Source: Ruminococcus sp. (GTDB lineage: Bacteria; Bacillota; Clostridia; Oscillospirales; Ruminococcaceae). From it: a DNA stretch of 35,741 nucleotides. The DNA lies in contig SVNJ01000003.1 of NCBI GenBank assembly GCA_015066955.1, positions 1-35,741 on the forward strand. Reading direction: 5' to 3'. The stretch's first letter is position 1. The number at the start of each line of letters is the position of its first letter. The notes under the pieces were generated by a model that was not told the origin of the DNA, ran no database searches, and saw nothing but the letters and a program-made list of their open reading frames with translations. A program made the translations under genes and the position numbers. This document shows, piece after piece, positions 1 to 35,741 of the stretch.

Positions 1-159
1 ATAATGCACGAATTTATTGAAACGATTGTCGTACACGCACCCGACAAGTCCAGCGGGCACAGAACACAGCAGATTGACATCTGTTTCCGTTTCAATGTTA
101 TGACCGCAACGGTTACCGCTGATAGCGTAGTTTACGACAAAAAAAGAAAGGCTGCGTAG
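1..159 (+). CDS. Large serine recombinase, C-terminal fragment (partial at window edge)
   Basis: The first frame is open from base 1 to a TAG at 157-159 and encodes 52 residues. It includes the stretch IVVHAPDKSSGHRTQQIDI and ends in YDKKRKAA. This resembles the C-terminal DUF4368-type tail of large serine recombinases that excise and integrate clostridial conjugative or mobilizable elements. The catalytic resolvase domain would lie to the left, outside the window, so activity cannot be judged. The gene converges on glnA, and its last codons overlap the hairpin that appears to terminate glnA. Such recombinases often sit at one end of their element, so the chromosome/element junction may lie within about 80 bases of here. 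The family assignment rests on recall of the tail sequence only. Confidence 0.72.
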   Translation: MMHEFIETIVVHAPDKSSGHRTQQIDICFRFNVMTATVTADSVVYDKKRKAA

Positions 160-180
160 GATTTTCCTACACAACCTTTC
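139..180 (-). terminator. Intrinsic terminator for glnA
   Basis: A 15-bp imperfect stem (147-161 with 165-179, three-base loop) is followed on the minus strand by a T-rich tract (complement of 139-149). It lies 60 bases past the glnA stop. The left arm is also the end of the recombinase gene. On the plus strand the bases after the stem are not T-rich, so it should act mainly on glnA. Confidence 0.7.
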
Positions 181-239
181 GGTACATACGATAAAACTTC
201 TTTATCGACCGCCCCTTAACGGAAGCGGATTAATTTCAA

Positions 240-1664
240 TTAAAGATTATAATAACGGTCAAACTCAGCAGGATGAGGAATTGCAGCAAGCTCACGGCAT
301 TCCTGACGTTTAGAACTGATAAAGTTCTTGATAAGCTCCTCAGGGAATACACCACCCTCAAGGAGGTAATCGTGGTCAGCTTCAAGAGCGTCGAGAGCCT
401 GTTCAAGAGATGTGGGGAGGTGTGTAAGCTTTGCCTTTTCCTCGTCACTGAGGTGGAAAAGGTTCATATCGTAAGGTCCCCAACCATTAGCATGAGGGTC
501 AATCTTATTCTTGATACCGTCAAGACCGGCCATAAGGATAGCAGCATAGCAGAAATACGGATTACAGGTTGCATCAGGATTTCTGAGCTCAAAACGTCTG
601 CGGTCGGGAGTCTTTGCGTATGCGGGAATACGGATTACCGCACTGCGGTTTGAAGTTGCGTAGCCTACTGTTACAGGAGCCTCAAATCCGGGAACAAGTC
701 TCTTGAAGGAGTTTGTGCTTGGATTTGTGATTGCACAGAGAGAATTGATATGCTTAAGAAGTCCGCCCATAAAGTAGTGAGCTTCCTTACTGAGGTGAGC
801 GTAGCCGTTATCATCGGAGAATACAGGCTGTCCGTCCTTGAGAAGAAGCATATGAACGTGCATACCGTTTCCTGCCTCACCCATAACAGGCTTTGGCATG
901 AATGTAGCGGACTTGCCGTACTTCTTGGCTGTATTGTGAATGATATACTTGATAGTCATTGTAGCGTCAGCCATCTTGGACATTACACCAAGCTTAGGCT
1001 CAATTTCAAACTGACCTGCCGCACCTACTTCGGGGTGGTGGTAGTTGATGCCGATTCCTGCCTCTTCCATAAGGAGGCACATTTCGCTTCTTGCCTCGTA
1101 GGAAATATCAAAGGGCTTTGTAACGTGGTAGTTCTTCTGCTTGGGAACTACACATCCGCTTCCCTCAACACCGCTGTTCCAGTGTGACTGAACAGCATCT
1201 ACGGAATAGCCTACTGTCTGACCGCTTACGTCCCAGCCTACATTATCAAAAAGATAGAACTCAAACTCGGGAAGGATAAGCATAGTGTCAGCAACACCGC
1301 TGTCCTTCATGTACTGCTCAGCAGCCGCAACGATATTTCTCGGATACTGTGCAAGCGGACGATTCTCGGGATAATCGATAATCATAGCGTTACCCACCAT
1401 TGAAAGTGTGGGAATCTCGCAGAACGGGTCGATAGCCGCACTGTCAGGGTCGGGAATGAATACCATATCGCTCTTTTCAACAACCGCATAGCCGTAATTT
1501 GAAGCGTCAAAGCCGATACCGTTCTTCATAACGTCCTCGCTGAAGTCCTTTGCGGGAATTGTAACATGGCGGTACTGACCGTTGATGTCAACCATCTTGA
1601 AGTCCACCATTTTTATATCCTTTTCACGGATAAGGTCCATTATCTTCTGTACTTTTTCGTTCAT
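240..1664 (-). CDS. glnA: Glutamine synthetase, type I (GSI-beta-like)
   Basis: Makes glutamine from glutamate, ammonia and ATP; a cytoplasmic dodecamer in this family. At 474 residues it has the length of GSI-beta rather than the roughly 444 of Bacillus-type GSI-alpha. Visible signatures are the metal and substrate residues around PEFEFYLFD, the HHPEVG loop, FMPKPVMGEAGNGMH, the glutamate flap around NRSAVIRIP, and a C-terminal PHPAEFDRYY tail like that of enteric GlnA. The adenylylation tyrosine of enteric enzymes (NLYDL) is replaced by Phe, about residue 403 in NLFHL, so control by adenylylation is unlikely. A ribosome binding site, AAAGGAG, lies about 8 bases before the ATG. The gene appears monocistronic, with its own promoter and terminator. 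Confidence 0.97.
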   Translation of the reverse strand: MNEKVQKIMDLIREKDIKMVDFKMVDINGQYRHVTIPAKDFSEDVMKNGIGFDASNYGYAVVEKSDMVFIPDPDSAAIDPFCEIPTLSMVGNAMIIDYPENRPLAQYPRNIVAAAEQYMKDSGVADTMLILPEFEFYLFDNVGWDVSGQTVGYSVDAVQSHWNSGVEGSGCVVPKQKNYHVTKPFDISYEARSEMCLLMEEAGIGINYHHPEVGAAGQFEIEPKLGVMSKMADATMTIKYIIHNTAKKYGKSATFMPKPVMGEAGNGMHVHMLLLKDGQPVFSDDNGYAHLSKEAHYFMGGLLKHINSLCAITNPSTNSFKRLVPGFEAPVTVGYATSNRSAVIRIPAYAKTPDRRRFELRNPDATCNPYFCYAAILMAGLDGIKNKIDPHANGWGPYDMNLFHLSDEEKAKLTHLPTSLEQALDALEADHDYLLEGGVFPEELIKNFISSKRQECRELAAIPHPAEFDRYYNL

Positions 1665-1715
1665 CGGAAATTTCTCCTTTTAGCAAGTATATTATTGCAA
1701 ATTATGCTAAGTTTT

Positions 1716-1744
1716 ATTATACCATATAATTATATATATTTCAA
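1716..1744 (-). promoter_or_regulatory. Promoter of glnA
   Basis: On the minus strand there is TTGAAA (1739-1744), a 17-base spacer and TATAAT (1716-1721), about 50 bases upstream of the glnA start. No clear nitrogen-regulator dyad was identified around it. Confidence 0.75.
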
Positions 1745-1800
1745 TTATCACAATACTATAAACTTTAGTGTGTATTTTTATGCAAATTATCTAACACAGC

Positions 1801-1836
1801 AAAAATCCCGAAGCCGCAACTGGACAGCTTCGGGAT
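1801..1836 (-). terminator. Intrinsic terminator of the EAL-domain gene
   Basis: A perfect 10-bp stem, ATCCCGAAGC with GCTTCGGGAT (1805-1814 and 1827-1836). On the minus strand it is followed by TTTTT. It lies just past the stop at 1849. Confidence 0.85.
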
Positions 1837-1848
1837 ATATTGATAATT

Positions 1849-4320
1849 TTATACGATGAGTGCCGCAGAACCGTATGCCTTAACGGGATTTCCGTTATCG
1901 TCGAATTCTGTGGTATATCTTACACGGAATGGTACTCTGTCGGGAGTAAGCGGAATAACAGCCTCAAGCGAAGGTACACCCTTTTCAACCTGTCTGTGCC
2001 ATTCACGGTACATATCCGCAACCTCAGGCGGGAATATTCCGTTTTCGATAACAGGCTCAGGATAATTCGTAAGCAGCGGAGGAAGTCCCAGATCACGCAT
2101 ACAGCGGAAGCACGGACGCATTTCCTTTGTAGCTACCGTATATTCCCAGTAATAGATATTGATCTGTTCGCTTGCCATCTTGAAGCGTCTTTCGCTGTCC
2201 ATTATTTCATCGTGATACTGCTTTTCGGCGGTAATGTTACGAATCATCGCATAAAACAGTGTACTGTTTCCGCTTTTTCCAATCATACGGGCATTACTTC
2301 TTATGCATACCCTTTCATTGCCGCAGCCGGAGGAAGTAAGTGTTCTCCATGTTTCACACTCCTGTTCATCTCCCGTTTCAATGGCACGTTCGAGCATATC
2401 AAGATAAGTTTTCTTGTTTTCCTCATCAAAAACAGCCATCGGGTCAGACTCAATAAGGTCCTTCTCAGTAAGATTCATGCATATCTCGCTGAGATATTTC
2501 TGATTGACTCTCAGAATCTCAACCACGCCGTCGTGATAGTCGAAAATAGCCGCACCACCGACGTAATTACTGAAAATCAGTGTTTCCAGAGACTGAGGAT
2601 TCCAGAATTCACAGGCATTGAGAGTTTCAATAAGCTTCATCTGCGGCACAGCCGAGCCGACTGAGCTTCCGCTTATAAGCTCAATGTAATTTTCTTCGGG
2701 CAAAGGTCTTGAATAGAGGTAACCCTGTATATAGTCGCAGCCGATGCTTCTCAGGAAGTCTGCCTGCTGAACGGTTTCTACGCCTTCTGCAATAACGGGC
2801 ATACTCAGCCACTTAGCCATTCTGACAATTGAGCTTATAATGGTACCGCCCTTGTTGCTTTCGGAATCTGCCGAAAGGAATCGCATATCAAGCTTTATCA
2901 TATCAAGCTCAATATCCTTCAGTACATTCAGTGAAGAATATCCGCTTCCGAAATCGTCCATTTCAACAACATAACCGCAGTCATGAAGTCGTCTCACGAC
3001 CTCATTTGTACGCTGACTTCCGCCGATGATTGAAGATTCGGTAAGCTCAACACGTATGTAATTTACGGGAACATCGTATTTGTTTCGTATTTCCTCAAGC
3101 TTTTCAACAAAGCCCGGATAGAAGATATCATATCTTGAAAAATTGGTAGAAACGGGTATAAGTGCACGGTTATTGTCGATGCAGTCTCTGAGGAATATGC
3201 AGACCGCTTCAAAAATATAGAGGTCAAGATTTGTAATAAAGCCATTCTTTTCGAAAATCGGGATAAATATACCCGGAGAAATAAGTCCGCGCTCGGGGTG
3301 CTTCCACCTTGCAAGTGCCTCTGCACCTATAAGCATACCAGTTGAATGGTTATACTGAGGCTGATAATGAACAATGAACTGCTTTTCGGCAAGTGCCGCA
3401 GCCATCATGCCCATGATTTCCTGCTCACCGAGCATATCCTTTCGCATATTCTCGGTGTAATATTTATATCTGAAGTTATAGCTGCCCTTAATGGAGGACT
3501 GTGCAAGAATCGCACGGTCAATCATAAGACCGGGAGAAATACGCTCTGAGCCTGTAATATAAATACCTGCGTTGAAGGTTATTTCAAAAGGAAGTCCGTA
3601 AGCCGCAAGTGCCTCGCTGAGTCTGTCAAGCAGAAGCTCAGGATTTACAGCTTCGGTATCAACGAACACAGCAAAACGGTCAGAGCCGATACGGCATACC
3701 ATGCCCGTATTTTCAACAGCTGCATTCATGGTTTCCGCAATATACACAAGCATTGCGTCTCCCTTGTCCATACCAAAGGTTTCATTTACTGCCTTGAACT
3801 TTATTATGTCGAAATATACAACCGCATAGCCGCCCTCTGCCGCCTTTTCGGCATTAACGGAAATAACGGGATTGATTGCGGCACAAAACGCCTTTCTCGT
3901 CATAAGTCCCGTAAGCTCGTCCTTGCATGAAGCTGCGGTATTACCGGTGTCCACGAGAGTAATAAGCACTTCTCTTTCAGGCACAGTGCATATAATGCCT
4001 GCCTGCCAGCGGCGCCATTCACCGCTTCTGTCCTTCATTGAAAGTGTTGTATATTTAGCTCCCGGAAGCTTTGAACAAGCAGCCTCCTCTATTGCCTTAC
4101 GGAGTCTGTTCACACTTCCCTCAGAAGCAATACCCTCCTCTGTCATAATCTGCCATAACGGACGCATATCAAACTCAGCGTCAAATACGGACATATCCGA
4201 GTAATATGTAAATTTCTTGTCGCAGCAGCTGTAAGCTATAAGTATACTGTCGTTGCAGGAGATTGTACCTGCGGCAGTATCTTTACCGATCGAAGCATAT
4301 TTATTTGTTTCTGCATTCAT
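1849..4320 (-). CDS. PAS / degenerate GGDEF / EAL protein, probable c-di-GMP phosphodiesterase
   Basis: Probably hydrolyses the second messenger c-di-GMP. The order is a PAS-like region (about residues 20-125), a GGDEF domain (about 133-290), an EAL domain (about 305-555) and PAS-like sequence to the end (823 residues). The GGDEF active-site motif is GSDRF (212-216), so cyclase activity is unlikely. The EAL domain keeps its key residues: GAEALARW, ELTES, DDFGSGYSSL, a Lys in IKLD, and AEGVET. No transmembrane helix is seen, so the protein is probably cytosolic with small-ligand sensing through PAS. The start is set at 4320 because AAGGAG lies 8 bases before it. A longer frame opening at 4371 would start inside the -10 box of the promoter at 4362-4390. 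No partner gene is adjacent. Confidence 0.9.
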   Translation of the reverse strand: MNAETNKYASIGKDTAAGTISCNDSILIAYSCCDKKFTYYSDMSVFDAEFDMRPLWQIMTEEGIASEGSVNRLRKAIEEAACSKLPGAKYTTLSMKDRSGEWRRWQAGIICTVPEREVLITLVDTGNTAASCKDELTGLMTRKAFCAAINPVISVNAEKAAEGGYAVVYFDIIKFKAVNETFGMDKGDAMLVYIAETMNAAVENTGMVCRIGSDRFAVFVDTEAVNPELLLDRLSEALAAYGLPFEITFNAGIYITGSERISPGLMIDRAILAQSSIKGSYNFRYKYYTENMRKDMLGEQEIMGMMAAALAEKQFIVHYQPQYNHSTGMLIGAEALARWKHPERGLISPGIFIPIFEKNGFITNLDLYIFEAVCIFLRDCIDNNRALIPVSTNFSRYDIFYPGFVEKLEEIRNKYDVPVNYIRVELTESSIIGGSQRTNEVVRRLHDCGYVVEMDDFGSGYSSLNVLKDIELDMIKLDMRFLSADSESNKGGTIISSIVRMAKWLSMPVIAEGVETVQQADFLRSIGCDYIQGYLYSRPLPEENYIELISGSSVGSAVPQMKLIETLNACEFWNPQSLETLIFSNYVGGAAIFDYHDGVVEILRVNQKYLSEICMNLTEKDLIESDPMAVFDEENKKTYLDMLERAIETGDEQECETWRTLTSSGCGNERVCIRSNARMIGKSGNSTLFYAMIRNITAEKQYHDEIMDSERRFKMASEQINIYYWEYTVATKEMRPCFRCMRDLGLPPLLTNYPEPVIENGIFPPEVADMYREWHRQVEKGVPSLEAVIPLTPDRVPFRVRYTTEFDDNGNPVKAYGSAALIV

Positions 4321-4361
4321 GATATGTCTCTCCTTTTTGAATTTAGTAAACCCCATTACAT

Positions 4362-4390
4362 ATTTTACCATAATTTACATATAATTTCAA
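4362..4390 (-). promoter_or_regulatory. Promoter of the EAL-domain gene
   Basis: Minus-strand TTGAAA (4385-4390), 17 bases, TAAAAT (4362-4367). It excludes the upstream ATG at 4371 as the start codon. Confidence 0.7.
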
Positions 4391-4474
4391 GTGGTTTGTG
4401 ATAATAAAGTGGTAATTTTACACATATTTTACGTTATGATTAAAAACCTCCCCTGCTTATTAGCTATTATTAAC

Positions 4475-4497
4475 AAAAAGGAGCACCGAAGTGCTCC
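4475..4497 (-). terminator. Intrinsic terminator of prfB
   Basis: A 7-bp stem, GGAGCAC with GTGCTCC (4480-4486 and 4491-4497), and a four-base loop. On the minus strand it is followed by TTTTT. It lies 7 bases beyond the prfB stop. Confidence 0.88.
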
Positions 4498-4504
4498 CGA
4501 TATA

Positions 4505-5626
4505 TTATTTTGTTTCGAGTGTGCCATGTGAAAGCGACTTGAGATAAGCATTGATAAAGCCGTCAATATCGCCGTCCATAACAGCCTGAATATTACCATT
4601 TTCAAAGCCTGTTCTGTGGTCCTTCGCAAGAGTATAGGGCATAAATACGTAAGAACGGATCTGAGAACCCCACGCAATCTGGTTCTGAACACCCTTGATG
4701 TCCTCGATTTTTTCAAGATGTTCTCTTTCCTTGATTTCAATGAGCTTGGAACGGAGCATTTTCATAGCATAGTCCTTATTCTGGTACTGGCTTCGCTGTG
4801 TCTGACAAGAAACAACGATTCCCGTAGGCTTATGGATAAGACGTACAGCCGAGCTTGTTTTGTTTACCTTCTGACCGCCCGCACCGCTTGAACGGTAAAC
4901 CTCCATTTCGATATCCTCAGGACGTATATCAACCTCGATAGAATCATCAATTTCGGGCATTACTTCAAGTGCGGCAAAGGAAGTGTGACGGCGTCCCGAT
5001 GAGTCAAACGGGGAAATACGTACAAGTCTGTGAACTCCCGATTCGGATTTCATGTAGCCGTATGCGTTTTCACCTTCGATAAGGATTGAAGCTGACTTCA
5101 TACCTGCATCGTCACCGTCAAGATAATCCATGAGAGTAACCTTATAGTTATGACGTTCAGCCCAGCGATTGTACATTCTGTAGAGCATTTCAGCCCAGTC
5201 CTGAGCCTCAGTACCGCCTGCACCCGCATGGAAGGTAAGGATAGCGTTTGAATTATCGTACTCACCTGTGAGAAGTGTTGAAAGCTTTTCTTCTTCAAGC
5301 TTGGACTTGAAGGAAGCCGCCTCAGACTTGATTTCCTCAACGGAGCTGTCATCATCCTCCTCAATTGAAAGCTCAATGAGGGTTATAAGGTCCTCAAGGC
5401 TTTCGTTGAGCTTATTGTATTTTTCTATTTTCTTTTCGAGAGCTTTTGTCTGCTGGAGCACCTTCTGTGAATTTTCAAGGTCATCCCAGAAGCCATCGGC
5501 CGCAACCTGCTCATTGAGTCCAACAAGCTCTTTTTTAGCGGCATCTATATTGAGAACGTCGGCAAGCTCTTTCATTTCCTTTCGGTAGCCGACCATTTCT
5601 ACTCTTAAATCGTCAAGTATAATCAT
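4505..5626 (-). CDS. prfB: Peptide chain release factor 2 (RF2)
   Basis: Recognises UGA and UAA stop codons on the ribosome and triggers release of the peptide. The UGA-specific SPF motif is present in RISPFDSSGRRHTSF, and the catalytic GGQ in SGAGGQKVNKTSSAV. The start is placed at 5626 (MIILDDLRVEM) because AGAAAGGA sits about 9 bases upstream; an ATG three codons earlier is too close to that site. The frame is continuous. The in-frame UGA and +1 programmed frameshift, present near codon 25 in many bacterial prfB genes, is absent: the equivalent position reads through NIDAAKKEL. It has its own promoter and terminator. Confidence 0.97.
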   Translation of the reverse strand: MIILDDLRVEMVGYRKEMKELADVLNIDAAKKELVGLNEQVAADGFWDDLENSQKVLQQTKALEKKIEKYNKLNESLEDLITLIELSIEEDDDSSVEEIKSEAASFKSKLEEEKLSTLLTGEYDNSNAILTFHAGAGGTEAQDWAEMLYRMYNRWAERHNYKVTLMDYLDGDDAGMKSASILIEGENAYGYMKSESGVHRLVRISPFDSSGRRHTSFAALEVMPEIDDSIEVDIRPEDIEMEVYRSSGAGGQKVNKTSSAVRLIHKPTGIVVSCQTQRSQYQNKDYAMKMLRSKLIEIKEREHLEKIEDIKGVQNQIAWGSQIRSYVFMPYTLAKDHRTGFENGNIQAVMDGDIDGFINAYLKSLSHGTLETK

Positions 5627-5667
5627 CAGATTCATCCTTTCTGTTTGTCACAAATACATTTCATATT

Positions 5668-5696
5668 ATTATACCACATTTTTCCGAATACTGCAA
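5668..5696 (-). promoter_or_regulatory. Promoter of prfB
   Basis: Minus-strand TTGCAG (5691-5696), 17 bases, TATAAT (5668-5673). It lies between the radA stop and prfB, so prfB can be expressed independently of radA. Confidence 0.75.
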
Positions 5697-5726
5697 CGAA
5701 AAAATTAAAAATACAGAATGCGGAAT

Positions 5727-7097
5727 TTACTTTACATTCCCAAACGCCTGTTTAAGAGTACTCACAGGAATAATCTCAATATCATAATCCTCAGCATTTA
5801 TCCCCTTCATGGACTGCTTCGGCACTATACACTTTCTGAAGCCCATTCTCTCAGCCTCACGAATCCTCTGTGAAGCATGAGAAACCGAGCGTATCTCTCC
5901 GCCAAGACCGATTTCTCCGAATGCTATAAGCTCCTCGTCAATCTGCTTATCCATAATTCCCGAATAAAGCGCCATAGCAACAGGCAGATCTGCCGCAGGC
6001 TCATCAAGTCTGAAGCCGCCTACTATGTTAAGGTATACGTCAAGCGAACCCATGAATATTCCAAGCCTTTTTTCAAGCACGGCAATAATAATATTCAGCC
6101 TGTTGAAATCAAAGCCCGTAACCATTCTTCTCGGTGCGGAATAGCTTGTTTTTGCCGCAAGTGCCTGAACCTCCGCAAGTACGGGACGTGTACCCTCCAT
6201 CACGCATGCAACGCAGGTGCCCGAAACATTATGCGGACGTCCCGAAAGAAGCATCTGCGACGGATTCTCCACCTCACGCAGTCCCCTGTCAGCCATTTCA
6301 AACACACCGATTTCATTGGTTGAGCCAAAACGATTCTTCACAGCTCTCAGCAGACGATAGCTCTGATGACGCTCTCCCTCAAAATAAAGCACCGTATCAA
6401 CAATATGTTCCATAACCTTCGGACCTGCAATTGCACCGTCCTTGTTGACGTGACCTACAATTATAAGGGGGATTTCCTGATTTTTTGCGGTATACATAAA
6501 GAGATTCGTGCACTCCCTCACCTGTGTAAGACTTCCCGGACTTGACGTAATTCTGCTTATACTCATAGTCTGAATCGAATCGATTATGGCTATATCGGGA
6601 TTGCAGGACGCTATAGTCTCCGCAACTGCCTCAGCATCGGTAGCAGTAAGTATGTAAAGATTCTCCGTATCAACTCCGAGACGCTGTGCACGAAGCTTTA
6701 TCTGTCTTGCCGATTCCTCTCCCGAAACGTAAAGCACCGAATGCTCCTCACCGAGAAACTGACAAATCTGAAGAAGAATCGTACTTTTACCGATTCCCGG
6801 TTCGCCTCCGAGAAGCACAAGCGAGCCTTTGACAAGGCCTCCTCCGAGAACACGGTTAAGCTCTCCTATTCCCGTATCATAGCGCACATCATCATCAACA
6901 CCGATCGCCTCAAGCTCAAGGATTTTCTCCGACAAATCAGGAAGAGACTGTGCGGAAGTGTATCTGCCAGCAGGAGTGCTGTCCGCAACATCCTCCTCAA
7001 AGCTGTTCCACGCACCGCAGGACGGACATTTTCCGTTCCATTTTGTACTCTCGAAGCCACATTGATTGCAGGTATATATAAATTTTGATTTTGCCAT
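5727..7097 (-). CDS. radA: DNA repair protein RadA (Sms)
   Basis: RadA is a RecA-like ATPase that helps process recombination intermediates. The N-terminal zinc finger is visible as CNQCG and CPSCGAW, then a Walker A motif GGEPGIGKST, the RadA signature KNRFGS, and a C-terminal Lon-like region with FRLDEPAADLPVA. The start is placed at 7097 (MAKSKFIYTC), giving 456 residues as usual for the family. An AGAGGTGG site lies just upstream, and the 40 extra in-frame codons further up are repeat-derived DNA. A 138-base gap with two repeat fragments separates it from the upstream RING-domain gene. No own promoter was recognised. Confidence 0.96.
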   Translation of the reverse strand: MAKSKFIYTCNQCGFESTKWNGKCPSCGAWNSFEEDVADSTPAGRYTSAQSLPDLSEKILELEAIGVDDDVRYDTGIGELNRVLGGGLVKGSLVLLGGEPGIGKSTILLQICQFLGEEHSVLYVSGEESARQIKLRAQRLGVDTENLYILTATDAEAVAETIASCNPDIAIIDSIQTMSISRITSSPGSLTQVRECTNLFMYTAKNQEIPLIIVGHVNKDGAIAGPKVMEHIVDTVLYFEGERHQSYRLLRAVKNRFGSTNEIGVFEMADRGLREVENPSQMLLSGRPHNVSGTCVACVMEGTRPVLAEVQALAAKTSYSAPRRMVTGFDFNRLNIIIAVLEKRLGIFMGSLDVYLNIVGGFRLDEPAADLPVAMALYSGIMDKQIDEELIAFGEIGLGGEIRSVSHASQRIREAERMGFRKCIVPKQSMKGINAEDYDIEIIPVSTLKQAFGNVK

Positions 7098-7126
7098 ATT
7101 CCCACCTCTGTATATTGTTGTAAAAT

Positions 7127-7194
7127 TGTAGGGACTGACGTCCACGACAGCCCGAATCTCACAAAACGGGGCGTCGGGGATGCCGTCCCCTGCC
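7127..7194. repeat. GC-rich imperfect inverted repeat
   Basis: Two arms of about 26 bases, starting GTAGGGAC and ending GTCCCCTGC, are related to each other as inverted copies. The block lies between the RING-domain gene and radA. It looks like one of the dispersed intergenic palindromes common in Ruminococcus and relatives, but only one copy of this type is seen in the window. Confidence 0.5.
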
Positions 7195-7204
7195 ATTTGA
7201 ATAT

Positions 7205-7234
7205 ATTGCTCCCCCAACTAACTCCTGAGGCAAT
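7205..7234 (-). repeat. 30-bp end fragment of the 157-bp inverted-repeat element
   Basis: Read on the minus strand it ends GGAGTTAGTTGGGGGAGCAA, the same right end as the full copy at 15927-16083. The other side is cut short and closes with ATTGCC. The terminal GGGGGAGCAAT faces radA, as in every other copy in the window. It begins 1 base after the RING-domain gene stop. Confidence 0.7.
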
Positions 7235-7235
7235 A

Positions 7236-8192
7236 CTAAATCATCATAAAGATGCAAACAATAACGAAATTGACCGCAACCGCAAGTCCCAGTAGAATAA
7301 GTCCCATAATAAGGATATTAGCAGGATTCACGCCTCCCATAGATTTAAGCCTCTGAGGACTGACAGGTCCGCCGTAATGAGTCTTTACCTTATTGATTGA
7401 CTTTACGGAAAATTTCATATAAAGCCAGTTTGCAAAAAGACACATAACGATTCTCAGTATCCAGTCAAAGGTTGAACATATCTCAATCAGACTTTTGATA
7501 AGGTTCTCATTTTCGTTAATCAGGCTCAGGGATTTCTGCATAAAAGGAAACGCCTCAGCCTGCGAACCGAGTATATAGAGGTATTCGGGAATATTCAGCA
7601 GCATTGTTACAAGTGCCGCAGCAATTCCCCAGAACCACATTTTTCTGTTTGCAAAATAAAAATACGGGAAAAACAGACATATAAAATTAAACGAAATCTT
7701 TGAGCCTATATCCTTCATTCTCTTGAAAAGCGGCAGATAGTAGAAGGTATTGGAGTCTACAAACTGTGCGACCTCCTTAAGCTTTGCACCTTCAAAATCC
7801 TCATCGGGATTAAAGCCGAGATACTGCTTTGTAGGGTCGATTCCGCCGAACATATTTCCGATGTCCGGTTCACCGTTTTCGCCCATATTCAGCTTTGAAA
7901 ACTCATTTCCGCATGACTCGCACCTTTCAGCGTCAATCGCATTTCTGTGCATGCAGGACGGACAGATGCGGTGAAATTCGGTCTGATGCATCGGCTGAGG
8001 CAGCGGCTTTACCGCAGCAGTCTCGCTTTTCCAGCTTTCGCCGCTTTCATGCAGCTGAGCATTTGTACAAGTCCCCGATTCTTTGTAGCATTCCCTGTGA
8101 TAAGGAGTACCGCATTCCGGACAAACCACGACATCGTCGCTGTCATTGAATTCAACGGCGCAGTGAAAACACTTCTCTCCTGTAAATCTCAT
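7236..8192 (-). CDS. Membrane protein with prokaryotic RING-finger-like and zinc-ribbon N-terminus
   Basis: A 318-residue protein of unknown function. Residues 8-45 hold a cysteine/histidine array (CFHC, CPECGTPYHRECY) like the prokaryotic RING-finger family. A four-Cys zinc ribbon follows, CPSC and CESCG (about residues 76-95). The second half has several hydrophobic segments (about 165-235 and 290-318), resembling DUF2628-type membrane domains. The zinc modules are expected to face the cytosol. The start is supported by GGAGG 6 bases upstream. The gene has a plausible promoter at 8300-8329, and a 51-bp repeat sits in its leader. A function in protein binding is an inference from the zinc fold only. 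Confidence 0.85.
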   Translation of the reverse strand: MRFTGEKCFHCAVEFNDSDDVVVCPECGTPYHRECYKESGTCTNAQLHESGESWKSETAAVKPLPQPMHQTEFHRICPSCMHRNAIDAERCESCGNEFSKLNMGENGEPDIGNMFGGIDPTKQYLGFNPDEDFEGAKLKEVAQFVDSNTFYYLPLFKRMKDIGSKISFNFICLFFPYFYFANRKMWFWGIAAALVTMLLNIPEYLYILGSQAEAFPFMQKSLSLINENENLIKSLIEICSTFDWILRIVMCLFANWLYMKFSVKSINKVKTHYGGPVSPQRLKSMGGVNPANILIMGLILLGLAVAVNFVIVCIFMMI

Positions 8193-8218
8193 CTTTATCC
8201 TCCATGTTACGTATCAAT

Positions 8219-8269
8219 ATTGCTCCCCAGACTTAATATAATTATTCAAGAGTTAATTGGTGGAGCAAT
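8219..8269 (-). repeat. 51-bp half-copy of the 157-bp inverted-repeat element
   Basis: Read on the minus strand it starts ATTGCTCCACCAATTAACTC and ends GGGGAGCAAT. This matches the left half (first 50 bases) of the full copy at 10266-10422, with an internal GGGGAGCAA serving as its right end. It is itself a perfect terminal inverted repeat for 8 bases. It lies in the presumed leader of the RING-domain gene, 26 bases before the ATG. Confidence 0.82.
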
Positions 8270-8299
8270 AGTAAAAAGCTAATATTTATAATATCTTAT

Positions 8300-8329
8300 A
8301 TTATAACACCTTTCGCCTCATGAAATCAA
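8300..8329 (-). promoter_or_regulatory. Promoter of the RING-domain gene
   Basis: Minus-strand TTGATT (8324-8329), 18 bases, TATAAT (8300-8305). The predicted transcript would carry the 51-bp repeat in its 5' leader. Confidence 0.6.
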
Positions 8330-8376
8330 GTATTTCTCAGAAATATTATCATTTGTCACATACTTTTCATTTTAGG

Positions 8377-8478
8377 GCAATACCGTACAGAGTCTGCGGT
8401 CGGACATTGTGCGGTATTGCATTAGCGTTATTTTGCATACAAACCTTACAAAAACAGCTTCTGTTATTTGTGAGGTTT
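8377..8478. other. Two inverted repeats between divergent genes
   Basis: The stretch between the two divergent promoters has no gene. It holds a perfect 9-bp inverted repeat, GCAATACCG (8377-8385) with CGGTATTGC (8412-8420), spaced by 26 bases. It also holds a near-perfect 17-bp hairpin (8441-8457 with 8461-8478, three-base loop). Neither is followed by a T-tract on either strand, so simple termination is not indicated. The role is unknown. Confidence 0.65.
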
Positions 8479-8499
8479 CACCTATCTTTTCAAAAAATA

Positions 8500-8528
8500 T
8501 AGACAAGATGAAAAAAATAGAGTATAAT
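8500..8528 (+). promoter_or_regulatory. Promoter of the rsmD-coaD operon
   Basis: TAGACA (8500-8505), 17 bases, TATAAT (8523-8528). A second TATAAT lies at 8537-8542 without a good -35. The roughly 70-base leader has short palindromes around 8545-8600. Confidence 0.7.
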
Positions 8529-8606
8529 TATTGTGGTATAATGTGAAATACGGCACCGTATGCCGAAAATACGGAAACGCACCTGTGTGCGAATCGGAGC
8601 TTTGAA

Positions 8607-9164
8607 ATGAGAGTAATTACCGGTATTGCAAGAGGCCGCAGGCTCAATGCGCCTGAGGGACTCGATGTCCGCCCGACAACCGACAAGGTTAAGGAGGCTA
8701 TTTTCTCCGCCATTCAGTTTGAACTGGAGGGTGCATACGTTCTTGACCTGTTTGCAGGAAGCGGTCAGATGGGTATTGAGGCACTCAGCAGAGGTGCTGC
8801 AAGGGCAGTCTTTGTTGACAGCTCGCAGAAGGCAGTGCGCTGTATAAGTGAAAACCTCCGCAATACAAAGCTGGATAAGGTCTCTGAGGTTATCAGCCGT
8901 GACAGCTACGACTATATCAGGCTCGCTGCAAAAAAATTCGATATCATTATCCTTGACCCGCCTTACAGAAACGGGCACATTGACAATATCCTCCCCCTTG
9001 CGGCAAACAAGCTCAATCCGGGCGGATATATTATCTGTGAATACGAATCGGAGGCAAAGGAGCCGCAGGCTCCCGAAGGTCTGAAGCTCAAGAAAACCTA
9101 TCGTTACGGCAAGATAAACGTTACCATATTCTATTCCGAAGTCGGGGAGGACGATGAGCAATGA
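8607..9164 (+). CDS. rsmD: 16S rRNA (guanine966-N2)-methyltransferase
   Basis: Methylates G966 of 16S rRNA using S-adenosylmethionine. The 185-residue length is usual. The SAM-binding motif DLFAGSGQMGIEALSRGA and the catalytic DPPY motif (IILDPPYRNG) are clear, and the N-terminus MRVITGIARGR is typical. CGGAG lies 8 bases before the ATG. The stop overlaps the next start (ATGA), the classical rsmD-coaD arrangement, which implies translational coupling. Confidence 0.97.
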   Translation: MRVITGIARGRRLNAPEGLDVRPTTDKVKEAIFSAIQFELEGAYVLDLFAGSGQMGIEALSRGAARAVFVDSSQKAVRCISENLRNTKLDKVSEVISRDSYDYIRLAAKKFDIIILDPPYRNGHIDNILPLAANKLNPGGYIICEYESEAKEPQAPEGLKLKKTYRYGKINVTIFYSEVGEDDEQ

Positions 9165-9652
9165 GAAGAATTGCGGTATGTCCCGGCAGCTTCGACCCGG
9201 TAACGCTCGGTCATCTCGATATTATCACAAGAGCTTCAAGGCTTTTTGACAAGGTTATCGTGCTTATTTCCAGAAATGCCGGAAAAAATCAGCCAAGCTT
9301 CACTGCAACCGAAAGAATGCTCATGATTGAAGCGGCAACAAAAAATCTTGACAACGTTGTAATCGATATACTCGACGGACTCCTTGCGGACTACGTTGAA
9401 AATGTCGGTGCAATTGCAATCGTCAAGGGACTGAGAGCGGTCAGCGACTTCGAATACGAATTCCAGATGGCTCTTGCAAACAAAAAGCTTTATGCGGGTG
9501 CCGAAACGGTATTCCTTACCACTGCTGCGGAAAATATGTACCTCAGCTCAAGCGTGGTAAAGCAGATTGCCTATTTCGGCGGCGATATAAGCCATTTCGT
9601 ACCTGAATGCATACTTGAAGATATCAAAGAAAGACTGATAAAAGAGAGGTAA
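9161..9652 (+). CDS. coaD: Phosphopantetheine adenylyltransferase
   Basis: Catalyses the penultimate step of coenzyme A synthesis, transferring AMP from ATP to 4'-phosphopantetheine. The nucleotidyltransferase motif is visible at CPGSFDPVTLGHLDII, together with KGLRAVSDFEYEFQMA and the C-terminal YLSSSVVKQIA. The 163 residues fit the family. It overlaps rsmD by four bases and is followed after 5 bases by the coiled-coil gene. Confidence 0.98.
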   Translation: MRRIAVCPGSFDPVTLGHLDIITRASRLFDKVIVLISRNAGKNQPSFTATERMLMIEAATKNLDNVVIDILDGLLADYVENVGAIAIVKGLRAVSDFEYEFQMALANKKLYAGAETVFLTTAAENMYLSSSVVKQIAYFGGDISHFVPECILEDIKERLIKER

Positions 9653-9657
9653 AAATA

Positions 9658-10110
9658 ATGAGTATTGACGAAATTCTTGAAGAAATGGACGAGCTCCTTG
9701 ACAAGTCGGGTTCCGTTCCCTTTATGGCACACAAAAAAATCATCGACGGTGAGCGTCTGAGAGAGCTTATCAACGACGTAAGACTTAATATGCCTCATGA
9801 GCTTAAAGAAGCTAAGAAGATTGAGTTTGACTGTCAGCGTATACTTAACGAGGCTAAAATCAACGCAGAGGCTATTATCAGAAAGGCTGAGGAGCGTGCA
9901 GCACAGATAGTTTCAAAGGAAGCTATCGTTGTTGAGGCTAAGAAAAAGGCTATCGATATGCTTACAAAGGCTCAGGCTGCCTCCAAGAATCTCCAGCAGA
10001 ATGCAGCTGCTTCCGTTAACAAGATTCTCAGTGAAACAGAAAGCTACTACACAAAGAATCTCCAGCAGCTTAAGGCTGTCAAGGCTAAAATCACCGGAGG
10101 AAGCAACTAA
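9658..10110 (+). CDS. Coiled-coil protein downstream of coaD (ATP synthase subunit B/H-like)
   Basis: A 150-residue, highly charged, Ala/Lys/Glu-rich protein with no cysteine cluster and no membrane segment. From about residue 40 to the end it is predicted to be a long helix: heptad-like runs such as ILNEAKINAEAIIRKAEERA are similar in style to V-type ATPase subunit H or DivIVA-like proteins. Genes of this kind commonly follow coaD in Clostridia, but the function is not known to me. The ribosome binding site is GAGAGG just before the ATG. It is the last gene before the terminator at 10212-10250. Confidence 0.85.
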   Translation: MSIDEILEEMDELLDKSGSVPFMAHKKIIDGERLRELINDVRLNMPHELKEAKKIEFDCQRILNEAKINAEAIIRKAEERAAQIVSKEAIVVEAKKKAIDMLTKAQAASKNLQQNAAASVNKILSETESYYTKNLQQLKAVKAKITGGSN

Positions 10111-10211
10111 TTATTGTTAGTTTTCAGAAAGTTAATATTTTCGTAATATTTTATTTACAAACGTATGATACAATAATAAATGTAGAAAAGATTTGTTGAA
10201 TAAACGCAAAG

Positions 10212-10250
10212 AGGCGTAGCTTAAACCGAAAGGGTGAGCTATGCCTTTTT
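10212..10250 (+). terminator. Hairpin with U-tract; terminator or structured RNA
   Basis: The stem AGGCGTAGCT (10212-10221) pairs with AGCTATGCCT (10237-10246). The closing inner hairpin is ACC-GAAA-GGGT, and TTTTT follows. It most simply ends the rsmD-coaD operon. It is 100 bases past the last stop and is preceded by ACGCAAAG, so a small structured RNA is possible. Confidence 0.7.
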
Positions 10251-10265
10251 GTTTATATGTATAAT

Positions 10266-10422
10266 ATTGCTCCACCAATTAACTCTTGAAGAATTTTATG
10301 AAGCTTGGGGAGCAAAAGTCAAGAAAGAAACCGCAGGCATACTTTCGTATGTCAAGGTTGATGACGCAGAAATTTGCTTCCCAAGCAATAGAAAAACTTC
10401 AAGAGTTGGTTGGGGGAGCAAT
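10266..10422 (+). mobile_element. 157-bp MITE-like inverted-repeat element, copy 1
   Basis: The ends are ATTGCTCCACCAATTAACTC at the left and, inverted, ATTGCTCCCCCAACCAACTC at the right; 23 of the outer 26 bases match and similarity extends about 50 bases inward. Each arm carries its own internal GGGGAGCAA/TTGCTTCCC boundary. The centre holds a small hairpin, CATAC-TTTC-GTATG. Two reading frames are open through the whole element; one continues in frame into the Lrp gene, which starts 19 bases after the element. No transposase is encoded and no clear target duplication is visible. A second copy of identical length lies at 15927-16083. Confidence 0.85.
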
Positions 10423-10441
10423 CATGACAGGTGGGTTTTTT

Positions 10442-10897
10442 ATGGACAAAATCGACGCACGTATCATCTCTTTATTGCAGGAGGATGCAAGAATGCCGCT
10501 GAAACAGCTGGCAGAAAAGGTATTTCTGTCTGCACCTGCGGTATCGTCAAGAATTGACAAGCTTGAAAAGCAGGGTGTCATTACAGGCTACAACGCTGTG
10601 GTGAATCAACAGAAGCTCGGCTACCACATAACCGCTTTCATAAGCCTTGAAATTTCGGCAAGTCAGAAAAAAGAATTCTACCCGTTTATCGAAAAAATCC
10701 CGAATGTTCTGGAATGCTGCTGTGTTACGGGAAATTACTCCATGCTTATCAAGGTTGCTTTTTCAGACACACAGGAGCTTGATTCTTTTATAGGACAGCT
10801 TCAGGAATTCGGCAACACATCTACTCAGATTGTCTTTTCAACACCTGTGCCTCACCGTGAGGTTGCGGTTATATCAGAGCCTGTCCACATAGGATAA
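10442..10897 (+). CDS. Lrp/AsnC family transcriptional regulator
   Basis: A DNA-binding regulator of amino-acid-related genes, 151 residues, usual size. The N-terminal winged helix-turn-helix is seen at DARIISLLQEDARMPLKQLA with SAPAVSSRIDKLEKQGVITG; the C-terminal half is the ligand-binding/oligomerisation (RAM) domain. The start is set at 10442 (MDKIDARI), the conserved family start, with AGGTGG 6 bases upstream. The frame is open 52 codons further up only because it runs through the 157-bp element. An ATG at 10424, right after the element's GGGGGAG end, is an alternative start. It is monocistronic, followed by a strong terminator. The target genes and effector cannot be told. Confidence 0.93.
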   Translation: MDKIDARIISLLQEDARMPLKQLAEKVFLSAPAVSSRIDKLEKQGVITGYNAVVNQQKLGYHITAFISLEISASQKKEFYPFIEKIPNVLECCCVTGNYSMLIKVAFSDTQELDSFIGQLQEFGNTSTQIVFSTPVPHREVAVISEPVHIG

Positions 10898-10918
10898 ATG
10901 TACAGTTATAAGAAACGA

Positions 10919-10950
10919 GGGTTCTCTGCTTTTTGCGGAGAACCCTTTTT
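10919..10950 (+). terminator. Intrinsic terminator of the Lrp gene
   Basis: Stem GGGTTCTC (10919-10926) with GAGAACCC (10938-10945), then TTTTT. Confidence 0.92.
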
Positions 10951-10962
10951 ATAATATTCTAA

Positions 10963-11140
10963 AAAGGGGACGCCCTCTCTTGCAGGGCGTCCCCTCTTCA
11001 AAAACAGTCCGCAGGACTGTTTTTGAATTCACCCCTTGCGGAGCGCTTCTAAGGCAAGAGAATTTCGCTCTCTGCGGAGAGCGACCAAAGGCTCTGCCTT
11101 TGGAATTCGCAAGCCTTTGAAAAGGCTTGACCGAAACTTT
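10963..11140 (+). repeat. Multi-hairpin dispersed repeat (about 178 bp), copy A
   Basis: A run of adjacent palindromes: GGGGACGCCC...GGGCGTCCCC, AAAAACAGTCC...GGACTGTTTTT, a CTTGCGGAGCGC segment, CGCTCTC...GAGAGCG, CCAAAGGC...GCCTTTGG and CAAGCCTTT...AAAGGCTTG. The same block is present inverted at 20151-20330 with few differences. It lies between the terminator of the Lrp gene and the stop of queH. The organisation is that of a REP/BIME-type intergenic element. An open frame over it is not considered a gene. Confidence 0.88.
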
Positions 11141-11155
11141 CTGCCATTGTTTCTT

Positions 11156-11782
11156 TTAATTTCCGTTCATCTTCTCCCGTGCAAGCTTACTGTAGATGCA
11201 TCCGCAGTAGTCCTGACGATAGAGATTATACTGCCTTGAAAGCTCGATTGAACGCTTGTAGCCCTCATGCTTCTTGAAATCCGAAAACAGGTACTCTACC
11301 CCGCATCTCTCCGAAGCCTGTGCACCATACTCGTTAATAAATGCACAGTCCTTGTGCGGACTTATCGTAAGTGTAGTTGTAAAGTAATCCGCACCAAGCT
11401 CCGCCGCTTTTCTGCCTGCCGCATCAAGACGATAGCCTATACATTTTCTGCAGCGCTCTCCACGCTCGGGAAGTTCTTCAAGTCCCACTGCAAGCTCATA
11501 AAAAGGCTCGGGATTATAGTCCTCGTCAATAACGGGAATATCAAGTCCCATTTCCGAAACAAGCCTTTTCAGCTCGTTTTTGCGGTACTCATATTCAGCT
11601 TCGGGAGCAATATTCGGATTGAAAAAGTAAAGCGTAATCTCAAAATGCTCATGCAGAAATTCAAGAACGTAACTGCTGCAGGGTGCACAGCATGCATGAA
11701 GCAGAAGCTTCGGCTTTACGCCGTCCTTTTGCAGCTGTTCAAGCTTTTTGTCAAGCATCAGACCGTAATTAACCTTCGGCAT
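11156..11782 (-). CDS. queH: Epoxyqueuosine reductase QueH
   Basis: Performs the last step of queuosine tRNA modification, reducing epoxyqueuosine; QueH is the non-orthologous replacement of QueG. The 208 residues carry the paired-cysteine motifs of the family, HACCAPCSS near the N-terminus (about 29-37), CRKCIGYRL in the middle and DYCGCIYS near the end. These bind the iron-sulfur cluster and metal. Its start codon overlaps the ricT stop (TAATG), so it is translationally coupled. It is the last gene of the seven-gene minus-strand run; no T-rich terminator was seen after it, only the multi-hairpin repeat. Confidence 0.93.
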   Translation of the reverse strand: MPKVNYGLMLDKKLEQLQKDGVKPKLLLHACCAPCSSYVLEFLHEHFEITLYFFNPNIAPEAEYEYRKNELKRLVSEMGLDIPVIDEDYNPEPFYELAVGLEELPERGERCRKCIGYRLDAAGRKAAELGADYFTTTLTISPHKDCAFINEYGAQASERCGVEYLFSDFKKHEGYKRSIELSRQYNLYRQDYCGCIYSKLAREKMNGN

Positions 11783-12648
11783 TATTTATCCTCAAGCCCC
11801 TTGAGTGCCTTCAGCTCGTCACGGTTCACTCTTATTTCAGCATCCTTAAGAAGCTTTACCTCGCTTCTGTCAAGAGTTACGGGCACTTCGGACTTCTCGG
11901 TCTTAACCCTGAGCTTGCCCGTAATAAGGTTAACATCCTCTACTCTGCCCTTATCACCGTCGGGAGTAACAACAACCGCACCGATTTTCGGTGTGATTTT
12001 CAGAAGTGCTTCATAAGCATTCTGCTCATTTTTGAGACAGCACATAAGACGTCCGCAGGTTCCCGAAATTTTTGTAGGATTAAGGGAAAGTCCCTGCTCC
12101 TTTGCCATTTTTATTGAAACAGGCTGAAATTCGCCTATATAACCCTTGCAGCAGAACTCACGTCCGCAGATACCGAGTCCGCCGAGAATTTTAGCCTCGT
12201 CACGCACGCCGATCTGTCTCAGCTCGATTCTCGTTCTGAAAACTGCCGCCAGATCCTTTACAAGCTCACGGAAGTCCACACGGTTTTCCGCAGTAAAATA
12301 AAACAGAAGCTTATTGTTGTCAAAGGTACATTCAACATCAACAAGGTTCATTTTAAGTCCCCTGTTTACGATTTTCTCTTCGCAGATCTTAAATGCCTCC
12401 TGCTCCTTGAGCCTGTTCTTTTCAACAGTTTTAAGGTCAGCCGCATCGGCAAGTCTTACTATAGGCTTAAGGGGCGAAGTAACCTCGCTGTCCTCAAGCT
12501 GACGGTTTGCAATTACAACCTCTCCGCACTCAACTCCCCTTACAGTCTCGACAACTGCTCTGTCGCCGACCTTTGCATTTATCTTTCCGGGAGAAAAGTA
12601 ATATACCTTTCCTCCGCTTTTAAAGCGGATTCCTACTATTTCCTTCAT
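11782..12648 (-). CDS. ricT: PSP1-domain protein RicT (YaaT)
   Basis: In Bacillus this protein forms the RicA-RicF-RicT (YmcA-YlbF-YaaT) complex, which carries Fe-S clusters and promotes mRNA processing by RNase Y. The 288 residues contain the PSP1 core with GICGREFCCKGYIGEF and SGTCGRLMCCLKNEQ, the conserved cysteine pairs. AGGAG lies 5 bases before the ATG. It follows holB by 36 bases, the same order as in Bacillus subtilis (yaaQ-yaaR-holB-yaaT), which supports the assignment. The intergenic region has a small GGGAT/ATCCC hairpin with no T-tract. Confidence 0.95.
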   Translation of the reverse strand: MKEIVGIRFKSGGKVYYFSPGKINAKVGDRAVVETVRGVECGEVVIANRQLEDSEVTSPLKPIVRLADAADLKTVEKNRLKEQEAFKICEEKIVNRGLKMNLVDVECTFDNNKLLFYFTAENRVDFRELVKDLAAVFRTRIELRQIGVRDEAKILGGLGICGREFCCKGYIGEFQPVSIKMAKEQGLSLNPTKISGTCGRLMCCLKNEQNAYEALLKITPKIGAVVVTPDGDKGRVEDVNLITGKLRVKTEKSEVPVTLDRSEVKLLKDAEIRVNRDELKALKGLEDK

Positions 12649-12684
12649 TATATCTCCTATCCGGGATGCACTATATATCCCAAG

Positions 12685-13662
12685 TTACAGACATTCCATT
12701 ATTTCGCCGCACAATGCCGCAAGGGCAAGCGGAATATTTACATTTGCCTCTACAGTACGCCATGCCCTTTCGATACAGCGATGAACCGCCGCCGCTTCAT
12801 AAGGAGTCATGACAGAAGCAAGACGATACGCACCCTCTCTGTAGCAGCCTATAAGCGGGGCGTCATTATCCCTGCCGAGAACTGCCGCATCTCTCATCAG
12901 CTTATCAAGAAGCGAAAGCGTATTTCGCACATCATTCCGCTTTGTGCCGAGAGTGCACATAAGGGTATTCAGCGTATACTCGTCCTTATATATTATACTA
13001 TCGGTCATGCGTTTTGTCAAATCCACAATTTTGCGAAGCTCCTCATTCTCGAGGTACTCTTTGCACATTCCGATATTTCCGTGAAAGCAGTCCACTGCCG
13101 AATCAATACTGCTCTTTCCGTAACCGCACTCCGCAAGTGCCTGTTCTGCCTCTGTTTCGGTACATATCGAAGTGCCGAAGCATACACACCTTGAAATAAT
13201 CGTAGGCAGAAAATCCGCCTTTGATTCGCAGGTAAAGATGAAATATGCATACTCGGGCGGCTCTTCAATAATTTTCAGAAGAGTATTCTGTGTACGTGTG
13301 TCCATGCTGTGACAGTCACGGAATATGTATACCTTCCGTCCGCTGCTGTTATTTGGCTTTATGAATGCATCGCTGCATATTTCCCTTGCTGTTGCAACAG
13401 AATAACCGCCAAGCTTTCCGCTTGTTTCCGCATAGGTAACATCGGGGTGAAAGCCCTGTTGCACATTCTTGCATGCATTGCATATACCGCAAGGCTCTCT
13501 GCCGCCGCTTTCACACAGCAGAAGCTGTGTGTAATACTGTGCCATAAGCTTTCTGCCGCTTCCCTTTTCGCCGTAAAACATAACGGCATGGGCAGTACGT
13601 CCGCATTTCACCATATTGGAAAGCGTTGCAAGAAGCTGCTCGTTTCCGTATATTTTCTTCAT
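12685..13662 (-). CDS. holB: DNA polymerase III, delta prime subunit
   Basis: Clamp-loader subunit that helps load the sliding clamp. The 325 residues begin MKKIYGNEQLLATL, followed by a degenerate P-loop (GEKGSGRK), four zinc-binding cysteines (CESGGREPCGICNACK), LLKIIEEPPEYAYF and the arginine-finger SRC motif (IISRCVCF). This is the pattern expected for delta prime rather than DnaX. The start is placed at 13662, since AAGGTG sits just upstream and the darA stop is 1 base away. The frame would otherwise extend eight codons into darA. Confidence 0.95.
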   Translation of the reverse strand: MKKIYGNEQLLATLSNMVKCGRTAHAVMFYGEKGSGRKLMAQYYTQLLLCESGGREPCGICNACKNVQQGFHPDVTYAETSGKLGGYSVATAREICSDAFIKPNNSSGRKVYIFRDCHSMDTRTQNTLLKIIEEPPEYAYFIFTCESKADFLPTIISRCVCFGTSICTETEAEQALAECGYGKSSIDSAVDCFHGNIGMCKEYLENEELRKIVDLTKRMTDSIIYKDEYTLNTLMCTLGTKRNDVRNTLSLLDKLMRDAAVLGRDNDAPLIGCYREGAYRLASVMTPYEAAAVHRCIERAWRTVEANVNIPLALAALCGEIMECL

Positions 13663-13663
13663 A

Positions 13664-13990
13664 TTACACCTTTTCGAAGCGTTCAACGTCCGTCACGAAT
13701 ATCGTAGCACCGCCCACCTGCACCTCCATAGGCATTGAGCTGAATGAGTCGGGGGAAAGTCCGTGCATTTTATTATCGACAACCTGTGTACGCTTTTTGC
13801 TCTTAGATGCAATAACACTTATAGCATCATCAACCTTTTCGTTTTCGGTACATATAAGAAAGGTAGTGTTTCCCGAGCTTAGGAAACCGCCTGTTGAAGC
13901 AAGCTTTGTTGCGAAGAAGCCGTTTTTGGTAAGTGCCTTTGAAACAGCACTGCTGTCGTCTCCGTTTACTATTGCAAATATCAGTTTCAT
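13664..13990 (-). CDS. darA: Cyclic-di-AMP receptor DarA (PstA, YaaQ)
   Basis: A PII-like trimeric protein that binds c-di-AMP; its downstream partners are not settled. The 108 residues include the family motifs NGFFATKLASTGGFLSSGNT (ligand loop) and a C-terminal beta strand region ending VGGATIFVTDVERFEKV. AGGAGG lies about 10 bases before the ATG. It abuts holB by 1 base, which matches the Firmicutes neighbourhood. The tmk gene often found next to it is absent here. Confidence 0.94.
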   Translation of the reverse strand: MKLIFAIVNGDDSSAVSKALTKNGFFATKLASTGGFLSSGNTTFLICTENEKVDDAISVIASKSKKRTQVVDNKMHGLSPDSFSSMPMEVQVGGATIFVTDVERFEKV

Positions 13991-14027
13991 AAAATAAGCC
14001 TCCTGTTTCAGAGAAGTGTTATTATTA

Positions 14028-15359
14028 TCATTTTACCACATTTACGGTTGAAATTCCATACCTTTTAAAAATATTTATGCATTCCTGTGTGATTATTTCT
14101 CCGCTTGCCGCAATAGGTACAGCAGGCGGACAGGGTACCTTCACCGCTCCGCATACCCTTCCGAGTGCTTTTTCAACAGGTATTTCCTCCGACGGAGAAA
14201 ATACCGCCTCACGTATTCCCATAGCCTTCGGGGGGAGCGGCATATTGAAGCTGTCCGATACGAGGGCTTTTCGTCTGCATTGCGGAAGTGTCTTTTCAAG
14301 GGCAATACGCAATACTTCATAGTCCTCACGCTTATTCATAGGCGACATAAGCAGAATCACAAGTGAGCTGTCGGAATATTCGCACTCCGCACCATTCGCA
14401 CGAAGCCTCTGTGCAAGCTCATCTCCGTCAAAACCGCTTTCCGCCGACTTTATAGTTATGTGAAACGGCTCTCCGTCTGCAAATTCAAACCTGTCCGCAA
14501 AGTACTCCTTAAAGTCTGTGATGCATTCAAGATTCCGGCTTATATCACTGCGTATGTGCTTTTCGATATACTCCGTGCAAAGGTCAAGCGAAGCCATTAT
14601 AAGATACGACGGACTTGTTGAAGCAAAAATACTCATGCACGGTTTCAGCCTGTCAGCATATTCGGGACATGACGTGTGAAGCAGTGCCGCACACGTAAGT
14701 GCAGGGAGCATTTTATGAGCAGAATCACAGCAAAGGTCAGCACCGAGAGCCATAGGGTGCATACTTTCCTCAAAAAAAGCAAGATGTCCCCCGTGTGCAT
14801 TATCAATAAGCAGACGTGCGTCGTATCTGTGACATATATCCGCAAGTGCCTTTATATCAGCGGTTTTACCCGTATAATCGGGAGACGTAACATAAAGGCA
14901 GGCAGGCTCAGCGCACTGCAACAATGCCCCTTCAACAGCGTCAATATCAATCTCGCCTGAAAGTATTCCACCGTTATAACGCGGCATTATCCATGCAACA
15001 TCGATACCGAGAAGTGCCGCCGCATTCAAAAATGCACGGTGAACATTTCTGACGGCAAAAACTCTGCGGTTTTCCTGCTTCATAAGCGCAAGCATCGCCT
15101 GTATGCAGAGGGTTGAGCCTGCGGCGGAATAAACCGTAGCCGCCGTATTATAAAGACGGGACATATTCCTCTCACTCTCAGCTATAATGCCCTCCGCTTC
15201 GAAAAGGCTGTCCGCACCGCAGATTTCCGTTATATCAAGCGAAAAAAGTTCACGGGGAATTCTCTCCGACGGACATACGCCTTTATGTCCCGGCATATGA
15301 CATCGAAGCATTCCCGACTGTGCATATTTCTCTAAAAAATCGTAAACAGGCGTACTCAT
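14028..15359 (-). CDS. Orn/Lys/Arg decarboxylase family protein (YaaO-like)
   Basis: A fold-type I PLP-dependent decarboxylase of the short, single-chain kind (443 residues; no N-terminal wing domain). The N-terminus MLRCHMPGHKG, the mid-region DNAHGGHLAF and the PLP-lysine region DSAHKMLPALT are visible. Substrate could be lysine, arginine or ornithine; the sequence alone does not decide. AAGGAGG precedes the ATG. In B. subtilis the related yaaO lies just upstream of tmk-yaaQ, so the neighbourhood is conserved without tmk. It starts 10 bases after the sigma-like gene. Confidence 0.93.
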   Translation of the reverse strand: MSTPVYDFLEKYAQSGMLRCHMPGHKGVCPSERIPRELFSLDITEICGADSLFEAEGIIAESERNMSRLYNTAATVYSAAGSTLCIQAMLALMKQENRRVFAVRNVHRAFLNAAALLGIDVAWIMPRYNGGILSGEIDIDAVEGALLQCAEPACLYVTSPDYTGKTADIKALADICHRYDARLLIDNAHGGHLAFFEESMHPMALGADLCCDSAHKMLPALTCAALLHTSCPEYADRLKPCMSIFASTSPSYLIMASLDLCTEYIEKHIRSDISRNLECITDFKEYFADRFEFADGEPFHITIKSAESGFDGDELAQRLRANGAECEYSDSSLVILLMSPMNKREDYEVLRIALEKTLPQCRRKALVSDSFNMPLPPKAMGIREAVFSPSEEIPVEKALGRVCGAVKVPCPPAVPIAASGEIITQECINIFKRYGISTVNVVK

Positions 15360-15369
15360 TGCACCCTCC

Positions 15370-15672
15370 TTATTTCATATAATATTGCATAAAACGGTAA
15401 ATTTTAAGTCTTGCACGTTTAAGCGCCGCCGAAACAGCCTGAGGCGATACATCAAGCTGCTGTGCAATTTCAACGATATTCATTTCCTTAAAATAGTATA
15501 ACATAATTATTTGCTTTTGTCTTGCTGTAAGCTCATTTTTTATTACATTTAACAGAACCTTTTTCAATATGCTCACAGTCCTGCCGTTATCGTCGCATTC
15601 TCCGAGAAGCCTGCGAAGCTCCTTTTCCTCTTCGCCCGTACATAAATCTGAGTAGGTAATTCGTCTTGACAC
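15370..15672 (-). CDS. Small sigma-70 region 4-like helix-turn-helix protein
   Basis: A 100-residue protein whose second half (about residues 50-95) is a sigma region 4 helix-turn-helix: LTARQKQIIMLYYFKEMNIV then EIAQQLDVSPQAVSAALKRA. There is no region 2, so it is unlikely to be a full sigma factor; it may be a DNA-binding regulator or a promoter-specificity accessory. The start is a GTG at 15672, chosen because AGGAGG lies 8 bases upstream, overlapping the stop of the coiled-coil gene. Both genes therefore form one translational unit under the LexA-like-operator promoter. Confidence 0.85.
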   Translation of the reverse strand: MSRRITYSDLCTGEEEKELRRLLGECDDNGRTVSILKKVLLNVIKNELTARQKQIIMLYYFKEMNIVEIAQQLDVSPQAVSAALKRARLKIYRFMQYYMK

Positions 15673-15677
15673 GGCAA

Positions 15678-15890
15678 TTACCTCCTGCTGTAGGATACAA
15701 GATGCGCTATGATTTCCTGCGCCTGCCTGTACTCAGTGTACAAAAGGCTTATTCTCTGTTCAAGATTCCTCTCTTCTATTTCGTACTCCTTTCCCTGACT
15801 GAGCAGACTTTTCTTTTCCTCTGTAAGCTCAGCCATTCTTATTTTCAGTTTTTCGCAGCCTGTTTCGTAGCCTCTGATAAGTTCATTCAT
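15678..15890 (-). CDS. Small coiled-coil protein, first gene under the putative SOS promoter
   Basis: A 70-residue, Glu/Lys/Leu-rich protein predicted to be almost entirely helical (MNELIRGYETGCEKLKIRMA onward). I do not recognise a family. The start at 15890 is chosen because GGAGG lies 5 bases before it. The frame is open upstream through the 157-bp element, which would add 66 residues, but that part is repeat-derived and also found in front of the unrelated Lrp gene. It overlaps the ribosome binding site of the sigma-like gene. Confidence 0.8.
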   Translation of the reverse strand: MNELIRGYETGCEKLKIRMAELTEEKKSLLSQGKEYEIEERNLEQRISLLYTEYRQAQEIIAHLVSYSRR

Positions 15891-15926
15891 GTCAGCCTCC
15901 GTTCTTAGGGAGAAACGTAGTTTTTT

Positions 15927-16083
15927 ATTGCTCCCCCAACTAACTCCTGGATTTTTTCTTTCGCTTGGGAAGCAAAATTTTGCGTCATCAACCTTGACAT
16001 ACGTCAGTATGCCTGCGGTTTCTTCCTTGACTTTTGCTCCCCAAGCTTCATAAAATTCTTCAAGAGTTAATCGGTGGAGCAAT
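15927..16083 (-). mobile_element. 157-bp MITE-like inverted-repeat element, copy 2
   Basis: Read on the minus strand it begins ATTGCTCCACCGATTAACTC and ends GTTAGTTGGGGGAGCAAT. It has exactly the same length as copy 1 and about 90% identity. The central stem CATAC/GTATG is kept while its loop differs (TGAC instead of TTTC). It lies between the LexA-operator promoter (16142-16170) and the coiled-coil gene (start 15890), so it is part of the leader of that transcript. Its GGGGGAGCAAT end faces the gene, as in copy 1. Confidence 0.85.
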
Positions 16084-16112
16084 AACACCGCACAAAGTGC
16101 AAGGCAGCTGTT

Positions 16113-16125
16113 CGAACATTCGTTC
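16113..16125. promoter_or_regulatory. LexA (SOS) box 2
   Basis: CGAACATTCGTTC contains a perfect GAAC-N4-GTTC core of the Gram-positive LexA/DinR operator. It lies about 10-22 bases downstream of the predicted start of transcription of the minus-strand operon. Confidence 0.72.
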
Positions 16126-16141
16126 TTTATTCCTTATTGAT

Positions 16142-16170
16142 ATTATAAAACAAATGTTCGGTTTTGTCAA
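16142..16170 (-). promoter_or_regulatory. Consensus sigma-A promoter with LexA box in spacer
   Basis: Minus-strand TTGACA (16165-16170), exactly 17 bases, TATAAT (16142-16147): both hexamers match consensus. The spacer contains CGAACATTTGTT (16149-16160 on the plus strand), a GAAC-N4-GTTT LexA-like box, so repressor would block polymerase. Together with the second box at 16113-16125 this predicts DNA-damage induction of the downstream genes. Confidence 0.82.
16149..16160. promoter_or_regulatory. LexA (SOS) box 1, inside the promoter spacer
   Basis: Minus strand CGAACATTTGTT: a GAAC-N4-GTT match to clostridial LexA sites, located between -35 and -10. It is 24 bases from box 2. Confidence 0.68.
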
Positions 16171-16279
16171 GAGGATCCCGTTATTTTTATTTTTTATCAG
16201 ATAAGCCGCAAAGCTCTGCCTTTATTATGTAAAAAAATCACAAAAGCCCGAAAAACAAGATTTGGATATTACATAATCA

Positions 16280-16308
16280 TTGACAACGAAGGCAAAATGG
16301 GATATAAT
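16280..16308 (+). promoter_or_regulatory. Promoter of the SGNH hydrolase gene
   Basis: TTGACA (16280-16285), 17 bases, TATAAT (16303-16308). It is divergent from the SOS-type promoter; the 109 bases between the two -35 boxes are AT-rich with no further feature recognised. The leader is about 70 bases. Confidence 0.82.
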
Positions 16309-16386
16309 GTTACTATTAAGGCAAAAACGCAGAACCTATTATGCGTATCTGCCGTAAACACAAAAATATCAGGAGGACTAAACACT

Positions 16387-18231
16387 ATGAAGAAAATTTT
16401 ATCCGCTGTTGCAGCTGTAGCTGTCGGTGCTGCTTCTCTCACAGCAAGCGTATATGCTGCTGAAACAAAAACAGCTTCCGGAACAGAGGAAACTCTCGTT
16501 GTTCTTGGTGACAGCATTGCTTCCGGCTACAACAACGCAGAAACAGTTGAGTACAACTTCGGCGCACTCGTTGGTGACTACCTCAACTATGACGTTCAGA
16601 ATTACGCTGTTCCCGGCAAAACATCAACAGAGCTTTATGAGGACCTCAACTTCGGCAACGATATGGATGCGTTGATCGGCGTTCTTGATGCTGACACTAT
16701 CGTAATCTCAATCGGCGGAAACGACCTTATTGATGCTGCAAAGAAAATGATTCCCGAGTACTGCGATTCATTCTCACTTCTTGCTGACGGCTATACAGCA
16801 GCAGACGTTGAAGCTCTCATCAACTCAAAGCCCACAAGTGAATTCAGCATGGCTGACCTCAAGGGTGCAATGGCTATGGTTGACAAGTCCAAGCTCAATG
16901 CTCTTACAGCTTCAAACATTCTCAATCAGGCACTCACTGACTTTATCGGCGGCTATACTCCCGGCGGTGTTATATACGATACAATTCTCCCCAACACAAA
17001 AGCTATTATCGAAACAATCAATATGTACAACCCCAGTGCTGAAATAGTAATCCAGACTGTTTATCAGCCTCTCCAGCTTTCAGACGCATTCATCGAGCAG
17101 TATTTCGGTGAAGGTGCAAAATACGGAAAGTATGCTTCATACGTTGATCTTGCTCGTCAGCAGCTTATGGAAAAGGTTATGGCAAGCTATGCAGACGGTC
17201 TCTACATCGCTCAGCGTGACCTCGCAGCAGCTGGTATTGATGTTGTTGTAGCAGACGTTTATGCAGAGTTCACAGCTCTCGAAACAACAGAGGGCAGAGA
17301 GCACTGGAAGGATACAGCACCTTCTTCACCCAACACAGCAAAGCCTTACTTCGCAGACCTTTCAAAAGATAACAGAGGTTCAACATACTTCTTTACTTCC
17401 ACAGAGACAAAGAAGGACTTCCACCCCAATCAGGCAGGTCACATTGCTATCGCAGCTGCAATCCTTGAACAGCTCGGCGACCTCCACGATGCAGACAGCA
17501 CAAGCCTTATGAGAGTTGCTTACGACAGCGTTGGCAAGGAATTCCCGGGCACTGCTCTTGAAACATACAACACTGTAGTTGGTGCACTTACAGATGTTCC
17601 TACCGAACCAGTACCTGACTACACTACAGCACTCGAATATGACAACTCTCCTATGACTGTAGGCGAAACAAGAGCAATCAGATTCTATCACCCTGAGACA
17701 CTTGCAGCTGCAATGGCTGAGATTTCAGAGGTTTCAAGCAACATTACATACACATACGAAGAAGGCAGCGATACAATATACATTACTGCAAACGCAGCAG
17801 GAACAGCTAAGATGTATGTTCGTGAAGCCGATTGTGCATTCGGTGCATACGTAACTATTGAAGTAAACGAAGCAGCAACAACCACAACTACCACAACAAC
17901 AACTACCACAACTACAGAAACAACAACTACAACAACCGAGCCTACTGTAGAGCCTACAGAGCCTATTACAACTGAGCCTGCCGTTGACTTCCTTCTCGGT
18001 GACGCAAACCTCGATACATTCATCGATTCAAGTGACGCTTCAAAGGTTCTTGCAGCATACGCTCTCGTTGCTACAGGCGGAGAAACTCCTCTCAACGAAA
18101 CACAGCAGCTTGCAGCTGACGTAAACGCTGACAACGCTGTTGACGCAAGCGATGCTTCAACAATTCTCAGCTACTATGCTTACATTGCTACAGGCGGAGA
18201 GCTTTCACTCCCTGATTTCATGGCAAAGTAA
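16387..18231 (+). CDS. Secreted SGNH/GDSL hydrolase with C-terminal type I dockerin
   Basis: Probably a carbohydrate esterase or lipase attached to a cellulosome-like scaffold. The 614 residues run as follows. A signal peptide (1-24, ending SVYA). An SGNH domain with the nucleophile in GDSIASG (Ser43), SIGGND (about 109-113) and the DFH dyad (Asp344, His346). A beta-rich region resembling an Ig-like domain (about 415-495). A Thr-rich linker with TTTTTTETTTTTTEPT (about 497-533). A dockerin with two calcium-loop repeats, GDANLDTFIDSSDASKVL and ADVNADNAVDASDASTIL. AGGAGG lies 10 bases before the ATG; the frame upstream has no signal sequence and overlaps the promoter. It is monocistronic. Confidence 0.93.
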   Translation: MKKILSAVAAVAVGAASLTASVYAAETKTASGTEETLVVLGDSIASGYNNAETVEYNFGALVGDYLNYDVQNYAVPGKTSTELYEDLNFGNDMDALIGVLDADTIVISIGGNDLIDAAKKMIPEYCDSFSLLADGYTAADVEALINSKPTSEFSMADLKGAMAMVDKSKLNALTASNILNQALTDFIGGYTPGGVIYDTILPNTKAIIETINMYNPSAEIVIQTVYQPLQLSDAFIEQYFGEGAKYGKYASYVDLARQQLMEKVMASYADGLYIAQRDLAAAGIDVVVADVYAEFTALETTEGREHWKDTAPSSPNTAKPYFADLSKDNRGSTYFFTSTETKKDFHPNQAGHIAIAAAILEQLGDLHDADSTSLMRVAYDSVGKEFPGTALETYNTVVGALTDVPTEPVPDYTTALEYDNSPMTVGETRAIRFYHPETLAAAMAEISEVSSNITYTYEEGSDTIYITANAAGTAKMYVREADCAFGAYVTIEVNEAATTTTTTTTTTTTTETTTTTTEPTVEPTEPITTEPAVDFLLGDANLDTFIDSSDASKVLAAYALVATGGETPLNETQQLAADVNADNAVDASDASTILSYYAYIATGGELSLPDFMAK

Positions 18232-18248
18232 ATCTTGATACTAAACAC

Positions 18249-18274
18249 AAAGGGCAGCCATACGGCTGCCCTTT
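18249..18274. terminator. Bidirectional terminator between SGNH gene and uvrC
   Basis: Stem AAAGGGCAGCC with GGCTGCCCTTT. The two genes converge on it (stops at 18231 and 18287). Tails on both strands are short in T, but the position and stem strength fit shared termination. Confidence 0.8.
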
Positions 18275-18286
18275 AATCATATTCTG

Positions 18287-20107
18287 TTACATATCTTGCA
18301 CAAGCTCCCATAGCTCCTGACCGATTTCGCTGTTAACTCCTGCGGCTTTTGCAAGCTCCTCTGCCGTTGCCTTTTTCAGATTCTCAATGGTTTTGAATTC
18401 CAGCATAAGCTTTGCCGCCTTTTTGTCGCCGATACCTCTTACCGACGTAAGCTCTGACTTGTAGGTTTTCTTTTTGTGACGTGAATGCATGAAGCTTACG
18501 GAAAAGCGGTGCACCTCGTCCTGTATTCTCGTAACAAGCATGAATGCGGATTTCAGATTGTTTATCTGTATCTCATTTCCTCCTGCGGCAATTGCTCTTG
18601 TACGGTGCTTGCTGTCCTTGACCATACCGAATACAGGAATAGCCAGTCCAAGTTCACGTATAACGGGCTGAACCGCACTTACGTGACCTTTGCCGCCGTC
18701 AAGAAGTATAAGGTCGGGAGTTCTGCTGAAATATTCATCGTCCTTATCATTGAGGTGAAGCAGTCTGCGGCGGAGAACCTCCTGCATACTGCCGTAATCA
18801 TTCTGATACTCCTGCTCCTTGATGGTGAATCTCTTATACGCCTTTTTCAGCGGTCTGCCGTCCTCGAAAACAATCATACCCGCTACCATTGATTCGGAGG
18901 AGAGGTTTGAAATATCGTAAGCCTCGATATATTTCGGGGGCTTTTCAAGTCCGAGAAGACGTCCGAGCTCTTCAAGTGCAATTACCTCCTTGCCTGTGCG
19001 GTTATTACGCAGTGCCGCATGCTCCGCACTGTTGTTTTTCGCAAGACGAAGAAGCTCCATAAGCCTTCCCCTCTGCGGCTGCCACAGCTTTACGCTCTTT
19101 CCCGACTGCTGAGAGAGAAGCTCCTCAATAAGTGCAGACTCTTCGGGAATATGGTCAACTATAACAGCTTTCGGAATATCCGTCCGCCCGTGATAAAACT
19201 GAAACATAAAAACGCTCAGTATATCCTCGCCGCTTTCAGGCGGTGCAAACTCAAATACAGCCTTGTCAAAAAGCCGGTTTTCACGGTACATCAGTACTGA
19301 TATAAAAATACCGCCGTCTGATTCGGCAATGCCTATAACGTCTGCTGAACGCACTCCGCTGTTGATGATTTTCTGCTTCTCGGAAGCCTTCTTTACTGCA
19401 TTTATCCTGTCACGGAGTACTGCCGCACGCTCAAAATCAAGGCGTTCTGCGGCGTCGTTCATTTCCTTTTCCATACGTTCAACAGAGTCGGTACTGCCGT
19501 TTTTGATATAATCTATCGCCTGTGCAATAGTTTTGCAGTAGCTCGCCTGAGAAATTTTGCCTCTGCACAAGCCCATGCACATTTTTATATGGTAGTTGAG
19601 GCAGGGACGTCCCTTGCCGAAATCCTGCGGAAATTTCTTATGGCAGGTAGGAAGCATAAATACTCTGTTAGCCTCGCTTACTGCTTCCTTTGTGATGAAG
19701 CCGCTTGTATACGGACCGAGATACTCGCCTGCCTCTTTGGTATTCTTTTCGGCGGTAATGCGTGGGTAATCCTCTTTGGATATACGTATATAGTGATAAC
19801 CCTTATCGTCCTTAAGGAGGATATTGTATTTCGGCTTGTGCTGTTTAATGAGACTGCATTCAAGAAGAAGCGCCTCATATTCGCTGTCAGTTACGATAAA
19901 ATCGTAATCGTAGACGTTGGAAACCATTGCCGCAACCTTCGGTAAATGGTCGGGATTCTCTCTGAAATAGCTTGTTACACGCTTTTTCAGATTTTTTGCC
20001 TTGCCGATATAAATTATCGCATATTCACGGTTCTTCATGATGTATACACCGGGAGAAGCCGTAAGCTTGGAGGTTTTTTCTCTCAGATATGGTAATCTTG
20101 GGTTCAT
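18287..20107 (-). CDS. uvrC: Excinuclease ABC subunit C
   Basis: Makes the two incisions in nucleotide excision repair together with UvrB. The order is a GIY-YIG nuclease domain (GVYIMKNREYAIIYIGKAKN), the conserved cysteines around PCLNYHIKMCMGLC, a UVR helix pair (about 205-235), an RNase H-like nuclease domain (AYDISNLSSESMVAG, DLILLDGGKGH) and a C-terminal helix-hairpin-helix (SVRGIGDKKAAKLM). It has 606 residues. The start is placed at an ATG at 20107, with AAAAGGTG 8 bases upstream; a GTG three codons earlier is the alternative. No LexA box was seen upstream. The multi-hairpin repeat copy B lies 43 bases before the gene. Confidence 0.97.
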   Translation of the reverse strand: MNPRLPYLREKTSKLTASPGVYIMKNREYAIIYIGKAKNLKKRVTSYFRENPDHLPKVAAMVSNVYDYDFIVTDSEYEALLLECSLIKQHKPKYNILLKDDKGYHYIRISKEDYPRITAEKNTKEAGEYLGPYTSGFITKEAVSEANRVFMLPTCHKKFPQDFGKGRPCLNYHIKMCMGLCRGKISQASYCKTIAQAIDYIKNGSTDSVERMEKEMNDAAERLDFERAAVLRDRINAVKKASEKQKIINSGVRSADVIGIAESDGGIFISVLMYRENRLFDKAVFEFAPPESGEDILSVFMFQFYHGRTDIPKAVIVDHIPEESALIEELLSQQSGKSVKLWQPQRGRLMELLRLAKNNSAEHAALRNNRTGKEVIALEELGRLLGLEKPPKYIEAYDISNLSSESMVAGMIVFEDGRPLKKAYKRFTIKEQEYQNDYGSMQEVLRRRLLHLNDKDDEYFSRTPDLILLDGGKGHVSAVQPVIRELGLAIPVFGMVKDSKHRTRAIAAGGNEIQINNLKSAFMLVTRIQDEVHRFSVSFMHSRHKKKTYKSELTSVRGIGDKKAAKLMLEFKTIENLKKATAEELAKAAGVNSEIGQELWELVQDM

Positions 20108-20150
20108 AAACTTCACCTTTTAAATTTATATTTATCAGTTAATAATGCTG

Positions 20151-20330
20151 AAAGTTTCGGTCAAGCCTTTTCAAAGGCTTGCGGATTCCAAAGGCAGAGC
20201 CTTTGGTCGCTCTCCGCAGAGAGCGAAACTTCCCTTGCCTTAAGAAGCGCTCCGCAAGGGGTGAATTCAAAAACAGTCCAGTGGACTGTTTTTGAAGAGG
20301 GGACGCCCTGCAAGAGAGGGCGTCCCCTTT
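20151..20330 (-). repeat. Multi-hairpin dispersed repeat (about 180 bp), copy B
   Basis: Inverted copy of the block at 10963-11140, with the same series of hairpins in the same order when read on the minus strand. It lies between the terminator of the TPR gene and uvrC. Differences from copy A include CCAGTGG instead of CCGCAGG in one loop. No TSD was recognised. Confidence 0.88.
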
Positions 20331-20351
20331 CAATAGCATCAATATAAACCT

Positions 20352-20378
20352 ACAGGCTGACGATAAACGTCAGCCTGT
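20352..20378 (-). terminator. Hairpin terminator of the TPR gene
   Basis: A perfect 11-bp stem, ACAGGCTGACG with CGTCAGCCTGT, and a five-base loop, 6 bases past the stop at 20385. The minus-strand tail (AGGTTTATATT) is only moderately T-rich. Confidence 0.65.
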
Positions 20379-20384
20379 TATGTC

Positions 20385-21473
20385 TTAGCTTTCGGGGTTT
20401 TCATTAACCGTTCTTGTGATATTCGGCTTTTCTTCCGCAGACTCTGTGCGTGGTGCAAACTGTGGTGCATTCGGCTCATATCTGAGAATCATGTCCCTGA
20501 TTTTGTCATCACGGGTAAGATTATAAAGAAGCTTCAGTGCGTTGAGTGCATTCGGAATATCATTCTTCAAGAGAAGATTGCTTGCAAGCTGTGCAGCTGA
20601 CTCGATTACCCTCTTGTCGGGGCCGAACTCAATTTCGTACTTCTTCATAACAGCCATAATCTGCTCGTGAGTAGGCGGAATAATGGGAGTGCCCTTACGC
20701 TCCGCAATACCCTTAAGCTCTATAGGAACAGCAGGGTGCGGTGCAAACTTGACGCTTGCCGTATAGAATGCAACAGCGTCGTCAAGCTCACCGATTTCAA
20801 AGCAGATATAGCCCATATTCGCATAACATCTTGCAATTGCAACAGGTGAGGAAGCAACCTTAAGTGTATCCTGAGTAATTTCAATAAGCTTCTTTTTGTT
20901 TTTCAGAAGCTTATAAACCTCTGCGAGCTCAAACTTCGGACCGCAGTCAAGGGGGTTGTACTCCATAGCCTTCTGAAGAATCGGAATAGCGTCAAGAGTT
21001 GAACCTGTATCGATAAGAATATAAGCGTATGTTGTGATGTATGTTGCAAAATCAAAAGGTGTGCGATGGAGAGTTTTCTCGGGCTTATAGAGAAGATGAT
21101 ACAGATTATCCTCAAAGAGGTTTCTTAGAGAAACAAACTTTGACGTTTCTGTTTCACGGTATTCCTCAGTAATCTTAAGATAAAGCTTTTCCGCAAGAGA
21201 CTTTGCCTCAATCATTTCCTTTGCATTGATATGCTCAACAATTTTCTTATGAACATTATCAAGGCGGACTCCGTCTATATGTGTAAGTCTTTCGATTTCT
21301 TCCCTCTGCTCCTGAGGCATGATTTCGTTAATCAGCTCGCCGACAGCTCTTACGCCGTCCGCATTTTCTTCACGAACGAACTTTTCGCCCTCTTCTCTGA
21401 GCATTTTCGAGTCCTCTTCATAAGAACCCTTGAGCTTTTCTCTCAATGCTTTTAATATATCGTTATATTCCAT
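20385..21473 (-). CDS. Tetratricopeptide-repeat protein
   Basis: A 362-residue cytosolic protein of unknown function. The middle (about 130-260) has helix-turn-helix repeats of TPR type, such as DAIPILQKAMEYNPLDCGPK and MGYICFEIGELDDAVAFYTA. The N-terminal part is highly charged (KALREKLKGSYEEDSKMLRE) and the C-terminus is Pro/Glu-rich and probably disordered. GAGG lies about 11 bases before the ATG. It follows the disordered zinc-finger protein gene by 111 bases, with a hairpin between. TPRs normally mediate protein contacts, so an interaction with its disordered neighbour is possible but only inferred. Confidence 0.85.
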   Translation of the reverse strand: MEYNDILKALREKLKGSYEEDSKMLREEGEKFVREENADGVRAVGELINEIMPQEQREEIERLTHIDGVRLDNVHKKIVEHINAKEMIEAKSLAEKLYLKITEEYRETETSKFVSLRNLFEDNLYHLLYKPEKTLHRTPFDFATYITTYAYILIDTGSTLDAIPILQKAMEYNPLDCGPKFELAEVYKLLKNKKKLIEITQDTLKVASSPVAIARCYANMGYICFEIGELDDAVAFYTASVKFAPHPAVPIELKGIAERKGTPIIPPTHEQIMAVMKKYEIEFGPDKRVIESAAQLASNLLLKNDIPNALNALKLLYNLTRDDKIRDMILRYEPNAPQFAPRTESAEEKPNITRTVNENPES

Positions 21474-21534
21474 TTGTGGTAATCCTCATTTCGAATGTGT
21501 AATAAAGCTGTCCCTTATGCCATTTTATCGGCAG

Positions 21535-21561
21535 AACTCTGACAGGTTTTCTGTCAGAGTT
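21535..21561 (-). other. Perfect 11-bp hairpin between two minus-strand genes
   Basis: AACTCTGACAG pairs with CTGTCAGAGTT around a five-base loop. It follows the disordered-protein gene (stop 21585) and precedes the TPR gene. There is no T-tract on the minus strand, so it may be a weak terminator, attenuator or processing site. Confidence 0.6.
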
Positions 21562-21584
21562 CGTGGGATTAATATAAAACGTTA

Positions 21585-24044
21585 TCAGAAGCCTCTCTTT
21601 GCAAGATCCTTCTTGAATTTCTGGTCAATCTTGTCCTGCTTTTTCTTAGCCTTAAGCTCAGCCTTTGTAAGCGGTCTGTCAGGCTCTGCGGACTTCTTCG
21701 GAGCGGAAGCACTTCTTGAAGATGTTCTTGTAGGTGCCTTGTACTCTTCAAATACAGGAACAGCCTTGTCTAAATTCTGCTTCTTCTTGATTGAATCATC
21801 GCCCATTGTTGAAAGGATATCCTCGATTGATTCGAGTACAGGCATCTGATTGCCTTCCATTTCAAAGATATTCTTTGTGCTCTTTTCCTTTGATACAGCA
21901 ACGGCATTTGCAACAGACTTAGGCATAGCCTTGCGCTTTTCTGTAGCAATCTTGGAGATATTTACACCGCTTGTGCCTCTCTGTCCGTATATAGGCTGCA
22001 TAGGACGCATTGGCTGTACGGGAGGTACAGGCATAGGTGCAGGCTGTACGGGTGCTGTCGGCTGTACGGGTGCTGTCGGCTGTACGGGTGCTGTCGGCTG
22101 AACGGGTGCAGGTTCAGGCTGAACAGGTGCTGGTGCAGGAGCTGTATATTCGGGCTGTACAGGAGCTACGGGCTGAACAGGCTGTGCCATAGGCGCAGGC
22201 TGTACGGGAGCAGCCATCTGCTGCGGCATCTGTACACCACCCGGATAGCCCATATTCTGAACAGGCATAAACATCGGCTGGCCGTTCTGGTCGTAGCCTA
22301 CAAGCTGTGACTGAACGTAATTATATACAGGCTGACCATTTACATCGTATCCTGCAAACTGAGGAACAGTAACAAATACAGGCTGCTCTGCCATAGGTGC
22401 AGGTGCAGGCTGACGTGTTGCAATCTCATCAGCGAATACGGGTGTGCTGTATACATGCATATTCTGCTTTTTCTCAGTTTCTGCAGGCTTTACAGGCTCT
22501 GGTTCAGCAACTGGCTCGGGCTCTGCTTCAGCTACAGGCTCAGGCTCTGCTTCAACAACTGGCTCAGGCTCTGCTTCAACAACTGGCTCAGGCTCTGCTT
22601 CAACTACAGGCTCGGGCTGTGCCTCAGCTACAGGCTCGGGCTGTGCCTCAGCTACAGGCTCGGGCTCTGCTTCAGCTACAGGCTCAGGCTCTGCTGCAGC
22701 TACAGGCTCAGGCTCTGCTACAACTACAAGCTCAGGCTCTGCTGCAGCTACAGGCTCGGGCTGTGCCTCTTCAAATCCGAACAACTGATTTGCAACAGTA
22801 TCCCAGTCAGCAGCAATTTCTTCATCAGATCCAGCTGCTTCTTCAACTGTCCCGGCTTCAACAACCTCTTCAATCTCTTCGGGAGCGGCTGTAACCTCGT
22901 CCTCATTTATATCAACAACATTTTCGTCGTTGTCGTAAATGCTTGTTTCTTCGGGTACTGATTTTGCGAATATCTCCATATTATCGGAACTTCCCGACGA
23001 AATGGAGAACATCTTCATAATATCGTCGTCTGATACATCCTTCGGAGCTTCCTGTGCCTTTTCTTCCGCAGCAGCAGGAGCTGTTTCCTGTGCAGGTGCG
23101 GGAGTAAATACAGGCTCTTCGGGATTCTTGAAAATATCATTCATTTCAAGCTCATCGGGCTGAGGAGCTTCTTCCTTCTTTGCAAATGTATCCTTAGGCT
23201 CTTCGGGATGAGTGAATATATCATTCATCTCACCGTCTGTGTCAAACTGCTCTGCAGTATTTCCACTGTATCCGAACTGTGCAGGAGCTTCCTCCTGTGC
23301 AGCAGGCTCGGGCTGTACAGATGCCGGTGCAGGCTGTACAGGCTCGGGAGCACCCGGAGTCGGAATTGCAAACTGTGCAAGGAAATCGTCCTGCGGCACA
23401 GTTGCCTGAGGTGCGGGTGCAGGGGCTTCCTCCTGTGATGCAAACGGATCCTCATCCGGCTTCTCGATTGCAAACTGTGAGAGGATATCTGCAGGTGCTT
23501 TCTTTTCGGGTGCAGGTGCTTCTTCTTCCTGCTGAGGAACATTTATAGCAAACTGTGCAAGATCGTTATCGATAGCAACACCTGTGCCGGGAATTGTTTT
23601 CGGCATCGGTGCCGGTGCAGGAGCAGGCTGCTCGTTTACGGGAGCCTGAGGCGCAGGTGTGGGTGCAGGTGTGGGTGCAGGTGCTGCCTTAGGCTTTGCA
23701 GGTGCGGGAGCGGGCGCAGGAGCAGGGGCCTGAGGTGCTGTAATCTTCGCTGTGGTATTGCCGAGAGGAACGATATTCTCATCCTCGATACCCTTCTTTG
23801 CTCTTGCCTTTTCTTCCTTGATAAGACGCTGCATTTCCTTTTTATCGGCTTTAATGATTCTCTTTGCGAGAGCCGCCTTGCACTTTTCGCAGGTAAGCTC
23901 CTTAAGGTCAGTCATTTCACCTTTTTTAATGTATCTTGTAATATTTTCGGCCTTCTGCAGATTTATTCCGCAGCCTGTTTTCTTTCCGTTGTCAGTGCCG
24001 TGAACATCTTCGCCGCTTAGCGAAGTAATAAGTAGGATTTCCAT
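21585..24044 (-). CDS. Large Pro/Ala/Glu-rich disordered protein with N-terminal zinc-finger-like motif
   Basis: An 819-residue protein not recognised as a named family. Residues 1-60 hold a His/Cys array ([23 protein letters not shown]) that looks like a small zinc finger. Residues 65-105 are strongly basic/charged. The rest is low complexity: Ala-Pro runs, about ten 8-residue EPEPVAEA-type repeats (near 425-515) and three to four QPTAPV repeats (near 650-670). Spaced in the disorder are short motifs that recur: [15 protein letters not shown] and DFLAQFAI, and two EMNDIF..PEEP. The last 40 residues are Lys-rich. There is no signal peptide and no membrane segment, so it is probably cytosolic. 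GGAGG lies 6 bases before the ATG. It could act as a scaffold with repeated binding motifs. Confidence 0.83.
22042..22095. repeat. 18-bp tandem repeats in the disordered-protein gene
   Basis: Three identical copies of GGCTGTACGGGTGCTGTC in a row, followed by diverged ones, encode QPTAPV on the minus strand. Identity at the DNA level suggests recent slippage. Confidence 0.85.
22491..22766. repeat. 24-bp tandem repeats in the disordered-protein gene
   Basis: About eleven imperfect copies of a 24-base unit (GGCTCAGGCTCTGCTTCAAC plus four bases) encode EPEPVAEA-type octapeptides on the minus strand. Unit variants alternate between AEA, VEA and AEAQ forms. Confidence 0.85.
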
Positions 24045-24061
24045 AAGCCCTCCATCTTGCC

Positions 24062-24165
24062 GTAGCCGGTATATTCCCTATATACCGCAGGCTGCCGCTG
24101 TTTCCCGGCAGGCGGCATGCCGTTTTTTTCCGCAGCGCAGCGCAGCTTTTGCGGACTAACGTAAA
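24062..24165 (-). promoter_or_regulatory. Structured leader upstream of the disordered-protein gene
   Basis: The roughly 215-base leader between the promoter at 24267-24295 and the ATG is unusually GC-rich near the gene and holds several stems: CGGTATAT...ATATACCG (about 24070-24090), GCCG/CGGC pairs around 24094-24124, and CCGCA...TGCGG (about 24130-24154). No riboswitch class was recognised. Confidence 0.45.
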
Positions 24166-24266
24166 TTGCACGAAAAAGCCCTGTTTCCTATAACTGCCGC
24201 AGCTGACAATGAATAGAAAAAATTTCGGCAGCATTGCATTTTCGCACAAAATAATACAACAATAAT

Positions 24267-24295
24267 ATTATACATTATCCGTCACAAAAAATCAA
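24267..24295 (-). promoter_or_regulatory. Promoter of the disordered-protein/TPR genes
   Basis: Minus-strand TTGATT (24290-24295), 17 bases, TATAAT (24267-24272). Confidence 0.6.
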
Positions 24296-24337
24296 CACTT
24301 TCTTTAAAAAACTAAGTCGAAATTATACATTTTTCAA

Positions 24338-24562
24338 TTTTTTTGTCAGAATTAACAAATCGTTATTGAGTTTTTTGTCAGAATTTCCTTAAAGCTTTTG
24401 ATGATTTACATGACTTGTGTACATACTATATCTTAAAAAATATAACTGATTCAATTCTGATGCATCAGTACACTGTTTTCAGAGTGTACTTGCACTAAGG
24501 TGTGCTGACTCTAAGCTTCACACTCTCCCGATTTATTTTGTCTTTTCGTAATTTGTCAGATT
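24338..24562 (+). repeat. Spaced TTTTGTCAGA-type direct repeats in the intergenic region
   Basis: TTTTTTGTCAGAATT occurs at 24339-24353 and 24371-24385, and a shorter ATTTGTCAGATT at 24551-24562, all in the same orientation. The region 24296-24636 has no gene. Between the second and third copy lies a palindrome and hairpin (24457-24490). This could be an operator set for the glycosyltransferase operon. Confidence 0.55.
24457..24490. promoter_or_regulatory. Palindrome and adjoining hairpin in the intergenic region
   Basis: CTGATGCATCAG (24457-24468) is a perfect 12-bp palindrome. It overlaps the start of a perfect 8-bp hairpin, AGTACACT (24467-24474) with AGTGTACT (24483-24490). A regulator site is plausible; none is recognised. 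Confidence 0.5.
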
Positions 24563-24636
24563 CAACAGCTTTTTCCCCCGAAAACGGGTATGATTGAACC
24601 CTCTTATAAAAAATTCTGAAAATAAGCAAATAACTC

Positions 24637-24665
24637 TTGCATTCTCCGCCTTTTTGTTGTATTAT
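24637..24665 (+). promoter_or_regulatory. Promoter upstream of the glycosyltransferase gene
   Basis: TTGCAT (24637-24642), 17 bases, TATTAT (24660-24665). It is the only convincing plus-strand promoter seen before the purine genes, so those may be read from it. Confidence 0.65.
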
Positions 24666-24700
24666 TAGTATGTATTATTATTTTTGTTAGGAGGAGTTTT

Positions 24701-25699
24701 GTGAAACTCGTTTCAATTGTTGTTCCGTGCTATAACGAACAGGAAGTTCTCCCGCTTTTCTATGACGAGATAATTAAGGTTACGGATAGCATGAAGGCTG
24801 AATTTTCAGAGCTTGAATTTGAATTCCTTTTCATTAATGACGGCTCAAAGGATAAAACTCTCGAAATATTCCGTTCACTTGCCGATAAGGACAAGCGTGT
24901 AAGATACGTTTCCTTCTCAAGAAATTTCGGTAAGGAATCGGGAATGTACGCAGGACTCAAGAATGCAAAGGGCGACTTTGTTGTTGTTATGGACGCTGAC
25001 CTCCAGCATCCGCCTGCATTTCTCCCCGAAATGTACCGCTTCGTAAGAGACGGTGAGTACGACTGTGCTACTACACGCCGTGTAAGCCGTAAGGGAGAAT
25101 CAAAAATCCGTTCATGGTTTGCAAGAAAATTCTATCAGATTATGAATAAAATTTCCCAGACCGAAATCGTTGACGGTGCTCAGGATTTCCGTTTCATGAC
25201 ACGTCAGATGGTGGATTCAATCCTTGAGATGTCCGAGTACAACCGTTTCTCAAAGGGTATTTTCAGCTGGGTAGGCTTCAATGTTAAGTATATCGAATAC
25301 GAAAACGTTGAAAGAGCCGCAGGTACCACAGCATGGTCATTCTGGGGGCTTTTCAAGTACTCCCTCGAGGGTATCATGGCATTCTCAACGGCTCCCCTTG
25401 CAATTTCATCCCTGCTTGGTATCGTAAGCTGTATTATTGCGTTCATACTTATTTTAGTTACTGTTATCAAGACTCTTGCATTCGGCGAGGATGTTGCAGG
25501 CTATCCCACAACGCTCTGTGTTATCTTCCTTCTGAGCGGTCTCCAGCTTTTCTGCACGGGTATTCTCGGTCAGTATCTTTCAAAGACCTACCTTGAAACA
25601 AAAAACCGTCCTATCTATATCGCTAAGGAAACAGATGAGCTTTACAGAAACAGAAAGAAGTCCGCAGAGGAAAGCAAGGATGCTTCCGATAAGGAATAA
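24701..25699 (+). CDS. Family 2 glycosyltransferase, membrane-anchored (GtrB/DPM1-like)
   Basis: Probably transfers a sugar from a nucleotide donor to a polyprenyl phosphate at the cytoplasmic face of the membrane. The 332 residues contain VSIVVPCYNEQEVL, the donor-site FLFINDGSKDKT, the DxD motif region VVVMDADLQHPPAF, and two C-terminal transmembrane helices (about 232-255 and 266-290). This layout is that of GtrB-like bactoprenol glycosyltransferases. The start is GTG at 24701, with AGGAGG 7 bases upstream. The next gene begins 24 bases downstream, so the two are probably co-transcribed. No GtrA-like flippase lies next to it. Confidence 0.92.
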   Translation: MKLVSIVVPCYNEQEVLPLFYDEIIKVTDSMKAEFSELEFEFLFINDGSKDKTLEIFRSLADKDKRVRYVSFSRNFGKESGMYAGLKNAKGDFVVVMDADLQHPPAFLPEMYRFVRDGEYDCATTRRVSRKGESKIRSWFARKFYQIMNKISQTEIVDGAQDFRFMTRQMVDSILEMSEYNRFSKGIFSWVGFNVKYIEYENVERAAGTTAWSFWGLFKYSLEGIMAFSTAPLAISSLLGIVSCIIAFILILVTVIKTLAFGEDVAGYPTTLCVIFLLSGLQLFCTGILGQYLSKTYLETKNRPIYIAKETDELYRNRKKSAEESKDASDKE

Positions 25700-25723
25700 G
25701 ATGTATCACGGAGGTGCGGAGAT

Positions 25724-26812
25724 ATGAGCAGACATATTAAAATCGTGGTCGCCGCACTCCTTGCCGCTGTAATTATACTTGCGGTTGCTATTATACGCTT
25801 CTATTCCGATGTATCAAAGAATACGGGAAGCAGCAATACAACTGAAGAAATAATCCGCAAGCTTGATATCGATGCGGACGGCAACCGCATCTTTGAAGGC
25901 AGCGGAAGCTTCTATGGCGTTGTTGATGCAAACGATAAGGTTATAGTTTCCCCCGAATGGGCAGAGCTTACCTTCGCAGGCGACGGCTTCTGCATCGCTT
26001 CAAAACGTATAAACAGCAAGCTTCTTACAGGCTGTATCGATTACGAGGGTAATATCGCCGTCCCCTTCGTATACAGGAATATCGTCGAAAAAAGCTCGGA
26101 TGAATTCCGCTTTTACATTGCCGAATCCGATTCCGACAGCTCCTATGTCCTTTATGATACTGACTTCAATCCATGCTTCATGCGAGGCTGGGAAAGCTGT
26201 GAAATAAGCGGAAATGAGCTTGTTCTTGCAGACGGCGAAAGTACCTTCACCTATGCCTACGGCGAAAACGGCCTTCAGTGCAAGGAGGCTGTAATCATCG
26301 GCAGAACCCTTGAAAGACGCTATGAGCTTAACGTTATAAGCCGTGTAATCCTTTCAAAGCTTGACTGTATAATGCTCGATAAGGTTTCCGACTGCGTTTC
26401 GGCTTATATGACTTATGCCTACGAGGGCGACGGAAAGGCACTCAGACAGTTTACCGACGGCTCGGGTCTGAAAGGCTTTTCGCAGATGTTTCCTGAGGAC
26501 GAAAGAATAACCTCAAAAAAGCTTCTCGGTATTTCGGATGTATTTATCTACTCCGAAAAATCTGACGGAGGTACCGATTATTACTGTGCTTCGGTAATCG
26601 CCGATACACAGATTAAATATACCGACGAAAACGGAACAGAGCAGACTATGCGTGACGAGTACAAAGCTATTATACGCTTTTCTGCTTCGGAAACGGATAT
26701 CAACCCCGTTTCAGGTTCATTCGTAAAGGCTGAACCCGATTATCCACAGCCTGATGATAACATCACGGAGAATATTCCTCAGCCTACAGAAGAAACAGAA
26801 AATATACAATAA
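25724..26812 (+). CDS. Membrane-anchored WG-repeat-like extracellular protein
   Basis: A 362-residue protein with one N-terminal transmembrane segment (about 7-27) and the remainder probably outside the cell. Residues about 60-170 have a rhythm like WG/KWG repeats (FYGVVDANDKVIVSPEWAEL, TGCIDYEGNIAVPFVYRNI). The rest is not recognised, and the C-terminal 30 residues are Pro/Glu/Thr-rich. GGAGG and CGGAG lie just before the ATG. It lies between the glycosyltransferase and purE; its function is unknown. Confidence 0.83.
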   Translation: MSRHIKIVVAALLAAVIILAVAIIRFYSDVSKNTGSSNTTEEIIRKLDIDADGNRIFEGSGSFYGVVDANDKVIVSPEWAELTFAGDGFCIASKRINSKLLTGCIDYEGNIAVPFVYRNIVEKSSDEFRFYIAESDSDSSYVLYDTDFNPCFMRGWESCEISGNELVLADGESTFTYAYGENGLQCKEAVIIGRTLERRYELNVISRVILSKLDCIMLDKVSDCVSAYMTYAYEGDGKALRQFTDGSGLKGFSQMFPEDERITSKKLLGISDVFIYSEKSDGGTDYYCASVIADTQIKYTDENGTEQTMRDEYKAIIRFSASETDINPVSGSFVKAEPDYPQPDDNITENIPQPTEETENIQ

Positions 26813-26821
26813 AATCGGCAT

Positions 26822-26860
26822 ACCGTCTGCCGTAAAGACGGTCACCGCCTTTCTGCGGTG
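26822..26860 (+). promoter_or_regulatory. Two abutting hairpins before purE
   Basis: ACCGTCT (26822-26828) pairs with AGACGGT (26836-26842), and directly next CACCGC (26843-26848) pairs with GCGGTG (26855-26860). The second ends 2 bases before the GGAGAG ribosome binding site of purE. No T-tract follows. It may control purE translation; it does not match the purine riboswitch core. Confidence 0.6.
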
Positions 26861-26872
26861 ATGGAGAGATAT

Positions 26873-27373
26873 ATGTCAAAAAAAGTTGCAGTTATCATGG
26901 GAAGCGACAGCGACTTCCCTGTTGTAAAATCCGCTCTTGCAGAGCTGAAAAAGTACGGCGTTGAATTTGAATGCCGTGTAATGAGCGCTCACAGAACTCC
27001 TGCCGATGCGGCTGATTTTGCCGACAATGCAAGAAAGAACGGCTTCGGAGTTATCATCTGTGCCGCAGGTATGGCAGCTCACCTTGCAGGTGTTATCGCA
27101 GGCCATACAACACTTCCCGTTATCGGAATCCCGATGAAGTCCGCTGCCCTTGAAGGTATGGACGCTCTTCTCGCTACCGTTATGATGCCGCCGGGAGTTC
27201 CCGTAGCAACAGTTGGTATCAATGGTGCAAAGAATGCCGCACTTCTCGCAGTGCAGATGCTTTCCGTAAGCGACGATGAGCTTGCCGCTAAGCTTGAAGC
27301 CGAGAAAAAGGCTATGGCTGACGGTGTAAGAGCTAAGGACGCTAAGCTTCAGGAAGAAATTGCAAATATCTGA
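26873..27373 (+). CDS. purE: N5-carboxyaminoimidazole ribonucleotide mutase
   Basis: Converts N5-CAIR to CAIR in purine synthesis (or AIR plus CO2 directly if class II). The 166 residues include VAVIMGSDSDFPVVK, the active-site MSAHRTP and the AAGMAAHLAGVIA loop with the class I-like GIPM. The start is set at 26873, with GGAGAG 4 bases upstream; an in-frame ATG five codons earlier lies in the hairpin. The stop overlaps the next start (TGATG). No purK is seen in the window. Confidence 0.96.
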   Translation: MSKKVAVIMGSDSDFPVVKSALAELKKYGVEFECRVMSAHRTPADAADFADNARKNGFGVIICAAGMAAHLAGVIAGHTTLPVIGIPMKSAALEGMDALLATVMMPPGVPVATVGINGAKNAALLAVQMLSVSDDELAAKLEAEKKAMADGVRAKDAKLQEEIANI

Positions 27374-28023
27374 TGAGTTCATATAACACTCTTCTTTTTG
27401 ACCTGGACGGAACTCTCACCGATTCCGCTCCCGGTATCATAAACTGCTACAGGCACGCTCTTTCTTCTATGGGCTTTGATGAGCCCGAAGATATCATGCG
27501 TGTGGTCGGACCGCCGCTCTATGATTCATTTGCTCAGCTTTGCGGAATGAATCATGAGCAGGTGCTTGAAGCGGTGCGTATCTATCGCAGCCGTTATGCC
27601 GATACGGGACTTTTCGAAAATGACGTTTATGACGGCATACCCGAAATGCTCAGACGGCTGAAAAATGACGGCAGAAGAATGCTCGTCGCTACAAGCAAGC
27701 CCGAAGTATTTGCTGTAAGAATACTGGAGAAGTTTCAGCTTGCGGAATATTTCGATATTATAGGCGGAGCTGATATAAACGGTTCCCGGAATGACAAGCA
27801 GGAGGTTATTGAGTACGTGCTAAGCCGTGCAGGTATAACCGACAGAAATCATGTACTCATGATTGGTGACCGCAGTCATGATATAATCGGTGCAAAAAAG
27901 TGCGGTCTGCCGTGTATGGCAGTCCTCTGGGGCTATGGAAGCCGTGAGGAATTTATACAGCACGGTGCCGATATTATTGTCAACACACCGCAGGAAGCTG
28001 CGGATATTATAATTAACCCATAA
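27373..28023 (+). CDS. HAD-family phosphatase (Gph/PGP-like)
   Basis: A 216-residue haloacid dehalogenase-type hydrolase. The four motifs are visible: DLDGTLTDS (nucleophile and acid Asp), the Ser/Thr of ATSKPEV, a Lys at DKQEV and GDRSHDIIGAK. The cap is a small helical insert, as in phosphoglycolate phosphatase-like proteins. The gene starts inside the purE stop codon (TGATG), so it is translationally coupled to purE. The position suggests a role in the purine or nucleotide pool, but the substrate cannot be told. Confidence 0.93.
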   Translation: MSSYNTLLFDLDGTLTDSAPGIINCYRHALSSMGFDEPEDIMRVVGPPLYDSFAQLCGMNHEQVLEAVRIYRSRYADTGLFENDVYDGIPEMLRRLKNDGRRMLVATSKPEVFAVRILEKFQLAEYFDIIGGADINGSRNDKQEVIEYVLSRAGITDRNHVLMIGDRSHDIIGAKKCGLPCMAVLWGYGSREEFIQHGADIIVNTPQEAADIIINP

Positions 28024-28068
28024 ATGTCCCGACGGACATACAATATAATTCTCAGGAGGAATTTTAAA

Positions 28069-28788
28069 ATGGAAAACATTGTAAAACAGGAACAGCTCTA
28101 TGAGGGCAAGGCTAAGAAGGTTTATGCTACAAATGACCCCGACCTCGTAATCGTTGATTACAAGGATGACGCTACCGCTTTCAACGGCGAAAAGAAGGGC
28201 ACTATCAGCGGCAAGGGCGTTGTAAATAACAGAATGACAAACTTCATGTTCAAGATGCTCGAAAAGGCAGGCGTTCCGACTCACCTTGTTGAGGAAATCA
28301 GCGACCGTGAGACTATCGTTAAGAAGGTTTCTATCGTTCCTCTTGAGGTTATCGTAAGAAACGTTGCAGCAGGAAGCTTCTCAAAGAAGCTCGGCATCGA
28401 GGAGGGTACTCCCCTTAAGCAGCCTACTCTCGAATTCAGCTACAAGAACGACGATCTCGGCGATCCCTTCATCAATGACTACTATGCACTCGGTCTCGGC
28501 CTTGCAACTCAGGAAGAAATCGATACAATTACAAAGTACGCTTTCATGGTAAATGACTACATGCTTAAGTTCTTCAAGGAGCTTAACATCGACCTCATCG
28601 ACTTCAAGATTGAGTTCGGAAGAACCTCAGACGGCACTATCATCCTCGCTGACGAAATTTCTCCCGACACCTGCCGTTTCTGGGACAGCACTACTCACGA
28701 AAAGCTCGACAAGGACCGTTTCCGCAGAGATATGGGCGGTGTTGAAGAGGCTTATCAGGAAATTATGAAGAGACTTATGGGAGAATAA
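28069..28788 (+). CDS. purC: SAICAR synthetase
   Basis: Joins CAIR and aspartate with ATP to give SAICAR. The 239 residues show [36 protein letters not shown], the conserved [14 protein letters not shown] and the aspartate-site [13 protein letters not shown]. The start at 28069 follows AGGAGG by 8 bases; the frame upstream is open 15 codons but lacks a site. A short hairpin ATGTCC-CGAC-GGACAT (28024-28039) sits between the HAD gene and purC. Confidence 0.97.
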
Positions 28789-28791
28789 TTT

Positions 28792-30213
28792 ATGGGTGGA
28801 TTTTTCGGAGCAGCGTCAAAAAATGACTGCGTAACGGATGTTTTTTTCGGAACTGACTATCATTCTCATCTCGGTACACGACGTGGCGGTATGACAGCAT
28901 ATTCTCCGGAGCTCGGCTTCCAGAGACATATCCACAGCATTGAAAATTCACCGTTCAGGACAAAATTTGAAAATGACGTAGTTGCAATGAAGGGTAAGCT
29001 CTGTCTCGGCTGCATCAGCGATACAGACCCCCAGCCTATTCTCGTAAGGTCAAAGCTCGGACTTTACGCTATATGCAGCATCGGTATCATAAATAATGCC
29101 GATGAGCTTGCTGATGAGCTTCTTAAGGACGGCTGCGACAGCTTCGAAACAATGAGCAGCGGAAAAATCAACTCAGGCTCGCTCATAGGTGCTCTTATCG
29201 CTCAGAAGGACTCCTTCACTGAGGGTATAAAATACGCTTATGAAAAAATCGAGGGTACAATGTCCCTTGCAATCCTTACTAAGGATTCAATCATTGCCGC
29301 AAGAGACAAAAACGGCAGACTCCCCATCGTTATCGGAAAGCGAAGCGACGGCTACTGCCTTTCCCTTGAATCATTCGCTTTTGAAAAGCTCGGCTATGTG
29401 CCTGACAGAGACCTTGAGCCGGGTGAAATAGTTGAAATTACCGCCGACGGCTGCGAAACTCTCGCTAAGGGTGACGGAAGAATGCATATCTGCTCCTTCC
29501 TCTGGACCTATTACGGCTATCCAAACGCATCATACGAGGGTGTCAACGTTGAGGCTATGCGTATACGCAACGGCGAAATCATGGCTGAAAACGATATAAA
29601 GAACGGCAGACTTCCCGATGTTGACTATGTATGCGGTGTTCCCGATTCTGGTATTCCTCATGCTATAGGCTATGCCAACAGAAGCGGTATTCCCTTTGCA
29701 CGTCCCTTTATCAAGTATACCCCTACATGGCCGAGAAGCTTTATGCCTACAAATCAGTCCATGAGAAACAGGGTTGCAAAAATGAAGCTTATTCCCGTAC
29801 AGGAATTTATCGAGGGCAAAAAGCTCCTGTTTGTTGATGACAGTATCGTAAGAGGAACCCAGATGCGTGAAACCGTTGAATTCCTCTACGAAAACGGTGC
29901 AAAAGAGGTTCACATGCGTTCCGCTTGTCCGCCTATCATGTATGGCTGCAAGTACCTTAACTTCTCAAGAAGCACCTCTGAGCTTGAGCTTATCGCAAGA
30001 CAGATTATCGATGAATTCGAAGGCGCTGAGGGAGTAAAGTATATAGAAGAATACAGTAATTCCGATACGGAAAGAGGCAAGAGAATGCGTGACGAAATTT
30101 GCCGCCGTCTCAAGCTTACTTCCCTTGAATTCCAGTCGCTGCCCGGTACTGTAAGAGCTATCGGCAGACCTGAATGCGACCTTTGTACCTACTGCTGGAA
30201 CGGTAAAGAATAA
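28792..30213 (+). CDS. purF: PurF-like amidophosphoribosyltransferase with a degenerate glutaminase domain
   Basis: By position and the C-terminal half this is amidophosphoribosyltransferase, which makes phosphoribosylamine from PRPP. The PRPP loop FVDDSIVRGTQMR is intact, as are the Fe-S-ligand cysteines (CPPIMYGC, CDLCTYCW), the CGVPDSG motif and GIPFARPFIKYTPTWPRSFM. The N-terminus is MGGFFGAASKND: the nucleophile Cys, normally directly after the initiator Met or propeptide, is Gly. The canonical GHTRYST and AHNGNLVN glutaminase motifs correspond to LGCISDT and SIGIINN. Glutamine-dependent activity is therefore unlikely; ammonia-dependent activity or a partner is possible. At 473 residues the length is normal. 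Similar MGGFFG proteins exist in other anaerobes as far as I recall. Confidence 0.9.
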   Translation: MGGFFGAASKNDCVTDVFFGTDYHSHLGTRRGGMTAYSPELGFQRHIHSIENSPFRTKFENDVVAMKGKLCLGCISDTDPQPILVRSKLGLYAICSIGIINNADELADELLKDGCDSFETMSSGKINSGSLIGALIAQKDSFTEGIKYAYEKIEGTMSLAILTKDSIIAARDKNGRLPIVIGKRSDGYCLSLESFAFEKLGYVPDRDLEPGEIVEITADGCETLAKGDGRMHICSFLWTYYGYPNASYEGVNVEAMRIRNGEIMAENDIKNGRLPDVDYVCGVPDSGIPHAIGYANRSGIPFARPFIKYTPTWPRSFMPTNQSMRNRVAKMKLIPVQEFIEGKKLLFVDDSIVRGTQMRETVEFLYENGAKEVHMRSACPPIMYGCKYLNFSRSTSELELIARQIIDEFEGAEGVKYIEEYSNSDTERGKRMRDEICRRLKLTSLEFQSLPGTVRAIGRPECDLCTYCWNGKE

Positions 30214-30231
30214 TTTAACGGAGGATTTATA

Positions 30232-31266
30232 ATGAAAAGCTATTCAGAAAGCTATAAAAAAGCAGGCGTTGACGTAACTGCCGGCTATAAATCGGTTGAG
30301 CTTATGAAGGCTCATATCGCAAAGACCATGATTCCCGGTGCACTTTCAGGCATCGGCGGCTTCGGCGGTCTTTTTGAGCTTGATATGACAGGTATCTCAA
30401 AGCCTGTACTCGTTTCGGGTACTGACGGCGTTGGTACTAAAATCAAGATTGCATTCATCATGGATAAGCACGATACTGTCGGTATCGACTGCGTTGCTAT
30501 GTGTGTAAACGATATTATCTGCTGCGGCGCAAAGCCTCAGTTCTTCCTTGACTATATCGCATGCGGCAAGAACGTTCCCGAAAAGATTGCTCAGATTGTA
30601 TCGGGTGTTGCTGAGGGCTGTGTTCAGGCAGGCTGTGCACTTATCGGCGGCGAGACCGCTGAGCATCCCGGACTTATGCCTGAGGACGAATATGACCTTG
30701 CAGGCTTCTCCGTAGGTGTTGTTGACAAGGATAAGATTCTCCAGCCCGATACTCAGAAGGCAGGCGACGTTCTTATCGCTATCAAGTCAAGCGGTGTGCA
30801 CTCAAACGGCTTCTCTCTCGTAAGAAACGTATTTACAGTTAACGAGCAGAATCTTGCAAGACATTTCTCCGACTTAGGTTCAACTCTCGGCGACTGTCTC
30901 CTTACTCCCACAAGAATCTACGTCAAGGCTATCATGAACCTTATCGATGCTGTAAATGTTAAGTCAATCTCCCATATTACAGGCGGCGGCTTCTATGAGA
31001 ATATTCCACGTTCTCTCCCGAAGAACCTCTCCGCTAAGATTGAGAGAAACGCAGTTCAGGTTCTTCCTATCTTCGACCTTATCGCAAGAACAGGAAATAT
31101 TCCTGAGCGTGATATGTTCAACACCTTCAATATGGGTGTCGGCATGATTGTCTCCGTTGACAAGAACGACGCTGACAAGGCTATTGCTGCTATAAAGGCT
31201 GCAGGCGAAGAAGCTTACGTACTCGGTGAGCTTGTTGAGTCCGAAGAGGGCGTAATCATCTGTTAA
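30232..31266 (+). CDS. purM: Phosphoribosylformylglycinamidine cyclo-ligase (AIR synthetase)
   Basis: Makes AIR from FGAM with ATP. The 344 residues show [43 protein letters not shown] and [12 protein letters not shown], all hallmarks of the family. CGGAGG lies 7 bases before the ATG. It is the fifth gene of the purine run and is followed by a strong stem (31275-31302), after which two non-purine genes interrupt the pathway. Confidence 0.97.
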
Positions 31267-31274
31267 TAGCGAAT

Positions 31275-31302
31275 TACAGGGCGGAATAACAACCGCCCTG
31301 TA
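31275..31302 (+). terminator. Strong stem after purM, without U-tract
   Basis: A perfect 10-bp stem, TACAGGGCGG (31275-31284) with CCGCCCTGTA (31293-31302). It is not followed by T-rich DNA, so it may only partly terminate or may be a processing site. Confidence 0.5.
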
Positions 31303-31320
31303 GCTGATAATAACTATATT

Positions 31321-32202
31321 ATGAAAAAACATATTATAACATCATTATGTTCAGTATCTGTCCTTCTCGGCACTGCCGCATTCCCTGCTTTCTCTGCAGG
31401 TGACAATAATATGGATTATATTTCCGACGGAAATGTTGACGCTCTTGACGCAGCTCAGCTGAGAAAGCTCTGCTCTGACGGTACCTCTTCAAAGGGAAGT
31501 CTTTCGGAAATAACAGATTTTATCCTCAACAGGGGCGGCGGAGGATACGACTCGGATTATACTATCGATGAATCGTGTATTCTTGAACCGAAGGGTACAA
31601 TACATACAGGCGAGGGTACATACTACGGCGGGGGATATGAGGGCGGCTGTGCAATGCTTGACCCTGTCTCGAAAGAGGATTACTGGATTGTAGCCATGAA
31701 CCTTGAGGACTACAACAACGCTCAGCTTGCAGGTGCCTATATTGAAGTTACAGGTGAGCTTGGCACAATAAATATGCTTGTCACCGACCTTCTTCCCGAA
31801 GGCAAAAAGGGTGACCTTGACCTTTATGTGGACGCTTTTCCCCTTATTGCACCTGCCATAAAGGGACGTGTACCCGTTTCATGGAAGATTATCCCCCTTG
31901 ACAGTGCGGAGAATGCTCCCGTGTGCTATAAATTCAAGGAGGGCACTACCGAATTCTGGTGCGGAGTACAGGTAAGAAACCACCGCTACCCCATTACAAA
32001 GCTTGAATATCTGAGTGATAACGGCGAATTCGTGGAAATTCCCCGACGTCAGTACAACTACTTTGAAAGCATGGAAATGGGTGCGGGACCTTTTACATTC
32101 CGAATCACTGATATTTACGGTCAGGTTATAATTGATGAGAATATTCCCCTGCAGACCGATGATACGGTTATTGTACAGGGAAATGTTCAGTTCCCATTAT
32201 AA
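31321..32202 (+). CDS. Bacterial expansin (EXLX1-like) with dockerin-like N-terminus
   Basis: Expansins loosen plant cell-wall polysaccharides without hydrolysis. The 293 residues begin with a signal peptide (1-25, ending PAFSA). A stretch resembling one dockerin calcium repeat follows (GDNNMDYISDGNVDALDAAQ, then LRKL). The two-domain expansin follows: a double-psi beta barrel (about 85-190; TGEGTYYGGGYEGGCAMLDP, and VTDLLPEG with the catalytic Asp) and a CBM63-like domain (EFWCGVQVRNHRYPITKLEY, Tyr in RQYNYF). Bacillus EXLX1 has Trp-Trp where this has Phe-Trp. No clear ribosome binding site precedes the ATG. Its place between purM and purN is unexpected. A full two-repeat dockerin is not visible, so scaffold attachment is uncertain. 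Confidence 0.9.
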   Translation: MKKHIITSLCSVSVLLGTAAFPAFSAGDNNMDYISDGNVDALDAAQLRKLCSDGTSSKGSLSEITDFILNRGGGGYDSDYTIDESCILEPKGTIHTGEGTYYGGGYEGGCAMLDPVSKEDYWIVAMNLEDYNNAQLAGAYIEVTGELGTINMLVTDLLPEGKKGDLDLYVDAFPLIAPAIKGRVPVSWKIIPLDSAENAPVCYKFKEGTTEFWCGVQVRNHRYPITKLEYLSDNGEFVEIPRRQYNYFESMEMGAGPFTFRITDIYGQVIIDENIPLQTDDTVIVQGNVQFPL

Positions 32203-32216
32203 AAAGGCAAACTGAT

Positions 32217-32624
32217 ATGTACGCATTTAAACTCTATTTAATCCTTCTGGGCGGGACTTTTATAATGACCGGTATATTATTTTTTATTAATTCATGGCTT
32301 ATGTCAGGCAAAACGATGGAGCTTACAGGTACTGTGGTTGATTTTTCAGAGCCTCAGATATCTTCAAAGTATGCAATTAACGCATATCGCCCCATTGTGG
32401 AATATGAATATAAAGGAAAAGTAATCCGTGCAAATTATTCCCAATTTCTTCCGCCTGAGAAATTGAAGCTGAAAATCGGTGATACTGTTAAAATAACAGT
32501 GAATCCCAAACTCCCAAAAACCTTTCGTTTTGAAAACGATAAAATAAAGGTGTGCCCCATGAAATCGTGTGCTGCCATTGCAGGAATAGGTCTTGCTTGT
32601 CTTGCGGTCGGGCTTATCATTTAA
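32217..32624 (+). CDS. DUF3592-like two-helix membrane protein
   Basis: A 135-residue protein with transmembrane segments near residues 5-28 and 112-135 flanking a beta-rich region (GTVVDFSEPQISSKYAINAY, PIVEYEYKGKVIRANY). This is the DUF3592 layout; function is unknown. It starts 14 bases after the expansin gene with a weak AAAAGG site. Its AT-rich, codon-poorer composition differs somewhat from the purine genes around it. Confidence 0.8.
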   Translation: MYAFKLYLILLGGTFIMTGILFFINSWLMSGKTMELTGTVVDFSEPQISSKYAINAYRPIVEYEYKGKVIRANYSQFLPPEKLKLKIGDTVKITVNPKLPKTFRFENDKIKVCPMKSCAAIAGIGLACLAVGLII

Positions 32625-32642
32625 TTTAAGGAGGTAATACCA

Positions 32643-33269
32643 ATGAAAAATATAGCTGTTCTCGTATCGGGCGGCGGTACGAATTTACAGGCTCTTATTG
32701 ACGCCGAAAAATCGGGAATTATAAAGGGCGGCAGAATCACCTGCGTTATCGCCTCAAATCCCGAAGCCTACGCTCTTGAAAGAGCAAAAAACAATGGTAT
32801 CTCCACAAGAATCATACCAAGAAAGGAATACGCTGACGTTGCTTCCTATACAAAGGCTGTAACGGACGCTCTCCTTGAGGAAAAAGCTGACCTTGTGGTG
32901 TATGCAGGCTTTATGACCATTCTTGACGAGCAGATTGTAAAGGCTTTCCCTTACAAGATGATGAATGTTCACCCGGCACTTATCCCCTCCTTCTGCGGCA
33001 AGGGCTTCTACGGACTTCATGTTCATGAGGCGGCACTTGAAAAGGGCGTAAAGCTCAGCGGTGCTACGGTTCATTTCGTTACGGAGGTATGCGACGGCGG
33101 TCCTATCATTATGCAGAAGGCAGTACCCGTTGAAAACGGCGATACTCCCGAAACGCTCCAGAGACGTATAATGGAACAGGCTGAGTGGAAGATTCTCCCT
33201 GAAGCTGTATCTCTTTTCTGTCAGGACAAAATTAAGGTTGTTGACGGTAAGGCTATAATAACAGAATAG
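32643..33269 (+). CDS. purN: Phosphoribosylglycinamide formyltransferase (GART)
   Basis: Transfers a formyl group from 10-formyltetrahydrofolate to GAR. The 208 residues show VLVSGGGTNLQALID (phosphate loop), NVHPALIPSF with the catalytic Asn and His, and CDGGPIIMQ with the catalytic Asp. AAGGAGG lies about 9 bases before the ATG. It resumes the purine pathway after the expansin and DUF3592 genes. Confidence 0.97.
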   Translation: MKNIAVLVSGGGTNLQALIDAEKSGIIKGGRITCVIASNPEAYALERAKNNGISTRIIPRKEYADVASYTKAVTDALLEEKADLVVYAGFMTILDEQIVKAFPYKMMNVHPALIPSFCGKGFYGLHVHEAALEKGVKLSGATVHFVTEVCDGGPIIMQKAVPVENGDTPETLQRRIMEQAEWKILPEAVSLFCQDKIKVVDGKAIITE

Positions 33270-33279
33270 GTGAAACGAC

Positions 33280-33840
33280 ATGAAAATAAAAATGATAGAG
33301 GGTAAGCAGCAGCTTCAGAAGCTTTTCATCTGCTTTATGATGTATGCTGTGCTTGGCTGGTGCTACGAGGTTATTCTTGAAACCTTTATTTACAAATGGG
33401 GATTCACAAACAGGGGTGTGCTTTTCGGTCCATACTGCCCCGTATACGGCGTGGGTGCACTTGCATTCCTGCTGTGTCTTAACGGACTTATGCGTAAAAA
33501 GGACGTAAAATGGCTGAATATAGTCAAACCTGTGCTGATTTTCATAGGCTGTATGACTATAGCAACGGTTATTGAGCTTATTGCAAGCTACATACTTGAA
33601 TTTTTTACAGGTGCATGGCCCTGGCAGACCTATGCCGACTATAAGTATAACTTTCAGGCAAGAATTGCACTTTCAACCTCGCTGAGATTCGGTCTCGGCG
33701 GTACGCTTTTCCTTTATATTGTACAGCCCTTCTACAACTGGATTCTGTCAAAGCCAAAGGAAAAGACGATAAATATTATTGCGGTCACACTGCTGATTGT
33801 AGTCGGTGCTGACTGTGTGTATACATTCTTAATAAAATAA
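33280..33840 (+). CDS. Putative ABC-transporter type IV family membrane protein (PF06541-like)
   Basis: A 186-residue integral membrane protein with about five predicted helices. The signature stretch GWCYEVILETFIYKWGFTNR then GVLFGPYCPVYGVGAL is the conserved core of the PF06541 family, whose function is unproven. It starts 11 bases after purN with AGGTG upstream. No ATP-binding partner is adjacent, so the transporter name should be treated with caution. It may take up a nucleobase or be unrelated to the pathway. Confidence 0.85.
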   Translation: MKIKMIEGKQQLQKLFICFMMYAVLGWCYEVILETFIYKWGFTNRGVLFGPYCPVYGVGALAFLLCLNGLMRKKDVKWLNIVKPVLIFIGCMTIATVIELIASYILEFFTGAWPWQTYADYKYNFQARIALSTSLRFGLGGTLFLYIVQPFYNWILSKPKEKTINIIAVTLLIVVGADCVYTFLIK

Positions 33841-33877
33841 ACATGAAAAACAAAAATTTCCGAAAGGAGTAATTATC

Positions 33878-34591
33878 ATGATTAAACTTGATTTAGCAAA
33901 GGAACTGAGTACAAACGATTATCCCGGAAGAGGTATCGTAATCGGCAAATCTGAGGAAGGCAAGTACGCTGTAACTGCTTACTTTATTATGGGCAGAAGC
34001 GTTAACAGCCGCAACCGTGTATTCATTGAGGAGGGCAAGGGTATCCGTACAGAGGCTTTCGACCCGAGCAAGCTTACCGATCCCCACCTTATCATCTACG
34101 CTCCCGTAAGAGTACTCGGCAACAAGCTTATCGTTACAAACGGCGACCAGACCGATACTATCTACGAGCTTATGGACAAGCAGTTCACCTTCGAACAGGC
34201 TCTTCGTACCCGTGAGTTCGAGGACGACGCTCCCAACTATACACCTCGTATTTCAGGTATTCTCCGCTTTGAAGAGGACGGCTTCAACTACGCTATGTCT
34301 ATCCTCAAGAGCGCTAACGGCAACCCCGATTCATGCCAGAGATATACCTTCAGCTACAATAACCCCTTAAACGGCGAGGGACGCTTCATTCACACTTATA
34401 TGGGTGACGGCAATCCCCTTCCCAGCTTTGAGGGTGAGCCTAAGCTTGTTGGTATCAGCGGTACTATTGACGAGTTTACAGATATGCTCTGGACTAACCT
34501 CAATGAGGATAACAAGGTTTCTCTTTTTGTCCGCTACGTGAACCTTGAGGACGGTACTGAGGAGACAAGAATCGTTAATAAGAATAAGTAA
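33878..34591 (+). CDS. purO: IMP cyclohydrolase, PurO-like
   Basis: Closes the purine ring of FAICAR to IMP. The 237 residues match the archaeal-type PurO family: YPGRGIVIGKSEEGKYAV, AYFIMGRSVNSRNRVF, DPSKLTDPHLIIYAP, VTNGDQTD and the later NYTPRISGI. The gene takes the place of the N-terminal cyclohydrolase domain of the usual bifunctional PurH. AAAGGAG lies 8 bases before the ATG. It is followed by a 196-base gap with GC-rich palindromes and then the transformylase gene. The symbol is used by analogy with the archaeal gene. Confidence 0.93.
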   Translation: MIKLDLAKELSTNDYPGRGIVIGKSEEGKYAVTAYFIMGRSVNSRNRVFIEEGKGIRTEAFDPSKLTDPHLIIYAPVRVLGNKLIVTNGDQTDTIYELMDKQFTFEQALRTREFEDDAPNYTPRISGILRFEEDGFNYAMSILKSANGNPDSCQRYTFSYNNPLNGEGRFIHTYMGDGNPLPSFEGEPKLVGISGTIDEFTDMLWTNLNEDNKVSLFVRYVNLEDGTEETRIVNKNK

Positions 34592-34730
34592 GCGGGGACG
34601 CCCCCGCTGGCGACTCCCCCTCCCGCCATACTTTGTCGGGAATTTAAAACCGTTCAGCCCTCCCCGCTGGGAGGGGGCAAGCTTTTTGAATTATTTAATG
34701 TGTAGGGGCGAACTTTGTTCGCCCATGCAA
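34592..34730. repeat. GC-rich palindromic repeats between purO and the transformylase
   Basis: The gap holds a GCCCTCCCCGCTGGGAGGGG palindrome (about 34657-34678) preceded by related inverted sequence (GGGGACGCCCCCGC, CCCTCCCGCC), then GGGCGAAC-TTT-GTTCGCCC (34706-34724). The latter is a TGTAGGGGCGAAC-type intergenic hairpin. These separate purO from the next gene and may modulate read-through. Confidence 0.7.
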
Positions 34731-34787
34731 AGTACGTTTATTTACAAGCGATAAAAATTCCAAAATAATTTTTAGGAGGACATTACT

Positions 34788-35741
34788 ATGTCAAATGAAA
34801 TGCAGTTAAAATACGGCTGTAACCCCAATCAGAAGCCTTCAAGAGTTTATATGGCTGACGGCAGCAAGCTTCCTATCGAGGTGCTCTGCGGACGTCCCGG
34901 CTACATCAACCTTCTCGACGCCCTCAACGGCTGGCAGCTTGTAAAGGAGCTTAAGGAGGCTACAGGTGTATGTGCAGCTACTTCCTTCAAGCATGTTTCC
35001 CCTGCAGGTGCTGCTATCGGCAGACCTCTTTCAGACGACCTTAAGAAAATCTACTGGGTTGACGATCTCGGCGAGCTTACTCCCCTTGCTTCCGCTTATG
35101 CAAGAGCAAGAGGTGCGGACAGAATGTCCTCATACGGCGACTTTATCGCTCTTTCCGACAAGGTTGACGTATGCACAGCTAAGATGATTCAGCGTGAGGT
35201 TTCTGACGGTGTAATCGCTCCCGACTACGATGACGAGGCTCTTGAAATTCTCAAGTCCAAGAGAAAGGGTACATACTGTGTACTCAAGATTGACGAGAAC
35301 TACAAGCCTGCTCCTATTGAGACAAAGCAGGTTTACGGCGTTTCCTTCGAGCAGGGAAGAAACGAGCTTGACATCAATCGTGAGCTTCTTGCAAATATCG
35401 TAACAGACAACAAGGACATTCCCGACGATAAGAAGGACGATCTCCTTATCTCACTTATCACACTTAAGTACACTCAGTCAAACTCCGTATGCTACGTTAA
35501 GGACGGTCAGGCTATCGGTATCGGTGCAGGACAGCAGTCAAGAATCCACTGCACACGTCTTGCAGGACAGAAGGCTGATAACTGGTGGCTCAGACAGTCT
35601 CCTCAGGTTATGGGACTCCAGTTTGTTGATGATATCCGCCGTGCAGACCGTGACAACGCTATCGACGTTTATATCGGCGACGAGTACGAGGACGTTCTCC
35701 GTGAGGGCGAGTGGCAGAGAATCTTCAAGGTAAAGCCTGAG
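34788..35741 (+). CDS. purH: Standalone AICAR transformylase (PurH C-terminal domain), partial
   Basis: Formylates AICAR with 10-formyltetrahydrofolate. 318 codons lie in the window and the frame is open to the edge. AGGAGG lies 7 bases before the ATG. Hallmarks are SFKHVSPAGAA (catalytic Lys-His), KYTQSNSVCYVKDGQAIGIG and GAGQQSRIHCTRLAGQKAD. The sequence begins directly with the transformylase fold (MSNEMQLKYGCNPNQKPSRV), so the N-terminal MGS-like IMP cyclohydrolase domain of the usual bifunctional PurH is missing. The adjacent PurO-like gene supplies that activity. Confidence 0.95.
   Translation, partial: MSNEMQLKYGCNPNQKPSRVYMADGSKLPIEVLCGRPGYINLLDALNGWQLVKELKEATGVCAATSFKHVSPAGAAIGRPLSDDLKKIYWVDDLGELTPLASAYARARGADRMSSYGDFIALSDKVDVCTAKMIQREVSDGVIAPDYDDEALEILKSKRKGTYCVLKIDENYKPAPIETKQVYGVSFEQGRNELDINRELLANIVTDNKDIPDDKKDDLLISLITLKYTQSNSVCYVKDGQAIGIGAGQQSRIHCTRLAGQKADNWWLRQSPQVMGLQFVDDIRRADRDNAIDVYIGDEYEDVLREGEWQRIFKVKPE

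Follow-up and report, generated by a model that had tools for sequence, protein, structure and literature searches.

A stretch of 35,741 nt from a Ruminococcus genome (contig SVNJ01000003.1), hereafter the window, carries full and partial copies of a 157-bp inverted-repeat element in front of genes. The question raised by this locus is whether the copies form a leader-RNA or expression cassette, as a sequence-only reading had proposed, or are random insertions.

Repeat copies in the window

Two equal full copies with about 90% identity, a half copy and a 30-bp end had been described, and all four were recovered (Table 1). The full copies are in opposite orientation and can pair over ~158 nt (10265-10422 with 15927-16084) at 92% complementarity, the smaller repeats being recovered at 8220-8270 and 7204-7227, and their central stem is kept while two central loop bases vary, much as had been claimed. 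All four repeats lie upstream of start codons with the same end facing the gene, and the distances of 19 nt for copy 1 (start codon at 10442), 36 nt for copy 2 (15890), 26 nt for the half unit (8192) and 107 nt for the right-end derivative (7097) were reproduced. Both full copies were exceptionally stable when folded (z = -10.5 and -10.4, with none of 200 shuffles equally stable), and the half unit with its downstream leader was unexceptional (z -1.3, 22 of 200 shuffles as stable).

Table 1. Features of the repeat copies and their surroundings in the window
Feature	Position	Strand	Remarks
Full A1 copy 1, 157 bp	10266..10422	+	terminal repeats ATTGCTCC...GGAGCAAT
Full A1 copy 2, 157 bp	15927..16083	-	
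24-nt heart of copy 1	10333..10356	+	GCAGGCATACTNNCGTATGTCAAG
24-nt heart of copy 2	15993..16016	-	
Structured core of copy 1	10319..10369	+	CM R1, 57.9 bits, a score to be read with copy 1 among the rows used to build CM R1
Structured core of copy 2	15980..16029	-	CM R1, 55.3 bits
Half unit, ~50 bp	8219..8269	-	element positions 1-50, without core
Short derivative of element right end, about 30 bp	7205..7234	-	
Promoter-like site before copy 2	16142..16170	-	TTGACA-17-TATAAT, 12/12
Promoter-like site before half unit	8300..8329	-	TTGATT-18-TATAAT, 10/12, TG before -10
Internal promoter-like site, copy 1	10293..10322	-	TTGACT-18-TAAAAT, reads out of left end
Internal promoter-like site, copy 2	16027..16056	+	same as in copy 1
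Terminator-like hairpin	10227..10251	+	directly upstream of copy 1
Lrp/AsnC-type regulator	10442..10897	+	downstream of copy 1; PF13404, PF01037
70-aa ORF	15678..15890	-	downstream of copy 2; no Pfam match
Sigma-70 region 4 protein	15370-15672		after the 70-aa ORF

A promoter on the far side of the repeat had been claimed in two or three cases. Such sites were found 58 nt upstream of copy 2 and before the half unit, and copy 1 is preceded by TATAAT alone (10260-10265) without a good -35; the whole scan gave 25 promoter-like sites against 16.3 +- 4.5 in shuffles. Several Lrp orthologues carry a hairpin with a T-run at the place matching that of the terminator-like hairpin, with the element absent. 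In the same genome, 26 matches include four full copies as well as ends, and the genes behind these four are unrelated (Lrp/AsnC, SpoIIID and two without a Pfam match, the Pfam search covering the first 60 aa for two of the four proteins).

Mobility and orientation

The repeat is a small non-coding mobile element (miniature inverted-repeat transposable element, MITE) of gut Ruminococcus, being short, non-coding and multi-copy with terminal inverted repeats. In the relative G087, where a burst has left 34 copies that are 98-100% identical, TA flanked both sides (T/ATTGC...GCAAT/A, slashes at the element ends) at 28 of the 28 fresh loci scored; 32 loci had been entered, of which L308, L320 and L321 yielded nothing to score and L282 coincides with L323. 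Around the full copies of the window's own genome, T stood on the left in 4/4 and A on the right in 1/4. At the window's Lrp gene, the element was absent from all eight orthologue loci (L265-L272; upstream DNA was read for seven, and L272 has a run of N). The TA flanks and the element-free orthologous sites thus provide the target duplication and empty sites that mark a MITE, and a nested insertion was also present (L210). Neither a transposase with such ends nor, among the places listed, end pairs 1-2 kb apart turned up. A plasmid search gave no match to the element, and one stretch matched among viral contigs. Among the papers listed in literature searches, none dealt with these repeats.

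We compared orientation between subfamilies, with gene starts taken from a home-made gene finder. In subfamily A1, which holds the window copies, 15 of 18 deduplicated loci had the right end ~0-61 nt upstream of a start codon, and none had the left end in that position. Subfamilies A2 and A3 together showed no bias (8 vs 10), and the difference was significant (15:0 vs 8:10, Fisher p 0.0005) for a division into A1, A2 and A3 that was made after inspection of the data. Before counting, A copies at orthologous loci were pooled (L200 into L196; L206 and L207 into L204; L208 into L205; L229 into L228; L226 into L224), L287, L292 and L294 were excluded from A2 as partial, and L204 was judged right-facing, and the distance at L002 taken, by reading the sequence, since the start called by the script fell within the element or at its edge. 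The 28 fresh G087 copies and 23 G013/G054-type loci showed no such orientation preference. C-type elements, which have other ends around the same core and are present in R. flavefaciens FD-1 among others, followed no orientation rule (16 vs 27 in tandem gene pairs; 9 right vs 15 left near starts by script count), their family labels coming from loose patterns (e.g. L104 was labelled C despite E-like ends). Half units leaned weakly right-facing, with 8 vs 2 of 14 in a script count where L006 fell on both sides.

Promoters of at least 10/12 within 120 nt upstream were found at 4 of the 15 right-facing A1 loci, against 0.9 expected; this distance and stricter rule were adopted after a narrower 70-nt test, in which 5 of 18 loci had p < 0.05, missed the site at 16170-16142. 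At least one A1 leader copy is strongly conserved, as the L196/L200 element between stop codon and ATG was identical between two species at 158 of 160 positions in a 3.9-kb stretch that was 82% identical as a whole. Two further pairs showed no extra constraint (L205/L208, element 94% vs surroundings 95%; L228/L229, 83% vs 88-97%).

The A1 bias could instead derive from an internal promoter (a TTGACT-18-TATAAT-like site) reading out of the left end, if copies with that end beside a gene were lost, those pointing away survived and the leader were inert. A leftward promoter-like site (at least 9/12) was present in 20 of 39 full copies, against a rightward one in 1 of 39; it occurs in the A1 copies viewed and is missing from the two A2 copies viewed (L212, L215), and the orientation bias is likewise confined to A1. 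Half units, which lack the -35 part, nevertheless lean the same way, if weakly, and the L196/L200 conservation would be left unexplained, so that we regard this account as somewhat unlikely. The rule of position and orientation is not general and, because the bias is found in A1 but not in the two other subfamilies, the leaders look retained rather than targeted. Of the proposed cassette, what stood was the A1 orientation, the upstream promoters, one conserved leader and a covarying core (see below); the random orientation that had been named as contrary evidence was seen in the other subfamilies, the element is mobile in either orientation and its downstream genes are unrelated.

A structured core shared across element types

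The centre of the element is a 52-nt core with a GCA/AA internal loop and a TNNC loop, and it recurs within at least 10 element types with differing ends. Of 125 genomes from the genus, 83 matched its model, as did 52 of 295 genomes of the order and 32 of 148 genera. At distant core loci, inverted ends (at least 13/14) surrounded the core in 10 of the 15 scored and in 0 of 15 control places, with 3 of 18 loci too short to score. For K/O/P-type elements, ARAGORN found no tRNA to which they could be linked. Stem covariation had been put forward as a check, and the stems did covary: 12 of 15 pairs were changed on both sides among 29 rows, and the covariation score of 0.512 (vs 0.182 +- 0.019) was reached by 0 of 500 shuffles. 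The core alignment was 92.2% paired, against 25-49% when slid. Since a stem-2 pattern served to retrieve most rows, the counts for stem 2 are biased; stem 1 alone gave 282 of 328 cells vs 191 +- 6.5. Rfam gave no matches in the window at gathering and four at E <= 1 on eight loci, none of them at the elements by position.

In stem 1, mismatches at the five inner pairs were more often G-T than A-C (19 vs 2 of 210 cells), which suggests that the plus strand is the folding strand, as RNA or single-stranded DNA, with RNA the preferred form. Over all eight pairs of stem 1 the polarity was weak (G-T 21, A-C 12), and in stem 2 a single column supplies 30 of the 37 G-T cells. In our reading, many MITEs share the core as a structured module of RNA (or single-stranded DNA). 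The lack of an orientation rule in C-type elements counts against an obligatory mRNA role of the core, which would predict such a rule.

Covariation can also be mimicked by template-switch repair of quasi-palindromes. These may accordingly be plain MITEs whose shared centre reflects common descent, with ends swapped by recombination or nesting and covariation produced by template switching. By eye, ~100 bp of internal sequence is common to the C, D and F types, whose ends differ, and nesting was observed as noted above. This account seems rather doubtful to us, since the unpaired GCA and AA, like T and C in the TNNC loop, are near-fixed while the stems change.

Another reading is that the core serves as a signal in single-stranded DNA, its hairpin being cleaved by an HUH/Y1 enzyme (REP-associated or IS200-like), which would give strand polarity without transcription and let one mobilising system serve elements with different ends. 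The inner-stem G-T excess agrees with it, as does the core strand leaning against the GC-skew leading strand (45 against, 27 with, a weak replication-strand bias), though the lean against the coding majority was slight (28 against, 22 with); excerpts of PMC3733652 also describe REP dimers within longer palindromes. We consider it unlikely. The ends and the duplications (TA for A-type; 4-bp sequences such as TTAA, TATA and TGTA for C-type, by eye) indicate transposases that recognise element ends, a crude scan for HUH motifs gave hits in 3 of 373 sequences with nothing convincing, and the one RAYT-like gene viewed by eye (L170) had no core within 400 nt on either side. Finally, in-frame coding insertions like the Rickettsia palindromic elements are highly improbable: open frames pass through both window copies, but indels break the frames across 39 aligned copies (by eye) and 0 of 121 core sites were scored as within a gene.

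Proposed explanation and related systems

The explanation that we favour, and hold to be probable, is that many MITEs carry a structured core, that the element inserts at TA in either orientation and that some oriented copies are kept as leaders. The 157-bp element is a non-autonomous MITE that would be moved in trans by a putative transposase, its core being common to many MITE types of the order despite their different ends. Among A1 copies, those found before genes have the right end towards the start codon. Leader hairpins may affect mRNA life or translation, because copies can lie close to the transcript's 5' end and can carry a ribosome-binding sequence in their right end, and the core may bind a common host or mobile-element factor. 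More tentatively, the core might be a selfish structured-nucleic-acid module taken up by many unrelated MITEs across the order, where a common factor would bind the plus-strand fold and aid persistence or movement, some copies being co-opted as 5' leaders. Many core copies contain pseudo-two-fold GCAG/CAAG internal loops.

The elements resemble Correia/NEMIS, ERIC and RUP as portrayed in excerpts of PMC2229807, in their 100-200 bp size, terminal repeats, TA ends, long transcript hairpins and mostly intergenic location, and an orientation-dependent mRNA effect is reported there for ERIC. Unlike the systems in those excerpts, one folded core here spans different-ended types of an order and strong orientation is confined to one subfamily. 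They share with REP/REPIN repeats, tagged GTAG or CGTC in excerpts of PMC3733652, short hairpins with unpaired tags that sometimes lie inside longer palindromes; here, however, the GTAG/CGTC unpaired foot was not found and the core, with its two-sided GCA/AA internal loop, forms the centre of a MITE. The terms Ruminococcus, Clostridi and Firmicutes are absent from the main text of that paper. The Rickettsia palindromic elements, as far as excerpts of PMC2229807 and PMC3733652 describe them, are also palindromic, repeated and crossed by open frames, but here the frame is not kept and the location is outside genes. Covarying structure and some copies in 5' leaders recall cis-regulatory leader RNAs of the riboswitch class, from which these elements differ in being mobile, with unrelated downstream genes and no Rfam match.

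In the usual view, a MITE consists of transposase-recognised ends around a meaningless middle. In these elements the middle is conserved, extends across end types and an order, and covaries as a fold, which makes it a testable case for function within MITEs. The contrast between subfamilies, with fresh copies in either orientation and oriented copies before genes, offers a system, in bacteria abundant in the gut and rumen, in which to follow how a mobile element turns into a regulatory leader.

Copies of the element and their mobility

The sequence-only reading had described two full 157-bp inverted-repeat copies, a half unit and an element end in the window, with start codons 19 and 36 nt from copies 1 and 2, 26 nt from the half and 107 nt from the 30-bp end, and all of these were recovered at exactly these distances, the full copies (A element, subfamily A1) being 92% complementary across 158 nt. 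Folding of both full copies far exceeded that of shuffled sequences; that of the 50-bp half was not far better than shuffles. The genome of origin (1.88 Mb, 80% complete) carries four full copies and several ends, and the central motif (up to 3 mismatches) occurred in it at 14 sites, with 0 for the backward control.

Coordinates of the element copies and of the promoter-like site in the window
Feature	Position	Strand	Length or remark
Full A1 copy 1	10266-10422	+	157 bp
Full A1 copy 2	15927-16083	-	157 bp
Half unit	8219-8269		50 bp
Element end	7205-7234		30 bp
Promoter-like TTGACA-17-TATAAT	16170-16142	-	perfect match, 58 nt before copy 2

The A element is a mobile element; among known systems it comes closest to NEMIS, ERIC and other MITEs of bacteria (PMC2229807). 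The relative G087 holds 34 full-length copies with 98-100% identity, and at all 28 scored loci T precedes ATTGC and A follows GCAAT, which fits TA insertion. The Lrp/AsnC gene of the window has eight orthologous places in relatives (E < 1e-50); the A element was absent from all eight, the pre-gene DNA being readable in seven. No transposase with A-element ends was seen, and a pattern search of 125 genomes gave no end pairs 1-2 kb apart among the matches listed.

A second, different intergenic repeat was found at 10963-11144 and 20147-20330 (88 and 82 bp, 98% complementary, opposite orientations), one copy downstream of the Lrp gene and the other near 20200. A 24-bp coding tandem repeat of about a dozen copies (22423-22817) lies in a Pro/Glu/Ala-rich ORF (21585-24044).

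Orientation and conservation in front of genes

Using gene starts from a simple self-written gene finder, we scored 39 full copies, 28 G087 copies, further G013 copies and half units. In subfamily A1 (own genome, G060, G055, G045, G057, G056, G004 and orthologues; 18 deduplicated loci), the right end preceded a start codon by about 0-61 nt in 15 loci, and the left end was within 70 nt of one in none. Right- and left-facing copies numbered 2 and 6 among the 23 A2 loci (G013, G054, G002, G028, G070), and 6 and 4 among the 28 A3 loci (G087). The difference between 15:0 and 8:10 was significant (Fisher p 0.0005) for subfamilies defined by arm sequence after the results were seen. Fresh insertions are thus not oriented, and the single orientation noted in the sequence-only reading is a property of A1, not shared by A2 and A3. 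Where the flanking genes diverge, the A1 element is separated by 17-53 nt from the gene on the right and by about 150-450 nt from the one on the left. Half units leaned the same way (8 versus 2 of 14), in numbers too small for firmness.

Promoter-like sites (at least 10/12) were found within 120 nt upstream of 4 of the 15 right-facing A1 loci, where shuffles predict 0.9. A promoter-like site on the far side, as noted in the sequence-only reading, was found for copy 2; copy 1 has only a TATAAT touching the element. Alternatively, the A1 bias could stem from an internal promoter reading out of the left end, which we consider unlikely; 20 of 39 full copies hold an internal leftward promoter-like site (at least 9/12).

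In one orthologous pair (L196/L200, from G060 and G073), a copy sits between a gene's stop codon and the ATG of the gene that follows and is identical at 158 of 160 positions, compared with 82% for the entire 3.9-kb stretch. Its right end, GGTGGAGCAATCATATG, includes a ribosome-binding-like sequence that is paired in the predicted fold. L204/L206 lean similarly (99.4% versus 93.5%), and at L205/L208 and L228/L229 the element was not better conserved than its surroundings, indicating that leader constraint is clear once but not general. The orthologous copy of L228/L229 is 83% identical against 88-97% for its flanks, with changes, judged by eye, mostly in the left half.

A folded core within several element types

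The 24-nt middle of the folded core, GCAGGCATACTNNCGTATGTCAAG, was found in at least 119 stretches of public genomes. Among the titles listed, most name Ruminococcus, Oscillospiraceae or further Clostridia, and a few point elsewhere, for example to one Alistipes MAG. Its surrounding ends, sorted by eye, fall into the types below and further ones.

Ends of element types around the core
Type	Ends
A	ATTGCTCC
B	ATTGCTGCACCAATTAAA
C	GGCAACACCGCAC
D	GGGCATCTCTAAAAACC
E, H	TACTAAGTATCC and TACTAATCTC
F	GGAAACGCTGATTAAA
M	TACTAATTCCTGACC
N	GAACTTGTTC

C-type copies show, by eye, 4-bp duplications (e.g. TTAA, TATA, TGTA) and A-type copies TA, from which we infer that core-bearing elements use more than one transposase class. 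That the shared core reflects plain common descent seems improbable to us. Many C-type copies abut a gene stop codon, whose TAA overlaps the 4-bp target; it seems to be the right end that faces the gene more often than the left.

Covariation of the stems, named in the sequence-only reading as a check, was evident in the core: in an alignment of 29 rows with stems supplied by the analyst, both sides had changed in 12 of 15 pairs, and the score of 0.512 (shuffled, 0.182 +- 0.019) was reached by none of 500 shuffles. Pairing was 92.2%, compared with 25-49% when the stems were slid, and stem 1, which was not used to find rows, was paired in 282 of 328 cells (191 +- 6.5 shuffled). Among unpaired positions, GCA, AA and, within the TNNC loop, T and C were near-invariant. 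Within stem 1, G-T and A-C cells numbered 19 and 2 of 210 for the five inner pairs and 21 and 12 over all eight; stem 2 had 37 and 1, with 30 of its G-T cells in one column. Such an inner-stem G-T excess is expected if the strand as written folds, which suggests, but does not prove, this polarity. The loop pair recurs, turned round (CAAG...GCAG), on the outer side of stem 1 in 19 of 42 cores, placing stem 1 between two like internal loops; C-, D- and F-type rows with usual arms do not have this outer repeat. REP dimers within longer palindromes (PMC3733652) are a precedent for a hairpin inside a palindrome; we found no description in the open-access literature of a folded core common to several MITE types.

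A covariance model of the core matched 16 sites in the own genome, only copies 1 and 2 in the window, 83 of 125 genus genomes (E <= 0.01) and, in the order that we take to be Oscillospirales, 52 of 295 genomes and 32 of 148 genera (E <= 0.001). Inverted ends surrounded the core at 10 of 15 scored distant loci and at 0 of 15 control places. Rfam gave no match at the elements and plasmid sequences no element match; viral contigs gave one matching stretch.

At L210 (2000-2500), a D-type MITE with its own core variant, GAAGGCGTGC TTTC GCACTCCAAG, splits an A element with TTTT on both sides. In E-type elements (L084, L134, L172), the right part is swapped in several genomes for the same unrelated sequence beginning GGGGTCCCCGACGCGCCCC, possibly through nesting of a larger element at a single site. 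Core elements of K/O/P type were found at L111, L141, L143 and L170; at L111, L141 and L170 the right end is followed by a GGTTCGA- or ATTCGAG-like sequence similar to the T arm of a tRNA, and ARAGORN found no tRNA there.

Possible action of the core

The strongest objection to a leader mRNA mechanism comes from C-type elements, which carry the same core but follow no rule of orientation: the counts are 16 versus 27 between tandem genes and 9 versus 15 close to start codons. The core thus does not have to work through mRNA. A role of the core in single-stranded DNA is unlikely in our estimate. We propose that the A element is a MITE inserting at TA, with a structured central module that many MITEs employ. 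For copies in leaders, our preferred reading is that they alter how stable the mRNA is or how well it is translated, since the hairpin can be close to where the transcript begins and can include the ribosome-binding site.
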